Below are positions 1-64,000 of a stretch of DNA of 64,000 nucleotides, piece by piece (the stretch's first letter is position 1; the number at the start of each line of letters is the position of its first letter). Origin of the DNA: Natrinema salsiterrestre (GTDB lineage: Archaea; Halobacteriota; Halobacteria; Halobacteriales; Natrialbaceae); contig NZ_JAMQOT010000002.1 in assembly GCF_029502005.1 (NCBI RefSeq), forward strand, positions 434,001-498,000, in the 5' to 3' direction. The notes under the pieces were generated by a model, which was not told where the DNA came from, did no database searches, and saw only the letters and a list, made by a program, of their open reading frames with translations. Position numbers and translations under genes: made by a program.

Positions 1-814
1 CGGTGTAGTCGCCGATCGCGGCCGCGGAGACGAGCGCATCGGCGTCGTCGCAGGCCGCCCTCGTCGCCGCGAGCATCTCGTCGGCGCTCTCGACTTCGCG
101 GACGTCGGCGTAGGGCACGTCGGGGCCGTCGTGAACGAGGGTCACGTCCGCCCCACGCACGTAGCAGGCGTTCGCGACGGCTCGCCCCATCTTGCCCGAC
201 GAGCGGTTGGTGATCACCCGAACGGGGTCGATCGACTCGCTGGTCGCGCCGCTCGTGACGACGACGTGATCCCCCTCGAGCGGGCGGTCGCCGGCCGCGC
301 GGGCCACGTCGGCGACGATTGCCTCCTCGCTGGCGATTTTGGCCTTCCCCTCCTCGATCCGGGGATCGACGAACTCGACGCCCCACTCCTCGACGGTCTC
401 GATGGCCTCGAGCACGCCGGGGTGATCGTACATCGGTTCGTGCATCGCGGGGGCGATCACGATCGGCGTGTCGGCACCGAGCGCGGTCGTCGCGCACGTG
501 GTCACCGGCGTGTCGTCGACGGCGCTCGCGATCTTGCCCACCGTGTTCGCGGTCGCCGGAGCGATCAGGAGGACGTCGGCCCAGCCGTCGTAGCCGCAGA
601 GCTCGACGTGTTCGACGCTCCCCGTGATCTCCGTGACGACCTCGTTCTCCGTCGCGAACTCGACGGCCCACGGGTGGATAATTCCCCCCGCGCTGCCGGT
701 CATCACCCCGCGAACCGCCGCACCCTGTCGTCGGAGCTCGTGGGCCAGTTCGACCGTCTTGACGGCCGCGATCGATCCGGTCACCCCGAGCGCGACGTTG
801 ACTCCCTCGAGCAT
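1..814 (-). CDS. coaBC: Phosphopantothenoylcysteine decarboxylase/phosphopantothenate-cysteine ligase, 5' part
   Basis: Bifunctional coenzyme A biosynthesis enzyme: the CoaC flavoprotein half decarboxylates phosphopantothenoylcysteine and the CoaB half makes it from phosphopantothenate and cysteine. The frame opens at an ATG at 814 and runs off the left edge, so about 271 N-terminal residues are seen. It shows the flavoprotein start GVNVALGVTGSIAAVK, the APAMHEPMYDHP stretch near residue 160 and the CoaB junction VVVTSGATSESIDPVR followed by TNRSSGKMG, all family hallmarks. The C-terminus lies outside the window. A TATA-like TCCTAAAA on the minus strand just upstream of the ATG suggests a short leader or a leaderless transcript. 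Confidence 0.95.
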   Translation of the reverse strand, partial: MLEGVNVALGVTGSIAAVKTVELAHELRRQGAAVRGVMTGSAGGIIHPWAVEFATENEVVTEITGSVEHVELCGYDGWADVLLIAPATANTVGKIASAVDDTPVTTCATTALGADTPIVIAPAMHEPMYDHPGVLEAIETVEEWGVEFVDPRIEEGKAKIASEEAIVADVARAAGDRPLEGDHVVVTSGATSESIDPVRVITNRSSGKMGRAVANACYVRGADVTLVHDGPDVPYADVREVESADEMLAATRAACDDADALVSAAAIGDYT

Positions 815-924
815 GTGCTCTCCACTTCGGAACGGGTCCTTTTAGGAGTACTGTCAGTCGGATGCCCGTTGGGAAACCGAGTCAGCAAGAGCGGCAAGCG
901 GTGGTACCCGTACGCGGTAAACTT

Positions 925-945
925 ATTTTGACCATATATTGTATT
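925..945 (+). promoter_or_regulatory. Probable TATA element for the pilin-like gene
   Basis: The stretch at 930-955 is much richer in A and T than its surroundings and contains a TATA-like ATATATT at 934-940. That is about 65 bases before the ATG at 1007, which would give a leader of about 40 bases. The assignment rests on position and composition only. Confidence 0.4.
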
Positions 946-1006
946 TACGATTCATCCAACAGAACTATCCCCAAACTGTTAGTTCCCGTATTCGAACAGG
1001 TAATCA

Positions 1007-2203
1007 ATGCAGTCGCGTCGGCTTCGATCGGACGAGCGGGCGGTATCGGTAGTGATGGGAACCGTGATGCTCGTCGGAATGGTATCGATAGTGATGGCGG
1101 TTCTCGCGGCGGGGATTCTCGGCGCCGGCGTCTTCGACCAGACGCCCCACGCGGAGCTTATGTATCAGGAAGACGACACCGGAACCGTGGCGATCGGCTT
1201 CACCGACGTTCGGGGCCTGTCGGCCGGCAACACCGAGATCCGACTTCAGGGGGAGGGAAGCTGTGGCAACTGGGACGGGAGCGGCGATCTCGAGAAGGGA
1301 GATATTACGATCGTCGACTCGAGCGACTGTTCGGAGGCACTCGAGGAGGGAGACGTGTTGCAGGTGATCGGGTCTCAGACGCTACTCGATACGTACAGGT
1401 TACAGGGAAAGTACCCGGCACACGGTTGCGAAGTGGTTGACGAGGATGATTTCAACGATGGAAGTCAGATCGAAATTGACAGCGGAAATATGGTTGATTG
1501 CGAACTCACTGATGACGGCTCCGAATTGGACAATAAATTCCAATTAGATAACGGGACAACACTGGTTGGAGACGTGTACATGAGTGGACTGGTCACACTC
1601 ACGACGAACGGTCAAAATAAGATCATCGGTGACGTCGATGCGAGAAACATAGACGTCAAAGACGGCAGCGCCATTGAAGGGAACATCGTCGCCGAGGAAA
1701 CCGTCGACGTTTTCGATGGAAGTGAGATAGAGGGTACGATCGATGCCGAAGACACGGTGGATATAAACCAAGATACCCTCGTTTCTGGCACGATAGACAG
1801 TGATGCGAACGTAGATCTCGATCAAAACTCCCGTACGGGTAGCGATATTTACAGCGGTGACGACGTGACTATCAATGGGAATAGTATCGTCGAAGGTCGA
1901 ATCACTGCTGACAGACAAGTCGATATCGAAGACGACACTGAGGTCGATGGACCGATCGAAGCTGAACACAATGTGATGCTGGGTCCAAACACCGTTGTCG
2001 ACGACAACATAGCGGTAGATACGTCGGATCGAGACGTGGACCTCGGAAAAGATACGAACGTCAATGGGGACATCAACGCGGACGACAACGAAGTGATCCT
2101 CGGAGAGGACGCGACCGTCGAAGGAGACGTAACGGCAGACTCGATCACGTGTAACGACGGAGCCACAATCGATGGCGAGGACTGCGACGATTACACCAGC
2201 TAA
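1007..2203 (+). CDS. Pilin-like protein with a C-terminal 18-residue-repeat beta-solenoid
   Basis: A 398-residue protein with two parts. Residues 1-40 look like an archaeal type IV pilin N-terminus: a short basic leader (SRRLRSDERAVSVVMG) and then a hydrophobic helix (TVMLVGMVSIVMAVLAAGIL), as cleaved by prepilin peptidase. Residues 50-150 are a cysteine-containing head. From about residue 205 to the end there are roughly ten repeats of about 18 residues, with the pattern V-D-x-x-x-x-[ST]-x-[VI]-x-G-x-I-x-A-x-x-x, as in bactofilins and other polymer-forming right-handed helices. Base composition from about 1440 is more AT-rich than in neighbours, suggesting recent acquisition or rapid change. 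The gene overlaps the convergent MFS gene by 4 bases. Likely a surface or pseudopilus subunit (inference). Confidence 0.8.
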   Translation: MQSRRLRSDERAVSVVMGTVMLVGMVSIVMAVLAAGILGAGVFDQTPHAELMYQEDDTGTVAIGFTDVRGLSAGNTEIRLQGEGSCGNWDGSGDLEKGDITIVDSSDCSEALEEGDVLQVIGSQTLLDTYRLQGKYPAHGCEVVDEDDFNDGSQIEIDSGNMVDCELTDDGSELDNKFQLDNGTTLVGDVYMSGLVTLTTNGQNKIIGDVDARNIDVKDGSAIEGNIVAEETVDVFDGSEIEGTIDAEDTVDINQDTLVSGTIDSDANVDLDQNSRTGSDIYSGDDVTINGNSIVEGRITADRQVDIEDDTEVDGPIEAEHNVMLGPNTVVDDNIAVDTSDRDVDLGKDTNVNGDINADDNEVILGEDATVEGDVTADSITCNDGATIDGEDCDDYTS

Positions 2204-3531
2204 TCTTGAGTATTCGATGTGCTCGATGCGGCCACGCTCTGATTCCCGAACGCCTCGAGCGAGACGACGAGCCCTGCCCCGACCAGCACGAGCCCGCCGG
2301 CGACGGCGAACGCGGTGAGGTAGTTGACGGTCGCGGCCCAGCCGCCCAGCACGCTGCCGAGACCGCCGCCGATCGCGCCCAGCGCGACGTAGGCCCCGAG
2401 TATCTCGCCGCGAGCGCTGGTGGGCGCGAGCCGGGTGACGATCGCCGTCCCGATGACGGCGATGCCGGCCCAGGTGATCCCCACGAGCGTCAGAACGAGA
2501 CCGGCGCCACCGAGCGCGGCGGCGCCGCCCAGCACCGTGATCGCGATGATCGACGGAAATAGCACTCCTCGCGCGGCGAGGGTACCCGCCTGCAGGCGGC
2601 GGACGTCGTATCGCGACGAGAGCCACCCGGCGGCTTCGTAACAGACCGCGGAGCCGAGACTCGAGACGAGATAGAGGGCGAATATCTGGCCGGAATCGAA
2701 GCCGATGTCGGTCAGGAACAGCGGAAGCGGTGCCCAGAAGGCCGCAGAGCCGGTAAAGAAGAAGAGTCCGGCGACGAAGTACGTCCGCAGCGTCGGGTCG
2801 AGTCGCGTCGCGAGCCGTCGCGGGTCGATGCCACGGGTCGTCCAGTAGAGACGGTTGGGTGAGAAGGCGAACGTCGCGCCTTTGACGCCGCGACCCGACT
2901 CCGCCAGCAGTCGGCCGATCCGTCGAACGGCGCGGTCGTCCGTGACGTGTGCCGACGGCGCGGGACGCGGGAGCGTCCGTATCGCCAAGAGGGCGCTGAC
3001 CCCGGCACAGGCGGCGAGCAGCCAGAACAGCGCCCGCGTCAGCGTCGCCGCGTCGGCCGCGAGCAGCCGGCTCCCGACGAACGGCCAGATCGTTCCGAGG
3101 ACGAGCCCGCCGGCCCAGCCGTAGCCCTGATACTTGTTCACTAGTCCGATCCGTTCGCTCCACGCGAACTCCGGTGCGTCGTCGACGACGAGCATGGTCA
3201 GCACGGGACCGACCGACGCGACGAACAGCCAGAGGACCGCGTTCGCGACGATAACCGCTGTGATCGACGTCAGAAACGGGATTACGGCCAGCGACACTGC
3301 GACCCCGAGGAGCGTGGCGATCACCAGCGGCCGGCGATTGTCGACCCGGTTCGCGACGCGACCGAACGCGATCGCGCCGGGCGCGCCGACGACGGCTGCC
3401 GTTGCGGCCAAAACCCCGAGCTGTACCGGTGTGGCACCGAGCAAGACGACGATGTAGAGTGGAATTAACAGCGATGCGCCGCCGAACGCGACCGAACCGA
3501 GTCCCCAGGCGGCGAGCCAGCGATCCGTCAT
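2200..3531 (-). CDS. Major facilitator superfamily transporter
   Basis: A 443-residue polytopic membrane protein with about 12 hydrophobic segments and the usual 6+6 MFS layout. The loop between helices 2 and 3 carries the MFS signature-like FGRVANRVDNRR (residues about 56-67), and the middle loop (about 195-245) is long and charged. The start is the ATG at 3531. It probably exports or imports a small molecule by proton or sodium coupling. The sequence does not reveal the substrate, and its neighbours (pilin-like gene, VTT protein) give no clear hint. Confidence 0.85.
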   Translation of the reverse strand: MTDRWLAAWGLGSVAFGGASLLIPLYIVVLLGATPVQLGVLAATAAVVGAPGAIAFGRVANRVDNRRPLVIATLLGVAVSLAVIPFLTSITAVIVANAVLWLFVASVGPVLTMLVVDDAPEFAWSERIGLVNKYQGYGWAGGLVLGTIWPFVGSRLLAADAATLTRALFWLLAACAGVSALLAIRTLPRPAPSAHVTDDRAVRRIGRLLAESGRGVKGATFAFSPNRLYWTTRGIDPRRLATRLDPTLRTYFVAGLFFFTGSAAFWAPLPLFLTDIGFDSGQIFALYLVSSLGSAVCYEAAGWLSSRYDVRRLQAGTLAARGVLFPSIIAITVLGGAAALGGAGLVLTLVGITWAGIAVIGTAIVTRLAPTSARGEILGAYVALGAIGGGLGSVLGGWAATVNYLTAFAVAGGLVLVGAGLVVSLEAFGNQSVAASSTSNTQD

Positions 3532-3615
3532 ACCATCTGCTCAGTCGCGAACGGGTAAACTGTGGTGATCGTCCGATTCGCGCGAAAGTAGTCGTAATTG
3601 AACCGATCGGTCCGA

Positions 3616-4182
3616 TCAGAACACCGTCGCGAGGCCACCGAAGAAGCCGACCGTCACGACGAGCCGGCCGAGGCTCCCGAGAAACGTGGCCAGGGCGAAT
3701 CGCGGGTAATCTTCCTCGAGGACCGCGAAGGCGTAGATCGAGATCGTGTCTGGGAAGAAGGGAACGGAGAGCGCGATCGCGAGCCCGCCGTAGCCGTACC
3801 GCCGGGCGAGCTGAACGGAGCGCTTCTCCGACCACGCGAGGACGTTCCATCTGGATCGACGGAGCCACCGCGTTATCGGTCCGGACTGTTTGACTTCCTG
3901 TCCGAGGTGGAACGCGACCACGCTGCCGGCCGCCTTCCCGGTCGCGCTGACGAGCATGATACTCGAGAGGTGGAGCCACGGCGGGAAGCCCAGATCGAGG
4001 GGCGCGAGCAGGACGACTTCGCTGGGGCCGGGCAGCGCGAACGCGATCAGAAACGAGTAGACGAAGACGATTCCCATTCCGCCCCAGCCGGTAGCGGACT
4101 CGACGAGCGCTTCACCGGGAGCGGCGAGCAGACCGTTCAGTGCCTCTACAACGAGAACCGTCGGGAGCGGTATAGCCATCAT
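3616..4182 (-). CDS. VTT (SNARE-associated/DedA-like) family membrane protein
   Basis: A 188-residue membrane protein of the VTT/YqaA branch of the DedA superfamily. It has a re-entrant segment with ALPGPSEVVLLAPL (about residues 50-63), a second conserved GRLVVTVGFFGG near the C-terminus and four to five hydrophobic stretches. Relatives move or flip polyprenyl-phosphate or phospholipids in the envelope. It is the last gene of a same-strand group with GtrA and the sulfatase-like enzyme, separated from gtrA by 94 bases. A role in envelope lipid or glycolipid handling is inference. Confidence 0.8.
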   Translation of the reverse strand: MMAIPLPTVLVVEALNGLLAAPGEALVESATGWGGMGIVFVYSFLIAFALPGPSEVVLLAPLDLGFPPWLHLSSIMLVSATGKAAGSVVAFHLGQEVKQSGPITRWLRRSRWNVLAWSEKRSVQLARRYGYGGLAIALSVPFFPDTISIYAFAVLEEDYPRFALATFLGSLGRLVVTVGFFGGLATVF

Positions 4183-4276
4183 TGGTACCTACGTAGTCGG
4201 GTGGGTCGTGTTTTTTTCGATCGACGGACGACCAAAAGCGTCCGGCGACGCGTTCGGTCGCTACCGGGTGCTGCCA

Positions 4277-4705
4277 TCAGGTCGCCCCCCACGTCCATCG
4301 CGCGTCGAGCACGTACCGATACACGCCGCTGAGAGCGATCGCGATCCCGTTGGCGATGAGATACGGAGCGTGGACCCACTCGACGAAGCTGAAGAGGACG
4401 GCGAGCTGGATCGGGATCGCCGTCCCGCGGACGACGTTCGTCTTGAGCAGTCCCGCGAGATAATCGTTAACGCCCGTGTTCTGGATCGTCTGGAACGTCC
4501 ACGCGTTGTTGAGAACGTAGGAGAGAACGATCGTGATCTCGATGGCGATGATCGCACCGACCAGATAGTGCAGCCCGGCGCTGTCGACGAACGCCCACAG
4601 CAGTATCATCTGTATCGTCGCGGCGATAATCCCGACGATGACGAACCGTCGGAGCTGGCGTGCGAGGGGGCCGTCGACGAGACTGCGGAGGAACGATCTG
4701 ATCAT
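4277..4705 (-). CDS. GtrA family membrane protein
   Basis: A 142-residue protein with four hydrophobic helices and the GtrA features RQLRRFVIVGIIAATIQ at the N-terminus, LSYVLNNAWTFQ in the middle and YRYVLDARWTW at the C-terminus. GtrA proteins help move polyprenyl-linked sugars across the membrane. Its ATG (4703-4705) directly abuts the stop codon of the upstream sulfatase-like gene (4706-4708), so translation is likely coupled and the two products probably act in the same envelope glycan pathway. Confidence 0.88.
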   Translation of the reverse strand: MIRSFLRSLVDGPLARQLRRFVIVGIIAATIQMILLWAFVDSAGLHYLVGAIIAIEITIVLSYVLNNAWTFQTIQNTGVNDYLAGLLKTNVVRGTAIPIQLAVLFSFVEWVHAPYLIANGIAIALSGVYRYVLDARWTWGAT

Positions 4706-6136
4706 CTATCGGTAACCGAGTGCCGACAACCGCGCCTCGAGGTCCTCGTCGACCTCCCCGTCGTCGTCCGTCGGCTCCGCGTCCCGGATCGTACTCGCGT
4801 GGGCCGCAACGACCGGCGCGAGCGAGTCGATCACGTCCGCTTGCTCGGGAGTCGGATCGGTCGCGAGGTTCGTCTGCTGGAGCGGGTCGTCGGGTCGATA
4901 GTACAGTTCGGGCTCCTCGGTGTCGACGTTTTCGATGTAGGTCCAGTCACGGTTCCGAGCGCTGACGAGGAGTTCGCCGTCCTCGAGCGACCGCGGGATC
5001 GGTTGCGTCGTCACTGACTCGTCCCGGACGGTGACCGAGACGACCGGCTCGTCGGCCGGGGACTCCTCGCCGACGACGCTCGGGACGAGCGTCTCGCCGG
5101 TCCACTCGTCCGGGGCCTCGACGCCCATCAGATCGGTTACCGTCGGCGGGATGGAATCGAGTCCGACCTGCTGCTCGACTCGGCCCCCCTCGGAGCCGGG
5201 AACGTCCACGATGAAGGGGACGTGAATCAGCTCGTCGTACAGCTTGGGATAGTGTGCGAGGTGGCCGTGTTCCTGGAACTCCTCCCCGTGGTCGCCCGCC
5301 AGAATGACGGCCGTATCGTCGTCGTGATCGTGGTCCGAGAGGGTCTCGAGGAGCCGGCCGATGCTCGCGTCGACCTGCCGGGCCGTCGCCTGATAGAGCG
5401 TTCGGAGGTCCGCGAGCGTTCGGTCGCTGACGTCCCAGCCGAGTCCGGTTCGCGTGTGCGCGAGCAACATCTTGTGGGTTCCGAGCCGGTCGTCGGAGAC
5501 CTCGCGGATGTAGCGGGGTGCGGGGACGTACGGCGTGTGCGTGTCCATGTAGTGGATCCAGAGGAAGAACGGCGAATCCGTCTCCCCGACGAACTCGCTC
5601 GCTGCGTGTTCGACGTCGAACATCCGCGAGGTGTCGAGAAACGGCCGATCGTCCGTGTTTCCGCGGAGCCAGGCTCCGGCGCGACGGATCGGCGAGGCGG
5701 CCAGCTGGAGCCACGCTTCGACCGTCGGGTGCGTCGCGAGATACCGGCTGTACACGCTCGAGCCAACGTTCGCGACGAAGGGATCGAATTCGTCGAACCC
5801 GTCGTCGTATCCCCAGTGCGTCGTGAGAAATCCGTTCGCGGCGTTGAATCCGCCCGTCGAAACGCCCGCGTCGGACACCGTTTCCGCGAGCGTCGGCGAA
5901 TCTTCGACGCCGATCCGTCCGTTGTCGGCGAAGACCGGTCGCGAAGCCAGCATCGAGGGGAAGGAAAACGGCGTCCAGTTCCCGGTCGCGAACGCCCGAT
6001 CGAAAACGGTGCCGCTGTCGGCGAGGGAATCCATCACCGGCGTGTGTCGATCGGTATCGTACGGGCCGATCGCGTCCGCGCGCAGCGAGTCGACCGTGAC
6101 GAGTACAACGTTCGAGACAGACGTGTCAGATACCAT
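4706..6136 (-). CDS. Sulfatase/alkaline-phosphatase superfamily hydrolase
   Basis: About 476 residues. Metal-binding motifs of the sulfatase fold are present: NVVLVTVDSLRADA at the N-terminus and AVILAGDHGEEFQEHGHLAHY past the middle. The place where classical sulfatases carry the Cys/Ser of C-x-P-S-R reads NWTPFSFPSMLAS, so no formylglycine cysteine is visible. A threonine or serine nucleophile, as in phosphoglycerol or phosphoethanolamine transferases, is possible. I chose the ATG at 6136 because the fold begins right after it; an in-frame ATG at 6190 would add 18 residues with no recognisable content. No signal peptide or membrane helix is seen. Coupled to gtrA. Confidence 0.85.
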   Translation of the reverse strand: MVSDTSVSNVVLVTVDSLRADAIGPYDTDRHTPVMDSLADSGTVFDRAFATGNWTPFSFPSMLASRPVFADNGRIGVEDSPTLAETVSDAGVSTGGFNAANGFLTTHWGYDDGFDEFDPFVANVGSSVYSRYLATHPTVEAWLQLAASPIRRAGAWLRGNTDDRPFLDTSRMFDVEHAASEFVGETDSPFFLWIHYMDTHTPYVPAPRYIREVSDDRLGTHKMLLAHTRTGLGWDVSDRTLADLRTLYQATARQVDASIGRLLETLSDHDHDDDTAVILAGDHGEEFQEHGHLAHYPKLYDELIHVPFIVDVPGSEGGRVEQQVGLDSIPPTVTDLMGVEAPDEWTGETLVPSVVGEESPADEPVVSVTVRDESVTTQPIPRSLEDGELLVSARNRDWTYIENVDTEEPELYYRPDDPLQQTNLATDPTPEQADVIDSLAPVVAAHASTIRDAEPTDDDGEVDEDLEARLSALGYR

Positions 6137-6454
6137 GCTTTTGATTCCCTCGCTGTTTATCGTCGGCTCGAGACCGCGGTTCGGTTCCACGGATCGGCGG
6201 CGACGCGAGCGGCGGACAGCGGCCTCGCATCATCCTGTCCGATCCGGTGAAACACAGCGTTGAGACGGAATCGGTGGGTTACCGAAATGAGAGTTTCGGT
6301 ATTCCTGAACTGATGAAGCTCGACTGATATGAACTGACTCTCGAATGTACCAGACGATCGAGTGACCTACTTCCCACCTCTCTACTCGAGGTCCACCACC
6401 GACGGCTCCGTCTCGGGACTGTAGGGTTAAGTGGGACCTCGTCCATGTCCGGAT
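6137..6454. other. Divergent intergenic region with an inverted repeat
   Basis: A 318-base gap between the divergent sulfatase-like gene and dgcN. It holds a perfect 7-base inverted repeat, ACCGAAA (6281-6287) and TTTCGGT (6294-6300), with a 6-base spacer, which may be a regulator site or a small hairpin. No open frame longer than a shadow is seen. Confidence 0.4.
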
Positions 6455-7474
6455 ATGCGTGTCGCCATTCTCGCCCACGAGAAGTTTCCCAGTCGGGCCA
6501 AAACCGCCCTCGGCGTTCTCCGGTACGCCGACCACGACGCCGTCGCCGTTCTCGATCGAGAGACCGCCGGACGGCGCGTCTCCGATTTCGTCCCGGACGT
6601 GCAGGACGCGCCGATCGTCGCCGGAATGTCCGATCTCGAGCCGGACGCGGTCGACACCCTGCTGATCGGGATCGCGCCGATCGGCGGCGGCTTCGACGAG
6701 CGCTGGCGCGAGGACGTTCGAACGGCGCTCGAGTACGGCTGCGACGTGATATCCGGACTCCACTACTTCCTCGCCGAGGACGAGGAGTTCGCCGGATTGG
6801 CGGCCGACCACGGCTGCGAGATTCGCGACGTTCGGAACCCGCCGGACGATCTCTCGGTCAGCGAGGGCGTCGCCGGCGAGGTCGACGCCGACGTGATCCT
6901 CACCGTCGGCACCGACTGCTCGGTCGGCAAGATGACGACCACGATGGAGCTCGCCCGCGACGCGCGGGCGGCCGGGCACGACGCCGCGGTGATCCCGACC
7001 GGCCAGACGGGGATCATGATCGAGGGCTGGGGGAACCCGATCGATCGCGTCGTCAGCGACTTCACCGCCGGCGCGGTCGAGGAGATGATCCTCGAGAAGG
7101 GCGACGACCACGACTACCTGTTCGTCGAGGGGCAGGGAAGCATCGTCCACCCGGCGTATTCGCCGGTCACCCTCGGTATCCTCCACGGATCGATGGCGGA
7201 TTCCCTCGTGCTCTGTCACGAAGCCGACCGCGAGTCGATTCACGGCTACGAATCGTTCTCGCTGCCGTCGATCCGGACATACGTCGATCTCTACGAGAGC
7301 ATCGCCGCACCGGTCGCGGAGAGCGAGGTCGTCGCGGGCGCGCTCAATACCGCCGGACTCGAGGACGACGAGGCGGCCCGGGAGGCGGTCGACGACTACG
7401 CCGACGCGCTCGGCGCACCCGCGAGCGACGTGCTCCGGTTCGGTACCGACGACCTCCTCGAGGTGCTGTGCTGA
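6455..7474 (+). CDS. dgcN: DUF1611 family protein, probable DgcN
   Basis: A 339-residue protein of the DUF1611 family. The N-terminal part (RVAILAHEKFPSRAKT) precedes a Rossmann-like region. The C-terminal half carries a P-loop-like GTDCSVGKMTTT (about residues 151-162) and FVEGQGSIVHPAYSPVT (about 225-241), both typical. In bacteria DgcN, paired with the enolase-superfamily partner DgcA, has been described as an acetyltransferase in D-glutamate catabolism. Here dgcA starts two bases after the dgcN stop, so the pair is intact. The ATG at 6455 was preferred to one 24 bases upstream because the conserved sequence begins at MRVAIL. Confidence 0.8.
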   Translation: MRVAILAHEKFPSRAKTALGVLRYADHDAVAVLDRETAGRRVSDFVPDVQDAPIVAGMSDLEPDAVDTLLIGIAPIGGGFDERWREDVRTALEYGCDVISGLHYFLAEDEEFAGLAADHGCEIRDVRNPPDDLSVSEGVAGEVDADVILTVGTDCSVGKMTTTMELARDARAAGHDAAVIPTGQTGIMIEGWGNPIDRVVSDFTAGAVEEMILEKGDDHDYLFVEGQGSIVHPAYSPVTLGILHGSMADSLVLCHEADRESIHGYESFSLPSIRTYVDLYESIAAPVAESEVVAGALNTAGLEDDEAAREAVDDYADALGAPASDVLRFGTDDLLEVLC

Positions 7475-7475
7475 G

Positions 7476-8516
7476 ATGGGCCTCGAGACGTCGTTCGAAC
7501 GGCGCGCGCTGCCGCTCGAGTACCCCTTCGAGATCGCTCGCGGGAGGACGACCGAAACCGAGGTCGCGTTCGTCCGGATCGAAGACGACGACGGGACGAC
7601 CGGCATCGGCGCCGCCGCGCCGTCGTCCCACTACGGGGAGACCGCCGCAACCGTCGAGGCCGTCCTGCCCGACCTGCTGGCGGTCGTCGAAGCCGTCGAC
7701 GATCCACACCGCCTCGAGCGGATCGAACAGCGCATGCGCGAGACGGTCCGACGGAATCCGGCTGCACGGGCCGCAGTCAGCATCGCACTGCACGACCTCG
7801 TCGGCAAACGACTCGAGACGCCCCTCTATCGCTACTGGGGGCTCGATCCCGCAGACTCACTCGAGAGCGCCTACACCATCGGACTCGACGACCTCGAGAC
7901 GATGCGCGAGAAGACGGAAACGGCCCTGGACCGGGGGCACGGGACCCTGAAAATCAAACTCGGGACCGATCGCGACGCCGAGATCGTCCGGACGATCCGA
8001 TCCGTCGCACCGGACGTCAGGCTGTTCGTCGACGCGAACGAGGCCTGGACCCCCCGCGAGGCGGTCGCGAAGATCGATCGCCTCGCGGAGTTCGACCTCG
8101 CGTTCGTCGAACAGCCGGTTGCAGCCGACGATCCCGAGGGGCTACGATTCGTGTACGAGCGGTCGGCGCTGCCGATCGCCGCCGACGAATCGTGCGTGAC
8201 GCTCGCCGATATTCCCCGGATCGCGGACCGGTGTGACATCGCGAACCTGAAACTGATGAAATGCGGCGGCCTCCGGGAGGCGAAACGGATGATCCACGCG
8301 GCCCGGGCCCAAGGTCTCGAGGTCATGCTCGGTTGTATGACCGAGTCGAACGCATCCATCGCGGCGGCGTGTCACCTCGCGCCCCTGCTGGACTACGCCG
8401 ATCTGGACGGCTCCCTGCTGCTCGCGGACGATCCGTACGGGGGGCCGATCAGGGAGAACGGAGAGATCGCTATCGACGACCTGAATCGCCCCGGAACCGG
8501 TGCGGAGCGACGCTGA
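7476..8516 (+). CDS. dgcA: Enolase-superfamily racemase/epimerase, DgcA-like
   Basis: A 346-residue member of the mandelate racemase/muconate-lactonising enzyme branch. Catalytic and metal motifs are in order: GTLKIKLG (acid/base lysines, about residues 151-158), VDANEAW (first metal Asp, about 185-191), FVEQPVA (Glu, about 212-218), ADESC (Asp, about 237-241) and LKLMKCGG (second lysine, about 257-264). It is commonly annotated as dipeptide epimerase. With DgcN upstream, a role in racemising N-acetylated D-glutamate is a more specific possibility (inference). The ATG lies one base past the dgcN stop. Confidence 0.85.
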   Translation: MGLETSFERRALPLEYPFEIARGRTTETEVAFVRIEDDDGTTGIGAAAPSSHYGETAATVEAVLPDLLAVVEAVDDPHRLERIEQRMRETVRRNPAARAAVSIALHDLVGKRLETPLYRYWGLDPADSLESAYTIGLDDLETMREKTETALDRGHGTLKIKLGTDRDAEIVRTIRSVAPDVRLFVDANEAWTPREAVAKIDRLAEFDLAFVEQPVAADDPEGLRFVYERSALPIAADESCVTLADIPRIADRCDIANLKLMKCGGLREAKRMIHAARAQGLEVMLGCMTESNASIAAACHLAPLLDYADLDGSLLLADDPYGGPIRENGEIAIDDLNRPGTGAERR

Positions 8517-8559
8517 TAGCCGTCGTCTGTCGGCGGCGATTGCGAATCGAACCGTCGCG

Positions 8560-9768
8560 TTACCGTTCTCCGATCGCGTACACCCTGCGGTCGTCGCTCC
8601 CGACGAAGACGGCACCGCCGGCGACAGCGGGGCTCGAGACGATCGCGTCGGTCGTCGGAAACCGCCAGCGGTGCTCGCCACTCTCGACGTCGACCGCGTG
8701 GACTGCCCCGTCGTCGCTCCCCACGTAGACCGCGTCGTCGGTCACCGCCGGACCGGTCCGAACCTGTTCTTCGACCCGAAATTCCCATCGGACATCGCCC
8801 GTCGCGGCGTCGAGTGCGATCAGATCGCCCCTGCGGTCGGTGGACTCGGTGCCACAGCCGACGAAGACGGTGTCATCGTGAACTGCGGGAGTGGTGTTCG
8901 GGTACCCGTCCGTCTCGAACCGCCAGCGTTCCTCGCCGGTGCTCGCCTCGAGGGCGTACACGAACCCGTCGCCGCTCCCGGCGTAGACCGTCCCGTCGGC
9001 CACTGCCGGACTGCCGCGAACCGTTTCGTCCGTCCCGAACTGCCAGTCGGCTTCGCCGCTTCGCGCATCGATCGCGTGGATCGCCCCGTCCGCGCTCCCG
9101 ACGTAGACCGTGTCGTCGACCACCGCCGGGGTCGTGTGCACGTACTCTCCGTCGGTCTCGAACCGCCAGCGTTCCTCGCCGGTTTCCGCCTCGAGGGCGT
9201 AGACCGAGCTCCAATCGCCCCCGACGTAGACGGTGCCCTCGACGACCGTCGGACCCGAATCGGGGACCACTTCGTTTCGCCACCGTTCCGCTCCGGTGGC
9301 CGCGTCGAGAGCGTACACGAACCCGTCGTCGCTCCCGACGTAGACCGTTCCCTCGGTCACCGACGGACTGTGGCGGATCGCCTCGCCCGTCTCGAACCGC
9401 CAGGTCGTCTCGCCAGTGCCGGCGTCCAGCGCGGACAGAATACCCGCGTCGTTCCCGACGTAGACCGCCCCGTCGGCCACTACTGGACCGCCGCGAACCG
9501 CCGCGCCCGTCTCGAGCCGCCACCGTTCGGCGACGCTTTCGACCGGCCCCTCCGTCGCCGCGTAGCCGGCGTTCGCGGCCGTCCCGCCGAACGTCGGCCA
9601 CGACGCGTCACCGGCAGCGGTCGGTCCGGTCTCGGACTCGCTGGTGCCGTCGCCGGTAGTACCGGCACCGTCGCCGGTGCTGCCGGCGCCGAGGCAGCCC
9701 GCCAGACCGACCGTCCACGCTGCACCGGCGATTTTCAATACCGTGCGTCGGCACCCCGTTCGTGCCAT
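8560..9768 (-). CDS. Tat-exported lipoprotein with PQQ-type beta-propeller repeats
   Basis: A 402-residue protein. The N-terminus has a twin-arginine signal with a lipobox (CRRTVLKIAGAA, then VGLAGCLG), so it should be lipid-anchored on the outer face of the membrane. After a Gly/Ser/Thr-rich linker come about seven to eight repeats of roughly 40 residues built around G-[TA]-V-Y-V-G-[SGN] and E-x-x-W-[RQ]-F, forming a propeller like BamB or quinoprotein dehydrogenases. No dehydrogenase catalytic residues are evident, so it is probably a binding or scaffold protein. A TATA-like run (about 9785-9800) lies upstream on the minus strand. Confidence 0.88.
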   Translation of the reverse strand: MARTGCRRTVLKIAGAAWTVGLAGCLGAGSTGDGAGTTGDGTSESETGPTAAGDASWPTFGGTAANAGYAATEGPVESVAERWRLETGAAVRGGPVVADGAVYVGNDAGILSALDAGTGETTWRFETGEAIRHSPSVTEGTVYVGSDDGFVYALDAATGAERWRNEVVPDSGPTVVEGTVYVGGDWSSVYALEAETGEERWRFETDGEYVHTTPAVVDDTVYVGSADGAIHAIDARSGEADWQFGTDETVRGSPAVADGTVYAGSGDGFVYALEASTGEERWRFETDGYPNTTPAVHDDTVFVGCGTESTDRRGDLIALDAATGDVRWEFRVEEQVRTGPAVTDDAVYVGSDDGAVHAVDVESGEHRWRFPTTDAIVSSPAVAGGAVFVGSDDRRVYAIGER

Positions 9769-10003
9769 CGTTTCCCGTTTCCAAAATAAATACTTAAATC
9801 TGGTTGTTTTAGTGCAGTGTCGCCCTCATACATCCCCGATCTAACACGATGGGATGGGCTGTTTCACCGCCTCGAGCCGACGTGATCGGATCGACTGGGT
9901 CGATCGAGTACTCGACGGCTACCCGCCGACTGGTTATCCCGAGCGACTCTCACTCGGCCGCCAATGGGGTTTCATACCGACGGTCGGTGTGGAACGTGCT
10001 GGC

Positions 10004-10882
10004 ATGCACGACGGTGACGACGGATATCACGTGTCGCGCCGGACGCTGTTGCGGGCGTCGGCCGGAACTGCGACGCTTTCGGCGGTCGGGAGCGTGCGAG
10101 CCGATGGGGACGACGGTGCGACCGGGACGACCCGCTGGTTCGACGGGGACTGCCCGGAAGCGACCCTCGAGCCCGGGATGACCCACTGCGAGGGCGCGAG
10201 CGCGGAGGGCTGTGCGGACGACCATCCGGCGACGACCGAGCTCCGGTCGGCCGTTCGGGATACCCTCGAGACCGGGTATCCCGACGCGGAGACGCTGCTC
10301 GAGGCGGGATACGAGCCGTACTTCGATACGCTCGAGACCGGGGACGATAGCTGGTCGCACTGGCTCAGTCCGGAGTTCATCGGCGACGGCGAGCTCCTGG
10401 ATCCCGAACGGCCGGAATCGGTGCTCGTCGACAACCGGTCCTGGCGCTCGATCGGCGTCATGTTCATCGCGACGCTGGACGGAGACCCGATCGATCCGCC
10501 GGCGGTGTACGGCGCGGAGACGTCCGAAGCGCAGTGTTCCCCGTGGCACGCTCACACCGGACTCCCCGGGCGGTTCGCGTGGTGGTACTACCGGCAGGTC
10601 TACGAACAGGGGTTCCGGCACGGCGAGCTCGAGCTACCCTGTCGAACCCCGTGTATGCTCCACGTCTGGACGGTCGACCACCCCGAGAGCGTCTACGCAC
10701 ACGACGCGCCGCCGCGGGAGTATCGCGACTTGGCTCCCGCGGACGATCCCGACTTCGACACCGACGCGGTCCCCGGTGAGGACGCGCTCGGCTGGGACGC
10801 CCTGCCGGACGAGGCCCTCCCCGAGCGACTGCCGGGCGATTTCGCCATGGCCGACCGGTTCGGTATCGATCTGGGGCTGTAG
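10004..10882 (+). CDS. Tat-exported protein of unknown function
   Basis: 292 residues from the ATG at 10004, which begins just ahead of a twin-arginine signal (VSRRTLLRASAG) and an Ala-rich cleavage region. The frame stays open upstream to 9854, but that stretch looks non-coding. The mature part has several cysteines (GDCPEA, THCEGA, EGCAD, AQCSPWHAHTG, LPCRTPCMLH) and conserved-looking Trp/His clusters (SPWHAHTGLPGRFAWWYYRQ), suggesting a disulfide-bonded or metal-binding extracellular protein. I do not recognise the family. Confidence 0.75.
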   Translation: MHDGDDGYHVSRRTLLRASAGTATLSAVGSVRADGDDGATGTTRWFDGDCPEATLEPGMTHCEGASAEGCADDHPATTELRSAVRDTLETGYPDAETLLEAGYEPYFDTLETGDDSWSHWLSPEFIGDGELLDPERPESVLVDNRSWRSIGVMFIATLDGDPIDPPAVYGAETSEAQCSPWHAHTGLPGRFAWWYYRQVYEQGFRHGELELPCRTPCMLHVWTVDHPESVYAHDAPPREYRDLAPADDPDFDTDAVPGEDALGWDALPDEALPERLPGDFAMADRFGIDLGL

Positions 10883-11019
10883 CGGTTCTTTCCCGGAGCA
10901 CAATGCGGTGCGACCGCTCCGCAAGCGGAAGTACGCCGTCAGTCGAGTGGCCGGCTCTCCGTCGTGACTCGAGCGTCCGATTCGAGCCTCCCCGAGTCCC
11001 GGCCGATTTCGGCGGGTTA

Positions 11020-11466
11020 TCACTCGAGGTTCTTTTTCAGGCAGATCGCCGAGTTCGGACAGAGATCCGCGAACTCGGTCGTTTGCTGAATGGGCTCCGG
11101 AACGACCTCTCGATCGACTGCGTCGTACCCCTCTCGTCGAAAGAACGCCGATGCGGTCGTGGTCAAGAGGTACAGCGTCTCTACCCCGTTGGATCGTCCG
11201 CGGTCCTCGAGCGCGCCGACCAGAGCCGTGCCGTACCCCTGACCGCGATTCGATTCCATCACGACGACCGACCGCAAGAGCCCGTTCGACCCGTATCGTT
11301 CGACGCCGCCGACGCCGACGAACGTCGTCTCGGAGAACGCGGTGACGAAACACTCCGGCTTCGTTCGGACGTCCCGATACGGGAGGTCGTTGGCTTTCAA
11401 CAGCGCTTCGACGCGTTCGACGGTCTCAGCGTCCACCGGTCGGAGCGTTATCGAAACGTCGGTCAT
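11020..11466 (-). CDS. arsN2: ArsN2-type GNAT acetyltransferase
   Basis: A 148-residue GNAT-fold N-acetyltransferase. The acetyl-CoA loop ESNRGQGYGTALV is at about residues 72-84. The C-terminal half has TLYLLTTTASAFFRREGYDAVDR and the tail EFADLCPNSAICLKK (about 130-144), features of the ArsN2 family linked to arsenic resistance operons. It is the last gene of a same-strand group headed by an ArsR regulator at 11994-12365, which supports the call. The target (arsenic compound or another amine) cannot be read from sequence. Confidence 0.85.
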   Translation of the reverse strand: MTDVSITLRPVDAETVERVEALLKANDLPYRDVRTKPECFVTAFSETTFVGVGGVERYGSNGLLRSVVVMESNRGQGYGTALVGALEDRGRSNGVETLYLLTTTASAFFRREGYDAVDREVVPEPIQQTTEFADLCPNSAICLKKNLE

Positions 11467-11550
11467 ACGCTTCCATCGCCCTCCGTTGGCGGTGACTGGG
11501 TCGGCCGGTCGTCCCGCTGCCGGCGTCGCTTCTGCGGCGCGAACTGAAGG

Positions 11551-11841
11551 CTACCGCGAGTCATCGACCTGCGGCCGAGCGATCGTAATCCGGAGCTTCC
11601 CGCCCAAATCGACCGAGAACCCGCCACAATCGGCGAGGCAGCGGGCCAGACCGAGGCTGCGTCGCGCGACGAGGAAGAGGGCGACGGTCGCCGTGAGGAC
11701 AACGATAGCGGCGTGCGGCTGGCTGATGGCCCAGAGCAGGAAGAGCAACGCGGGCACGAGGGCGTAGCTCGCGAGTACGCGTTCCCAGCTGGGTTGCTCG
11801 ACGGCTGGACGATATCGTGGATCGAACGGTGGACGTGACAT
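11551..11841 (-). CDS. Small two-helix membrane protein in the ars operon
   Basis: A 96-residue protein with a basic/proline N-terminus, two adjacent hydrophobic helices (about residues 24-62) and a short C-terminal tail with LARCLADCGGFSVDLGGKLRITIARP. It sits between arsR (152 bases upstream) and arsN2 (84 bases downstream) on the same strand, so it is probably co-transcribed. The paired cysteines after the second helix (C-x3-C) could bind thiophilic metals, but this is speculation. The family is not recognised. Confidence 0.6.
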   Translation of the reverse strand: MSRPPFDPRYRPAVEQPSWERVLASYALVPALLFLLWAISQPHAAIVVLTATVALFLVARRSLGLARCLADCGGFSVDLGGKLRITIARPQVDDSR

Positions 11842-11993
11842 GGTGCGGTTGTGTAGGGCAGCGGTGACGATCGTGGCGGAGCCAGCGATACGTTTCGCAA
11901 CGGCCTCTCGGTTTCGACGACAGCGGTCGTCCGAATCGACATGGGAGTGTGGCGACGGTGCTAGTTTTTTGCCGTCGATCGGTAGCGGCGTCG

Positions 11994-12365
11994 TCAGTCA
12001 TCGTCGAGCGACCTCGTGTCGTCGAGGACGCGGAGCAGCCGCTCGGCGCGCGGCGTCGCGGTGTAGTACCGCCATCGACCCTCTTTTCGCCGGTCGACCA
12101 GCCCGGCGCTGAAAAGCCGGGAGAGGGCCTGGCTGACTGCACCTTGACTGACGGCGAGCGACGGCTCGAGCTCGCAGACGCAGATACCGTCGTCGGCCGC
12201 GGCGATGAGCCGAAGCGCTTCGTAGCGGGTTTTGTTCCCGAGGGTCGCAAGCGTTTGCACGTCGGCGGCGACCGCATCTTCCGGCAGGGAGTGGCCGGCC
12301 GAGCAACAGTCGACCGTCTGCGAGTCGTCCGGTGGAGCCGACCCGTCGATTTGTCGTTCGCTCAT
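11994..12365 (-). CDS. arsR: ArsR family winged-helix metalloregulator
   Basis: A 123-residue ArsR/SmtB repressor. The N-terminal extension contains DCCSAGHSLPED. The helix-turn-helix core is TLATLGNKTRYEALRLI ... SQGAVSQALSRLFSAGLV, and the beta-wing is RRKEGRWRYY. ICVCELEPSL carries the C-x-C pair that senses As(III) in arsenic-responsive ArsR proteins, with more cysteines near the N-terminus. The ATG at 12365 was chosen over a GTG at 12389 because it fits the family start and lies inside a strong palindromic operator, suggesting autoregulation. Downstream are a small membrane protein and arsN2. Confidence 0.9.
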   Translation of the reverse strand: MSERQIDGSAPPDDSQTVDCCSAGHSLPEDAVAADVQTLATLGNKTRYEALRLIAAADDGICVCELEPSLAVSQGAVSQALSRLFSAGLVDRRKEGRWRYYTATPRAERLLRVLDDTRSLDDD

Positions 12366-12402
12366 CTTAGCAATTGCTAATATTAGCACCCACTAATATA
12401 GA
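12363..12402 (-). promoter_or_regulatory. ArsR operator/promoter with two inverted repeats
   Basis: A perfect 14-base palindrome TTAGCAATTGCTAA (12367-12380) touches the arsR start codon. A second inverted repeat, TATTAG (12381-12386) and CTAATA (12393-12398), overlaps the minus-strand TATA-like TATATTAG. Both share the TTAG/CTAA half site. With the TATA box here, transcription would start near the ATG, so a bound repressor would block both TATA binding and initiation. Confidence 0.7.
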
Positions 12403-12518
12403 GATTGTGGTCGTGACAGTGACAGTTCGAAACGAAGACAGAAGAAACCCTCCGGGGAGACGGTCGCGGTACGCACACCGACCGGACCGCTGTAACACGG
12501 CCGGTCGGAACCAGACAC

Positions 12519-12965
12519 TCACTCGAGCCAGCCCTCGATCGCGGCCGCGATCCGGTCGGCCGCATCGTCGAGCCCACACCGATCCGTGTCGATCTCGAGG
12601 TCGACGTCGGGTTCGTCGAACTCCCGGTAGACCACGTGGACGCCCTGCTCGTCGATCGAATCCGCACGGCGTCGGTTTCGTTCGAGACAGCTCTCGAGGC
12701 TCGCGGACATCAGGACGAACCGCACGTCACCGAGGGTCCGAAACCGCGTTTGCCACGCCCGGCGATAGAAGGTTCCGTCGACCAGCGTGACTCCGGGTTC
12801 GGGTGCCGCGGCGACCCGCTCGGCGAGTTGCTCGTAGGTGCGACTCGAGAAGTCGTCGGAGTGGATCACCTGAACCGGAATTCCGTCCGCCTCGAGCCGC
12901 GCACGGACGCGGGTCGCGACGGTGGTCTTCCCGGCACCCGGCGGCCCGCAGATGGCGACGATCAC
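12519..12965 (-). CDS. P-loop nucleotide/small-molecule kinase-like protein
   Basis: A 148-residue AAA/adenylate-kinase-like P-loop protein. The Walker A GPPGAGKTTV lies at residues 6-15, followed by an HSDDFSS switch-like segment, VTLVDGTFYRR, and an arginine-rich lid (LERNRRRADSIDEQG). The start is a GTG at 12965, giving M-IVAICGPPG; no suitable ATG lies upstream without adding a non-conserved extension. It is likely a kinase of a small metabolite or tRNA-type substrate, but the substrate is not evident. Confidence 0.7.
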   Translation of the reverse strand: MIVAICGPPGAGKTTVATRVRARLEADGIPVQVIHSDDFSSRTYEQLAERVAAAPEPGVTLVDGTFYRRAWQTRFRTLGDVRFVLMSASLESCLERNRRRADSIDEQGVHVVYREFDEPDVDLEIDTDRCGLDDAADRIAAAIEGWLE

Positions 12966-13042
12966 GGCCGACGGTATCCACTGGGGCCATACCAATAGCG
13001 CGGATCGGCGCTCCTCGATCCGGGGGTGACTCGAGCGCGTCG

Positions 13043-14074
13043 TCACCCAAGATCCTCGTCGCGCTCGGACTGCCGGAGAATGAAGGGGCCCATCGCGAGC
13101 GTTCGCTTGGCGACGGTCGCGATCCGGAGAATGTAGACGATGAAGATCACGAACGGCGAGATCCCGACGGCGAACCCCCCGCTGGTCAGCCAGACGAGAT
13201 TGTCGACGCCCAGCGTCTGCCCGGGCAAGACGCTCGCGTTGACGTACATCAGCATGATCGCCGTCACCGTGAGCGCGGGGACCGCCACGTACAGCAGCGC
13301 CCGGGAGAGATTGATCAGCTCCCACTGGAAGTACAGCGTTTTGAAATGCTCCCGAGCGGGGCCGAAGAACTTCAGGAGCGTTACCATGTCGTCGATCTCC
13401 TCGTTGGCGTCGTCGGACAGTTCCTCGCGGTGGTCCGCGCGGAGCTTGCGGGCGTCGTAGATCTTCCGAGAGTAGTTGAAATTGAGCGCGTTCCAGATCA
13501 CGTCGAACGTTCCGAACTGGGCGTTCTCGAGGTTTCCCTTGACGGTTTCGGCGTTGCCGGCGATGTCGTCGACGTAGTCGCGGACCTTCTCCGTGAGCTC
13601 GTCGCTGTGATCGGAGCCTTCCGTCATCGTCGACTCGAAATCGTTCGCTTCGTGCTGAATACCGTCGACGAGTTCGTAGAGGAAGGCAGCGGGCTCGGGC
13701 GGCGTGACGTCCTCCTCGAGGTTCTCCTCCAGATCCCGGCGGAAGTCCATCGCGTCCTGCATCCGATCGCGCTGGTCGCCGACCGCGCCGAGTTCCTGGG
13801 AGAGCACCAGCTGATTGATCGTGACGACGATCGAGGTGCCCGTGATGATCGATCCGATGAACGCCGAAAAGATCCAGAACGTGCCGTTGTTGACCGCGAC
13901 GATCGTCCGCAGCGCCGGGAGACCGAGCTGACTGAGTCCGACGAGGACGCCGAACACGATCGCGAGCACGATCGCCGTGAGCAGCCGACGGTCCATCCGG
14001 AGCAGGAGATACAGCCGCGGTCCGGTGAGTCGTCCGCCGCCGTTCTCGTCAGCTACGAAATCCGGGCTATCCAT
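13043..14074 (-). CDS. Haloarchaeal four-helix membrane protein (paralog A)
   Basis: 343 residues from the ATG at 14074 (the frame opens earlier only with a TTG). It has two hydrophobic helices at about residues 25-85, ending in a SIVVTINQLVLSQE motif. A long cytoplasmic-looking central domain (about 90-240) rich in helix formers follows, with RDRMQDAMDFRRDL and REHFKTLYFQWELINLSR. Two more hydrophobic helices precede YILRIATVAKRTLAMGPFI. It is clearly paralogous to the next gene (14274-15323). No known family function can be assigned; it may be a mechanosensitive or sensory membrane protein. Confidence 0.7.
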   Translation of the reverse strand: MDSPDFVADENGGGRLTGPRLYLLLRMDRRLLTAIVLAIVFGVLVGLSQLGLPALRTIVAVNNGTFWIFSAFIGSIITGTSIVVTINQLVLSQELGAVGDQRDRMQDAMDFRRDLEENLEEDVTPPEPAAFLYELVDGIQHEANDFESTMTEGSDHSDELTEKVRDYVDDIAGNAETVKGNLENAQFGTFDVIWNALNFNYSRKIYDARKLRADHREELSDDANEEIDDMVTLLKFFGPAREHFKTLYFQWELINLSRALLYVAVPALTVTAIMLMYVNASVLPGQTLGVDNLVWLTSGGFAVGISPFVIFIVYILRIATVAKRTLAMGPFILRQSERDEDLG

Positions 14075-14273
14075 CCAGCGATCCGAACCGACAACGACTG
14101 AGGACAAAAGCGTCGGCCCGGAAGGCGACGGGTCATCAGAGCGGGAACCGTTTCCGACAGCCTCTCAGCACACGGACGGAGGCCGGTCGACCGGTCGGAG
14201 TATCGCGGTCCGAGCGACGGTGTCCTCGGCGACCCTGGCAGCCGATGACGCCCTCGAGGACCAGCGGGCCGGC

Positions 14274-15323
14274 TTACTCGTCTTCGCCGTACGTTACGTC
14301 GAACGGTCCCTCGTCGGGATCTTTCTGCGGGACCATCGGTCCGACCGACGCCGTTCGGCGCGTGATCGTCGCGGTGCGGAGGATGTACGAAACGAGGAGG
14401 GCGAGGGGCGCGAGGACGACGATAATCAGTGCGCTCACGACGTACGGGAGCACGGCGACGTTGAGACTCGGCCCCGTGACGTTCGCGTAGAGGAGCCCGA
14501 TGAGGATCGCCGACAGGATCGACGGGACGCCACAGTAGATCGTCAGTTGCGAGAACCGAGTGAGCTCCTGTTGCAAGTAGGTCGTCTTGAACTGTTCTCG
14601 AGCCACGTGGAGCAGTTCGAGCGAGTCGATCAGTTCGTCGAGCCGGTCGCTCGCCGCCGGCGACAGCGAGTCGGCGTACTCGCCGCGCAGGTGGGTCGCG
14701 ACGTAGAGGTGCCAGGACTCGTCGTACGTAATCGCCGCCGAGACGGCGGTAAACGTGTCCGATTCGGAGCGTTCTATTCGATCGGTGATTCGATCGGTCC
14801 GCCGCTGGACGCTGTTCGTGTACCGGGTCCCCACCCGCCGAAGTTCGTCATCGTGATCCGCCACGGCGTCCGCGAAGTCGGCCGCGTCGTTGTGGATCGA
14901 TTCGATGACGAGCTCGAGGACGCGCGCCGGCGACGCCGGCGTCGCGGGAATGTCGGCGGTGTCCGCGACGTCCCGCCGAAACTGGACGACCCCTTCGAGT
15001 CGCTCGCGGGCTTTCCCGGCCGCGCTGAACTCCTGTGAGAGGATGAGTTGATTGACCGAGACGACCAGCGTCACGAGCGAGAACGTGCCGGCGATCATGC
15101 CGCTCGCGACGCGCGTCACGGAGTTCGGGTTCGTAAACGAGATGACGCCGAGTTCGTAGAGCCCGATCACGATCACGAAGACGGCGACCGAAACGAGAGC
15201 CGCGACACCTAACCGATTGCCTCTGATCAGGAACCACTCCCGGAATCGCGTCGCCGCTCCCTCACGAGTCCCGACGTCGGCCCCGTAGGACTCGAGCGTC
15301 TCGTCGGTCCCGGCGGATCCCAT
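14274..15323 (-). CDS. Haloarchaeal four-helix membrane protein (paralog B)
   Basis: 349 residues from the ATG at 15323. It shares the full plan of the downstream paralog: two N-terminal helices ending in TLVVSVNQLILSQEFSAAGKARERL, VQFRRDV, a soluble middle domain, REQFKTTYLQQELTRFSQ, two more helices and then YILRTATITRRTASVGPM. The two genes are in the same orientation 199 bases apart, so they arose by tandem duplication and have diverged strongly. Function unknown. Confidence 0.7.
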   Translation of the reverse strand: MGSAGTDETLESYGADVGTREGAATRFREWFLIRGNRLGVAALVSVAVFVIVIGLYELGVISFTNPNSVTRVASGMIAGTFSLVTLVVSVNQLILSQEFSAAGKARERLEGVVQFRRDVADTADIPATPASPARVLELVIESIHNDAADFADAVADHDDELRRVGTRYTNSVQRRTDRITDRIERSESDTFTAVSAAITYDESWHLYVATHLRGEYADSLSPAASDRLDELIDSLELLHVAREQFKTTYLQQELTRFSQLTIYCGVPSILSAILIGLLYANVTGPSLNVAVLPYVVSALIIVVLAPLALLVSYILRTATITRRTASVGPMVPQKDPDEGPFDVTYGEDE

Positions 15324-15558
15324 GGCCGTACGTTCCACCGACCCGACAATAAGGGACTGCGTTGCACATACCGTCACGCATCGGTCTCGGACGGTGCGCG
15401 GCGCGATACTCGAGCGGGTGTGCCGATCGAGCGGCGCCGACGGGCCGACCGGGACCCCGAAAACGGACGGTTCAAGGCCTACACTGAAATGCGTCGACGG
15501 TGTGGGACCGATGCATGCTCGGAGAGGGAACCAATTCGCAGACGGACGGACGACGGCG

Positions 15559-16068
15559 ATGACCCGACCGGAACCGACGAGCCGACGGCGGGTGCTCACA
15601 TCGCTCGGAGCCGGGGTCGCGATCGCGACCGCCGGCTGTCTCGGTAGCGACGGTCTCGGCGGACAGCCGACCTACGAGGAAGGGACCGTCAGCGGCGTCA
15701 ACGCCAGCAACGTCTCCGACCGATCGGCATCGCAGATGTCCACGGCGGCGGCACTCGCCCAGCGGCAACCCTCCAGCGCCGTGACGCCGCTCGAGCCGCT
15801 CGAGCTGGTCGACCACGAGTTCGTCGTCGAAGACGGCTATCTCGGCTCGACGATTCAGGGAACCGTCGCGAATACGGGGACCGACCGGATCCAGACTGTC
15901 GAAGTGCGAACGCGCGTCTACGACGACGCGGGCGACCTGCTCGGTCGGTATCTCGCCAGCACCGGCGATCTCGACGGGGGCTCGTCGTGGGCGTTCCAGG
16001 TCATCGTCCTCGAGGCACCCTCGGACGTCGCCGGCTACGACATCACCGTTCTCGGAACGCCCTCGTGA
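15559..16068 (+). CDS. Tat lipoprotein with a FxLYD-like beta-sandwich domain
   Basis: 169 residues from the ATG at 15559. The signal SRRRVLTSLGAGVAIATAGCLG has both the twin arginines and a lipobox cysteine, so the protein should be anchored outside the membrane. The C-terminal domain (about residues 85-169) reads VDHEFVVEDG ... IQGTVANTGTD ... VEVRTRVYDDAGDLLG, a FxLYD/DUF3426-like sandwich. Upstream in-frame sequence to 15322 overlaps the divergent gene and looks non-coding. Role unknown. Confidence 0.8.
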   Translation: MTRPEPTSRRRVLTSLGAGVAIATAGCLGSDGLGGQPTYEEGTVSGVNASNVSDRSASQMSTAAALAQRQPSSAVTPLEPLELVDHEFVVEDGYLGSTIQGTVANTGTDRIQTVEVRTRVYDDAGDLLGRYLASTGDLDGGSSWAFQVIVLEAPSDVAGYDITVLGTPS

Positions 16069-16113
16069 CCGCCGGGTCGACATGCCGTCACGAGCGGGTC
16101 GACCGTACCGACG

Positions 16114-16461
16114 TCAGTCGTCGGATTCGTCGACCAGTTCGTCGGCGACGCCCTCGTACACGTCCTCGACGGTCACGGCGAGCGTGTACGACTGCCGCCC
16201 CTTCCCCGTCGGCGACGTCGCCACCGACTGCGCCTCGTCGACGAGGCCCTCGTCCTCGAGTCGGTACAGCGAGCGGATCACGTCCGCTTCGGTGAGCGTT
16301 CCGACGACCTCCGCGTCGACGTCGGAGAGTTGCTGCTTACAGTACTGGCGGAGTTCGTGCGTCTGGACCGGCGTCTCGCCTTTCTGATCGAGCTCGGCGA
16401 CGCCCAGCAGGACGAACTGATTTGTCATCGAGACAGACCGGAACGGTGACTCGTCACTCAT
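16114..16461 (-). CDS. Winged-helix transcriptional regulator-like protein
   Basis: 115 residues from the ATG at 16461. The fold prediction is a winged helix: VLLGVAELDQKGETPVQTHELRQYC, TEADVIRSLYRLEDEGLV and a wing GKGRQSYTLAV. It is a PadR-like haloarchaeal type. It lies 152 bases downstream of pspA on the same strand and may be co-transcribed with it. An upstream TTG at 16572 could extend it by 37 residues, but that stretch does not look conserved. Confidence 0.7.
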   Translation of the reverse strand: MSDESPFRSVSMTNQFVLLGVAELDQKGETPVQTHELRQYCKQQLSDVDAEVVGTLTEADVIRSLYRLEDEGLVDEAQSVATSPTGKGRQSYTLAVTVEDVYEGVADELVDESDD

Positions 16462-16613
16462 ACCGGACACTTGATCGTGAACGATGGTAACCGTTTCTCC
16501 TTCTCGCGCAATGAGAACCGGAAATCGAGCGCGAATAGTGTCAGGAAGTGGGATCGAACGTTCCGCATTCAATACATGACAATAGGAAAATGAGATGGCG
16601 CATCGATCGGTAG

Positions 16614-17453
16614 CTAGGCGTTCTCTTCGTCCCGGAGCTCCGCCAGTTCGGCCTCGACGTCCTCCTGATCCTCGCCCTCGAGCTCCGTCAGCTCGTCCTC
16701 GTCGACCTCGGCCGCCGCGTCGGCCGCGGGTTCGGCGTCGGTCGCTTCGTCCGCGTCGCCGCCGACGTCGGACTTGAGCGTCTCGAGCTCGGCCTCGACG
16801 CCGCTGTCGGTCGACAGTTGCTCGAGTTCGCGATCGATGTCGTCCTTGTCGGACATGACGTCCTCGAACGCACCGGATTCGTGGAGTTCGTCCATCGCGG
16901 CCGCGCGAGCTTCCATGTCCTCCGTCTGCTCTTCCGCCCGCTCGATGGCGCGGCCGACGTCCTCGAACTCCTCGCCGGTGGCCGTCATCGCCTCCGAAAC
17001 GGTCGAGCTCGCCTTCGCGGCCTCGTGGCGGGCCTTCATCGTCTCCTTCTTGGTCCGGAACTCCTCGATCCGCGTCTGGAGTTCGTTCTTCTGTTCGATC
17101 AGTTTGTCCTGCTGGCCCTGCAAGTCCGAGATCTGGCGCTCGAGGTCCTCGATCTGGTTCATCTTCGTCTTCTTCTTCTCGAGGGCGCGCCGCGCCAGAT
17201 CCTCCCGGTCCTGCTGGACGGCGGTCCGTGCCTGCTCGTTGTGTTTCTCGACGTTCTCCTCGAGGCGGCGTTTCTGCATCTCGAGGCGCTTTTTCTGCGT
17301 GGTGAGGTCGGCGATACCGCGTTTGACCTGCTGGAGCTGGTCGCGCATCTGTTCGTACGAGTAGTCCAGCGTTTCGGTCGGATCTTCGGCCCGGTTGAGC
17401 ACCGAGTTGAGTTTCGACCGGATGACGTAGGAAGCCCGAGAGAGGATGCCCAT
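16614..17453 (-). CDS. pspA: PspA/IM30 (ESCRT-III-like) membrane-stress protein
   Basis: A 279-residue, almost entirely helical coiled-coil protein. It starts with MGILSRASYVIRSKLNSVLNRAEDPTETLDYSYEQM, typical of PspA/Vipp1, and has heptad-rich coils from about residue 35 to 190. The tail from about 200 is highly acidic (E/D/A-rich), as expected in a halophile. The family coats and remodels stressed membranes. The start ATG at 17453 gives the conserved N-terminus. Confidence 0.92.
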   Translation of the reverse strand: MGILSRASYVIRSKLNSVLNRAEDPTETLDYSYEQMRDQLQQVKRGIADLTTQKKRLEMQKRRLEENVEKHNEQARTAVQQDREDLARRALEKKKTKMNQIEDLERQISDLQGQQDKLIEQKNELQTRIEEFRTKKETMKARHEAAKASSTVSEAMTATGEEFEDVGRAIERAEEQTEDMEARAAAMDELHESGAFEDVMSDKDDIDRELEQLSTDSGVEAELETLKSDVGGDADEATDAEPAADAAAEVDEDELTELEGEDQEDVEAELAELRDEENA

Positions 17454-17601
17454 ACTCCCTACGTATCGCTCGCCGGCCTTAAAAATGTCACTTCAGAGAT
17501 GTCCGGCAGCGAACGAAACCTATCGGGTCGCGGTAGGGATCCGGCCCGTGCTCGAGGGCGTCCCGGGGACGAGATCGGACCTCGCCGCGCTCGGGCGGGA
17601 G

Positions 17602-18457
17602 CTACTGGCCGGTGTCGACGGACCGGACGCCGAACCCCTCGTCGACGACGATCGTGATCGCGGTTCCGTCCCCCGATACGTCGAATTCGATACGAACGGG
17701 GTCCCGGGACGCGACCCGCGTCGTCGGCGTCGGCAGCTCCCAGTCGTATCGCTCGGGGTCGATGCCGACGTCGTCGAGCGCACCGGCGACCCGCTCGTCG
17801 AACACGAGCGCGGGGAGCGGCGCCACGCCGACGAGAAACGTGCAGGTGTCGCACGCGATTTCGATCAGGTGGTCGGTCTCGATCTCGTCGAGCCGGAGAT
17901 CGACGGTCGTCGCGCCCGTACAGAACGGACACTGTCCCTCTCGGGCCATCGCCATGTGGTGTCTGGCGCGGCGAGTCGTCGCCCGGGCGACCGCGTCCGC
18001 GCTCCGCCCCGCGAACCCGTTTTTCGGGAAGGGGTACGTGAAACCGACCCAGTCGTCACACGCCCGACACTCGACGGCGACGAACCCGCGTTCGTACCGC
18101 AGAATCGGCGCCGCGTCACACCGCGGACACGCCGAGTCGATCGTCGTCGGATCGTACTCGAAGGTCGGTCGGGCGGTGTGCCAGCACGGCCCGGTACAGG
18201 GCCGTCACGCTCGCCGTCGGAACGTAGCCGTCCTCGACCTGCCGGACGTAGACGCCGCGGAGCTTGTCGAGGTGGTAGTTGAACTTCCCGCTGTCCCGCA
18301 TCCCGACCGCGTCCATCAACTCCGTGTACGATCGCGGTTCCGTGTAAACGGCGTGCCAGTCCTCGAGCAGCGCCAGCAGGATCTCGAGGCGAATCTCGTG
18401 GTCGAGCAGCGAGAACGCCTCCCGAACGGCGGCCCTCGCCTCGTCGTCGGTCGCCAT
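17602..18457 (-). pseudogene. Frameshifted winged-helix/zinc-ribbon regulator
   Basis: Haloarchaeal regulators of this type are single proteins of about 280 residues with an N-terminal ArsR-like HTH and C-terminal zinc ribbons. Here the HTH part (from the ATG at 18457: FSLLDHEIRLEILLALLEDW ... DSGKFNYHLDKLRGVYVRQ) ends at a stop near 18116. The rest continues in the next frame: EYDPTTIDSACPRC ... CRACDDWVGF ... GQCPFCTG ... CDTCTFLVG down to 17602. Skipping one base near 18178 joins RAVLA to TARPTFEYDP and restores one continuous protein. This is a one-base insertion, a sequencing error or, less likely, programmed frameshifting. It is divergent from the M23 peptidase gene. Confidence 0.75.
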
Positions 18458-18530
18458 AGGGGCTTCTTCTCTCGACAGCGTATTGACGATTCCGAACGGG
18501 CGAGTGGCCCGGAGGAGCACGCGAGCTGGA

Positions 18531-18552
18531 TTTGTGAAACCCATTTCACAAA
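18531..18552. promoter_or_regulatory. Perfect inverted repeat, probable operator
   Basis: TTTGTGAAA (18531-18539) and TTTCACAAA (18544-18552) form a perfect 9-base inverted repeat with a 4-base spacer. It sits in the 129-base divergent region, 35 bases before the M23 peptidase start and 73 bases before the regulator start. It is the natural binding site for the neighbouring winged-helix regulator. Confidence 0.65.
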
Positions 18553-18586
18553 GCGATTACAGTATCAGAGACCGACTGTCGTACTG

Positions 18587-20179
18587 ATGACCGACCGAGA
18601 AACTGGGAGCGAGTCGACGACGCTCGCGACGCGGGCCCGGCGTCGGCTCCGGTCGTTCGACCCGATGCACCTCGCGTTCCTGGCGTTGCTGGCGATCCCC
18701 GGCTACGTCTTCGAACCGCTCGCCGCCCTGCAGTTCTTCGAGGTGTTCTTCCTCGTGTTCCTCTGGCCGTTCGTCGCGCCGCTGGTCGACCGGGTGGTCC
18801 GACGCGGTGCGGACGAAGCGCGCGAGGAGCCCACGGACTGGATTCGGATGGGAACGTGGCGGGAGTACGCGGTCTGGCTGGTCATGATTCCGGTGACGTT
18901 CTGCAACCCGTTCGTCGTCGCTCAGGACCTGCTCCAGTGGCTCGGCGTTCCCGTTGCGTTCGTTCGCCACCGCGGTTCGTTCCCCGACGCCGAGAGCTAC
19001 GACCAGCGCGTCTCCTACCGGCTCCCGTTCGACGGTGCCTGGACCGTCGTGAACGGCAGTCACGAGCAGGAGTATTCCCACTCCTGGTTTCCAGTGACCC
19101 AGCGATACGCGTACGACTTCGTCGTCACCGACGCCGACGGCCGAACCAGTCCGGCGGACGCCGGCTTCGACGTCGGCAGCTACTACTGCTACGAGGAACC
19201 CGTCCTCGCCCCCGCCGACGGGGTCGTGGTCGACGTGTTGGATAGCGACGTCGAGGCGTCGCGGGGCGGCGGCTTCTCCCACCCCCTGAAACGCGACATC
19301 CGCGGGAATTACGTGGTGATCCAGCACGCGGCCGACGAGTACAGCTGTCTCGCACACCTCGTCCCGGGTAGCCTGACCGTCGAACCAGGAGAGCGCGTCG
19401 CTCGCGGACGAGAGATCGCCCGCTGCGGTCACTCCGGCAACTCCTCGGAGCCCCACCTCCACTTCCAGCTCCAGGACCACCCCGACTTCGCGATCGCCGC
19501 GGGGCTCCCGATCGCCTTCGACGACGTCGCCGTCGAGTGGCCGGGCGCAACCGCGTCGATCGGTGACCCTCGATCCGACACGATCGAAAGCGCCAGCGAC
19601 CGCGATTCCGAGGCCGAGGCGGGCGGCGGCCCGCTCGCGGACGGCACGTACCGCGCCCGATCGCACATCACCGCCGGACAGCGAGTCGCACACGTCGACG
19701 GCGACGGGGACGACTCGAGGCGAAATCGCAGCGACGTCGCATCCGAGACTGTCGACGAGACCGAGACGCGACCGCGGGACGGCCGACGCGCGGGTACCGC
19801 CGCGCTCCAGCGGTTCGGGTTCGGGACGTGCGTCGGCGGCGTCACCGCGTTCTTCGCGTCGATATTCGTGTCCTGGGTCCCCATCGCCGTCCTCCTCGGC
19901 GGCGGGGCGGCGATCGGCGCGGCCGCTCGGACCGGATCCGCGATCCTCGGCGGGGGCGAGCGGGGTCACGGTTCGATGGGAACCGTCGTCGGCATCGGAA
20001 CCGTCGCCGCCGTCGTCGCCTGGTACGGCCACACCGCCCCCGCTCTCGGCGTCGGACTGCAACCGCTCGGCGCAGTGATCTTCTTCGTCGGATTCCTCTG
20101 CTACGTCGCCCTCGGCGAGTACGACCGACTGCAACTGAGCCGATCGTTCCCGGATCGCACCGGCGTCCGCCCGCTCTGA
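18587..20179 (+). CDS. M23-type (LytM) peptidase-domain membrane protein
   Basis: 530 residues from the ATG at 18587. Two or more N-terminal hydrophobic helices (about residues 25-60 and 85-115) precede an M23 domain. It carries HSWFPVTQRYAYDFVV, APADGVVVDV, GNYVVIQH, YSCLAHLVPGSLTV and GHSGNSSEPHLHFQLQDHP, the last with the H-x-H zinc ligands. After an acidic linker, three to four helices form the C-terminus (about 410-520). Archaea lack murein, so the target must be another peptide or pseudo-substrate. The gene is divergent from a broken winged-helix regulator with a palindrome between them. Translation upstream of the ATG runs through shadow sequence only. Confidence 0.8.
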   Translation: MTDRETGSESTTLATRARRRLRSFDPMHLAFLALLAIPGYVFEPLAALQFFEVFFLVFLWPFVAPLVDRVVRRGADEAREEPTDWIRMGTWREYAVWLVMIPVTFCNPFVVAQDLLQWLGVPVAFVRHRGSFPDAESYDQRVSYRLPFDGAWTVVNGSHEQEYSHSWFPVTQRYAYDFVVTDADGRTSPADAGFDVGSYYCYEEPVLAPADGVVVDVLDSDVEASRGGGFSHPLKRDIRGNYVVIQHAADEYSCLAHLVPGSLTVEPGERVARGREIARCGHSGNSSEPHLHFQLQDHPDFAIAAGLPIAFDDVAVEWPGATASIGDPRSDTIESASDRDSEAEAGGGPLADGTYRARSHITAGQRVAHVDGDGDDSRRNRSDVASETVDETETRPRDGRRAGTAALQRFGFGTCVGGVTAFFASIFVSWVPIAVLLGGGAAIGAAARTGSAILGGGERGHGSMGTVVGIGTVAAVVAWYGHTAPALGVGLQPLGAVIFFVGFLCYVALGEYDRLQLSRSFPDRTGVRPL

Positions 20180-20272
20180 GCGGCTTCCGGTCCGACCGAC
20201 TCGAGCGCCGATTCGACGCCGCGAGCGTCGCAGTGACGGGGCTTGATTAGCGGGCGGCCACAACGACGCGCC

Positions 20273-20896
20273 ATGAGCGACGTCCTCATTCCCGGCGCTC
20301 GCGACGTTCGGGGGACGCTCGAGGAACCGACCGACGAACCGCGGGCCGTCGTCGTCGCCTGTCCGCCCCATCCCCAGCACGGCGGCTCGCGGAGCGACCA
20401 GCGCCTCGTCGCGGTGTCGGAGGCGCTTCGCGAATCGGAGATCGCCTGCCTGCGATTCGACTACGGCGCGTGGGACGAGGGGTACGGCGAACGGGAGGAC
20501 GTTCGAAACGCCGTCCGATGGGCTCGCGACGAATACGACGTGGCAGACGCCGGTGACGTCCCGGTCGGCGTCTTCGGCTACAGTTTCGGCGCGTCGCTCG
20601 CCTTGCTCGCGTCGGCCGATACCGACCCCGACGCGGTCGCCGTCCTCGCACCCGCCACACGACTCGCCGACGACCGCGACGCGCTGGCGGCGCTGGATTC
20701 GATCGACGCCCCGCTCCACGTCCTTCACGGCGAGCGCGACACGACCGTCGACTGGGAGCCGATCGTCGAGCGCGCACGGGCACGCGGCGACGAGACCACC
20801 GCACTCGCGGGCGACCACTTCTTCCTCGGCGACCGCGACGAGATCGCGAGGGTCGTCGGGGCGTTCTTCGAGCGAACGCTGCTCGAGTCCGTCTGA
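20273..20896 (+). CDS. Alpha/beta hydrolase (dienelactone hydrolase-like)
   Basis: 207 residues from the ATG at 20273. The alpha/beta hydrolase core shows AVVVACPPHPQHGGS (oxyanion region), the nucleophile elbow GYSFGAS (about residues 104-110) with serine, an acid strand PLHVLHGERDTTVDW and the catalytic histidine in LAGDHFFLG. The family is small cytosolic hydrolases related to YcjY/DLH. Substrate unknown. It stands alone between the M23 and FRG genes. Confidence 0.85.
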   Translation: MSDVLIPGARDVRGTLEEPTDEPRAVVVACPPHPQHGGSRSDQRLVAVSEALRESEIACLRFDYGAWDEGYGEREDVRNAVRWARDEYDVADAGDVPVGVFGYSFGASLALLASADTDPDAVAVLAPATRLADDRDALAALDSIDAPLHVLHGERDTTVDWEPIVERARARGDETTALAGDHFFLGDRDEIARVVGAFFERTLLESV

Positions 20897-21037
20897 GTCG
20901 GTTCCGAGTCAGCATCGAACACACTCTGCAGAGCCGGTAAGTCACCCGCGAGCGCGAGAATCGTTTTACTTCCGGGAGCGGAAACCCGCTGATGTGGAAC
21001 CGACACACGATAGCTCCCGGATCGGCCGTGCGCACCG

Positions 21038-21937
21038 ATGACGGGTGCCCGTTCCGGGTCGGTCCAGCGCGCTGAAACGTGGATCGAACTTCACGAACTG
21101 GTCACCCGAGACATGTGGTCGGCCGACATCGGTCGCCACCGTTCGCCCCACGTGTTCCGCGGTGTCGAAGACGAGGCCTTCAGCCTCGAGACGTCGATCG
21201 ATCGCTTCGTCGGCGACTCGGGGGAGTGGCACCTCGAGCCGCTGTTGCTCCGGAACTTCGCCCAGTACGCCAGAAGCGAGATCGACGAACCGCGGTCGGT
21301 CTGGCACCTGCTCGCGATCGCCCAGCACTACGGGCTCCCGACGCGCCTCCTCGACTGGTCGTTCTCGCCGCTCGTCGCCGCGTACTTCGCGACCCGAAGC
21401 GGCGACACGGAGCACGACGGGGCCATCTGGGCCGTCGACTACCAGCGACTCCACGCCGAACTGCCCGACGTTTATCAGGACGTTCTCGAGATGACGGAAA
21501 CCCACATGCTCGACACGCACCTCCTCTCGAACGCGACCCTCGAGTACGGGCTGACCGAGGACCGCGGCGGTGACGGACTCACACCGGTCCGGAACCTCAA
21601 CGACGTCTCCCGCATCGACGAACTGTGGCGAGAGCTGTGGGCACCCGACGACGACGACCGCGACGAGTACGTCATGTTCTTCCGGCCGCCCGCCATCGAC
21701 GACCGCATCGCCAACCAGTCGGCCGTCTTCTCGTTCCAGTCCGATCCGCGAATCGTCCTCGATCAGTGGCTGGCGGACCGCCCCGACTGCTACCGGAAGA
21801 TCGTGATTCCCGGCGAGCGAAAGCTCGAGTTCCGCGACAAGCTCGACCAGCTGAACGTCAATCATCGGACGCTGTTTCCCGGGCTCGAGGGGCTGGCGAC
21901 GTGGCTCAAGCAGTACTACCAGCCGCAAGGGGAGTGA
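21038..21937 (+). CDS. FRG domain-containing protein
   Basis: A 299-residue cytosolic protein made essentially of one FRG domain. The name motif is in HVFRGVEDEAFSLETSIDR (about residues 38-56), and the conserved core is HLLAIAQHYGLPTRLLDWSFSPLVAAYFA (about 90-118). FRG domains occur alone or fused to toxin or phage-defence effectors and are structurally related to ADP-ribosyltransferase-like folds. No toxin partner or antitoxin is adjacent: the next gene is a small DUF6069-like membrane protein in convergent orientation, 25 bases away. Confidence 0.85.
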   Translation: MTGARSGSVQRAETWIELHELVTRDMWSADIGRHRSPHVFRGVEDEAFSLETSIDRFVGDSGEWHLEPLLLRNFAQYARSEIDEPRSVWHLLAIAQHYGLPTRLLDWSFSPLVAAYFATRSGDTEHDGAIWAVDYQRLHAELPDVYQDVLEMTETHMLDTHLLSNATLEYGLTEDRGGDGLTPVRNLNDVSRIDELWRELWAPDDDDRDEYVMFFRPPAIDDRIANQSAVFSFQSDPRIVLDQWLADRPDCYRKIVIPGERKLEFRDKLDQLNVNHRTLFPGLEGLATWLKQYYQPQGE

Positions 21938-21962
21938 CTCGAGCGGGTGAACAGCGGGATTA

Positions 21963-22388
21963 TCATCGGTTCCGGAGATCGGTGAGCGCCCCCACGCAAA
22001 CGACTGCCGTCGCGACGTGCATCGCGCCGAGGATAGCACCGGCGATGAGGCTTCCGCCGGGCTCACTCGGAATGACGGTGAAATCGGGAACTAACGAGAG
22101 GACGAGGACGATCGCCGCGACGGCTGCGAACGGTCGATCGGGGCTGGCAGCGACTCGCGTGAGGACGCCGTAGGTCACGGTCGCACCGACAACGCCGAGG
22201 GTGGTAAACAGCGATACGGGGCCGTAATTCAGTGCCATCAGCGCCGGGGCAATACCGCCGGTCTTCGCCCCGAACACGATGAGCCAGTTGATGAGCAGCG
22301 ACAGGACGAGCGCTACCGCTCCCGATAGCGCGATATCCCTGAAGGAACTCGTTCCGGACGATGACGAGGGATTCGTTTCCGGAGTCAT
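21963..22388 (-). CDS. DUF6069-like four-helix membrane protein
   Basis: A 141-residue protein with a polar Ser/Thr-rich N-terminus and four hydrophobic helices (about residues 18-42, 50-75, 82-102, 110-135). The arrangement and the segments ALNYGPVSLFTTLGVVGA and VPDFTVIPSEPGGSLIAGAILGAMHV fit the DUF6069 family, found in many actinobacteria and haloarchaea. Function unknown. The upstream region has a short inverted repeat ACCGT-TTTG-ACGGT (22417-22430). Confidence 0.65.
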   Translation of the reverse strand: MTPETNPSSSSGTSSFRDIALSGAVALVLSLLINWLIVFGAKTGGIAPALMALNYGPVSLFTTLGVVGATVTYGVLTRVAASPDRPFAAVAAIVLVLSLVPDFTVIPSEPGGSLIAGAILGAMHVATAVVCVGALTDLRNR

Positions 22389-22605
22389 ATCCGGGTATGC
22401 AATTCAGGCGACGAAAACCGTTTTGACGGTATTCATATCTTGATCGAGCAGTGAAACGGGAGCGTTCACGGGAGATGCACGATGGGGTCGCGACTCCGAG
22501 AACACGTCTCGGATCGGGCAGAAACTGGGGTGGCAACGGAAAGCCTTGTGAGCGGCCGGTCGGAGGGCGTCTGTCCGGAAACCGACCGCGACAGCGTCGA
22601 GAATG

Positions 22606-24459
22606 TCAGTCCCGCCCGTGCCGGGTCAGACACTTCGGGAGCCCGATCAGTTCGACCGGCTCCGAGTTGTCCGGCGAGTAGACGACCATCTGGCCCTTCT
22701 CCATGTAGGGGACTTTCGACTCGAGGTTGCTGGGAATATTCACGCTCTTGATCGCGTCCTCGTCGCCGAGGTTGAGGACGACGGTGGTGTTGATCTGTTT
22801 GAACACGGCGTCGTGGATGTCCTGCGGGTCCTGCGTGATGAGGAACAGGCCGAGCCGCTCTTTCCGGCCCTGTTTGGCGGCCTCGGTGAACTTGGTGATG
22901 ACCTTCCCGGCCTGGACCGAGTCGGCGTCGGTCAGGAAGTTGTGGGCCTCGTCCATCCCGAGCACGAGCGGCGTCTCCTTGACGCGGTCGTAGTCGGGAT
23001 CGTTCGAGAGCTTCTGATCGATGATCAGCGAGGAGACCGCGAGCACGATGGCTTCGGCCGCCCGGCTGTCGTTGATGTGGTAGGTCGGCACCACGGTGAG
23101 CCCGCCGGGGCGAACGAAGTCGTGAACGAGGTCGGTGATCGGGCGCGCGTCCTGATCGAAGACGTGGCTGAACCCGAGCACGCGCCGGCGAACGGCGTCG
23201 AAGGTGGCCTCGTGAACGCGTCCGGACTCGTCGAGTTCCTCGCGCAGCGCGGGGTCGTCGAGGAACGTCGTGAACTCCTCGTAGGTGCCGCCCGATCCGT
23301 ACTGCTTCCGGAACCGCGGCAGGAGCACGCTCGTGAGCGCACCGTACTGGTTGTCGTTCAACCCGCTGCCGGCGACCAGCCACGGGTTGTCGTGAACCAT
23401 CGAGAACGGGATCGTGAACTCCACCTGTTCGGCGCGGTGGTGCCCCGCCGCGTACGACGCCGACCCGACCTTCGGGATGAACGCGGTCGTGTCGTCGTGA
23501 CCGCCGTAGGCGATGCCCTCGCGCTCGAGGCGTCGCGCGAACTCGTCGTCGAGGTCGGGATTGTCGTCGTGCATCTGGGCGTACTCGTCCTGCGGGTCGA
23601 ACTGGACGACCGCGGGGCTGACCTCGCGGCCGTCGTCCATCGGGTAGGTTCGCTCGTCCGCGAGGTACTGCCGCAGGATGTTCTTCGCGCCGTGAGTCTT
23701 CCCCGAGCCCGTGCCGCCGGCGATCAGCGAGTGGCGGAAGACGAGCGGATCGCCCGCGTCGTAGTCGTCTTTCAATCGGTAATCGATCGTCGGCGGCGTG
23801 GCCGCCGTCCGCACCTTCTCGCCGCCCACCGAGAGGTGACCGAGGAAGACGCCGTCGTCGGGCATCTTCAGTCCGGTCTTGATCTCCTCGGTGTCGTCGG
23901 CCTGCCGGATCACCGTCTGGGGTTTCGGCACGCGGTCCGTCATCCGCCGTTTGAGTTCGCCGTCGTCGTCGTACAGCACTGCGACGGGCTCGAGGTTCGC
24001 GACGAACTTGTAATCGGCCTCGTCGATCTCGTCGCTTCGCATCGCCCGCCGCGCGTGGATCTCCGTCGCGTCGTCGGCGTGGTACTGCTGGGCGTACTCG
24101 AGGCCGACGATCCGGCAAAAGAGCGTCTCGCCGTCGGGATAGGGGGCGAGCAGGTAGCTCCCGATGCGGACCGAGGATCGGTTGCCGCGGGTGACGTACG
24201 CCCGAAGCGTGGTCTCGTCTCCGTCCTCGGCGATGCGCAGGCCCTGGGAGACGCAGATCGTTCCGATACCGACGTCCTCGCCGCTGGGTTCGACCGGCGT
24301 GGGTTCGAACTCGTCTCCAGCCGTTCCGCTCGTCGAACTCGTACTCGCCGGTTCAGTGGTCTCCGAGGACGACGACGAGGAGTCGCCCGCGTCGGTCGAC
24401 GCGCCGTCTTCGGACCCGGCGTCGCCGTCGAAATCGCCGAAATCTCCCAGATCGCTCAT
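22606..24459 (-). CDS. herA: HerA-type hexameric DNA-translocating ATPase
   Basis: 617 residues from the ATG at 24459. An acidic Ser/Asp/Glu-rich leader (about residues 1-60) precedes a HAS-barrel-like region. The ATPase then shows Walker A LIAGGTGSGKTHGAKN (about 255-270), FDPQDEYAQ, Walker B LVLGMDEAHNFLTD and the downstream LGLFLITQDPQDI. The C-terminal arginine region matches HerA/FtsK-type DUF87 proteins. HerA with NurA drives end resection in homologous recombination and in some phage-defence systems. nurA is at 27084-28361 on the same strand, so this may be the cell's main HerA. Confidence 0.85.
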   Translation of the reverse strand: MSDLGDFGDFDGDAGSEDGASTDAGDSSSSSSETTEPASTSSTSGTAGDEFEPTPVEPSGEDVGIGTICVSQGLRIAEDGDETTLRAYVTRGNRSSVRIGSYLLAPYPDGETLFCRIVGLEYAQQYHADDATEIHARRAMRSDEIDEADYKFVANLEPVAVLYDDDGELKRRMTDRVPKPQTVIRQADDTEEIKTGLKMPDDGVFLGHLSVGGEKVRTAATPPTIDYRLKDDYDAGDPLVFRHSLIAGGTGSGKTHGAKNILRQYLADERTYPMDDGREVSPAVVQFDPQDEYAQMHDDNPDLDDEFARRLEREGIAYGGHDDTTAFIPKVGSASYAAGHHRAEQVEFTIPFSMVHDNPWLVAGSGLNDNQYGALTSVLLPRFRKQYGSGGTYEEFTTFLDDPALREELDESGRVHEATFDAVRRRVLGFSHVFDQDARPITDLVHDFVRPGGLTVVPTYHINDSRAAEAIVLAVSSLIIDQKLSNDPDYDRVKETPLVLGMDEAHNFLTDADSVQAGKVITKFTEAAKQGRKERLGLFLITQDPQDIHDAVFKQINTTVVLNLGDEDAIKSVNIPSNLESKVPYMEKGQMVVYSPDNSEPVELIGLPKCLTRHGRD

Positions 24460-24515
24460 ACGAACCCCATCCGGCCCGACCCTCAAACGCGTTTCCCTCC
24501 AGTCGGACGGAGTGT

Positions 24516-25325
24516 TTACTCGCGGTGACCGTCGCGAGCGGTTGCCAGACGAAGCGCCACGAGCAGCACGGCCAGGATCGCGACTCCGCCAGAGAAGCCC
24601 GGAACCGGCTCCGACCCGTCTTCGTCGGCCGGTTCGCTCCCTGAGCCAGCCGAGTCGTCCCCGGGGCTCGAGCCGGGGGACTCCCGATCGATCTCGTCGG
24701 GATCGGGGTGATCGAACGAGCCAAGCGATTCGTTACCGCCGTCGATCGCGACCGTCGCGGACTCGTCGACGACGGCGACGGGCCAGTCGCCGGTGAGATC
24801 GACCTCGCTCTCCCCGAACGAAATCGTCGTCGTCCCGGCCGGTGCGTCCTCGGCGATCCGGACGGTCACCGTCGCGATCGTTCCGGTTCCGGTCGTCCCG
24901 CCGGCGGCCGGGTCGCGGCGCTGCTCGAGGATCGCCGTCCCCCGTTCGTGGGCGATCGTTTCCGTCGCGTCGATCTCGGTCTCGTCCCCCTCGAGCCAAG
25001 CGCCTCGGTCGACGCTGATACGCTCGAGATGGTCGGGGTGGTACCGTGCGACGAGCGTGACCGCTTCGACGCCCTCGCCGCCGTGTCCTCCCTGACTCCG
25101 GAGGCTGACGTCGATCTCGATGGTCTCGCCCGGCGCGGCCTCGACCGTCGTCCGATCGGGCGAGACGATCGCTACCTGATCGATCGCAGCGGCCGTCCCC
25201 GCGATAGTCAGAATCGAGAGAAGGAGGGCGAGTACGACAGCGATGGCGATACCGACGAGGCCGTGCCTGTCGATCGTCGAACTGTCGACGCAGTGCTCGC
25301 CCGCGGCGTCCATTTCGTGATTCAT
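24516..25325 (-). CDS. Cohesin-domain surface protein with PGF-CTERM-like anchor
   Basis: A 269-residue secreted protein. A transmembrane/signal helix (about residues 22-48) is followed by a cohesin-like beta-sandwich: VEAAPGETIEIDVSLRSQ, VEAVTLVARYHPDHLE, IATVTVRIAEDAPAGTTTISF. An acidic, Ser/Pro-rich linker (about 200-240) leads to PVPGFSGGVAILAVLLVALRLA and basic residues, resembling the PGF-CTERM tail that archaeosortase A processes for lipid attachment. It is probably an envelope protein taking part in protein-protein interactions. Its ATG lies 126 bases from the DUF7344 regulator. Confidence 0.75.
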   Translation of the reverse strand: MNHEMDAAGEHCVDSSTIDRHGLVGIAIAVVLALLLSILTIAGTAAAIDQVAIVSPDRTTVEAAPGETIEIDVSLRSQGGHGGEGVEAVTLVARYHPDHLERISVDRGAWLEGDETEIDATETIAHERGTAILEQRRDPAAGGTTGTGTIATVTVRIAEDAPAGTTTISFGESEVDLTGDWPVAVVDESATVAIDGGNESLGSFDHPDPDEIDRESPGSSPGDDSAGSGSEPADEDGSEPVPGFSGGVAILAVLLVALRLATARDGHRE

Positions 25326-25450
25326 CTAGCCCCTCGATAGCGATCCCTTTACCGGTTCTCGATCGAACGGATCCATCGGAAAAACGAGCGAGCGGACGCG
25401 GACCGGCGGTTCGGGAAACCGACTGTGAACGTCGAACGGACGATCGACGG

Positions 25451-26074
25451 CTATCGGACGATCGAGACGGCCCGGTCGAATCGGGTGACTCGCCTGGCCT
25501 TGTGATCGTAGCCGATGACACCGACGTCCGCCATCGCCGGCAGGTGGGAGTGATGAAGCGCGATCTTCGCGCGCTCGGCGTCGGCAAACGGGCTCCCGTC
25601 GCGGGCGACGAGTTCGGCCGCGAGCTGCTCGAGCGAGACGGGATCGTCGGCCGTCTCCAGGACGGAGAGGACTCGCATCTTGACGGGGTCGACGAGCGTC
25701 TCGAGGAGGGCCTCCGCGTTCTCGTCGTCACAGCGGTCGAGCAGGACGGAGAGGTCACCGGGATGAACCGGCGATCCGTCGACGAGCGCGACGCCGTCGT
25801 CGGTCCAGTCGACGATGTCGTAGTCCTCGAGTCGCGGCAGGTGATTGTGAACGAGACTGATTCGAACGTCGTGTCGCGCTCGACCGTTCGACCCGTCCGT
25901 CGCCGGTTCCTCGATCAGTTCCGCCGTCAGTTCCGACAGCGAGAGTCGCGTCCGCCGACGCCCGAGCACCTCGAGAACGCGAAGTCGGCGAGGATGGCGA
26001 AGGATCTCGTAACACTCCGTCGGAAACGGGAGTGGGTCAGACGTGTTGCCGCCGAGGTGAGCGTCCGAACTCAT
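25451..26074 (-). CDS. Regulator with two tandem DUF7344 winged-helix domains
   Basis: 207 residues from the ATG at 26074. Two similar units follow each other: ECYEILRHPRRLRVLEVL ... ISLVHNHLPRLEDYDIVDW (about 17-93) and ALLETLVDPVKMRVLSVLETADD ... IALHHSHLPAMADVGVIGYD (about 120-195). Each is a DUF7344 haloarchaeal winged helix with the H-x-H-L-P signature. The duplication may allow one chain to bind a palindrome. The promoter looks leaderless, and a strong inverted repeat lies 61 bases upstream. Confidence 0.8.
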   Translation of the reverse strand: MSSDAHLGGNTSDPLPFPTECYEILRHPRRLRVLEVLGRRRTRLSLSELTAELIEEPATDGSNGRARHDVRISLVHNHLPRLEDYDIVDWTDDGVALVDGSPVHPGDLSVLLDRCDDENAEALLETLVDPVKMRVLSVLETADDPVSLEQLAAELVARDGSPFADAERAKIALHHSHLPAMADVGVIGYDHKARRVTRFDRAVSIVR

Positions 26075-26495
26075 TACACACACCAACCCCTGCAACGGGC
26101 ATAAGCCCATTTCCAAAACGATTTGGTTCGGGAATTCAGCGGTTACCCGTGTAATCGCTGAATACCACGTTGACACCGCCGGCAACGACACATAACGGTT
26201 ATTTCTTTTGGAAACTCATATGGGGCAGGGCCGGAGGCGGACGTGTGGGACGGGTCATTCAGGCAGTGTTTTTTGAGAGCCGGATCAGAGTGATCGATTA
26301 CGGCCGCCGAATAGACCAGTTACCGGTACTTCCACGGAGGTGGACGAGGCGGTCGCAGTCATCGACGACCGGAATCGGTCGCCGTCCGGACGGACGGACG
26401 AGCGTATCACTCATCGAGACCGAAACCCGTTCGATGTAGCGTTTCTCCCGACCGATGCCACGTCATTTTTGCGTCCGGGAAGCGTACCACGACGT
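26075..26495. promoter_or_regulatory. Divergent region with two inverted repeats
   Basis: A 421-base gap between the double DUF7344 gene and the DUF7113 gene. TTCAGCGGTTAC (26135-26146) and GTAATCGCTGAA (26151-26162) pair at 11 of 12 positions around a 4-base loop. A smaller repeat CCAAA-ACGA-TTTGG is at 26113-26126. A minus-strand TATA-like CTTATGC near 26100 would start transcription at the DUF7344 ATG. The remainder holds no convincing gene. Confidence 0.55.
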
Positions 26496-26843
26496 ATGTT
26501 GCTGGTACGCGGCCGGGCGGGCGGGACGGAACTCACCGGAACGCTGTACGAACGGGGTGAACGGGCCCCGACGTTCCGCGGTGCACCCGACGAAGACGCC
26601 GCGTACGTCTGGGTCTGCGACGAGTTCTACGAGGTCGACAGCGGCGGCACGACGCAGCTCGTCGACGGCCGGGAAGTCAACCTCGCCTTCGAGTCACCCA
26701 TGCCTCGCGGCTTCGACACCCGCGAACAGGCCCTCGAGGGGGCCAAGGAACACGTGCGAACGCAGTTCGCGCGAATCGGCGTCGATCCCGCCGACGTCGC
26801 CCTCGAGGTCGAAAAGAACGACGACGAGTCCGACACTGAGTAA
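26496..26843 (+). CDS. DUF7113 family protein
   Basis: A 115-residue conserved haloarchaeal protein. The ATG at 26496 gives the family start MLLVRGRAGGTELTGTLYERG. Later conserved parts are AAYVWVCDEFYEVDSGG and ESPMPRGFDTREQALEGAKEHV. The frame is open 156 bases further upstream without conservation. It has no signal or membrane segment. Function unknown. Confidence 0.8.
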   Translation: MLLVRGRAGGTELTGTLYERGERAPTFRGAPDEDAAYVWVCDEFYEVDSGGTTQLVDGREVNLAFESPMPRGFDTREQALEGAKEHVRTQFARIGVDPADVALEVEKNDDESDTE

Positions 26844-27083
26844 CGGGAGCGGCGAACAACGCTCTCGGATTCGATTTTTCGTACCGACCGCCGCCGATCC
26901 GGTCCGACCGTCAGAACGACGACCCGCTCCTCTCGCTGGATCGCGTCTTCAGACAGAACGGCTCGGTTGCCGACGACCGCCGAACGATGGTAGGTGTACT
27001 CGATACGGTCGCCGGTCTCGAGGCCGTCGGCGATGTCGGAGGACGCCGAGAACCGGCAGCGAGAACCGCCCGCGCGGCGAGGG

Positions 27084-28361
27084 TCAATACGGCTGTTCGT
27101 CCCACCGGTGGTCGTCGTACGTCCGGTCCTGAGCCGCGTCGAAGCGCTCCTCGAGCGTCTCCCGGAGCGACGCCTTCTCCGAGTTGCTGATCCGGGCGAG
27201 CTCGTCGGCCTTGTCGACGATCGCGGGCGGGCCGTGGGCGACGGCGACGTCCTGTAACAGCTGCATCGCGAGCCGCTCTCGGGTGTCCGGATCCCTCGTG
27301 AACGCGTAGGGGGCCTCGATCCGGTAGAGGAGGTCGTCGCGCGGGTCGTAGATCACGAAGAAGGTGACCTCGTAGGCCTCGCGCTCGAGCCGACGCTCGA
27401 CCCCGAGCGCGTCGCCCTCGGCCGACAGCGGCTGATCGACGCCGCCGCGCGACCGGAACCAGTTCGTGTAGGTCAGCGCCGACGTGTCCCGCTCCCAGCG
27501 GTCGCCGTCGATATCGTCCACGTACTCGCCGCGCTCGAGGAGGCGGGTGAACAGCGCCGAATCGTCGCTCCAGGGAACGCTGATATCGACGTCCCGCTTC
27601 GATTTGAGCGTCCGCGTGAGCACTCGCGTCGCCGGGTTTTTCACGAAACCGACGAGCGGGACGTCCCGCTCGACGAAGTTCTCGACCAGTCGGACGTAGT
27701 TCTCGAGGACAGTCGTCGGACGAGGATCCTCGAGCAGGAAGTCGGCGAGGTCGGGGTGCTGGTCGGCCCAGCGCAGCAGACCCCGGGGGTACAGCGGGCC
27801 GTCGAGCACGAGCAGGTCCGACACCGTTTCGGCGTGGTCGCGGGCGTGCTTGCTCTCCGCGAGGTAGAGCGCGAGGGCGTGGACGACGCCCTCGGCGAAG
27901 CGCGGCAGCGGGGGAATCTTGACGGCACGACTCTGACTGTATCTCTCGTCGAACGTGTCCCACGCCTCGTCGACCCGCATGGTCTCGTCGTTGGAGTGGA
28001 CCGTCATCACAGTCGTTCTGGAGCGATGGAGGTCGAGGTCGCTCGGGGTCGCGCTCATCGCGGCCTGCGCGATATCGACGACCAGCCCGTTCTTGAACGT
28101 CGTCGGATTGATCGTCCCCGCGTCGAGGCCGTGTTCGGTCGGAAACTCGCTGTCGCGCAGCGCCACCGCCTCGCAGTCGACGACGCGCCGCGCCCGCTCG
28201 TCGACCGGCTCGAGAACCGTTCGCCCGTCGAACACCAGCGGGTCGAGGAACTCCTCCCAGACGGTCTCGGCGAAGGCGCGACGGTCCCGCTCGTCGGTCC
28301 CGTGATCGATCCGCCTCGCGAGCCGCGCGATACCGTCGAAGTGGACCGGATCGAGCGTCAT
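27084..28361 (-). CDS. nurA: NurA domain nuclease, partner of HerA
   Basis: 425 residues from the ATG at 28361. The NurA fold shows the catalytic acidic elements AVALRDSEFPTE/GLDAG near the start of the core, LLVLDGPLYPRGLL (about residues 195-208) and VPLVGFVKNPATRVLTR (about 245-262), then IEAPYAFTRDP. NurA is a Mn-dependent 5'-3' exo/endonuclease that forms the resection machine with HerA. herA is 2.6 kb away on the same strand rather than adjacent. The promoter region is shared with the divergent DUF7129 gene. Confidence 0.82.
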   Translation of the reverse strand: MTLDPVHFDGIARLARRIDHGTDERDRRAFAETVWEEFLDPLVFDGRTVLEPVDERARRVVDCEAVALRDSEFPTEHGLDAGTINPTTFKNGLVVDIAQAAMSATPSDLDLHRSRTTVMTVHSNDETMRVDEAWDTFDERYSQSRAVKIPPLPRFAEGVVHALALYLAESKHARDHAETVSDLLVLDGPLYPRGLLRWADQHPDLADFLLEDPRPTTVLENYVRLVENFVERDVPLVGFVKNPATRVLTRTLKSKRDVDISVPWSDDSALFTRLLERGEYVDDIDGDRWERDTSALTYTNWFRSRGGVDQPLSAEGDALGVERRLEREAYEVTFFVIYDPRDDLLYRIEAPYAFTRDPDTRERLAMQLLQDVAVAHGPPAIVDKADELARISNSEKASLRETLEERFDAAQDRTYDDHRWDEQPY

Positions 28362-28449
28362 GACAGGTGGCTCCCGCCCGACCCGCAAAAACCCAGTGGT
28401 CGTCGCTCGGGGCGGCGTTAACTCGAGACCGGGTAAAGAATTATCAGAA

Positions 28450-28462
28450 AACGTATATATGG
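28450..28462 (+). promoter_or_regulatory. TATA box for the DUF7129 gene
   Basis: GTATATATGG at 28453-28462 is a strong TATA element in GC-rich surroundings. It is about 28 bases before the ATG at 28488, which is the spacing expected for a leaderless or nearly leaderless haloarchaeal transcript. Confidence 0.6.
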
Positions 28463-28487
28463 ACGGAACGAGAGCGTAGATATCTCG

Positions 28488-28766
28488 ATGTCCGAGCGAG
28501 AACCGGCAGCGACTGCCCGCGAGGACCGTGCGATCAACTGGCGACAGAACAGTTCCGGGGTCACCCTCTACGAGGAGGGGAATCCCGACGCCTGGATCCA
28601 CGCCCGGTTCGAGGCCGGCGTCTCACCGGAAGACCGGCTGTTCATGATCTGTGACAAGTGTGGCGCCGTTTTTCCGCAACGAGTGAAACCCGGAAAGGGG
28701 ACCACGTGCGGCGACTGCGGGACGATGTTCGAACACGACGAAGACACGTCCCGATCGTCGCACTGA
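28488..28766 (+). CDS. DUF7129 zinc-ribbon protein
   Basis: A 92-residue protein with the haloarchaeal family core INWRQNSSGVTLYEEGNPDAWI (given here in part) and a zinc ribbon formed by CDKCGAVFPQR and CGDCGTMF (C-x2-C pairs at about residues 55-58 and 74-77). Such small zinc-binding proteins are abundant in haloarchaea and may bind nucleic acid or protein partners. It is preceded by a clear TATA box. Confidence 0.8.
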   Translation: MSEREPAATAREDRAINWRQNSSGVTLYEEGNPDAWIHARFEAGVSPEDRLFMICDKCGAVFPQRVKPGKGTTCGDCGTMFEHDEDTSRSSH

Positions 28767-28905
28767 CCGGCGCGGACGGTCGCCGTATTTTCGATCGCTG
28801 TTCGTGACCGAACGTGTACCGGCCGCCGTAAGGGACGTTTCAGTAAACAACAAACTTATCACAGTCGATACGCGATCGGGGAAGAACAGACGATCGAATT
28901 AGACA

Positions 28906-30459
28906 ATGGCTCAGGCCCTCCCCACCAACGCGCGGAATCGGCTGATGAACGCAGCGGATCGCGCCTCGCAGTCAATTGCTCGCCGGTTCGCGATCGATTT
29001 GCGGGCGCTCGCCGCGTTCCGTATCGCGGTCGGCACGCTGCTGATCCTCGACCTAGTACTGCGGTCGCGGAACCTGACGGCGTTCTACACTGACGCGGGC
29101 GTGCTCCCGCTCGAGGCGCTGTTCTCGGATTACTCGTCGGTCTACTCCGTCCACGCGATCTCCGGTGCGGCATGGGTACAGGCGCTGCTGTTTTGCGTCG
29201 CCGGCCTCTTCGCCCTCGCGATGGTCGTCGGCTACCGGACGAGGGTCGCGACGATCGTCTCATGGCTCCTGTTGATCTCGTTGCACGTCCGGAACCCGAT
29301 GATCCTCAACGGCGGCGACGTTCTATTGCGGATGCTTCTCCTCTGGGGTATCTTCCTTCCCCTCGGGGAGCGGTGGTCGATCGACGCCCGCCGGATCGAT
29401 CGGGATCGATCGACAGTCTCCTCCGTCGCGACGATGGCCGTTCTCACGCAGGTGTTGCTCGTCTACGTGACGAACGCCATTCACAAACGGAGAAGCGACT
29501 CGTGGATGGCCGGGGATGCGGTCGTCGAGATCTTTCAGGCCGATCAGTTCACGATCCTGCTGGGGAACGTTATCGCGGATCAGCTATTCCTGTTGCGGGT
29601 ATTCACTCACTTCTGGATGGTGCTCGTCTTGCTCTCACCGCTGCTCATCGTGCTGACCGGGTACCGACGGGCGACGTTCGCATCCCTCTTCGTCGGCATG
29701 CACCTCGGCATGCTCGTCACGGTACAGGTCGGGATCTTCCCGCTGATCTCCGTCGCCGGACTCCTCGTGTTCTATCCGCCCGCCTTCTGGGACGGTCTGA
29801 GCGCGCTCGGGACTCGAACCGGCGCGACGCCGCGACTCCGAAACGGCCTCGCCCGACTCCAGCGAGACGTTCCGCAGTTCCCGCTACCGCTGTTCCCCTC
29901 CGTTCGGGAGGCGATCCCCTCGCTCGCCACGGTCACGGACCGCAGTCGCGTTCTGTTGTCGACGATCGTTCCGTGGCTCTTCCTCGTCCTCGTCGTCCTC
30001 GCCAACGCGCAAGCGGTCGATTACACCGAGGTCCCCGACCCCGCCGAGGAAGTCATCGAGACGGCTCACGCCGAGCAGAGCTGGCGGATGTTCGCTCCGA
30101 ACCCGATCTCCGACGCCCGGTGGCTCGTCGTCCCGGGTGTACTCGAGAACGGAACGGAAACCGACGTTTACGGCCACTCGGCCGTCGACTGGGATCGGCC
30201 ACCGTCCGTCGACGGAACCTACGAGAGCGCCCGGTGGCGAAAGTACGTTAACAATATGCGATACGCCGACAACGAGAACCACCGCTCGTATTTCGCCAAC
30301 TACCTGTGTGGGAACTGGAACGCCACCCACGAAACCGGCGTCGAGCAGGTCACCGTTTACGGCATGACCGATCGCGCCGCTCCCTACGAGGACCCGGACA
30401 TCGAGGAGTACGAACTGCTCGAGTACGACTGCTCGGGCGAGTTCGTCCAGAACGACTGA
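28906..30459 (+). CDS. HTTM domain membrane protein
   Basis: A 517-residue protein with about eight to nine hydrophobic helices in residues 30-375 and a soluble C-terminal domain. The HTTM core is recognisable from ALAAFRIAVGTLLILDL, SLHVRNPMILNGGDVLLRMLLLWGIFLPLG and the second half LLIVLTGYRRATFASLFVGMHLGML. The fold is shared with vitamin K-dependent gamma-carboxylase, but the catalytic role in archaea is not known. The C-terminal region includes WRMFAPNPISDARWLVVPG, which is typical of the family. Confidence 0.85.
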   Translation: MAQALPTNARNRLMNAADRASQSIARRFAIDLRALAAFRIAVGTLLILDLVLRSRNLTAFYTDAGVLPLEALFSDYSSVYSVHAISGAAWVQALLFCVAGLFALAMVVGYRTRVATIVSWLLLISLHVRNPMILNGGDVLLRMLLLWGIFLPLGERWSIDARRIDRDRSTVSSVATMAVLTQVLLVYVTNAIHKRRSDSWMAGDAVVEIFQADQFTILLGNVIADQLFLLRVFTHFWMVLVLLSPLLIVLTGYRRATFASLFVGMHLGMLVTVQVGIFPLISVAGLLVFYPPAFWDGLSALGTRTGATPRLRNGLARLQRDVPQFPLPLFPSVREAIPSLATVTDRSRVLLSTIVPWLFLVLVVLANAQAVDYTEVPDPAEEVIETAHAEQSWRMFAPNPISDARWLVVPGVLENGTETDVYGHSAVDWDRPPSVDGTYESARWRKYVNNMRYADNENHRSYFANYLCGNWNATHETGVEQVTVYGMTDRAAPYEDPDIEEYELLEYDCSGEFVQND

Positions 30460-30576
30460 CGGAGCGCGACGCGACCTCGAGGCGAATTCGCGTGGACCGA
30501 GACGGAAACGCAGTCGAATCCCCCGCGGGCTGGCGACAACGACAGCTAATTAGGCGCCGCTGGAAACCGGGTACGT

Positions 30577-32097
30577 ATGGACGCTGCGCTGATCGTCCTC
30601 GACGGCTGGGGACTCGGTAACGGCGGGAGAGACGCAGTTCGAGCGGCCGAGACGCCGGTCTTCGATCGGCTCTCGGATTCCGGATCGGACGGCCGGCTCG
30701 AGGTCGCGGGCCGGCGCGTGGGCCTCCCGGACGGCCAGATGGGAAACAGCGAGGTCGGCCACCTCAACATCGGAGCCGGCCGGGTCGTCTACCAAGAGTA
30801 CACGCGCATCTCGGACTCGATCGCGGACGGCTCCTTCCGGGAGAACGACGCGATCACCGCGGCGTTCGACCGGGCGCGCGAGAACCACGGCCGCGTCCAC
30901 TTCCTCGGCCTCGTCAGCGACGGCGGGGTCCACTCGGATCAGGAACACCTGCACGCGCTGATCGAACTCGCGGACGACCGCGGCGTCGAGGCCGTCACCC
31001 ACGCGATCACCGACGGGCGGGACACGTCTCCGACCGGCGGGCGGGGCTACCTCGAGACGCTCGAGGAGGTCGTCGCCGAGCACGGCACCGGTGACGTGGC
31101 GACGGTCTCCGGCCGGTACTACGCGATGGATCGCGACCAGAACTGGGACCGGACGAACCGCGCTTACGACGCCATCGTGAACCGCGAGGCCGAGTGGACC
31201 GCCGACTCGGCCGTCGACGCCGTCGAGAACTCCTACGATCGCGACGTGACCGACGAGTTCGTCGAGCCGACGACGGTCGACGGTCAGCCCGCGCTCGAGG
31301 ACGGCGACTCGGTCGTCTGGTTCAACTTCCGCTCCGATCGGGCCCGCCAGCTGACCCGAATGCTGGCCGACATTCGGCCCGAGGACTGGGCGGATACCGT
31401 CGAGACCAGTCCACCGGACGCCGAGGTCGTGATGATGACCCAGTACGACGAGACGTTCGACCTCCCCGTGGCCTACCCGCCGAATCAGCCCGATCAGGTG
31501 CTGGGCGAGGTGCTGGCCGACGCGGGCCGAACCCAGCTCCGGATCGCCGAATCCGAGAAGTACGCCCACGTCACCTACTTCCTCAACGGCGGCCGCGAGG
31601 TCGAGTTCGACGGCGAAATTCGGAAGATCGTCGAAAGCCCCGACGTGCCGACCTACGACCTGCAACCGGAGATGAGCGCGCCCGCGGTGACGGATACTGC
31701 GATCGACACGATCGAGTCGGACGATCCCGACGTGCTCGTGCTCAACTACGCCAATCCGGATATGGTCGGCCACACGGGCGATTACGAGGCCGCGATCGAG
31801 GCCGTCGAAGCCGTCGACGCGCAGTTGGGTCGACTCGTGGCGGCGCTCGAGGACGCCGGCGCACACGTCCTCATCACCGCGGATCACGGCAACGCCGACG
31901 ACATGGGAACCGAGGAGGACCCACACACTGCGCACACGTACAACGAGGTGCCGCTGGTCTACCTCTCGCCCGACGGAACCGCCGGGGGACGAACGGTTCG
32001 CGAAGGCGGAACGCTCGCGGACATCGCGCCGACGCTTCTCGAGCTGATCGACCTCGATCAGCCGCCCGAGATGACTGGCGAGACGCTGCTCGAATAG
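30577..32097 (+). CDS. gpmI: 2,3-bisphosphoglycerate-independent phosphoglycerate mutase
   Basis: A 506-residue glycolytic/gluconeogenic enzyme interconverting 3- and 2-phosphoglycerate. It begins AALIVLDGWGLG (metal Asp9), has the nucleophile Ser58 in QMGNSEVGHLNIGAGR, TDGRDTSP, FNFRSDRARQLTR and the C-terminal metal cluster NYANPDMVGHTGD and ITADHGNAD. Length matches the family. It is a single gene; a TATA-like CTAATTAG lies about 30 bases before the ATG. Confidence 0.96.
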   Translation: MDAALIVLDGWGLGNGGRDAVRAAETPVFDRLSDSGSDGRLEVAGRRVGLPDGQMGNSEVGHLNIGAGRVVYQEYTRISDSIADGSFRENDAITAAFDRARENHGRVHFLGLVSDGGVHSDQEHLHALIELADDRGVEAVTHAITDGRDTSPTGGRGYLETLEEVVAEHGTGDVATVSGRYYAMDRDQNWDRTNRAYDAIVNREAEWTADSAVDAVENSYDRDVTDEFVEPTTVDGQPALEDGDSVVWFNFRSDRARQLTRMLADIRPEDWADTVETSPPDAEVVMMTQYDETFDLPVAYPPNQPDQVLGEVLADAGRTQLRIAESEKYAHVTYFLNGGREVEFDGEIRKIVESPDVPTYDLQPEMSAPAVTDTAIDTIESDDPDVLVLNYANPDMVGHTGDYEAAIEAVEAVDAQLGRLVAALEDAGAHVLITADHGNADDMGTEEDPHTAHTYNEVPLVYLSPDGTAGGRTVREGGTLADIAPTLLELIDLDQPPEMTGETLLE

Positions 32098-32227
32098 AAG
32101 CGCCCCGTTCGATCACATCTGAGTGCGAGCAGTGGTCTAGAAATCGTTCCAGACCGACTCGTTTGGGTATAATTTCCCATCTCTTTCAGAATTATTATAA
32201 ACAACGAATTCCCATGAATAGGCGTTC

Positions 32228-32593
32228 GTGACGGTAAACTCCACGCCGCCCGAGACACCGACGCCGTCGCGGAGCCAAACGGCACCGCTCGGCGTCAAGG
32301 TTTTCTGTGTATTCAGCGGCGTTGCGTCGGTTATCGCAGCAGTCCTCAGTTTCGCTATCGCCGGACGAGGCGGTGTGTTCGTTCTCCTCGGCCTACTGGT
32401 TCTCGTCCTCTCGGTCGCACAAGTAATCGTCTCTATCGGGCTCTGGACCCTCCAGTCGTGGGCGTGGGCTTGGGCGGTCGTTCTCTACGGACTGAGCGCT
32501 CTGCTTCGGTTCCTTCAGAGCGACCTGTTCGGCGCGGCGTTTTCGTTCGTGATTCTCGGGTATCTCGTCTCGAAGGAAGCGTACTATCGGTAG
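32228..32593 (+). CDS. Small membrane protein of unknown function
   Basis: 121 residues beginning with a GTG at 32228. A polar N-terminus is followed by four hydrophobic helices (about 24-45, 50-72, 78-95, 100-115), with WAWAWAVVLYGLSALLRFLQSDLFG in the middle. A TATA-like ATTATTATAA is at 32191-32200, about 28-37 bases upstream, consistent with a leaderless message. Function not recognised. Confidence 0.65.
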   Translation: MTVNSTPPETPTPSRSQTAPLGVKVFCVFSGVASVIAAVLSFAIAGRGGVFVLLGLLVLVLSVAQVIVSIGLWTLQSWAWAWAVVLYGLSALLRFLQSDLFGAAFSFVILGYLVSKEAYYR

Positions 32594-32756
32594 CGTGCTC
32601 GCAGCTGACAGCGACGACGCGGAGGGAACGACGACTCGAGAACGGAATCGACCGTGACACGCCTCTGAAGATCCGATCGGTATCGATGACGGCTGATCCA
32701 TGGCGGCGAGAGTCCGGCCACAACACCGAAGGTGATCTACTTACACCCTCGAGTCG

Positions 32757-34493
32757 ATGAGTTCGATTCCGTGGCCGGCGGCCGGGTCGATTCTGTCCGG
32801 CCTCGGAACCGTGGTGTTGCTCTGGTACCTCCGCCACCACCGCGGGAAACCGGGCGCGAACTGGTTGCTGCTGGCGCTCGTCGCGCAGGCGCTGTGGTGC
32901 TTCTCCTACGGGATCGGGCTGTTCGTCTTCGATCCGACGCTGCGATGGGCGTTCGAAGCGCTGACCTGGACCGGCATCGTCTGGACCGGCGTCCCGTTTC
33001 TGGCCTTCGGTCTCGAGTACACCGGTCGCGGGAACCTCGTCAGAACCCCGTGGTTCGGACTGCTGGTACTCGTCCCGCTGGTCACGACGGTGCTGGTCGT
33101 GACGAACCCGCTTCACGGGATCGTCTGGGCGGAGTTCCGGATCGATCCGGTCTTCGGTGCGGCCACGGTCTCCTACGATCCCAACGCGTGGGCCTTCTTC
33201 GCGATCATGATCGGGACCGTCTTCGCGGCGTCCGGGACCCTGCTGCTGTTCGATACGGTGGTCAGCTACGGCCCACTCTATCGGACCGAGGCGCTCGCCG
33301 TCGGCCTCAGCACGCTCCCGCCGGGGGTCGCCCTGCTCGTCTGGCTCTTCGGACTCGGCCCCGTGCCCCAGCTCAACCTCTCCGCCGTCATGTTCCTCCC
33401 CCACGTCGTGCTCGACGCCTACGCGTTCGTCGGGGGCAGCATGTTCGCGTACAGCCCGTCGGTCCGGCGAACGGCCGACCGGTCCGCGATCGAGGACCTC
33501 GAGAACCCGTTCCTCGTCGTCGACACGGACGAGCGGATCGTCGACTGCAATCCGGCGGCGGAGACGGTATTCGACGTCACGAAGCCGGCCGTCCTCGGGG
33601 AGCCGCTCGAGCGCGCGACCGGGTTGCGGATCGACGAGACCGACGACCGACTCCTCACGCACACCGATCGAGGGGAGCGCCGCACGCTCGCAGTGTCGAC
33701 GTCCCGGCTCCGAGACGGGTCGGACCGGGTCGTGGGACACACACTCCTCCTGCAGGACGTTACCGAGCAGCAGCGACGCGAGCAGCGCCTCGAGATCCTC
33801 AACCGGGTGTTGCGCCACAACCTGCGGAACGATCTGACCGTCGCTCGCGGGTACGTCGGTATCGCCGCGGACCGAGTCGACGACGACGAACTCGCCGAAC
33901 TGCTCGATGACGTTCACGACGATATCCACGGCGTGTTGCAGATGGGCGAAAAGGCTCGAACCTTCGAGCGTGCGATCGGGTCGATGACCCGCCCGTCGAC
34001 GACGGTCTTCGCCCGCGACGCGCTCACGTCGGTCGCGGCCGATCTCGAGGCGGAAACGGATGGACACGTCGAGGTGGTCATCCCCGAGGATCTCGCCGTG
34101 CGGACGAACGGAGCGCTGTTCGAACTCGTCTTCGCGAACCTCCTCGAGAACGGGATTCACCACACCGACGCCGAGGAACCCCACGTCGCGGTCGAGTTCG
34201 ACGGCGTCGCCGCCGACCGAACCGCCGTCTTCACCGTCCGCGACGACGGACCGGGGATTCCGGATCACGAGCTCGCCGTCCTCGAGCGCGGCGAGGAAAC
34301 CCCGCTGGAACACGGGAGCGGGCTCGGCCTGTGGATCGTCTCGTGGTCCGTGACGGCACTCGGCGGCGATCTCGACTTCGAGACCGGCGAAGACGGGACG
34401 ACCGTCACGGTTCGCCTCCCCGGCGTAGTGGAGTCGGAGCCGGCGGATCCTGCTGGCACGACGAGGTTCGAGTCAGTAGAGCATCCACCATAG
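32757..34493 (+). CDS. Membrane sensor histidine kinase
   Basis: A 578-residue protein. Residues 1-225 form seven hydrophobic helices (7TMR-HisK-like). A PAS domain follows at about 245-335 (NPFLVVDTDERIVDCNPAAETVF). The phospho-acceptor helix is NRVLRHNLRNDLTVARGY (His at about 356). The ATPase domain has NLLENGIHHTD (N box), RDDGPGIPDHE (G1) and EHGSGLGLWIV (G2). No response regulator is next to it, so its partner is encoded elsewhere, as is common in haloarchaea. Confidence 0.92.
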   Translation: MSSIPWPAAGSILSGLGTVVLLWYLRHHRGKPGANWLLLALVAQALWCFSYGIGLFVFDPTLRWAFEALTWTGIVWTGVPFLAFGLEYTGRGNLVRTPWFGLLVLVPLVTTVLVVTNPLHGIVWAEFRIDPVFGAATVSYDPNAWAFFAIMIGTVFAASGTLLLFDTVVSYGPLYRTEALAVGLSTLPPGVALLVWLFGLGPVPQLNLSAVMFLPHVVLDAYAFVGGSMFAYSPSVRRTADRSAIEDLENPFLVVDTDERIVDCNPAAETVFDVTKPAVLGEPLERATGLRIDETDDRLLTHTDRGERRTLAVSTSRLRDGSDRVVGHTLLLQDVTEQQRREQRLEILNRVLRHNLRNDLTVARGYVGIAADRVDDDELAELLDDVHDDIHGVLQMGEKARTFERAIGSMTRPSTTVFARDALTSVAADLEAETDGHVEVVIPEDLAVRTNGALFELVFANLLENGIHHTDAEEPHVAVEFDGVAADRTAVFTVRDDGPGIPDHELAVLERGEETPLEHGSGLGLWIVSWSVTALGGDLDFETGEDGTTVTVRLPGVVESEPADPAGTTRFESVEHPP

Positions 34494-34696
34494 CCCGATC
34501 GACGAGTTTCGGCCCCTGCCCCGATATCGGTACGGTCGGCTCCCGAGGGTACTCTCCGCGGCGTTCGTCTGCTGGCTCCTGCTGGAGAGTCTGCGCATCG
34601 TCAGCGTGCTCGAGTTCTGAGAACCGATCGGGCCGTCTCCGATCGATGTCCGACTGCCGGTCGACGGACTTCCTAGCCGAAGGGATTCGTCTAGTG

Positions 34697-34728
34697 GTTT
34701 TACTTAGGCCGCCTGCAAGGAGGCGGGT
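34697..34728 (+). promoter_or_regulatory. metY promoter with hairpin over the ribosome-binding site
   Basis: TTTTACTTA (34698-34706) resembles a TATA box. Directly after it, CCGCCT (34709-34714) and AGGCGG (34721-34726) form a perfect 6-base inverted repeat. It contains the GGAGG Shine-Dalgarno-like sequence and ends two bases before the ATG. It could hide the ribosome-binding site or, if the transcript is leaderless, act as a DNA operator. Confidence 0.5.
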
Positions 34729-36021
34729 ATGAGCGACGATCCCGACTCCGATCAGCACCGATTCGCCACGAACAGCGTCCACGCAGGACAGGAACCCGAC
34801 TCCTCGACGGGGGCTCGCGCACCGCCTCTGTATCAAACCACCTCCTACGAGTTCGAGGACACGGACCACGCCGCCGCACTGTTCGGCCTCGAGGAGATGG
34901 GCAACATCTACTCGCGGATCATGAACCCGACGAACGCGATGCTCGAGGAGCGCATCGCGACGCTCGAGGGCGGTGTCGGCGCACTGGCCACCGCGTCGGG
35001 GATGGCCGCGTTCGATCTCGCGACCTTCATCCTCGCGGAGGTCGGCGACAACATCGTCTCCTCGTCGTCGCTGTACGGCGGAACCTACACGTACCTCACT
35101 CACACCGTCGCGAAACGCGGTATCGAGACGAAGTTCGTCGATACACTCGACTACGAGGGCTACGCGGAAGCGATCGACGAGGACACCGCCTTCGTCCACC
35201 TCGAGACGATCGGCAATCCCGCGCTCGTGACGCCGGACATCGAGCGGATCGCCGACATCGCCCACGACCACGACGTGCCACTGTTCGTCGACAACACGTT
35301 CGCGACGCCGTACCTCTGCCGGCCCCTCGAGCACGGCGCGGACCTCGTCTGGAACTCGACGACCAAGTGGATCCACGGCGCGGGCTCGACGGTCGGCGGG
35401 ATCCTCGTCGACGGCGGTTCCTTCCCCTGGGAGGACGGCGACTACCCCGAGATCACCGAGCCGAATCCGGCCTACCACGGCGTGAATTTCCGCGAAACGT
35501 TCGGCGACATGGCCTTCTCCGTCGTCGCCCGTACCCGCGGACTGCGAGACCTCGGCAATCAGCAGGCCCCCTTCGACGCCTGGGTCACCCTGCAGAAACT
35601 CGAGTCCCTGCCGCTCCGCATGGAGAAACACTGCGACAACGCGATGGCCGTCGCGGAGTACCTCGACGATCACCCGGCCGTCGAGTGGGTCAATTACCCC
35701 GGCCTCGAGAGCCACGAGACCCACGAGAACGCACAGGAGTACCTCGAGGGCGGCTACGGCGGCATGATCACCTTCGGACTCGAGGGCGGGTACGACGCGG
35801 CGGAAACGGTCTGTAACGAGGTCGAACTCTCGAGTCTGCTCGCGAACGTCGGCGACGCGAAGACGCTGATCATCCACCCCGCGAGCACGACCCACCAGCA
35901 GCTCACCGAGGAGGAGAAGCTGGCCAGCGGCGTGACCGACGACCTCGTGCGCCTCTCGGTTGGGATCGAAGACGTCGACGACGTCATCGCGGACCTCGAT
36001 CGGGCGATCGAGCAGATTTAG
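34729..36021 (+). CDS. metY: O-acetylhomoserine aminocarboxypropyltransferase
   Basis: A 430-residue PLP enzyme of the Cys/Met metabolism family that makes homocysteine from O-acetylhomoserine and sulfide. Landmarks are YSRIMNPTNAMLEERIATLEGG (given in part), VDNTFATPYLCRP, the PLP lysine K213 in NSTTKWIHGAG, HGVNFRE and the C-terminal HPASTTHQQL and RLSVGIEDVDD. In many haloarchaea metX follows metY; here the next gene is an unrelated small protein, so the acetyltransferase is elsewhere. Confidence 0.93.
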   Translation: MSDDPDSDQHRFATNSVHAGQEPDSSTGARAPPLYQTTSYEFEDTDHAAALFGLEEMGNIYSRIMNPTNAMLEERIATLEGGVGALATASGMAAFDLATFILAEVGDNIVSSSSLYGGTYTYLTHTVAKRGIETKFVDTLDYEGYAEAIDEDTAFVHLETIGNPALVTPDIERIADIAHDHDVPLFVDNTFATPYLCRPLEHGADLVWNSTTKWIHGAGSTVGGILVDGGSFPWEDGDYPEITEPNPAYHGVNFRETFGDMAFSVVARTRGLRDLGNQQAPFDAWVTLQKLESLPLRMEKHCDNAMAVAEYLDDHPAVEWVNYPGLESHETHENAQEYLEGGYGGMITFGLEGGYDAAETVCNEVELSSLLANVGDAKTLIIHPASTTHQQLTEEEKLASGVTDDLVRLSVGIEDVDDVIADLDRAIEQI

Positions 36022-36114
36022 ATCGCGAGCGCGGCGAACATCTTCCTCGACTGTGGTTTCAGTTCGCGGTGACTAGCCCTCGTCGTTAAGGTCACCGCGT
36101 TCGACTGGTCACCT

Positions 36115-36504
36115 ATGCCGACCGGATTACTCACCTCGGATGCGTCGGAACAGATCGTCGCGACCTGTCGAACGGCGATCGGCGACAGTCTGCGTTCGGT
36201 CACCTACTTCACGCGCGACGACTACGAACAGGTCTACCTCCGCGAGGACCTGGAGCGCGACGCCGACCTCTCGACGTTCATCGGCCACGAGTGGCGCGGG
36301 TTCAAGACCACGCAGACCGCGTACGAGGGGTCGGAACTCGGCGCGTACGATTATACGATTCGCGTCTTCGAGAACGGGTTCCTGATCCGCGTGACCAACG
36401 ACAGCGAGGGCGTCTTCGTCACGACTGACGGGTTGACGGTCAAGGACTTCGAAGAAGTCGCGACGGCGCTCGATACGTTCCTCAGCAGCCGCGAGATCTC
36501 GTAG
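36115..36504 (+). CDS. Conserved haloarchaeal protein (DUF7522-like)
   Basis: A 129-residue soluble protein with MPTGLLTSDASEQIVATCRTAIGDSLRSV at the start (given in part), an acidic middle and YTIRVFENGFLIRVTNDSEGVFVTTDGL. It looks like the DUF7522 family of halophiles. No enzyme motif is seen. It may be related to roadblock-like or sensor domains, but I cannot assign a role. The 3' end overlaps a possible small convergent gene by 23 bases. Confidence 0.65.
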   Translation: MPTGLLTSDASEQIVATCRTAIGDSLRSVTYFTRDDYEQVYLREDLERDADLSTFIGHEWRGFKTTQTAYEGSELGAYDYTIRVFENGFLIRVTNDSEGVFVTTDGLTVKDFEEVATALDTFLSSREIS

Positions 36505-36688
36505 GGACGTCGTCACTCGAGCGGTCGCCGTCGTCCGTATCGCCGTCGTCGGTGTCGCCTCCGTCTCGGGCCTCCGCCTCGCCGCCGGCGTCCTGTCCGC
36601 CGATCGGCAGACCGGACCCGCGATCGCCGTCCGTTCCGAGGAGGCGAGCGAATCGACGGCGTTCCGCGGCGTGTCTATCTAAACTCAT
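36482..36688 (-). CDS. Possible small acidic protein
   Basis: A 68-codon frame starting at an ATG at 36688: MSLDRHAAERRRFARLLG followed by a low-complexity Gly/Asp/Ser tail with two GDTDD repeats. The basic head and acidic tail resemble other small haloarchaeal proteins, and the codon use is typical. However, the frame is extendable and its conservation unknown. It overlaps the convergent 36115-36504 gene at its 3' end. Confidence 0.3.
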   Translation of the reverse strand: MSLDRHAAERRRFARLLGTDGDRGSGLPIGGQDAGGEAEARDGGDTDDGDTDDGDRSSDDVPTRSRGC

Positions 36689-36876
36689 GCCGTCGATAGA
36701 GGACGGTTTCCCTTGTAGTAATGCGGGCCGTTTCCGCGGGAAACGCGCTACTTCCCGAGCGAAACGATGCCGATACCGTCCCGCGGTTTCGACCGCGTAA
36801 CGATTTCCTACAGGTGGATCCGCGCGCTGTCGGGACAGCGTAACACCCTTTTCCACCACGCCCGTGAGTCTCTCCA

Positions 36877-37413
36877 ATGACCGACCCGCCAGATCCCATC
36901 GAACGGGAACTCGAGTCCCACGACGCGTTCGCCCGCGGCGACGACTGCTTCGATCTCACGACGACGGTCTTCGAGACGACCGTTACGGCCGACGATGCGG
37001 AGGGAAAACGGGACGGCCGATTCCACGTCACCGTCTTCCTCCCGACGCTCGACGCCGCCGTGGCCGACGAAGTCGTCGCGACCCCCGTCGAAGACGGCTG
37101 GTTCGAAACCCTCGAGCGACGCCTCGCGGACGTCTTCACCGTCGCGCACACGGACACCCACGACGACCCCGTCGTCGAACGCGACGACCGGGAGGTCCGG
37201 GTCGTCCTCGAGTACACCGCCTGGGACGCCGGCGAGGGCGTCGACGACGCCAAGGCGCTGATCGAGTTCGTCGAGGGCACCTTCGCACAGGGGATCATCC
37301 CCGGCTACGAGTATCGCGGCGAAGCGGCGACGCTGCTCGAGAACGCCCAGAACAGGGGCCAGCAAGCCGCAGACGGTGACGGCGACGGGAACAGCGGCGG
37401 CATGCCACTATAG
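36877..37413 (+). CDS. DUF5813 family protein
   Basis: A 178-residue conserved haloarchaeal protein. It starts DPPDPIERELESHDAFARGD. Internal conserved-looking parts are FHVTVFLPTLDAAV, EDGWFETLERRL and VLEYTAWDAGEGVDDAKALIEFVEG, followed by IIPGYEYRGEAA. It ends in a Gly/Asp-rich tail (GDGDGNSGG). No known catalytic motif. Immediately downstream begins the inverted-repeat element. Confidence 0.8.
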   Translation: MTDPPDPIERELESHDAFARGDDCFDLTTTVFETTVTADDAEGKRDGRFHVTVFLPTLDAAVADEVVATPVEDGWFETLERRLADVFTVAHTDTHDDPVVERDDREVRVVLEYTAWDAGEGVDDAKALIEFVEGTFAQGIIPGYEYRGEAATLLENAQNRGQQAADGDGDGNSGGMPL

Positions 37414-37414
37414 A

Positions 37415-37956
37415 CCGAAATTTTGCTCTGCGGGCGCGGCCAAGCCGCGCCCTCGGCAAAATCTTCAAAAGAGCGCTATGCGCTCTTTTGGACATCGCGG
37501 AGCTTCGCTCCGCTCAGTTTCGATCAAAAGCACTCCTCGCTCCCGTCGGTCGCTCGTCGGCCCGAGCGCGAAGCGCTCGGTGAACAGCATCGCTCGGGTT
37601 CTCCGAACCGCTCGCTCGCTGATGCAACACCAGATGAACGGTTCACGATCGACACGCTCGTTCTAATCAGTCGCTCACGGTGAGTATGGTCGTCTCGTCG
37701 GACACGTCACCGACTTCGATGGCCGGGAGCGGGGCTCGAGCAGACGCGAGAGCCCCGCGACTCGGGGGAGGGCAGGCGATTCACCGTCACTGACCGCGAG
37801 CAAACCCGAAGGGTGAGCGAGCGGGCCGACGACTGACCCGGAATGAACGAAGTGAATGGAGGGGAAGGAGGAGTGCTTTTAATCGAAATTTTACCGAGGG
37901 ACGCCGCGCTGTGTGACGGAGTCACCAGCGCGGCAGACCGCAGCGTAAAATTTCGG
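37415..37956. repeat. Inverted-repeat-bounded intergenic element
   Basis: A 542-base gene-free stretch. Its ends are near-perfect inverted repeats: CCGAAATTTTGCTCTGCGG (37415-37433) and, reversed, CCGAAATTTTACGCTGCGG (37938-37956), 17 of 19 matching. An inner pair, TTTCGATCAAAAGCACTCCTC (37518-37538, given in two parts: TTTCGATCAAAA and GCACTCCTC) and its inverse at 37868-37888, matches at 20 of 21. Several hairpins lie inside (for example GGGCGCGGC-CAA-GCCGCGCCC region at 37432-37452 and AAAAGAGCGC-TAT-GCGCTCTTTT at 37474-37496). It looks like two inverted copies of one dispersed haloarchaeal repeat, or a MITE. No coding frame. Confidence 0.7.
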
Positions 37957-37960
37957 TTCT

Positions 37961-38191
37961 TTAGTCCATCGCGATGTACGTCTGCGTGTCTTCGACGCCC
38001 TGAATGCCCTGAATGTGGGTCGCCGCGATCTCCTTGACTTCCGCCGGGGAGTCGACGTCTGCTTTCGCGATGAGGTCGACGTCGCCGGCGACGATGTGTG
38101 CCGATTGAACGCCGTCGATGGCCCCGATGCTGTCTTTGAGTCGATCCGCCTCGCCCGTGTTCGCCTTGATCATGATGAACGCCGTAACCAT
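37961..38191 (-). CDS. Stand-alone Lrp/AsnC ligand-binding (RAM) domain protein
   Basis: A 76-residue protein consisting only of the alpha/beta RAM domain of Lrp family regulators: TAFIMIKANTGEADRL, VQSAHIVAGDVDLIAKADV, IQGIQGVEDTQTYIAMD. The DNA-binding half is absent. Such domains bind amino acids or other small ligands. Its ATG overlaps the trkA stop by one base (TAATG), so translation is coupled. It likely modulates the TrkA protein. A close paralog lies at 39116-39346. Confidence 0.88.
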   Translation of the reverse strand: MVTAFIMIKANTGEADRLKDSIGAIDGVQSAHIVAGDVDLIAKADVDSPAEVKEIAATHIQGIQGVEDTQTYIAMD

Positions 38192-38949
38192 TAGTTGACA
38201 CCTCCAGTGTCGGAGTCCGTCTCCGGGTCTCGCTGCAGTTCCGTCGCCGCCGAACTCGAGCCCGTGCCCGCGTTCGCGGCAGCTCGAGTCGCCGTCTCGC
38301 CGACCAGGATCTGTCGCACCTCGCTCAGGACGTCGAAGTCCGCGAGGACGACGAGTCGGTCGCCGTCCTCGAGCGAGAGGTCTTCGGTCGGGATTCCGAG
38401 GTCTCGATCGCGCTTACCGAAGGCGAGGACGGTCGCGTCGGCCGGCAGTTGCAGTTCGCTGATCGAGTAGCCGTTGACCGGGGCCTCGGTCGTGATCGTG
38501 AGTTCGACGACCTGCAGATGCGGGGCGATGTCGGCGATCGCACGGATCGTGCCGCCCAGGAGGGCGTTTTTCGCGCCGATCGCGCCGAGGCGCTCGGGGT
38601 AAATGATCTCGTCGACCTGCTCGGCGTACTTGCGGTAGATCCCCTCCCGGTAGGCCTCGTCGATCCGCATCACGGTCCGGCAGCCGTGGTGGTTGGCGAT
38701 CATGCAGGCGGTGAAATTGACGTTGAGATCGCCGGTGAGCGCGCCGACGCCGTCGGCCTCCGTGACGCCGGCGTCCTCGAGGACGTCTTCGCGGGAGCCG
38801 TCGCCCTCGACGACGGTAAATCCCTGATCGCGGGCCCGTCTGAGCGTCGGCTCGTCGCGTTCGACCATCGTCACGTCGTGGCCCTCGTCACGCAAGACGC
38901 GTGCTGTACGCAGACCGACCCGTCCGGCCCCGATAATCACGAACCGCAT
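38191..38949 (-). CDS. TrkA/RCK family potassium uptake regulator
   Basis: A 252-residue cytosolic protein. An N-terminal RCK Rossmann domain shows RFVIIGAGRVGLRTARVLRDEG (given in part; glycines at residues 7-12) and an acidic VVEGDGSREDVLEDAGV. The RCK_C half has VNGYSISELQLPADATVLAF and LEDGDRLVVLADF. It binds NAD or nucleotide and gates K+ transporters or channels. Low-complexity Ala/Ser/Thr tail. Flanked by two RAM-domain genes and followed by overlap with one. Confidence 0.9.
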   Translation of the reverse strand: MRFVIIGAGRVGLRTARVLRDEGHDVTMVERDEPTLRRARDQGFTVVEGDGSREDVLEDAGVTEADGVGALTGDLNVNFTACMIANHHGCRTVMRIDEAYREGIYRKYAEQVDEIIYPERLGAIGAKNALLGGTIRAIADIAPHLQVVELTITTEAPVNGYSISELQLPADATVLAFGKRDRDLGIPTEDLSLEDGDRLVVLADFDVLSEVRQILVGETATRAAANAGTGSSSAATELQRDPETDSDTGGVN

Positions 38950-39115
38950 GGACAGGGATACGCTCGCCCCGGTGAATAAGTTTGCCCCGGACTACCATGG
39001 GAACCGTTCGATCGATCGGTGCTCCTCGAGCGGGGACGTCGCCAGAAGCGTTCGATTCGGACGCCGCCTCGACGACCGCCGTGCTCCGGCTCGGGAGCGC
39101 CGACTCGAGGGCCGA

Positions 39116-39346
39116 TCACGCCATCGCGATGTACGTCTTCGTGTCGGTGACCCCGCCGAGTCCCTGCACGCTCGAGGACACCGTCTGCAGAACGTCGTAG
39201 ACCTCCGGCGCGTCGACTTCCGCGATGATGTCGTAGTTGCCCGCGACGATGTGGGCCTCGGCGACCGACTCGAGGCCGTCGATCTCCGCCAAGAGCCCCT
39301 CGGACTTCCCGGCGGCCGTCTTCACCATGATGAACGCGTGGACCAT
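39116..39346 (-). CDS. Stand-alone Lrp/AsnC ligand-binding (RAM) domain protein
   Basis: 76 residues from the ATG at 39346 (a frame 24 bases longer is not conserved): VHAFIMVKTAAGKSEGLL, AEAHIVAGNYDIIAEVDAPEV, QGLGGVTDTKTYIAMA. A paralog of the protein encoded at 37961-38191 with the same length and ending, lacking a DNA-binding domain. It is 166 bases upstream of trkA on the same strand. The pair may sense a metabolite controlling potassium uptake. Confidence 0.87.
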   Translation of the reverse strand: MVHAFIMVKTAAGKSEGLLAEIDGLESVAEAHIVAGNYDIIAEVDAPEVYDVLQTVSSSVQGLGGVTDTKTYIAMA

Positions 39347-39454
39347 CGGCGGTGTGGTACACTCTGGCACGACTAAAGCCTTTGCCCGAAGCGGGCGGTA
39401 AACGGCGATGGGGTCGGGGAAATAGCGACGGAAATGGCGATCCGAACGACGAGA

Positions 39455-40057
39455 TCACCGCGGATCCGGTACCGCCTCGGCCAGCACGTCCGTCACGTCC
39501 TCGAGCACCGCGTCGGGCGATTGCGTCGCGTCGACGCGGGCGAACCGGTCGGGGTCGCGCTCGATCAGTCGCTCGTAGTTCTCCCGAACGGACTCGAGGT
39601 ACTCGGCGCGCTCGAACTTGTTCGTCGTTCCCGCGCGCGTGGCCGCGGTCTCGGGATCGAGGTCGAGGTAGATCGTCAGGTCCGGCTCGATGGAGAACGG
39701 GCGATGGACGTCCACGACGTACTCGAGCGGGTCGGCGATATCGTGACCCGTAGCGGCCTCGAGCGTCGCGCCCTGATAGGCGAAGCGAGAGTCGGAGTAC
39801 CGGTCGGAGATGACGAGTTCGTCACCGTCGAGCGCGGGTTCGATCACCCGCGAGAGGTGGTCGGCGTGATCCGCGGTGTAGAGGAACAGTTCCGCGAGCG
39901 GATCGGCGTCGTCGTCCTCGATCGAGCGGTAAACCGCGTCGCCGTACCACGAGTTCGTCGGTTCCCGCGTGAACGTTGCCTCGGGATAGCGCTCGCGTAC
40001 GGCCTCCCAGACCGTCGTCTTGCCGCTGCCGTCCAGTCCCTCGAGCGTGACGAGCAT
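39455..40057 (-). CDS. tmk: dTMP kinase (thymidylate kinase)
   Basis: A 200-residue P-loop kinase phosphorylating dTMP to dTDP. The ATG at 40057 gives [19 protein letters not shown] with Walker A at residues 7-14. The DR(Y/H) motif is [21 protein letters not shown] (given in part), with [16 protein letters not shown] typical of the C-terminal half. An upstream extension of 24 codons in the frame lacks conservation. It heads the same-strand group with Lrp and trkA genes. Confidence 0.93.
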
Positions 40058-40160
40058 GGTCGCACTCGTCGGGACGGCTACTACAATCTGTCGAGAGCCT
40101 CGAGCGAGCCTCACAGCGTAGCCGTCCACCTATTTATCGCTGGAGCGTCAGATAGCGCGT

Positions 40161-41081
40161 ATGAAGATCCTCGTCGCCGGCGGGACCGGCTTCATCGGCA
40201 CGAACCTGTGTGCGGAACTGGCCGAGCGCGATCACGACGTGACGGCACTGTCTCGCTCTCCGACGGACGGCGACCTCCCGAGGGGCGTCGAATCGGCGAT
40301 GGGCGACGTCAGCGCCTACGACTCGATCGCCGACACCGTGGCGGGCCACGACGCCGTCGTCAACCTCGTCTCGCTCTCGCCGCTGTTCAAACCTCCCAGC
40401 GGAACGAGCCACGAGGAAGTCCACCTGGGCGGCACCGAAAACCTCGTGCGAGCCGCCGAGGAGGGCGACGTCGACAGATTCCTCCAGATGAGCGGGCTCG
40501 GTGCCGATCCGAACGGCAACACCGCCTTCCTTCGCGCCAAGGGGAAGGCGGAGGCGGTCGTCAGGGACTCGAGTCTCGAGTGGACGATCGTCCGTCCGTC
40601 GGTCGTCTTCGGCGAGGGCGGCGAGTTCGTCGCGTTCACGAAGACCCTGACGACGCCGTACGTGACGGGGCTACCGGGGGGCGGCAAGACGCGATTTCAG
40701 CCCATCTGGGTCGGCGATCTCGTCCCGATGCTGGCGGAAGCACTCGAGGACGAGTCCCACGTCGGCGAGATCTACGAACTCGGTGGCCCGCAGGTCGCCT
40801 CGCTCGCGGACATCACGGAACTGGTCTACGCGGCCGAGGGCAAAGACGTCACGGTCGTCTCGATCCCGATGGGGCTCGCGAAGTTCGGCCTCTCGGCCGC
40901 CGAGTCCGTACCGTTCGTTCCGTTCGGTCTCGATCAGGCCCGGTCGCTCGAGTTCGACAATACCGTCTCCGACAACGACGTGTCCGTCTTCGGTCGGGAT
41001 CCGGACTCGTTGACGACGCTCGGAACGTATCTCGGACTCGAGGGAACCGCTTCCCGCGAGAAACCGATAGGAGCGGCCTGA
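40161..41081 (+). CDS. NAD(P)-binding SDR/NmrA-like protein (NDUFA9-type)
   Basis: A 306-residue atypical short-chain dehydrogenase. The N-terminal dinucleotide loop is ILVAGGTGFIGTNLC (GxxGxxG at residues 7-13). It has SLSPLFKPPSGTSHEEVHLGG, then FLQMSGLGADPNGNTAFLRAKGKAE with no canonical Y-x3-K serine triad, then TIVRPSVVFGEG and QPIWVGDLV. This is the complex I NDUFA9-like group. Probably an NADPH-binding accessory or lipid-linked enzyme. Start at the ATG, 40161. Confidence 0.85.
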   Translation: MKILVAGGTGFIGTNLCAELAERDHDVTALSRSPTDGDLPRGVESAMGDVSAYDSIADTVAGHDAVVNLVSLSPLFKPPSGTSHEEVHLGGTENLVRAAEEGDVDRFLQMSGLGADPNGNTAFLRAKGKAEAVVRDSSLEWTIVRPSVVFGEGGEFVAFTKTLTTPYVTGLPGGGKTRFQPIWVGDLVPMLAEALEDESHVGEIYELGGPQVASLADITELVYAAEGKDVTVVSIPMGLAKFGLSAAESVPFVPFGLDQARSLEFDNTVSDNDVSVFGRDPDSLTTLGTYLGLEGTASREKPIGAA

Positions 41082-41254
41082 ACCGGTGTACGGCCGGCCT
41101 CACACTGGACTTGCGCTCGTTCCCCAAACGTAGTATAAAAAACACATACGGCCGGAGTAAACACTGGTTTCCGAATCGGCGTTGAAGTTCGAATCCCGCT
41201 CCGGTCGCGCGATTAGGCGTAACATTACGTTAATTGAGACATTCAGATTAGCAC

Positions 41255-41268
41255 AAGACTTATATCCT
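41255..41268 (+). promoter_or_regulatory. TATA element for cetZ
   Basis: ACTTATATCC (41258-41267) is a haloarchaeal TATA-like box, 44-53 bases before the cetZ ATG, predicting a leader of about 20 bases. A second TATA-like AGTATAAAAA (41132-41141) further upstream could give a longer leader. The rest of the 229-base gap has no gene. Confidence 0.55.
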
Positions 41269-41310
41269 CTATCGCTCTGTTACCAATTCAACGGAGCCCC
41301 CTGACAAATA

Positions 41311-42492
41311 ATGAAGCTGGCGATGATCGGATTCGGACAGGCCGGTGGCAAAATCGTCGATCGATTCCTCGATTACGACGATCGGACGGGCAGCGGAATC
41401 GTCCGCGCGGCGATCGCCGTCAACTCCGCGAAAGCGGACCTCATCGGTCTCGACAACATTCCACAGGAGAATCGCGTACTCATCGGCCAGGCCCGGGTCA
41501 AGGGCCACGGCGTGGGTGCTGACAACGAGCTCGGCGCGGAAGTCGCCGAGGAGGACATCGACGAGGTCCAGAACGCCATCGATCAGATCCCGACTCACGA
41601 GGTCGACGCCTTCCTGATCGTCTCCGGGATGGGCGGCGGCACCGGGTCGGGCGGCGCACCGGTCCTCGCCAAACACCTCAAGCGGATCTACACGATCCCC
41701 GTCTACGGGCTCGGCGTCCTGCCGGGCACGGACGAGGGCGGAATCTACACGCTCAACGCGGCGCGGTCCTTCCAGACGTTCGTCCGCGAGGTCGACAACC
41801 TGCTCGTCTTCGACAACGACTCCTGGCGACAGACCGGCGAGTCCGTCGAAGGCGGCTACGACCAGATCAACGAGGAGATCGTCCGTCGGTTCGGCATCCT
41901 CTTCGGTGCCGGCGAGGTCGGCGACGGCCAGGAAGTGGCCGAAAGCGTGGTCGACTCCTCCGAGATCATCAACACGCTCTCCGGCGGTGGTGTCTCCACC
42001 GTCGGCTTCGCCTCGGAGGAGGTCGAGCTGAACTCGGGCGGCGGCCTCCTCTCGCGATTCACCGGCGAAGACGGCGGTGCCGACGACGACCTCGACGCCG
42101 CGAACACGACGAACCGCATCACGAGCCTCGTGCGCAAGGCCGCCCTCGGCCGCCTCACGCTCCCGTGTGAGATCGAGGGCACCGAGCGCGCGCTGCTCGT
42201 CCTCTCCGGACCGCCGGAGTACCTCAACCGGAAAGGCATCGAACGCGGCCGCAAGTGGCTCGAGGAGGAAACGGGCAGCATGGAAGTTCGCGGCGGCGAC
42301 TTCCCGCGGGAGGAGCCCGAAGTGGCCGCAGCGATCTTGCTCTCGGGCGTGACGAACGTCCCGCGGATCAAACGCCTCCAGCAGGTCGCGATCGAGGCAC
42401 AGGACAACATCGACGACATCCAACAGGAGAGCGAAGAGAACCTCGAGGAACTCGTCGAGGACGACGAAGACGAGCTCGAGCCGCTCTTCTAG
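41311..42492 (+). CDS. cetZ: CetZ tubulin/FtsZ-like cytoskeletal GTPase
   Basis: A 393-residue GTPase of the archaeal CetZ family that controls cell shape and motility in halophiles. The start KLAMIGFGQAGGKIVDRFLDYD (given in part) is that of CetZ1. The tubulin signature GGGTGSG is at residues 108-114, and the T7-loop-like NTTNRITSLVRKAALG lies past the middle. The C-terminal tail is acidic. Upstream TATA at 41258. Confidence 0.94.
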   Translation: MKLAMIGFGQAGGKIVDRFLDYDDRTGSGIVRAAIAVNSAKADLIGLDNIPQENRVLIGQARVKGHGVGADNELGAEVAEEDIDEVQNAIDQIPTHEVDAFLIVSGMGGGTGSGGAPVLAKHLKRIYTIPVYGLGVLPGTDEGGIYTLNAARSFQTFVREVDNLLVFDNDSWRQTGESVEGGYDQINEEIVRRFGILFGAGEVGDGQEVAESVVDSSEIINTLSGGGVSTVGFASEEVELNSGGGLLSRFTGEDGGADDDLDAANTTNRITSLVRKAALGRLTLPCEIEGTERALLVLSGPPEYLNRKGIERGRKWLEEETGSMEVRGGDFPREEPEVAAAILLSGVTNVPRIKRLQQVAIEAQDNIDDIQQESEENLEELVEDDEDELEPLF

Positions 42493-42623
42493 GCCCTCGC
42501 TCTCGGCGGCGCGAGCGGCCACACTCGTGTCGGGGGGCGCGAGATCGCCCGCAGTCGCGGTACGGATTTCGAACGACTCCGACGTGTTTTTGACCGCGCC
42601 GACAGTACCGTAACTAGATTCAG

Positions 42624-43313
42624 ATGCGCGTCGCCGTCCCGTTCGCCGCCGAGACGCCGAAGACTCGCCTCGAGTCAGTGCTCACGCCGGCCGAGCGGTC
42701 GACGTTCGCTCGCGCCATGCTCGCGGACGTCCTGCGTGCCGTCGTCGAGGCGGGCCACGAGCCGACCGTCGTCTCGACCGCGCCGCTGGACCTCGAGACG
42801 TTCGCGCTTCCGGGCGAGATCGCTGCGGCGGCGTCTGTCACCGTCGACGACCGCCCGCTCACGGAGGCGGTCAACGCGCGACTCCCGGGGAGCGACGCGG
42901 AGACGGCCGACGACGAGCCCGATCCCGTCGCGGTCGTCATGGCCGACCTCGCACTGGCGACGCCGGACGCGCTCGATCGACTCCTGACGTCCACGGCCGA
43001 CGTCGCGATCGCGCCGGGACGGGGCAGCGGGACGAACGCCCTGCTCGTCCGCCATCCCGAGTTCCGCGTCGACTACCACGGGACCTCCTATCTCGACCAC
43101 CGCGAGATCGCCCGCGAGATCGGTGCCGACCTCGAGACCGTCGACTCGTTCCGGCTGGGAACCGACATCGACGAGCCGGCGGATCTCGTCGAAGTACTCG
43201 TCCACGGCCGCGAGCGCGACCGCGCACCGGCCGTCCTCCGCGACTTCGGCTTCGATATCGATCGCCTCGAGGGACGAGTCGAGGCGCGACGACCGAACGA
43301 CTCGGCCGACTGA
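42624..43313 (+). CDS. cofC: 2-phospho-L-lactate guanylyltransferase
   Basis: A 229-residue nucleotidyltransferase in coenzyme F420 biosynthesis: it activates phospholactate with GTP (some archaea use other substrates) to give the GDP donor for CofD. Sequence: MRVAVPFAAETPKTRL at the start, PVAVVMADLALATPDAL (metal/nucleotide loop), VAIAPGRGSGTNALLV, and SFRLGTDIDEPADLVEVLVHG. cofG lies two genes downstream (44588) with solA between; cofH is 14 kb away. Confidence 0.92.
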   Translation: MRVAVPFAAETPKTRLESVLTPAERSTFARAMLADVLRAVVEAGHEPTVVSTAPLDLETFALPGEIAAAASVTVDDRPLTEAVNARLPGSDAETADDEPDPVAVVMADLALATPDALDRLLTSTADVAIAPGRGSGTNALLVRHPEFRVDYHGTSYLDHREIAREIGADLETVDSFRLGTDIDEPADLVEVLVHGRERDRAPAVLRDFGFDIDRLEGRVEARRPNDSAD

Positions 43314-43378
43314 CGTCGGGGTTCGATACCGGCGGCCCGACGCAAACCCTTTGACGACCTGCACCGTCGTGTGCGGCG

Positions 43379-44512
43379 ATGACACGTGACTCGTTCGATG
43401 CGATCGTGCTCGGCGTCGGCGGCATGGGGAGCGCGGCCGTCTCTCACCTGGCGGCCCGGGGCGTCGACGTCCTCGGCCTCGAGCGCTACGATATCCCCCA
43501 CGGCCGCGGCTCGTCCCACGGTGAGACGCGAATCTTTCGACTGACACAGCCGGAACACCCCGAGTACGTTCCGCTCGCCCGGCGGGCGCGGGAGCTCTGG
43601 CGGGAGCTGGAAGCCGAAACCGGCGTCGACCTCCTCACGGAGACCGGTTCGATCCACGCCGGCCCCGCCGACGGGGAGACCGTCGCGGACGCGCTCGAGT
43701 CCTGCCGGGCTCACGACCTCCCGCACGAACTGCTGACCGAATCGGAACTCGCGGAGCGGTTTCCCGCCTTCGACCTCCCGGCGGGGCACCGGGCCGTCTA
43801 CCAGCCCGACGGCGGGTACCTCGACTGCGAGCGGGCCGTGACGACGCACGTGAATCGGGCGCACGACCACGGGGCCGTCGTCCGCGCCCGCGAGCGCGTC
43901 CGCGGCTGGGAACCCCGGGAATCCGGCGTCCGAGTGCGGACCGATCGAGACGTCTACGAGGCCGAGCACCTCGTCGTCACGGCGGGCGCGTGGGCGGCCG
44001 GGCAACTCGAGGTGCTCTCCGATGCCCTCACGCCGAAGCGACGCGTCATGATCTGGCTCCGGCCCGAAACGCCCGAGCGGTTCGCACCCGAAACCTTCCC
44101 CGTGTTCCGCGCCGACGTTCCGGACGGGAGCTTCTACGGCTTCCCCGTCCACGAGCGACCCGGCTTCAAGTTCGGTCGGACGCCTCGCTACGCCGAGACC
44201 GTCGATCCGGACGACTGGCGGGACGAGCCGACTCCGGAGGACGAGACGCTACTCCGGCGGCTCCCCGAGAATCACCTCCGGGGCGGTGCGGGGCCGACGA
44301 TGGCGATGGAGACCTGTCTGGTGACGGAATCGACCGACGGGCACTTCTACCTCGACACGCACCCGGACTACCCGCACGTCTCGATCGCGGCGGGCTTTAC
44401 CGGCCACGGCTTCAAGTTCTGTAGCGTGGTCGGCGAAACGCTGGCGGACTTCGTGACCGAGGGAGACACCGACAATCCGATCGGCGTCCACCGGCTTGCC
44501 GGCCGCACGTGA
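43379..44512 (+). CDS. solA: Sarcosine oxidase/N-methyltryptophan oxidase-like flavoprotein
   Basis: A 377-residue FAD amine oxidase. The Rossmann start DAIVLGVGGMGSAAVSHLAARG (given in part) is followed by LERYDIPHGRGSSHGETRIFR, typical of MSOX/SolA. The covalent-FAD cysteine position appears as METCLVTESTDGHFYLD, and the C-terminal GFTGHGFKFCSVVGE is conserved. It oxidises N-methyl amino acids to give formaldehyde and H2O2. It lies between cofC and cofG, so an F420-related role cannot be excluded, but FAD use is clear. Confidence 0.88.
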   Translation: MTRDSFDAIVLGVGGMGSAAVSHLAARGVDVLGLERYDIPHGRGSSHGETRIFRLTQPEHPEYVPLARRARELWRELEAETGVDLLTETGSIHAGPADGETVADALESCRAHDLPHELLTESELAERFPAFDLPAGHRAVYQPDGGYLDCERAVTTHVNRAHDHGAVVRARERVRGWEPRESGVRVRTDRDVYEAEHLVVTAGAWAAGQLEVLSDALTPKRRVMIWLRPETPERFAPETFPVFRADVPDGSFYGFPVHERPGFKFGRTPRYAETVDPDDWRDEPTPEDETLLRRLPENHLRGGAGPTMAMETCLVTESTDGHFYLDTHPDYPHVSIAAGFTGHGFKFCSVVGETLADFVTEGDTDNPIGVHRLAGRT

Positions 44513-44587
44513 GTTCGACGACGACCGGCGAGGTCGCACGGCGAGGAAGTGAAGCGCTTATGTGCCGAGCGACGACATCCAGAGGTA

Positions 44588-45751
44588 ATGTTCCCCGGGG
44601 CGAGCGAGTACGGTGTCGATATCGCGGTCGACGATCGGGCCGTCGAGGACCTCCTCCAGACCAGCCCGAGCGACATCGACGCACCGCCGTCGCTGACGTT
44701 TTCGCGAAACGTGTTCGTCCCGCTCACCACGGCCTGTCGCTACACCTGCACCTACTGTACGTACTTCGACCCGCCGGGACAAGCCTCACTGCTCTCGCTC
44801 GAGGAGGTCCGCGAGATCTGCCGGCGCGGTGCCGACGCGGGCTGTACGGAGGCGCTGTTTACCTTCGGCGACGATCCGGACGACCGTTACACCGAGATCC
44901 ACGAGCAGCTCGACGAATGGGGTCACGACTCGATTCACACCTACCTGCGCGAGGCCTGCGAGGTGGCCCTCGAGGAGGGACTGCTCCCCCACGCGAATCC
45001 GGGCGATCAGACGCGCGAGCAGCTGGCGACCGTCGCGGACGTCAACGCCAGCATGGGCGTGATGCTCGAGACGACCGCCGAGGTCGGGGCGCACGCCGGC
45101 CCGCGGCGCAAGGTACCGGGGCAGCGGCTTCGAACCCTCAAAAACGCGGGCGAACTCGACGTGGCCTTCACCACCGGTATTCTGGTGGGGATCGGCGAGA
45201 ACTGGCGCGACCGCGCGGAGAGCCTGCTCGCGATCCGCGAGCTCCACGACCGCTACGACCACATTCAGGAGGTGATTATCCAGCCCGTCGTGGAGAACGA
45301 ACGCTGGTCCGACGGCTCGCCCGATCTCGCGACGATGCGGCAGGTGACCGCGATGGCGCGGGCCGCCCTCCCAGAGGAGGTGTCCGTGCAGGTGCCGCCG
45401 AACCTCGCGCCCGCCGCGGATCTGATCGACTGCGGCGTCGACGATCTGGGCGGCGTCTCGCCCGTCACCGACGACCACATCAATCCCGACTATACGTGGC
45501 CCGCGCTGCGCGAACTCGAGGAGATCGCGGCCTCGGCGGACCTGCCGCTGGGCGAGCGGCTGCCGGTCTACGAGCGGTTCCTCCCGTCCGACCTGCGGAC
45601 GGACGAGTTCGACGGGAGGGTGGCCGACGGCGCGGACGGCGAACGGGAGTGGATCTCGCCGACGATTCGGGAGGCGCTCGAGGCGGGCGGGTCGGCCGGC
45701 GAGCGCTATCGGGCGGTGCTTCGGGACGAGGTGGGTGCCGTTTCGCGCTGA
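44588..45751 (+). CDS. cofG: 7,8-didemethyl-8-hydroxy-5-deazariboflavin synthase, CofG subunit
   Basis: 387 residues from the ATG at 44588. A radical SAM enzyme that, with CofH, makes the F420 chromophore F0. The 4Fe-4S cysteines are C50, C54 and C57 in TACRYTCTYC. Other features: EALFTFGDDPDDRY, LLPHANPGDQTREQL and VQVPPNLAP. The ORF opens 39 bases upstream, but conservation begins at MFPGASEYG, with AGAGG just before the ATG. Confidence 0.95.
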   Translation: MFPGASEYGVDIAVDDRAVEDLLQTSPSDIDAPPSLTFSRNVFVPLTTACRYTCTYCTYFDPPGQASLLSLEEVREICRRGADAGCTEALFTFGDDPDDRYTEIHEQLDEWGHDSIHTYLREACEVALEEGLLPHANPGDQTREQLATVADVNASMGVMLETTAEVGAHAGPRRKVPGQRLRTLKNAGELDVAFTTGILVGIGENWRDRAESLLAIRELHDRYDHIQEVIIQPVVENERWSDGSPDLATMRQVTAMARAALPEEVSVQVPPNLAPAADLIDCGVDDLGGVSPVTDDHINPDYTWPALRELEEIAASADLPLGERLPVYERFLPSDLRTDEFDGRVADGADGEREWISPTIREALEAGGSAGERYRAVLRDEVGAVSR

Positions 45752-45834
45752 CCGTCTTCCCGGCGTCGTGTCTCCCCGGAATACCAGAGAACTGGTTCGA
45801 TCGGATTCCGAAACGGTCGCGTCCGGTCCGCTTC

Positions 45835-46191
45835 TCAGTCGCTGGTGGCGATTTGAACGTAGCCGTCGGTCCGTGCCGCGTCCTCGAGGAAGCCCTCGAT
45901 CCTATCCGCTTCGTCGAGTTGGATCACGCCCGCGTTCGCATCGAACAGCACGATGCCAGCGTCGGCGAGTTTCGGAACGTGTGCGTGATGAAGGGCGGCT
46001 TCGACGGTTTCGGAATCGGTACTCGGGTCCGTTCCAGTATGGTCTCCGTCCCAGGTGGCGATCGCGCTCGCGAGGGCGTCGAGAGAGACCGTCTCGGATT
46101 CCCTCGTGAGATAATAGAGAGCGTAGCGCCGGTAGGGGTGGCTCAAGAGATCGAATGTTTCAGTCAGCCGTGACGGATTCGGTTCTGCCAT
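45835..46191 (-). CDS. DUF7344 winged-helix protein
   Basis: A 118-residue haloarchaeal regulator-like protein: TETFDLLSHPYRRYALYYL at the start and VEAALHHAHVPKLADAGIVLFD with the H-x-H motif, plus a short acidic loop in between. It is a single DUF7344 domain, unlike the double one at 25451. ATG at 46191 was preferred to a GTG three bases upstream. A TATA-like GTTAAGCC upstream would give a leaderless message. Confidence 0.82.
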   Translation of the reverse strand: MAEPNPSRLTETFDLLSHPYRRYALYYLTRESETVSLDALASAIATWDGDHTGTDPSTDSETVEAALHHAHVPKLADAGIVLFDANAGVIQLDEADRIEGFLEDAARTDGYVQIATSD

Positions 46192-46388
46192 CACGTATCG
46201 ATGGGTCTAGACGGGCTTAACCCCTTTTTTGCGATAACTCTACGTATTTCACAATCCCACGTGGAAGCGGGCTAGCGGTTGACTTTCTCAAGCGATCGAG
46301 GTGCGTCCGCCGTGATGGTATCGGTAAGGGTTCAATAATCCAACTAATGTTGCTATTCCAGGGAGCAACACGGTGTTTCGATACGCGG

Positions 46389-46904
46389 CTACTCCTCGGA
46401 GGTGCCGATATCGGAGGGCGAGTCGGCGTCCTCGCCGGCGACCTCCTGGTGGAAGTGGTTCCACGGCTGGACGTGTTCCTCCGCCAGGATATCGCTGCTC
46501 ACGACCCGCAACCCCAGGTCGTGGAGCTGTTCGGTACTTTGCTTGACGTCGGAGGTCGCCTCGGCCACGACTTCGACGTGGAGGTTCTCCTCGCCGGCCA
46601 GCATCTCCCGGACGTTAACCACTCCCCGGACGTCGAGGGCCTGCTCCGCCATCTCCGATCGATCGGACAGGTCCGTCGAGCAGATGAACAGGACGCGCAT
46701 CGGATACCCCGCCTTCTCGTAATTGATCTCCGGATTGTATCCGAGAATGATTCCCCGTTCCTCCAGTTCCCCGATCCGATTGTGGACCGTCGTCCCGGTG
46801 ACGTCGGTCTCCCTGGCGATGTCCGTGTCGCTCGCACCGCGGGCGTCTATCTGGAGGAGATGCAGGATCCGGCGGTCGAGATTGTCCAGCGGATCGTCGA
46901 CCAT
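46389..46904 (-). CDS. Lrp/AsnC family transcriptional regulator
   Basis: 171 residues from the ATG at 46904. An N-terminal HTH (NLDRRILHLLQIDARGASDTDIARETDVTGTTVHNRIGELEERG, residues 6-50; quoted in parts) is followed by a RAM-like ligand domain (MRVLFICSTDLSDRSEMAEQAL, NLHVEVVAEATSDV). Acidic C-terminal tail. The start was moved in from 46955 because the Lrp fold begins with DDPLDNLDRR. Likely a dimer binding palindromic sites near amino-acid metabolism genes; target unknown. Confidence 0.85.
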   Translation of the reverse strand: MVDDPLDNLDRRILHLLQIDARGASDTDIARETDVTGTTVHNRIGELEERGIILGYNPEINYEKAGYPMRVLFICSTDLSDRSEMAEQALDVRGVVNVREMLAGEENLHVEVVAEATSDVKQSTEQLHDLGLRVVSSDILAEEHVQPWNHFHQEVAGEDADSPSDIGTSEE

Positions 46905-47023
46905 AGGATGGTTTCCGTTGTCATACCAGTTGAATCGTCCACCTGAATAGACCACGCAGAGCGGTTGCGACCGGAGGGGCCGAGAGTCCGCCCCGAACCT
47001 GTGGTCGTGACTCGAGGCCCGCC

Positions 47024-47248
47024 TCAGGTACGCGGACTCCGATCGAGGGTGCCCGGCAGCACCGAACAGCCACAGGGTTCGGCGGTCCCGCTGTGCGGAC
47101 CGGTGACGGTCACGTTCGTGACGGGCTCACCACAGACCGGGCAGTCGGGAAGCGAGAACACCCAGGGCTCGGGCGCTTCATTGGTTTCCTGGGGGTCGGC
47201 TATCTCGTCGTCGCTCGAGTCGCACCCCGCCTCGTCGTCGTCGCTCAT
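47024..47248 (-). CDS. Small zinc-finger-like protein (CPxCG type)
   Basis: 74 residues from the ATG at 47248. After an acidic head, SLPDCPVCGEPVTNVTV carries C-x2-C, and TAEPCGCSVLPG adds another C-x-C; together they could hold one zinc, as in haloarchaeal CPxCG-related small proteins. A minus-strand ATATAAA (47332-47338) lies about 85 bases upstream. Function unknown. Confidence 0.6.
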   Translation of the reverse strand: MSDDDEAGCDSSDDEIADPQETNEAPEPWVFSLPDCPVCGEPVTNVTVTGPHSGTAEPCGCSVLPGTLDRSPRT

Positions 47249-47662
47249 CTTGCCCTCCGCGGGTCGTGGGTGCGGGCTCGACCTAGAGCGATCGCTAATC
47301 GTCGGAGTTGATTCCACCGTCGTGCGGGACGTTTATATCCCGGTAGGATGTACGCAGTCATGCTTTCAAATCCCTTGGCGGAATTGGAAGCAAGTCTCGG
47401 GTGCTGGTATCACCCGGGGCGTTTCGACGCGCCCCCACCGCTCGCGCGTTCGGAGACTCGCTCCGATTTACTGTTATCACGATTGTACTTATAACTAATG
47501 GGAAGTATTGCGATATCTATTCGGCGGTGGTCGCTCGAGCAGCGGTGTGATGGCCGGAGACGGTCGGCAGCAACGGAGAGCGGCCCACCGTGCGTTTCGG
47601 CTGGAAACGGACAGAGATAGTCGCTCGCTCGAGAAGAGATAGTTCGATAGTAACTATTATTC
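47249..47662. other. Divergent intergenic region with two hairpins
   Basis: A 414-base gap. Two stems follow one another: CGGGTG (47398-47403) with CACCCG (47411-47416), and GGGGCG (47416-47421) with CGCCCC (47430-47435). An odd-length palindrome ATAGTAACTAT (47647-47657) ends five bases before the ATG at 47663. TATA-like stretches occur on both strands. No convincing gene is present. Confidence 0.4.
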
Positions 47663-48112
47663 ATGTCTCGAGAGGACGTATTGAAAATGAGGGGAAGATT
47701 CGGACCGGCGGCGTATTTTCCGGACCGGCCGCCGACGGGATGGGAGGTCTCGAGCGGCGTCGCCGCCGGTGCTCTGGTCGCGTTACAGTTCGTCACCGCG
47801 TCGGTGTCGTGGCCCGAACTGGTTCTCGGGTTTCTGGCGGCCGCCGTTGCCCTCGGTCCGGTCGCGACCACGTCGCTCGGCAAACGGATCGGGGAGTGGT
47901 TCCGCGAAATCGGAGTCGGCGGACGGGCGACCGTCTTCGTTCTGTTCGCCGTCGTCGTCGTACTGCTGGGTTTGTCGAAGACGATACCACCTGTGCTGCT
48001 CGATGGTGTCTTCACTGGTGGCCTTCTCGCCGGCTTCCTCTACACGGTCGCCCATCTGGCGTGGGCCGGCGAAGTGTCCGGCTGGACGACGGATGGAGAA
48101 ACCACGGACTGA
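47663..48112 (+). CDS. Four-helix membrane protein of unknown function
   Basis: 149 residues. A basic/aromatic N-terminus (RGRFGPAAYFPDRPPTGWE) precedes four hydrophobic segments at about residues 30-47, 53-70, 86-104 and 110-128. The tail is short and polar. An ATAGTAACTAT palindrome lies just before the ATG. I do not recognise the family. Confidence 0.65.
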   Translation: MSREDVLKMRGRFGPAAYFPDRPPTGWEVSSGVAAGALVALQFVTASVSWPELVLGFLAAAVALGPVATTSLGKRIGEWFREIGVGGRATVFVLFAVVVVLLGLSKTIPPVLLDGVFTGGLLAGFLYTVAHLAWAGEVSGWTTDGETTD

Positions 48113-48136
48113 AAGACGTCCGCCTGCGTTTTCTCG

Positions 48137-48589
48137 CTAGAAGTACGCCTCGTGGACCGCGAGCCCCTCGCTCTCGAGCACCGGTCCCTCCACCGTCGTC
48201 GACCCGCCGCCTCGATCGACGACCTCCTCGCAGGGGATTTCGATCACGCCCTCCTCGCGCAAGTCCGCGAGCGAGTCGACGGACACGCTGTAGACCACCC
48301 GGCCGAGCCCGGCGTAGACGATCGCGCTCGCACACATCGGACACGGTTCGGTGCTGGTGTACATCGTACACGACTCGCGTTCGGCCGGCTCGAGTTCGCT
48401 CGCGGCCCAGCGAGCCAGCTCGAACTCGGGATGGGCGGCGATGTCGTCGTCTGTAAGGGTCGTGTTCTCGGCCGTCCGGATCACCTCGTCGTCGAGGACG
48501 AGCAGCGAGCCGAAGGGCGTGTTGCCGTGCTCGACCGCCGACTCCGAGAGCTCGATCGCGCGCCGGATATGGGATTCGTCCGTCGTCAT
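48137..48589 (-). CDS. Nucleoside/cytidine deaminase-type zinc enzyme
   Basis: 150 residues from the ATG at 48589. The deaminase fold has AHPEFELARWAA (H-x-E type site, about residues 56-67) and TSTEPCPMCASAIVYAGL (PCxxC, about 82-99), which together bind zinc. Relatives deaminate guanine, cytosine, adenosine in tRNA or other amino-purines. The gene is last in the same-strand row behind the SDR and ureohydrolase genes, so it may share a nitrogen-scavenging role. The 17-codon upstream extension is not conserved. Confidence 0.85.
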   Translation of the reverse strand: MTTDESHIRRAIELSESAVEHGNTPFGSLLVLDDEVIRTAENTTLTDDDIAAHPEFELARWAASELEPAERESCTMYTSTEPCPMCASAIVYAGLGRVVYSVSVDSLADLREEGVIEIPCEEVVDRGGGSTTVEGPVLESEGLAVHEAYF

Positions 48590-48640
48590 GGCGGAGTCTT
48601 CCGTCGCCGGTGCCGAAATACTTCCTCTCGGCGGGTCCAA

Positions 48641-49399
48641 TCAGGTACAGGAAAAGCCGCCGTCGACGACGAGCGCTTGCCCGGTGATCCAGTCGGCCTC
48701 GTCGCTGGCCAGGAACAGCATCGCGTTGGCGATGTCCTCGGGCTCCCCGAGTCGCTTGAGCGGATAGTGGCGCGCCATCTCCTCTTTGGTGGCCTCCCAC
48801 TCTTCGGTTGTCTGGCCCTTCCGGGGCATCGGCGTGTCGGTCACCCCCGGACAGACCGCGTTCGCCCGGACGCCGGCCGGTCCGACCTCCGCGGCGACCG
48901 TCCGCGTGAAGTTGACGACCGCACCCTTCGACAGCGAGTACGCGCCGAGTTCCGGCGCGCCGATGACGCCGGCCAGCGACGCGGTGTTGACGATCGCGCC
49001 CGACCCCTGCTCCTTGAAGTGGGGAATAACGGCGTGACAGCCGTTCCAGACGCCCTTGACGTTCACGTCGATGACGCGATCCCGTTCGCCCTCGTCGATA
49101 TCCTCGATCCGCGTTCGCTCGTGGCTGACGCCCGCGTTGTTGACCATGATATCGAGGCCGAACTCCGAGACCGCCTCGTCGACCGCCGCGTGGACTGCGT
49201 CGGAATCCCGGACGTCCAGCTCGAGCGCGGTTCCCCCCTGCCCCGCGGCCTCGACGCGGTCGATCGTCTCTTCGGCTCCCTCGAGGTCGACGTCGGCCGC
49301 GACGATCGTCGCGCCCTCTCGAGCGAATCGTTCGGCTGCTTCCCGGCCGAGGCCGGAGCCTGCTCCCGTGATAAACGCCGTCTTGCCTTCGAGTCGCAT
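48641..49399 (-). CDS. Short-chain dehydrogenase/reductase
   Basis: 252 residues from the ATG at 49399. Classical SDR: cofactor loop ITGAGSGLGREAAERF (TGxxxGxG, about residues 10-18), NNAGVSHE, the catalytic serine in IVNTASLAGVIG, Y-x3-K in GAYSLSKGAVV (about 151-161), and PG near TDTPMP. The Asp after beta-2 (AADVDLEGAEE) suggests NAD preference. A TATA-like GTTTATGC lies about 25-30 bases upstream. In this locus it could reduce or oxidise an aldehyde or alcohol from the aminotransferase step (inference). Confidence 0.9.
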   Translation of the reverse strand: MRLEGKTAFITGAGSGLGREAAERFAREGATIVAADVDLEGAEETIDRVEAAGQGGTALELDVRDSDAVHAAVDEAVSEFGLDIMVNNAGVSHERTRIEDIDEGERDRVIDVNVKGVWNGCHAVIPHFKEQGSGAIVNTASLAGVIGAPELGAYSLSKGAVVNFTRTVAAEVGPAGVRANAVCPGVTDTPMPRKGQTTEEWEATKEEMARHYPLKRLGEPEDIANAMLFLASDEADWITGQALVVDGGFSCT

Positions 49400-49497
49400 A
49401 CCCACACATTATCGACCGGGTGCATAAACGCTGGTCCCATCGAGCGGAACAGCTCGAGGTGGGCGAAACAGAGAACGGAGACGGGCGAACGGGCGGC

Positions 49498-50511
49498 TTA
49501 TTCGGCGAACTGTCGCTCGAGCAGCGTCGTCAGCAGGTAGGCGGCGAGGTTCGCCGTCTCGTCGGTGGGGTCGTACGGCGGCGCGACCTCCATCAGGTCG
49601 GCGGCGCCGACGGCGGGATGCGCGCCGAGCGTTTCGACGACGGCGAGCGCCTGCGAGGCCGAGAGGCCGCCGGGTTCCGGCGTGCCGGTGCCGGGGGCGA
49701 CCGAGGGATCGACCGAGTCGATGTCGAAGGTGACGTAGACGGCGTCGGTCTCGGCCGCGGCGTGCTCGATGGCGTCCCCCACGACGTCTCGAACGCCCCG
49801 TTCTTCGACGTCGCGGATGGTGAATAGTCCGAGCCCCGTCTCCTCGGCGAACTCGAAGAACTCGGGCGATTCGTAGCCGCGGATGCCGACTTGCGCGACG
49901 TGTTCGAAGTCGGTGTGGGGCGAGTCCGCGATGTGATGGGTCGGCGAGCCGTGGAAGTCGGTTCCGAAAACCGGGCTCTCCGCGGCGGTGTCGGTGTGGG
50001 CGTCGATCTGGACCAGCCCGACGGTCTCGTGCTCCGAACCCTCCGCGAAGCCGCGGAACGCGGGGAACGTACAGTAGTGATCGCCGCCGATGAAGACCGG
50101 CATGACGCCCTGTTCGGCGACGGTCGCGACGTGGGCCGCGATCGATTCCGCGGTCGTCTCGAGATCCATCGGAAACACAGGCACGTCGCCGCAGTCGACG
50201 ACGTCGAGGGAGCCGAAGTCGACCTGCTTGCCCGTCCGCATGTTCGTCAGCCCGCCCTTGTAGCCCGAGAGGTAGGCGAGCCAGCCGCTGGCGCGGCGGA
50301 CGGCCCGCGGGCCGTACCGCGCGCCGGGTCGATTGCTCACGGAGCCGTCATAGGGAGCGCCCAGCACCGCGGCGTCCGCGCCCGCGACGTCCTCGACGTC
50401 AGTGGGATCGCTCTTGAGGAACGTGTCGAAGCCGGCGTAGGCGAGTTCGACCTCGCTGCCGGGCGTCGACTCGCGGAACGCCGCCGCGGGACTCCGATCC
50501 TCGTCCGTCAT
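49498..50511 (-). CDS. speB: Agmatinase-family ureohydrolase
   Basis: A 337-residue Mn-dependent enzyme that removes urea from a guanidino compound. All metal ligands are visible: FIGGDHYCTFP, VQIDAHTDTA and FDIDSVDPSVAPGTGTPEPGG. The last stretch also matches guanidinobutyrase, guanidinopropionase and similar enzymes, so substrate identity is open. Its ATG overlaps the aminotransferase stop by four bases (ATGA), so the two are translated together. The product amine would fit a class III aminotransferase. Confidence 0.87.
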   Translation of the reverse strand: MTDEDRSPAAAFRESTPGSEVELAYAGFDTFLKSDPTDVEDVAGADAAVLGAPYDGSVSNRPGARYGPRAVRRASGWLAYLSGYKGGLTNMRTGKQVDFGSLDVVDCGDVPVFPMDLETTAESIAAHVATVAEQGVMPVFIGGDHYCTFPAFRGFAEGSEHETVGLVQIDAHTDTAAESPVFGTDFHGSPTHHIADSPHTDFEHVAQVGIRGYESPEFFEFAEETGLGLFTIRDVEERGVRDVVGDAIEHAAAETDAVYVTFDIDSVDPSVAPGTGTPEPGGLSASQALAVVETLGAHPAVGAADLMEVAPPYDPTDETANLAAYLLTTLLERQFAE

Positions 50512-51848
50512 CGACCGGCCTCCAGTTCGGCGTCGATCGCGTCGCGAATACCGGCGACGCCCCGCTCGAGTCCCTCGCGGTCGATCGAGAGCGGCGGCTG
50601 GAGCCGCAGGACGTTCTTGTAGTAGCCGCCGACGCCCGCGACGATCCCCTGCTCGCGGAGGTAGTTCCCGACGTGTTTCGCGAATTCGGCGTCCGGTTCG
50701 GGCGCGATGCCGGCCGGCCCGGTCCCCGCGCTGGGATCGACGAACTCGAGTCCCTGCATCAATCCGATCCCGCGCGCCTCGCCGACGACGTCGTACTCGG
50801 CTTCCAGCGCGGCCAGTTCCTCGCTGAGCCACGCGCCCTGCTCGCGGGCGTTCGCGGTGACCTCGTCCTCGAGGCGGTCGATCGTGGCCAGGGCGGCGGC
50901 GCAGGCGACGGGGTTGCCGCCGAACGTCGAGAGGTGGTCGCCGGAATCGAAGGCGTCCGCGATCTCGGCCGGTGCGGTGAACGCGCCGAGCGGGAGGCCG
51001 TTCGCGATCCCCTTGGCCTGCGTGAGGATGTCCGGAACGGCGTCGTAGTGCTCGCTGGCGAACAGTTCGCCCGTCCGGCCGTAGCCGGACTGGACCTCGT
51101 CGGCGATCAGGAGCGCGCCGTGGTCGCGGGCGATCTCCTTGAGCCGCCGCAGATAGCCCGTCGGCGGCACGATGATCCCGCCTTCGCCCATCACGGGTTC
51201 GACGACGATCGCCGCCAGATCGTCGGCGGTGTGGGTGCCGATCACGCGCTCGAGGTCGGCCGTCGTCCGTTCGACGAACGTTTCGTCGTCGGCGTCCCGG
51301 TACGGAGAGCGGTAGCGGTACGGCGCGGGCGTGTGCGCGACGTCGTTGATCGTCGGGGCCATGTCGGCCTTGTACGCCTTGTTGCCGGTGAGCGCGAGCG
51401 AGCCGAGGGTGCGGCCGTGAAAGCCCATCTCGAGGGCGATAACCTCCTTCGAGCCGGTGTACTTCCGGGCCAGTTTGATTGCGCCCTCCACGGATTCGGT
51501 CCCGGAGTTACAGAAGAACGTCTTCTGGAGGTCGCCGGGAGTCACCTCGGCGAGCCGTTCGGCGAGCTCCGCGGCCGGGCCCTGCGGGTGGACGTACGTA
51601 CAGCCGTGGACGAACTCGTCGAGCTGATCCTTCGCGGCCTCGACGACGGCGTCGTCGCCGTGGCCCACGTTCGTGACGGCGATCCCCGAGAAGAGATCGA
51701 GGTACTCGTTGCCCTCGAAGTCCTCGAGCGTACAGCCCGTCGCCCGTTTGACCGGGACGTGCAGGTCCTTCCAGATCGGCATCAGGTACTCCTCGTACTG
51801 GTCGGTGATCCCGTCGTTCGTTACGGTCGTGTCTGTCTGGCGTGCCAT
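50508..51848 (-). CDS. Class III PLP aminotransferase (GABA/ornithine/putrescine type)
   Basis: A 446-residue enzyme of the aspartate-aminotransferase-fold family III. Key parts: FFCNSGTESVEGAIKLARKYTG, IVVEPVMGEGGIIVPP, LLIADEVQSGYGRTGELFA and the PLP lysine K279 in ILTQAKGIANGLPLGAF, followed by HLSTFGGNPVACAAALA. It uses an omega-amino compound, probably the product of the coupled ureohydrolase. Control sites lie just upstream, and the divergent NrpR-type regulator gene is 243 bases away. Confidence 0.88.
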   Translation of the reverse strand: MARQTDTTVTNDGITDQYEEYLMPIWKDLHVPVKRATGCTLEDFEGNEYLDLFSGIAVTNVGHGDDAVVEAAKDQLDEFVHGCTYVHPQGPAAELAERLAEVTPGDLQKTFFCNSGTESVEGAIKLARKYTGSKEVIALEMGFHGRTLGSLALTGNKAYKADMAPTINDVAHTPAPYRYRSPYRDADDETFVERTTADLERVIGTHTADDLAAIVVEPVMGEGGIIVPPTGYLRRLKEIARDHGALLIADEVQSGYGRTGELFASEHYDAVPDILTQAKGIANGLPLGAFTAPAEIADAFDSGDHLSTFGGNPVACAAALATIDRLEDEVTANAREQGAWLSEELAALEAEYDVVGEARGIGLMQGLEFVDPSAGTGPAGIAPEPDAEFAKHVGNYLREQGIVAGVGGYYKNVLRLQPPLSIDREGLERGVAGIRDAIDAELEAGR

Positions 51849-51858
51849 GGTAGATTGC

Positions 51859-51923
51859 GTGGCAGTAGTATGCCACCCTTGCCACCCTCTTACGATGACG
51901 AGACCAAAAGCTTTGAGGTCTCG
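51859..51923 (-). promoter_or_regulatory. Aminotransferase control region
   Basis: Three symmetric elements precede the ATG at 51848. GTGGCA (51859-51864) and TGCCAC (51871-51876) form an inverted repeat of the type GTGG-N10-CCAC. TGCCACCCT is repeated directly at 51871-51879 and 51880-51888. CGAGACC (51899-51905) and GGTCTCG (51917-51923) enclose a TATA-like AAAGCTTT. The first motif recurs in front of the symporter gene. Confidence 0.6.
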
Positions 51924-52002
51924 AAATTCGCTACGCGGTCAAATTACGACGACAACGGCGACCCGAGCGGACTTCGATCCGGTCGACGACCGCAGTATAT
52001 GC

Positions 52003-52016
52003 GGAAGAATTCTTCC
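52003..52016. promoter_or_regulatory. GGAA-N6-TTCC palindrome, candidate NrpR operator
   Basis: GGAAGAATTCTTCC (52003-52016) is a perfect 14-base palindrome and fits exactly the operator form GGAA-N6-TTCC known for NrpR in methanogens. It lies between the aminotransferase gene and the NrpR-type gene (ATG at 52092), beside a TATA-like AGTATAT (51994-52000). A second TATA candidate, TTTTTATCG at 52061-52069, would give a leaderless regulator mRNA. Confidence 0.65.
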
Positions 52017-52091
52017 ACCTGCTCTCGGGAGGGACGACCGCGGCGGAGGGTCGACAGGGATTTTTATCGGGGGAGGGAAACGATCGGACGG

Positions 52092-53057
52092 ATGGTCCCG
52101 AACGACGACCGGCGCACCTACGATCTGTTACGCCTGATCGGCGAACACGAGCCGATCGGGAGTATCCGACTCGTCGAGCAGATGCAACGACACGGCTACT
52201 CGATCAAGGGTCGGACGATCCGACTCATGCTGTCCGATCTCGACGAGGCCGGCCTGACGGAGAAGGTCGCCGGAAAGGGACGTAAACTGACCGATCGGGG
52301 CCGAAACGAACTCCGACGGGGCGACGTCAGCGGGCGTCTCGAGAGCGTCCGGGAGCAGATCGCCACCCTGACGAGCCGGGTCACGTACGATCCGACCGAC
52401 GACGTCGGCGAACTGGTCGTCGGGACGGTACGGCTCAGCGACGACGCGATCGAACCGGCCTTCGACCGCCTCGAGGCGCTTCACGAGTCGGGCCTCGGCC
52501 CGATCCTCGTTTCCGCGACCGGCGAATCGGGCGACGGGATCGAGCTGGCCTTCCCCTCGAGCATCTCGCTGGACGGCGTCTTGCTCTCCCACGGGATCGA
52601 CTCGCGGCTGATCACGGCGGGACTGGTCGAGTACGACGGCGAGATCAAGCGATACATCGACGCGATCAGCGGCGAGGACGCGACGATGGACGTCATCAGC
52701 CTGCTCGTCGAGGCGGGGCGGACCGACGTCGAACGCTACCTCGACGGTGAGACCGGCGTGTTCATCGTGGACAACCGGGAGTTTCCGCTCACGCGCTTCG
52801 AGGAGGGGCGGGACCTCGCGGCGGCGACACGCGACGCGATCGGCGGCGCGATCGACCTCCGCCGACCGCGCGAATCGGGGCCGTTTCCCGCCGGCAATCC
52901 CAGCTGGGACTTCGCGTCGCTCACGTACGTCGGAGCCAGCGAAACCGCGATTTCGCTCCTCTCCGAACACGGGCTGGGGACCGAGTGGGAATCGCTCGCC
53001 GGCATTCGTCCGCGCAGCGAGTTCGAACCGGTGCCGACCGCACGCCGACGGTTCTGA
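52092..53057 (+). CDS. NrpR-type transcriptional regulator
   Basis: 321 residues from the ATG at 52092. Residues 1-75 are a winged helix: RRTYDLLRLIGEHEPIGSIRLVEQMQ, KGRTIRLMLSDLDEAGL, GKGRKLTDRG (parts). The rest is one NrpR regulatory domain (DUF128), with VGTVRLSDDAIEPAFDRLEAL, LAFPSSISLDGVLLSHGI and LTYVGASETAISLLSEHG. In methanogens NrpR represses nitrogen-assimilation genes and is released by 2-oxoglutarate. Only one regulatory domain is present here. It probably controls the adjacent aminotransferase, ureohydrolase and transporter genes. Confidence 0.85.
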   Translation: MVPNDDRRTYDLLRLIGEHEPIGSIRLVEQMQRHGYSIKGRTIRLMLSDLDEAGLTEKVAGKGRKLTDRGRNELRRGDVSGRLESVREQIATLTSRVTYDPTDDVGELVVGTVRLSDDAIEPAFDRLEALHESGLGPILVSATGESGDGIELAFPSSISLDGVLLSHGIDSRLITAGLVEYDGEIKRYIDAISGEDATMDVISLLVEAGRTDVERYLDGETGVFIVDNREFPLTRFEEGRDLAAATRDAIGGAIDLRRPRESGPFPAGNPSWDFASLTYVGASETAISLLSEHGLGTEWESLAGIRPRSEFEPVPTARRRF

Positions 53058-53132
53058 GCGGGTGACGGTCGGGAGAAAACGGAGACGGTTAGTACCGAAA
53101 TCGAAGACGGTCGAAACCGAAATCGGCGGCCG

Positions 53133-53360
53133 TTACGACGCGAGCAGGATCCCGGCGACGAGGATCACGAAGAACGCGGCCCACATCGCCAGCGACTGCA
53201 TCGTGTACGATCGATCCTCGAGCGGGGTGACGGCAGACAGGCTCCCGCTGTCGTCGTCGAACCCTTGCGTGACGAACCAGTAGACGACCAGCGAGCCGAA
53301 GGCGAGTTCGGCGAGCCAGAACACCGCAATCATCACGGTGAAGGCGGTTTGCCCCATCAT
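53133..53360 (-). CDS. Small two-helix membrane partner of the symporter
   Basis: A 75-residue protein with two hydrophobic helices (about residues 3-28 and 52-74) joined by a polar loop QGFDDDSGSLSAVTPLEDRSYTM. Its ATG overlaps the symporter stop by four bases (ATGA), so it is translated with it. Small membrane partners of SSS permeases are known for some families (for example the DUF997/PanF and DUF4212 groups); this one matches none that I recognise. Confidence 0.7.
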   Translation of the reverse strand: MMGQTAFTVMIAVFWLAELAFGSLVVYWFVTQGFDDDSGSLSAVTPLEDRSYTMQSLAMWAAFFVILVAGILLAS

Positions 53361-54880
53361 TCGTCCTCACCTCCGTCGGTTCGCGCGGCCGATTCCGCGT
53401 CGGTCGCGGGTCCGGTCGTCGGCTCGCGCGCGATCGAGTCGAACTCGAACTCGTCCGGAGAGATCGCCGAGACGACCACGGCCAGCGCGGTCGCGAGGAG
53501 GTGGCCGACGGCCATGATCTCCCAGAGCTTCAGCGACGGTTCCGTGACGACGACGCCGTAGTTCGCCGCCAGCAGGTAGCCCGTCACCAGCTGCGAACCG
53601 ACGACGCCGGCGATGAAGCCCTCACTCGAGGTGCCCGTCCAGAACAGGGACAGCGCGAACGGACCCACGAGAGCCGTCGCGCCGATGCCGCCGATGAGCA
53701 GCAACTGGATGAACCCGAACGTATCGAGTGCGAACACCGTCGCGCCGAAGATGATGACTGCGAACCCGAGCGACGCGACTCGAGCGACCCGGAGCTGATC
53801 CTCGTCCGAGGCGTCGGTCGCGAGGTGGCGGTAGTAGATGTCCCGCGACGTGAGGCTCGCGATGGCGGTCAGGTAGGAGTCGACGGACGATCCGAGGACC
53901 ATCAGTGCGATTACCAGGAAGAGGATCGTCGCCCAGCCGGGCAAGAGCCCGAGCGCTTCGATCGAGAGGTTCCCGGGTGCGACCTCGGGGAACGCGGCGA
54001 GGCCGACGAGCCCGATGACGCCGTACATCGCGATCGTCGTGAAGACGCCGATCCCGCCGGCGGTGAGGAATCGGGACGTCTTGTCGCGGCGCACGGCGAA
54101 GATGCGCTGCCACGTCGACAGCGAGACGACGCCCCAGACGCCGAGTCCGAGTGCGTACGGCAGGAACAGGTCCTCGATCCAGTTGAGGTTCGACGCCGTC
54201 AGGAACGGGTCGGCGTTCTCGCCGAGGTTTTCGATCATTCCCTCGTAGACGCCCGTCGGGCCACCGGCCTCGAACAGCAACAGCGGAACGAAGACGACGG
54301 TCAGGATGATCGCGCTGACGAACTGGACGAGGTCGGTAGTCATCGATCCCCAGAGGCCGCCGAGCAGAATGTAGATCCCGATCGTCCCCATCAGGATCGC
54401 CATCACGACGTTCGGGTCGATCCCCGTCAGCCCGCCGATGACGGTTCCGCCCACGTACAGCTGGATGACGCCGCCGAGGATCATCGTGTACAGAATGACG
54501 AAGATCACGGCGACGTGGGCGCGTTTGTCGAACCGTTCGATGAAGTACTCGCTGTAGGTCAGCCCCTGCGGGAAGAGTCGGCGCATCCGGAGGGCGAAGG
54601 GAATGACGATCAGCGAGGAGAGAACCGCCGGGGCCGCGTACATCCAGATTCCCGCGACGCCGGTGATCCCGACGTACTCGGGAACGCCGAGGATGTCCCC
54701 CGCCCACATCCACGTCACGGCGAACGACGCGGTCGTCAGACCGACCTGCGCGCGCCCGCCGGCCGTGATGAACTCCCTCGTGTCGTCGACGTGTTGTCGT
54801 CGGAAGATGAGATAGCTCAATCCGACCATCGCGACCGCCCACGCGCCGAGTAGCGCGTAGCCGATACCGGGACTACTCAT
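53357..54880 (-). CDS. Sodium:solute symporter (SSS) family transporter
   Basis: A 507-residue permease with 13 hydrophobic helices in the SSS/LeuT-like fold. N-terminal features are DDTREFITAGGRAQVGL and TWMWAGDILGVPEYVGITG (parts); VGLAAFPEVAPG and SSVDSYLTAIASLTSRDIYYRH are typical of the core, the last carrying Na-site-like serines. It imports an organic solute using the sodium gradient. In this locus the solute is probably an amine or guanidino compound. It has a coupled small partner and a GTGG-N10-CCAC motif upstream. Confidence 0.9.
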   Translation of the reverse strand: MSSPGIGYALLGAWAVAMVGLSYLIFRRQHVDDTREFITAGGRAQVGLTTASFAVTWMWAGDILGVPEYVGITGVAGIWMYAAPAVLSSLIVIPFALRMRRLFPQGLTYSEYFIERFDKRAHVAVIFVILYTMILGGVIQLYVGGTVIGGLTGIDPNVVMAILMGTIGIYILLGGLWGSMTTDLVQFVSAIILTVVFVPLLLFEAGGPTGVYEGMIENLGENADPFLTASNLNWIEDLFLPYALGLGVWGVVSLSTWQRIFAVRRDKTSRFLTAGGIGVFTTIAMYGVIGLVGLAAFPEVAPGNLSIEALGLLPGWATILFLVIALMVLGSSVDSYLTAIASLTSRDIYYRHLATDASDEDQLRVARVASLGFAVIIFGATVFALDTFGFIQLLLIGGIGATALVGPFALSLFWTGTSSEGFIAGVVGSQLVTGYLLAANYGVVVTEPSLKLWEIMAVGHLLATALAVVVSAISPDEFEFDSIAREPTTGPATDAESAARTDGGEDE

Positions 54881-54927
54881 CGCCGATCACCTCGCGGACG
54901 AACCGATCAGGCGGGTCCGTCCCATGG

Positions 54928-55016
54928 GTGGTAATAGGTTGCCACATCCTGCTCACCACATATCGGACACTTCTAATAAATGTTGTGGTGAGGCCTATCA
55001 CACATCGTTATACGAC
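54928..55016. promoter_or_regulatory. Shared symporter/cyclase control region
   Basis: GTGG (54928-54931) and CCAC (54942-54945) with a 10-base spacer recreate the motif before the aminotransferase, 48 bases upstream of the symporter ATG and near its expected start site. A TATA-like ATTTATTA for the symporter lies near 54972-54980 on the minus strand. A related TGTG-N11-CACA (54984-55002) precedes the TATA-like GTTATAC (55008-55014) of the cyclase gene, whose transcript would be leaderless. Confidence 0.55.
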
Positions 55017-55036
55017 GCCGTCCGCTGGGTACCGCT

Positions 55037-55678
55037 ATGCACGTCGATCTGAGTCACCCGATCCGAACCGGGATGCAAACCTATCCCGACGATCCGGCCG
55101 TCGTCGTCCGCCGGCACGCGGGCCACGATGAACACGGCGTCCGCGTCGACGCCCTCGAGTGCGGGAGCCACACCGGCACCCACGTCGACGCGCCCGCGCA
55201 CACGGAGCCGGACGGGAAGACCCTCGAGTCCTACCCCGTCGACCGGTTCGTCTTCGACGCGGTTCGCGTCGATTGTCGCGATCTCGGCGCTCGCGAGCCG
55301 ATTCCGGCCGAGCGGATTCCGGACGTCGACGCCGATCTCGTGGCCCCCTGGACCGGCTGGGACGAACACTGGGGCACTGAGCGGTACCTCGACCATCCGT
55401 ACCTCTCGCCGGCCGCCGCCGAGGCGTGCGTCAAGCGGGGGTTCGACGTCGCAGTGGACGCGCTCAACCCCGATCCGACCCCGACGGAGAACGCCACCGA
55501 CGACGAGCCCGAGGGGTTTCAGGTCCACCACGCGCTGCTCGGCAACGACCTGCTGATCCTCGAGAACCTGACGAACCTCGAGGTCGTCGGGGACCGGTTC
55601 GAGCTCCGGGCGTATCCGCTGGCACTCGCGAGCGACGGTGCGCCGGTGCGGGCCGTCGGGGTCAGTAATATGGAATGA
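55037..55678 (+). CDS. Cyclase/kynurenine-formamidase-like metal hydrolase
   Basis: A 213-residue member of the cyclase family (PF04199). The metal motif HTGTHVDAPAH is at about residues 45-55, preceded by LSHPIRTGMQTYPDDP and followed by LVAPWTGWDEHWG and LLGNDLLILENLTNLE. Family members hydrolyse N-formylkynurenine, isatin or similar amides. The gene is divergent from the symporter with shared control sites, so it likely acts on the imported compound or an intermediate. TGCCACCCT occurs again right after its stop (55682-55690). Confidence 0.88.
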   Translation: MHVDLSHPIRTGMQTYPDDPAVVVRRHAGHDEHGVRVDALECGSHTGTHVDAPAHTEPDGKTLESYPVDRFVFDAVRVDCRDLGAREPIPAERIPDVDADLVAPWTGWDEHWGTERYLDHPYLSPAAAEACVKRGFDVAVDALNPDPTPTENATDDEPEGFQVHHALLGNDLLILENLTNLEVVGDRFELRAYPLALASDGAPVRAVGVSNME

Positions 55679-56012
55679 CTCTGCCACCCTAACGGACCCT
55701 CGAGACGACGCAGTTACTGGTTGACTACCGAGACGAGCGCCGACGTTCGATCGAACGGTCGCATTCCGTTCGATCTCGTCCCCTCACTTCACACCGATTC
55801 TCGGGCGACAATCGTCTCCCAACGGACGGTTGTCACGATCTCGCCATAGTATGTTAGTCATTACCATGGTACGATCGACGAGTGATCGACGGAACACGCG
55901 AACGTGCGACGTATCGGGCGGGTGATCCTAGCAGCGCGAAACGATCACGTCGCTATTTGCAGCCGTCACACGATGGGATCGGTGCAGTCGGCGGCAACTG
56001 GAGGGACTCACG
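55679..56012. other. Intergenic region with palindromes
   Basis: 334 bases without a gene. It contains the half-site TGCCACCCT (55682-55690), a perfect CGTTCGATCGAACG palindrome (55744-55757), a second CGTTCGAT (55767-55774) and TACCATGGTA (55862-55871). AT-rich CATAGTATG near 55845 could be a TATA element for the cupredoxin gene with a long leader. Confidence 0.35.
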
Positions 56013-56882
56013 ATGACGTCATCCGAGGAAGAGAGAACAGGGGAATCGTTCCACGAACCGACGAGCGGGTATCTCGACGGGAGGCGACGACCGCTGTTGA
56101 AAGCCCTGGGTGCGGGGATCGCGCTCCCGCTCGGCAGCGGGGTCGCAACCGCCCGAAGCGGTAACGGAACCGATTCGGGCGGTACCGTCGATACCGGACC
56201 GAACGCGGGGCAAATCGATCCGCTGTACGGCTTTGCGACGCCGGACGCCGACGCACTGTCCGATGATCTCTCTCCCGATCATTCCGTCGAGCTCCACTCG
56301 GATATGCCGGACGACCCGGAGAACCCGGACCGCCCGCCGTTCTTTCACTTCGAGCCGAGCGGCATCCACGTCGACGCCGGCGACGTCGTACAGTTCGTCG
56401 GCGAATCACCGGACCACACGATTACGGCCTACCACCCTGCACAGGGCTTCCAGCAGCGGGTTCCCGACGGGGTTCCACCGTTCTCGTCGCCGGTACTCAG
56501 CGTCGGTAGCGTCTGGCTCTACGAGTTCACCGAGCCGGGCGTCTACGACGTCTACTGCGGGCCACACCACGTTCTCGGGATGAGTATGCGTCTCGTCGCG
56601 GGCGATCTCACGGCCGACGACGTGCCGGACTACGAGGACGCGTTCGAAGGGAGCGACGACCCACCGTTGCTCGCTCCGTTTAGCCCGGGCTTCCTCGAGC
56701 ACGAACTCAACGCGATCAGCGAGACGAACGAGGACTGCGAGTGGCCGTGGCTGACACCACAGGAGGTCCTCGACGCCCCCGCGCTCGATCCGACGAGGAT
56801 CCGAGAGCAGGGGTCCGTGTCGTTCGCGGACGTGCTCTCCGAGATCGATCGGTTCGCTGAGACGGGGGCGGAACACGACTGA
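56013..56882 (+). CDS. Tat-exported cupredoxin-domain protein
   Basis: A 289-residue secreted blue-copper-like protein. The twin-arginine signal is GRRRPLLKALGAGIALPLG (about residues 23-41). The cupredoxin domain (about 85-198) has the likely type 1 copper ligands H135 in DHTITAYH, C182 and H185 in YCGPHHVLGM, and M190. A C-terminal extension of about 90 residues, acidic and with no clear domain, follows. It probably carries electrons outside the cell. Confidence 0.85.
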   Translation: MTSSEEERTGESFHEPTSGYLDGRRRPLLKALGAGIALPLGSGVATARSGNGTDSGGTVDTGPNAGQIDPLYGFATPDADALSDDLSPDHSVELHSDMPDDPENPDRPPFFHFEPSGIHVDAGDVVQFVGESPDHTITAYHPAQGFQQRVPDGVPPFSSPVLSVGSVWLYEFTEPGVYDVYCGPHHVLGMSMRLVAGDLTADDVPDYEDAFEGSDDPPLLAPFSPGFLEHELNAISETNEDCEWPWLTPQEVLDAPALDPTRIREQGSVSFADVLSEIDRFAETGAEHD

Positions 56883-56946
56883 ATCGACGACGCAGCACCG
56901 ACGATCCGGATCGGCATCTACCCGAAAAGAGAGCGGTGTCGACCGA

Positions 56947-58326
56947 TCAGTCGTCGGCGGGAACCGCGCGCTCGTCGCGCTCCGCTCGAGTCAGCAGCGG
57001 CGTGCCGTCGGCCTTCGGCCCGAGCCGAGGGCCGAAGGGCGGATCGTCGGGGTCGATCACGCGGCGTCGCTCGTAGTCGGTCGAGCGTTCAACAGGGACG
57101 CGACCGATCGAGGCGATCATCTCGACGTAGTCGTCGAACGACCGGAACTCGCCGTAGCCCCCGCCCGCGCGCTTGGTGATCTCCTCGGAGAGGATCGTCC
57201 CCATGTAGTCGTCGGCGCCACAGGAGAGCATCTTCAGCCCCTGCTCGTCGCCGTACTTGACCCACGAGGACTGGATGTGCTCGACGTTGTCGAGGAAGAG
57301 CCGCGAGACGGCGATCAGCAGTTCGTCCTCGTCGATGCTCGGGCCGCCCGAAACCACGTCGTGTTCGAACAGCGGCGTGTTCTGGTGGATAAAGGAGAGC
57401 GGCACGAACTCGGTGATGTTCCCGGTCCGATCCTGCAGATCGCGGATCCGTTTCAGGTGCATCGCCCGGTGGGCCTCGTTGTCGACGTGGCCGTACATGA
57501 TCGTCGCCGTCATCCCGAGTCCGACGTTCGCGGCTGCCTCCATCGCCTCGAGCCAGCCGTCGCTGCTGATCTTTCCGGGGCAGATCACCTCGCGGACCTC
57601 CTCGACGAGGATTTCGGCGGCGGTTCCGGGGACGGTATCGAGCCCCGCGTCTTTCAGTCGGCGGTAGACCTCCTCGTAGGACCAGTCGGTCCCCCGGCGG
57701 GCGTGGTAGGCCTCTTCGGGGGTCATCGAGTGGACGTGGACGTCGTCGACGCTCATCGCCGAAATCTGATCCGTGTAGGTACCGGGGCTCGTGTCGTACA
57801 GCTCGGGCGGTTTGTAGTTGACCTCCTTCGGGTTCGGGTGGTCGTCGAGGATCTCCCGGTGTTCCTCGTCGAGCGCGAACGCGGGGTGGAGGCCCGAAAC
57901 GGACGTGACCTCGTAGATTCCCCGATCGACGGCGTCGGCGACGATCTCGCGGGACTCCGCGGGCGTCTTCGTGAAACCGGCCGTCTCGATCTCCGTGTCG
58001 CTCTCGAACGTGTGGGCGGCGTCCTTGAAGTTACAGAACAGACAGCCCACGTTACAGGCCGTCGTGACGTTGTTGTTCAGGTTCGCGATGAAGGTGACCT
58101 CTTCGCCGACCTCCTCGGCGCGGCGCCGGTCGGCCGCCTCGAGGACGCGTTCCTTGCGCCGGCGGTCGATCCCCTCGCTCTCGGTCCCCGTCGTCAGTAA
58201 CTCGATCGCGTCGTCGACCGCGAGTCGGTCGCCGTCGCGTGCTTTCGCCAGTGCGTTCTCGAACGACTGGTCGGTCTCGGGAACGTGTTCGAACGTGAGG
58301 TCGGCCTCGGTCACCGGTCGCTCCAT
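56947..58326 (-). CDS. cofH: F0 synthase subunit CofH
   Basis: 459 residues from the ATG at 58326. The radical SAM subunit that, with CofG, builds the 5-deazaflavin F0 from tyrosine and a ribityl precursor. The cluster cysteines are C91, C95 and C98 in TACNVGCLFC. Other parts: TSVSGLHPAFALD, DVHVHSMTPEEAYHARRG, TVPGTAAEILVEEVR, ATIMYGHVD and CGADDYMGTILSEEI. The upstream 40 codons in the frame look non-coding. Not adjacent to cofG, which is 11 kb away. Confidence 0.95.
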   Translation of the reverse strand: MERPVTEADLTFEHVPETDQSFENALAKARDGDRLAVDDAIELLTTGTESEGIDRRRKERVLEAADRRRAEEVGEEVTFIANLNNNVTTACNVGCLFCNFKDAAHTFESDTEIETAGFTKTPAESREIVADAVDRGIYEVTSVSGLHPAFALDEEHREILDDHPNPKEVNYKPPELYDTSPGTYTDQISAMSVDDVHVHSMTPEEAYHARRGTDWSYEEVYRRLKDAGLDTVPGTAAEILVEEVREVICPGKISSDGWLEAMEAAANVGLGMTATIMYGHVDNEAHRAMHLKRIRDLQDRTGNITEFVPLSFIHQNTPLFEHDVVSGGPSIDEDELLIAVSRLFLDNVEHIQSSWVKYGDEQGLKMLSCGADDYMGTILSEEITKRAGGGYGEFRSFDDYVEMIASIGRVPVERSTDYERRRVIDPDDPPFGPRLGPKADGTPLLTRAERDERAVPADD

Positions 58327-58464
58327 CGACGTAACGATACCGGTACAGCGAGAAAAGCATGGTGGATTCGCGGACTCGCAGGGGAGATCTCGGAGCGACC
58401 CGTCGCCTGCACCCTCCTCGTGGAGCGGGACCGCCACGTCAGCCATTATGATGCGAGGGACCAG

Positions 58465-59514
58465 TTATGTCGTTTCTGTGGACGGCCACTGTCGAACGTC
58501 GGATTCGACGAGGGCGAGCAACAGCCGTCGACGGTCCTGCAGATCCGCGACGGACGCCTCGAACTCGGCGTCGGCGACGGTCGGGATGTCCGCATCGCGA
58601 AGCGGCTCGATATCCGGTGCGGGCGGGGACCGATCCGCCGGCTGAATAAACGCCTCGTGGAGGGTCCCGAGATAACTGTCGACGCTCGCCCGGGCGTTTT
58701 TGACGATCGTATCGCTGGGTCGGTTCCGTTCGGGAACGCCGAACCGAAGCAGCGTGAGCGTGTCGTCAAGGAGGGCGACGCTCATTACCGGTGCCCGATC
58801 GGATTGAGTGGTATGGAAATAATGGAGGATCGGGTACGCCTTGTGGTTCGCGGTGAGCGTATTCAGCTGCGACGTGAGCGCGTTCAGGGAGAGCTCGAGG
58901 CCGTCGAACTCGTCGCCGTTCCAACTCGTCCGGAGGATCTCGTCGCTCCGGGAGCCGAGCCCGCTCACGCTGCTGGCGAACGACCGCTTTTGCGTGACGG
59001 CATCGAGAACGGAGAGGACGTAGGTGACGCTCAGGGTGACGAAGAGCATCCCGCTGGCCGTCGCGATCGTGGTCGCGATCTGCCACGGTCCGTCTCGCGG
59101 AACGAGGTCGCCGTTTCCCAGCGTGAATATCGTGTACCCGGTGTAGTACACCCGATCCGACCACGAGATCGGCCCTCCGCCGATCGTATCGATGAGGGGG
59201 TACTCGGCACCCGCGAAGACGAGCGTCCAACCGCCCCACAGGAGAACGATCCAGGTCACGAGACCGATGAGGAGGGTTACTGGTCCCGAGAGGGTAAGCA
59301 GCCGAGAGCCGCGATCGCCGACTCGGCGGAACCCGCTCCAGGTCACCGCCATCAGTTGCGAGGTGAGCGGCCCGGCACCCCCCTCGACCCAGAGCGTGGT
59401 CCACAGGAGATCCACGACGACGGCAACGAGCAGGAGTACCCCGAGACCGAACGGAACGGGATTCACGTCATCGCCACCTCGAGCTCGAACGACCCGCCAG
59501 TTCGTCGAGACCAT
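58465..59514 (-). CDS. Two-pore-type ion channel with an atypical filter
   Basis: About 349 residues from the ATG at 59514 (a GTG at 59466 is an alternative). Four hydrophobic segments (about residues 23-40, 60-82, 85-105 and 150-172) and a pore with TGYTIFTLGNGDLVPRDGPWQ. The filter TLGNGD replaces the TVGYGD of K+ channels, so selectivity may differ. A helical cytosolic C-terminal domain (about 180-349) lacks recognisable RCK motifs. The start is uncertain. Confidence 0.75.
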   Translation of the reverse strand: MVSTNWRVVRARGGDDVNPVPFGLGVLLLVAVVVDLLWTTLWVEGGAGPLTSQLMAVTWSGFRRVGDRGSRLLTLSGPVTLLIGLVTWIVLLWGGWTLVFAGAEYPLIDTIGGGPISWSDRVYYTGYTIFTLGNGDLVPRDGPWQIATTIATASGMLFVTLSVTYVLSVLDAVTQKRSFASSVSGLGSRSDEILRTSWNGDEFDGLELSLNALTSQLNTLTANHKAYPILHYFHTTQSDRAPVMSVALLDDTLTLLRFGVPERNRPSDTIVKNARASVDSYLGTLHEAFIQPADRSPPAPDIEPLRDADIPTVADAEFEASVADLQDRRRLLLALVESDVRQWPSTETT

Positions 59515-59560
59515 CGGCTCGTGACGGAAGCCGACATGCGACGCGGTGGTCGGGAATGAC

Positions 59561-59572
59561 AGTGTGCACACT
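59561..59572. promoter_or_regulatory. Perfect palindrome between divergent genes
   Basis: AGTGTGCACACT is a perfect 12-base palindrome in the gap between the ion channel gene and the small gene at 59663, 47 bases from the channel start. It may be a regulator site. Confidence 0.35.
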
Positions 59573-59662
59573 ATCGGGTTCGATCCCGAATCGGAAAACG
59601 TGCCGACCGGCTACTCCCTGCGTTTGGGCTGATTCCGTCGCTTTCGACCCCTCATCCGTCGA

Positions 59663-59890
59663 ATGCAATTCTCTGAAGAATCGGAGCGGTCCGAGAACGA
59701 CCTCCCTATGAGTTCACGGACGCTCGAGGAGCGTATCGAGGGACTCAGCTACAACGCGAACCTCGACGAGCAGTATCGTCGGGCCGCCCTCGAGTCGGTA
59801 GCGACGGCCCCAGTGCGAGTCGACGCGGACTGTCTCGAGGAGCCGCTTCGGGGAGCGGCGGACCCGCTCCTCGCGAGCGTCGACGACTGA
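59663..59890 (+). CDS. Small acidic protein
   Basis: 75 residues, or 60 if the second ATG at 59708 is used: SSRTLEERIEGLSYNANLDEQYRRAALESVA ... ADCLEEPLRGAADPLLASVDD (parts). Helical and acidic, no membrane or zinc motif. The codon pattern and the stop before purC's control region support a real small gene, but I do not recognise it. Confidence 0.5.
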   Translation: MQFSEESERSENDLPMSSRTLEERIEGLSYNANLDEQYRRAALESVATAPVRVDADCLEEPLRGAADPLLASVDD

Positions 59891-59990
59891 GAGCGGGAGC
59901 CGTCGATCCAAACGCGATCGGGACTCACCGATCACCGACCTCCTGTCCGATACTGAAAACTTCTTACGGTCCGGCCACGGCAACTGGGAT

Positions 59991-60032
59991 ATGAACTGCG
60001 GCGGCGGATACGTCCTGAGGTGTCTCGTATGA
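59991..60032 (+). CDS. Possible upstream peptide overlapping purC
   Basis: A 13-codon frame, [13 protein letters not shown], whose TGA overlaps the purC ATG (ATGA at 60029-60032). A TATA-like CTTCTTACG lies about 25-30 bases before its ATG, so a leaderless transcript would begin near this ATG. It could couple translation into purC. Not proven to be translated. Confidence 0.3.
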
Positions 60033-61048
60033 CGAGTGTCAAAGAGTTTCGGATCGAAGCCGAAGCGACCGCCGAGGAGCTCGGTCGCGGCGCGTTCGTC
60101 TTCACGGACGACTACTCCGTCTTCGACTGGGGGAAGATGCCCGACCAGATCCCCCAGAAAGGGGCGAGCCTCTGTGCGATGGGCGCGTTCAACTTCGAAC
60201 TCCTCGAGAGCGAGGGGATCCCGACGCACTACCGCGGCGTGGTCGAGAACGGGGACGTCGTCGACCTCGCGGACGCCTCCCACCCGCCGTGGGAGATGGC
60301 GATCGACCTGACGCAGGTGCCCGACCTGCCCCACGAGGGCCGGGCGTACGACTACGACCGCTACCACGACGCGGCCGGCGAGAACTACCTGATCCCCCTC
60401 GAGATCGTCTTCCGCAACCGGGTCCCCGTCGGCTCGAGCCTGCGGAGCCGGACCGACCCCGGCGACCACGGGCTCGACTACGATAGCTGGCCGGAGGAGG
60501 CCGTCGACCTCGACGACCCCATCGTCGAGTTCTCCACGAAGTACGAGGAGAGCGACCGCTACCTCGCGCGCGAGGAGGCCGACGCCATCGCCGGGAAAGC
60601 GGCGATCGACGACCTGGAGTCGCTCGCCCGCGACGTCAACCGGATCGTCACCGAGCAGGCCGACGACGCCGGACTGGTCCATGAGGACGGCAAGATCGAG
60701 TGTCTCTACTATCGGGGCGAGATCCGCGTCGGCGACGTCGTCGGCACCTTCGACGAGAACCGCTTCAGCTACGAGGGCACCCAGCTCTCGAAGGAAGTGC
60801 TCCGCCAGTACCACAAGCGCACCCAGCCCGAGTGGGTCCAGGCCGTCGACGCCGCCAAAGCCCGGGCGAAACGAGAGGACGTGGCCGACTGGAAGGCGCT
60901 CTGCGACGAGTCACCGGAGCCCCTCGAGGCGTCGGTCCTCGAGACCGCCAGCGACCTCTACCGCGCCGGCGCCAACGCCTATACCGGGCGGGAGTTCTTC
61001 GACGCGCCGCCGCTCTCGAGCGCGATCGGCGCGGTTCGGCGCCTCTGA
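60029..61048 (+). CDS. purC: SAICAR synthetase
   Basis: A 339-residue purine-biosynthesis ligase joining CAIR and aspartate with ATP. The ATG at 60029 gives [34 protein letters not shown] (quoted in parts), with [19 protein letters not shown] and [19 protein letters not shown] (parts) as the family core, then [13 protein letters not shown], which is like the archaeal SAICAR synthetase. A GTG at 60020 is also in frame but less likely. A strong hairpin lies immediately downstream. Confidence 0.93.
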
Positions 61049-61052
61049 GTGA

Positions 61053-61077
61053 CGCGGGTCGTCTCTCGCGACCCGCG
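61053..61077 (+). terminator. Hairpin after purC
   Basis: CGCGGGTCG (61053-61061) and CGACCCGCG (61069-61077) form a 9-base perfect stem with a 7-base loop, starting 5 bases after the purC stop. A T-run is lacking, so terminator function is likely but not certain. A second perfect repeat, CCACCGT-GA-ACGGTGG (61092-61107), follows. Confidence 0.5.
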
Positions 61078-61178
61078 AATTCGATTCCGTTCCACCGTGA
61101 ACGGTGGTATCAGTCCGCACACCGGACGGACAGAGTAACCCTCATATTGGGGGCCGAGCTACGTCCGGCCGACAGCAA

Positions 61179-61388
61179 ATGACCCCCGCTATCGCCGGCG
61201 GAATCGCAGCGAGTATCGTCCTGTTCAACCTCACGACCGGCATCTCGGCCGTCGCAGGCGCCGTGCTGACCCTGTTCGTGCTCGTGCTGGTCGGGTTCGC
61301 CGTCGCACCCCTGTTCTCCTCGGAGTGGATCGGCGAGCAAGACGTGGCCTCGACCGGCGCGGGCAGCGTCGAGCCGAGCGACGACTGA
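61179..61388 (+). CDS. Small membrane protein
   Basis: 69 residues from the ATG at 61179: TPAIAGGIAASIVLFNLTTG, then a second hydrophobic stretch AGAVLTLFVLVLVGFAVAPLF, and a polar acidic tail. Two predicted helices. No family recognised. It lies between purC and a MoaD-like gene, with short gaps. Confidence 0.5.
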   Translation: MTPAIAGGIAASIVLFNLTTGISAVAGAVLTLFVLVLVGFAVAPLFSSEWIGEQDVASTGAGSVEPSDD

Positions 61389-61463
61389 GCCGCGAGCGCC
61401 GGTTTTCGTTTCGCGACGGCACCCAGTAGCCAGGTTCTTGTCCCGTCGCACCGCTGTTCGACT

Positions 61464-61736
61464 ATGGAGACGGCAGTTACCGTGTACGGACCCGTACGGG
61501 GTGCGACCGGCGACAAGACGGTGACCCTCGAGTGGGCGGGCGGCACCGTCGCCGACGCCATCGCGGCCGTCGTCGAGACGTACCCGCGAGCGGAGCCCCA
61601 CCTCTACGACGGCGAGGAGGTTCGGACGAGCGTCAGGGTCTCGATCGACGGCGAGCGCGCGGCGCTCGAGGATCGGGTTCCGGAAGACGCGGCTCTGGCC
61701 GTCGTTCCCGCCGTACAGGGCGGCTCCGGCGAGTAA
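61464..61736 (+). CDS. MoaD/ThiS/SAMP-like ubiquitin-fold protein
   Basis: A 90-residue beta-grasp protein: METAVTVYGPVRGATGDKTVTLEW at the start (part), VADAIAAVVETYPRAEPHLYDG in the middle and PEDAALAVVPAVQGGSGE at the end. The GG (residues 86-87) is that of sulfur-carrier or protein-modifier proteins, but three residues (SGE) follow it, so it cannot be adenylated at a terminal GG without cleavage. It could be a precursor or an inactive paralog. Confidence 0.8.
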   Translation: METAVTVYGPVRGATGDKTVTLEWAGGTVADAIAAVVETYPRAEPHLYDGEEVRTSVRVSIDGERAALEDRVPEDAALAVVPAVQGGSGE

Positions 61737-61787
61737 CGTCGCGCGGGATCGGACAAAGTTTATTTCGACTGTCGAGTACGTCAGGAT

Positions 61788-62588
61788 ATGGCCGCCGAAC
61801 TGAGTCGAACGCACCACCTCGAGTGCGAAGGCTTCGCCGACGAGTTCGAAGCCCTCCTCGAGCGGGTCGTCCCCGACACGACGGCTGCGGTCGTCCACCT
61901 CCGCGAGGACGAGCTGGCGATGGACCCGGACGGCGACGACTGTCGGCGAGTGTGGGACGGCGTTCGCCCTCGGTTCGACCGGGTCCCCAAGTCGGATCGA
62001 AACGGATCCACCGCGTGGCGCGTTCCGACGACGACCGACGCGGGGCGGGCAGCCCTGTTCGAACTGGTCGCACTGACGGACGGCATCGCCGGCTCGTACT
62101 TCGTGTTTCGACTCGAGCTTCGAGACGGCGAAACGCCGGTGCTCGAGGCGATTCCCCATCACTCGGACGCGAGAATCGATGCGACGCTGCTCGATGCTGC
62201 GATCCAACCCGGCGAAATCGTCGGGCTGAGCGGGCACGATGCGTGTCTGGTTCCCACCGAGAGCCAGTTCGAATGGGTCGCCGAGGACCGACAGTGGAGT
62301 ATAGGGGGCGGGTCGCTCTGCGTCGAGACGCTCGACGGTCGGAGAGCGCGGTGTTACGGGATGACGAATCTCGAGCGGGCGACGCTCGAGGCGGACGGGA
62401 CGGGTCTCGCGCTCGCCTGGGAGCCGGGAGAGCTACCGGACGATGCCGTTGGGAAGCTGCTCTCGTGGATCGCGGATACACTGTACAACCCGCCGCCGGA
62501 GCTGCCTTGCGAGACGGCCGAGCGAGCAACAGCCGTGAAAGGGCATCTGCAGGAGATGCTCGGGGCCTACGACGGACGCGAGATATAG
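61788..62588 (+). CDS. Conserved haloarchaeal protein of unknown function
   Basis: A 266-residue soluble acidic protein. The N-terminal half has VHLREDELAMDPDGDD and WRVPTTTDAGRAALFELVALTDG, the C-terminal half TLYNPPPELPCETAERATAVKGHLQEMLGAYDG (parts). No catalytic or membrane motif is recognised. A TATA-like AGTTTATT is about 25-30 bases before the ATG, suggesting a leaderless transcript. Confidence 0.65.
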   Translation: MAAELSRTHHLECEGFADEFEALLERVVPDTTAAVVHLREDELAMDPDGDDCRRVWDGVRPRFDRVPKSDRNGSTAWRVPTTTDAGRAALFELVALTDGIAGSYFVFRLELRDGETPVLEAIPHHSDARIDATLLDAAIQPGEIVGLSGHDACLVPTESQFEWVAEDRQWSIGGGSLCVETLDGRRARCYGMTNLERATLEADGTGLALAWEPGELPDDAVGKLLSWIADTLYNPPPELPCETAERATAVKGHLQEMLGAYDGREI

Positions 62589-62732
62589 AACGGGCTGTTT
62601 CAGACCGATTTAGGGTGCCGTGAAAGGACGTTGCGATCCTGAGACAACCGAGTGTATGTCGGCTGTCTCGAGGAATACGGTTCGTCGCGAACAGTCCGGT
62701 GAACGACGTGAAACAGGTTTGCTGCTATCGTG

Positions 62733-62870
62733 GCAACGGGGAATCTCCACGCCCTCCCCAACCGATTCGCTCTCTCCCTTCGGTCGTTCGCTCATCCCTC
62801 GCGCAATTTCGTTGCGCGGTTCGCCGTCGGCTCACCGCGCCACAGCGCGCGCCACGGCAATTGAAGCCCG
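62733..62870. repeat. Dispersed haloarchaeal intergenic repeat
   Basis: In the 302-base gap before the acetamidase gene, the sequence from GCAACGGGGAATCTCC (62733) through GCCCTCCCC and a T/C-rich stretch (TCTCTCCCTTCGGTCGTTCGCTC, given in part) is followed by GCGCAA-TTTCG-TTGCGC (62801-62817) and other short hairpins. This resembles GC-rich repeats seen between genes in many haloarchaea and sometimes near IS ends. No coding frame fits; the assignment rests on memory of the pattern. Confidence 0.4.
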
Positions 62871-62890
62871 GACTGTGTTACGTTCGGAAC

Positions 62891-64000
62891 CTACAGATCG
62901 TACTGCTCGCGCACCAGGTGGTCGATGCCGCGGTCCTCGAGGACGGCCATCGGCGCGAGCATGTCGAGTTGGACGACGCCGGGGAGGCGGCCGATCTGGA
63001 CGCCGCCGGTGAACGTACACCGCGAGCGGACCTCGCCCTCGGTCATGTCGAGCAGTTTCGTCGCGCGGTCGAAGGCGTTCTGCGTGGCGTCGTTGACCGT
63101 CGCACCGGAGCCGACGACCTGGATCGGGCCCATGTCGGTTTCGACGTCGACGTCGTGTTCGTCGCCGAGTTCGCAGCCCGCCTCGCGCTCCTCGTCGTTG
63201 TAGGGCTCGCTGATGAACGGCAGGTCCTCCTCGGGCGGCAGGAGGACCGGGCCGTCGAGCTCGAGCCCGTCGATGACCTCGACGTCCATCGTGACGGAGC
63301 CGCTCACGTCGGTCGTGTGCAGGGAGAGTTCGCCGTCGCCCTGGTTGGCGTGCAGGTCGCCGACGTAGACGCCGGCCCCGTCGACCTTGACGGGACAGAG
63401 CAGGGTCGCACCGGGCCGGACCTGCGGGATGTCCATGTGGCCGTCGGTTCGAGCCTCGAGGTCGGCCTCGCTGTCGACGCCGTAGTCGTGGTCGGCCCCG
63501 ATGAGGAACTGGCCGAAGTCGCCGGCGTTGTGCGAGTCGGGCATCGTGATCGGCGGCGTCGTCCCGATGTTCCCGATGAACGGTCGCAGGCGGCCCAGCG
63601 TGCCGGGCATCTCGCCGGGTTCGTACAGCAGGATGGGGTGCTGGCGGGAGTTCTCGGGGATGTCCATCACCTCGTCGGCGTCTTTCGCGAGCTCGTGGGC
63701 GGCGTCCTCGTCGAGGGTGATCCCGACGGTGTTGTCCTCGTCGAAGGCGACGGTGTAGCCGTACTCGAACCCGAAGGAGGAGGCGTTCGCGCCGCACTCG
63801 GCGCACTTGATCGATTCCGGGCCCGTGCCCTCGACGACGGAGTCGGGCCACTCGGTGCCACACTCCGGACAGCGGTGATCGACGAACGGGTCGTCGCCGA
63901 AGGCCCCCTCGCGTTCGTCCATCGAGCCCGTGCTCGTCGCCATGCTCGTCACGTCGACGTCCCGGATGCGGAGCGCGACGGCGTCGCCGACCTCAGCGCC
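62891..64000 (-). CDS. Acetamidase/formamidase family enzyme with a zinc ribbon, 3' part
   Basis: An amidase of the FmdA/AmdA family. The frame runs off the right edge, so 369 C-terminal residues are seen. Landmarks: GNIGTTPPITMPDSHNAGDFGQF (part), VRPGATLLCPVKVDGAGVYVGDLHANQGDGE (parts), and VQLDMLAPMAVLEDRG. A zinc ribbon CPECGTEW ... KCAECG lies early in the visible part, which is unusual for the family and may be a haloarchaeal insertion. Substrate could be formamide or acetamide (inference). Confidence 0.85.
   Translation of the reverse strand, partial: GAEVGDAVALRIRDVDVTSMATSTGSMDEREGAFGDDPFVDHRCPECGTEWPDSVVEGTGPESIKCAECGANASSFGFEYGYTVAFDEDNTVGITLDEDAAHELAKDADEVMDIPENSRQHPILLYEPGEMPGTLGRLRPFIGNIGTTPPITMPDSHNAGDFGQFLIGADHDYGVDSEADLEARTDGHMDIPQVRPGATLLCPVKVDGAGVYVGDLHANQGDGELSLHTTDVSGSVTMDVEVIDGLELDGPVLLPPEEDLPFISEPYNDEEREAGCELGDEHDVDVETDMGPIQVVGSGATVNDATQNAFDRATKLLDMTEGEVRSRCTFTGGVQIGRLPGVVQLDMLAPMAVLEDRGIDHLVREQYDL

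Follow-up and report, generated by a model that had tools for sequence, protein, structure and literature searches.

NrpR of Methanococcus maripaludis has two NRD domains and governs nif, glnA and glnK-amtB. Its operator is GGAA-N6-TTCC, and a sodium symporter gene is among its targets (PMC2723118). The same operator is known from Methanobacterium BRM9 (PMC4335013), and GGTA-N6-TACC is a potential NrpRI operator in M. mazei (PMC3177094), in which NrpRI works with NrpRII, according to the title of Weidenbach 2010, cited in PMC3177094. According to a study of Haloferax, haloarchaea lack a conserved master regulator of the NrpR type (PMC6801745), which agrees with the local role proposed here for a haloarchaeal NRD regulator. 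Our search of the open-access literature found no description of these haloarchaeal regulators.

We compared these systems with a locus in the window, a 64,000-nucleotide stretch of the Natrinema salsiterrestre genome. The window regulator resembles M. maripaludis NrpR in joining an HTH to an NRD domain, in the GGAA/TTCC half-sites six bases apart at 52003, and in having a sodium symporter gene as a putative target. It differs in its single NRD domain, in its usual half-site, GGCA/TGCC with an ACC extension, and in its predicted control of a local catabolic cluster. M. mazei NrpRI is closer in architecture, with an HTH, a single NRD domain, a length of ~320 residues and the same operator spacing, but it pairs with NrpRII, whereas the window genome encodes one NRD protein in total and no second that could be an NrpRII partner, and the two regulators fall in separate clades. 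In layout the locus is like those of local catabolic-operon repressors, with the regulator divergent from its probable target operon and predicted operators at the start site. Those repressors usually come from substrate-sensing families, whereas the window regulator is built from the parts of a nitrogen regulator. The fold and operator geometry of a global nitrogen repressor appear to serve a mobile catabolic cluster.

The NRD regulator and its gene cluster

The original prediction described a perfect GGAA-N6-TTCC palindrome beside an NrpR-type gene, and both are present. The features of the locus are as follows.

49498-50511, minus strand: agmatinase-type ureohydrolase (arginase family), second gene of the putative target operon
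50508-51848, minus strand: class-III aminotransferase, first gene of the putative target operon; closest solved relatives are 4-aminobutyrate transaminases
51861-51877, plus strand: operator 1, primary, predicted; GGCA-GTAGTA-TGCC-ACC, ~20 bp from the aminotransferase start codon
51904-51913, minus strand: TATA-like AAGCTTTTGG of the aminotransferase gene, invariant but for one position in the four-genome alignment
52003-52016, no strand assigned: operator 2 core, regulator-proximal, predicted; perfect 14-bp palindrome GGAAGAATTCTTCC
52061-52067, plus strand: TATA-like TTTTTAT of the regulator gene, 28 bp before the ATG, suggesting a leaderless arrangement
52092-53057, plus strand: NRD regulator, 321 residues, with a winged HTH (HTH_12, residues 13-74) and one NRD domain (85-311)
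53357-54880, minus strand: sodium:solute symporter (SSF), putative target gene
54927-54943, minus strand: operator 3, predicted; GGCA-ACCTAT-TACC-ACC, ~41 bp downstream of the symporter TATA-like element
54972-54983, minus strand: TATA-like ACATTTATTAGA of the symporter gene
55037-55678, plus strand: putative cyclase/arylformamidase-like hydrolase, conserved cluster member
55672-55688, plus strand: operator 4, candidate site; GGAA-TGACTC-TGCC-ACC, overlapping the cyclase stop codon

Both domains of the regulator score above their Pfam cut-offs (HTH_12, 44.1 bits; NRD1_2, 68 bits), and a search of NCBIfam gave it no name. Its AlphaFold model (mean pLDDT of 87) matches the NRD domain of MJ0159 from Methanocaldococcus jannaschii (PDB 3nek; Foldseek E of 5e-14), with a Z of 22.5 and an rmsd of 2.9 over 217 aligned residues. 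The sequence identity is 20%, and 3nek is the domain alone, solved without a DNA complex. On its domains and predicted fold the gene is a member of the NrpR family. The N. ejinorense regulator is 88% identical to it.

NRD genes are present in 44 of 391 Halobacteria genomes (~11%), and in 27 of 125 from the Natrialbaceae. In methanogens of the same phylum, NrpRI-like proteins join an HTH to a single NRD, and most of these organisms also encode another NRD protein. In our tree the haloarchaeal regulators group as a single clade separate from NrpRI (support 100/100), although the two branches are long and rooting was at the midpoint. The group that includes the window regulator falls with genera from other families, which suggests that the cluster was transferred between families, rather than that a nitrogen regulator was kept since a methanogen ancestor. 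Two related genomes have regulator genes with one in-frame TAG (L034, G046:C1:1823118-1824110; L035, G047:C60:114262-115254), which are possibly pseudogenes or sequencing differences. In the window, the frame of the regulator runs for 794 codons without a stop (50673-53057, plus strand), antisense to the aminotransferase and reaching far upstream of the true start, and automatic annotation could stretch the start over the operators.

Across families, the core cluster comprises an agmatinase-type ureohydrolase, a class-III aminotransferase, the regulator, an SSF symporter and a cyclase-family hydrolase, with an ABC transporter operon replacing the symporter in other loci. No regulator gene other than the NRD gene was found to be conserved from cluster to cluster. 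The closest solved relatives of the ureohydrolase include, as deposited, probable agmatinase 2, proclavaminate amidinohydrolase, guanidinopropionase and guanidinobutyrase. A reasonable guess at the pathway leads from a guanidino compound, through an amine or GABA-like product, to an aldehyde.

Spacing and distribution of the operator motif

The regulator is the putative binder of four operators at this locus. Operator 1 is the most widely conserved; it is the window copy of GGCA-N6-TGCCACC, which is common to the upstream regions of regulators down to 53% identity. Operators 1 and 2 both fit GGNA-N6-TNCCACC. This extended motif occurs four times in the window, always within 51861-55688 (3.8 kb), and 0.31 sites are expected per window. 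At the density of the other 20 genome matches 0.016 would be expected in the 3.8-kb stretch (P ~3e-9). The genome holds 24 matches, 17 inside ORFs and seven intergenic, and four of those seven lie at this cluster. Inspection of the remaining intergenic matches showed none resembling a nitrogen-assimilation promoter, and no extended site was found at glnA, glnK-amtB or nif in this own-genome scan. The predicted regulon is thus local, covering ureohydrolase, aminotransferase and transporter rather than glnA, amt or nif. Remote matches in the genome (L048, L089, L091, L092, L097, L107) gave no convincing further target. In a relative that has no symporter (G067), operator 3 is lost too.

We compared regulator neighbourhoods from 27 Natrialbaceae, one Haladaptatus locus and 20 loci from other haloarchaeal families. 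The pattern GG.A-N6-T.CCACC gave 77 hits in the first set, 52 in the second and 0-8 at other spacings. Collapsed to unique sites, with the window represented by a 19-kb segment, there are 117 at N6, found in 49 of 49 regulator loci, and 2-8 at each of N2-N5 and N7-N11; some of the 117 lie within genes, a few of them as coincidences of the coding sequence. One such case is GGGATCATCGTGCCACC inside the aminotransferase gene, which we rejected as an operator since it reflects the protein motif GGIIVPP. The motif was absent from all 13 control neighbourhoods, which have agmatinase or aminotransferase orthologs (up to 83% identical) and no regulator; these come from genomes lacking the regulator gene or surround distant paralogs.

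The usual haloarchaeal half-site is GGCA/TGCC, in the full form GGCA-N6-TGCCACC. GGAA/TTCC accounts for a minority of sites in the clade to which the window regulator belongs, and GGAA and GGTA forms also occur in haloarchaea. The L131 regulon holds all three half-site forms (GGCATATCTATGCC, GGTAATACATTACC and GGAACCCGTATTCC), and GGTA-N6-TACC sites are present in the symporter promoters of L130-L133 and L135. The match to the Methanococcus operator claimed in the original prediction therefore extends to the geometry, but not to the usual haloarchaeal form. Its suggestion that the operator was conserved from methanogens to halophiles fared similarly: the N6 geometry is common, but it belongs here to a separate clade with a predicted local regulon, and probably not to an NrpR ortholog on nitrogen-assimilation genes. 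The ammonium-transporter promoters of 13 methanogens yielded just three symmetric N6 sites, no excess over other spacings, and none of them bears the ACC extension; this is a small sample for judging whether the extension is peculiar to haloarchaea.

These data define a family of NRD regulators with a well-defined predicted operator and local regulon in about a tenth of the sampled haloarchaeal genomes, and the motif is a ready-made tool for regulon prediction.

A site just 3' of the cyclase gene, like operator 4, is kept across families though the downstream genes differ (L066 at 10504, L065 at 8478, L131 at 4089, L132 at 3983, L133 at 3561 and L135 at 3719). Operator 4 in the window has no promoter at the usual distance.

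The palindrome at 52003-52016 and its partner site

The palindrome lies between the start codons of the aminotransferase gene (51848, minus strand) and the regulator gene (52092). With its ACC extension, operator 2 spans 52003-52019. Its centre lies 82 bp before the regulator start codon, at a distance of 142 bp from that of operator 1. It is the single GGAA-N6-TTCC in the window. At least one turns up in 52% of dinucleotide-shuffled versions of the window, with a chance expectation of 0.81 per window, and a pattern search finds 71 in the 4.79-Mb genome, so the bare match is not significant. A genome-wide search had been proposed as a check, and the short pattern alone carries no weight in it, whereas the extended motif clusters at this locus. 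The reversed pattern occurs five times in the genome; its composition differs from that of GGAA-N6-TTCC, and we therefore set the genome-wide count aside as evidence and took spacer variation on the fetched loci as the fairer control.

Conservation is what makes the site significant. In an intergenic alignment of four Natrinema genomes, 11 of 11 core positions (GGAA, TTCCACC) are invariant, as against none of the six spacer positions, and the flanks as well as the spacer have drifted. With a local background invariance of 32%, core conservation has P ~4e-6. The perfect palindrome itself is not kept upstream of the orthologous regulators: the sequence is GGAACAATTCTTCC in the nearest relative, with GGAAATTAAGTTCC and GGAAATTCTATTCC in the remaining ones. 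Thus, it is the half-sites that matter and not full 14-bp symmetry, and on this alignment the perfection of the palindrome is accidental. The site is very probably an operator of the adjoining NRD regulator.

Alignment of 79 target promoters on the operator centre revealed an AT-rich peak at -42 to -39. The usual distance from TATA centre to transcription start is ~27 bp. A TATA element ~40 bp before the operator places the operator at or just downstream of the expected start site, and primary operators would thus begin at or just after transcription start. This geometry holds in the window for 51861, ~41 bp past the TATA-like element that serves the aminotransferase-agmatinase operon, and for 54927 at the symporter. 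At the 52003 site neither strand has a TATA at -40, which rules out action in the manner of the primary operators. The site lies ~35-55 bp upstream of the regulator TATA box. It was described as sitting in the divergent promoter of the regulator gene, and it is in the shared intergenic region, but not at the regulator's core promoter.

A two-site layout is also found in another family (L130-L133, L135), where the second site is GGTA-N6-T(T/G)CC. The centre-to-centre spacing of the pair is 142, 142, 142 and 143 bp in Natrinema and 141-146 bp in the five genomes of the other family, and the distance from site to regulator ATG in the same nine genomes ranges from 60 to 82 bp. In two further genomes the pair spacing is 180 and 192 bp. 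Because the regulator tree places the two lineages as sisters (99/98), common descent may account for some of the agreement in spacing. From these comparisons, 52003 is the predicted regulator-proximal partner of the stronger and more widely conserved operator at 51861-51877.

Proposed mode of regulation and related regulators

The motif, its spacing, conservation and co-occurrence with the regulator, the promoter positions, the pair spacing and the NRD fold were read from sequence; binding, repression, the oligomer, looping, the effector and the substrate are what we infer. We consider it likely that 52003 is one of two operators in a control region common to the NRD regulator and the divergent aminotransferase-agmatinase operon, and that the regulator represses through GGNA-N6-TNCC(ACC). 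It would bind this motif as a symmetric oligomer. The primary operators, 51861 and 54927, would lie at or just past the points where transcription of the aminotransferase-agmatinase operon and the symporter gene begins, and given this position bound protein would block initiation. The 52003 site would be an auxiliary partner, ~142 bp from the primary operator and upstream of the regulator TATA box; its most likely role is to reinforce repression, through co-operative binding or through a loop, and it may in addition adjust expression of the regulator gene. The NRD would bind an effector, either 2-oxoglutarate, as in NrpR, or a pathway metabolite, and this would release the regulator under conditions in which guanidino or polyamine-like compounds have to serve as nitrogen sources. 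The identity of the effector can be addressed with one purified protein and short DNA.

The strongest competitor treats 52003 as a stand-alone autoregulatory element that represses or activates the regulator gene from upstream of its TATA box, independently of 51861. The site's place 35-55 bp upstream of that box would suit such a role, and GGNA-N6-TNCC recurs at the same place in other genera. However, across the nine genomes the distance to the regulator ATG (60-82 bp) varies more than that to the primary operator (141-146 bp), which favours a working pair, and sites at the transcription start are the rule for this motif. We regard independent action as possible but doubtful. That the palindrome is a chance match, as the one GGAA-N6-TTCC expected per 64 kb and the 71 in the genome might suggest, is very hard to reconcile with half-sites kept in four genomes while the flanks drifted, with four sites clustered in 3.8 kb and with a strict N6 across 49 loci.

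The identity of the binding protein raises two more alternatives. Co-occurrence of motif and regulator is not proof of binding, and a different transcription factor encoded elsewhere could bind the motif, with the NRD gene merely linked. This is improbable, since the motif accompanies the NRD gene at 49 of 49 loci and the same enzymes without it at none of 13, its geometry is that of known NrpR operators, and the NRD protein is the sole regulator found conserved across the clusters. Equally, the domains and operator geometry shared with NrpR and NrpRI could mark the protein as an NrpR ortholog acting as global nitrogen regulator through GGAA-N6-TTCC. Against this, the cluster accounts for four of the seven intergenic extended sites and the others are unlike nitrogen-assimilation promoters, the gene is patchily present (44 of 391 haloarchaeal genomes), and its clade is separate from NrpRI; we think such a role most unlikely.

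Operator control by a locally acting NRD regulator may extend to a second site type. The clade-B regulator is tied to a GSA-aminomutase-like aminotransferase, the promoter of which carries ACCGGAA-N6-TTCCGGT (L060-L064, L067, L071, L074, L079-L085, L144, L148, L149). CCGGAA-N6-TTCC gave 56 hits against 0-7 at other spacings, a count in which fully symmetric sites score on both strands and some hits are chance matches within genes. With this form and the three half-site forms observed, the half-site geometry is common, and the third base and extensions are variable. Two regulator paralogs ~6 kb apart may use different sites. A broader reading, to which we give a little under even weight, is that the haloarchaeal NRD regulators are a local, cluster-bound family reading a common GGNA-N6-TNCC with lineage-specific extensions and third base (mainly GGCA-N6-TGCCACC in clade A, ACCGGAA-N6-TTCCGGT in clade B), in which adjacent paralogs would read different sites and sense a pathway metabolite, not 2-oxoglutarate.

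Within the GSA-like aminotransferase gene, a GGAA-N6-TTCC occurs at a fixed position, 756 bp downstream of the one in the promoter, in L079, L081, L083, L084, L085 and others; the protein motif EPExGFL probably accounts for it, and we set it aside as an operator, an internal operator being the less likely reading. A further conserved palindrome, CCAAACCTTGG or CCAAAGCTTGG, is found ~45 to 33 bp before the regulator ATG in L027, L028, L032, L039 and L045, near the regulator core promoter and mostly in two-paralog clusters.
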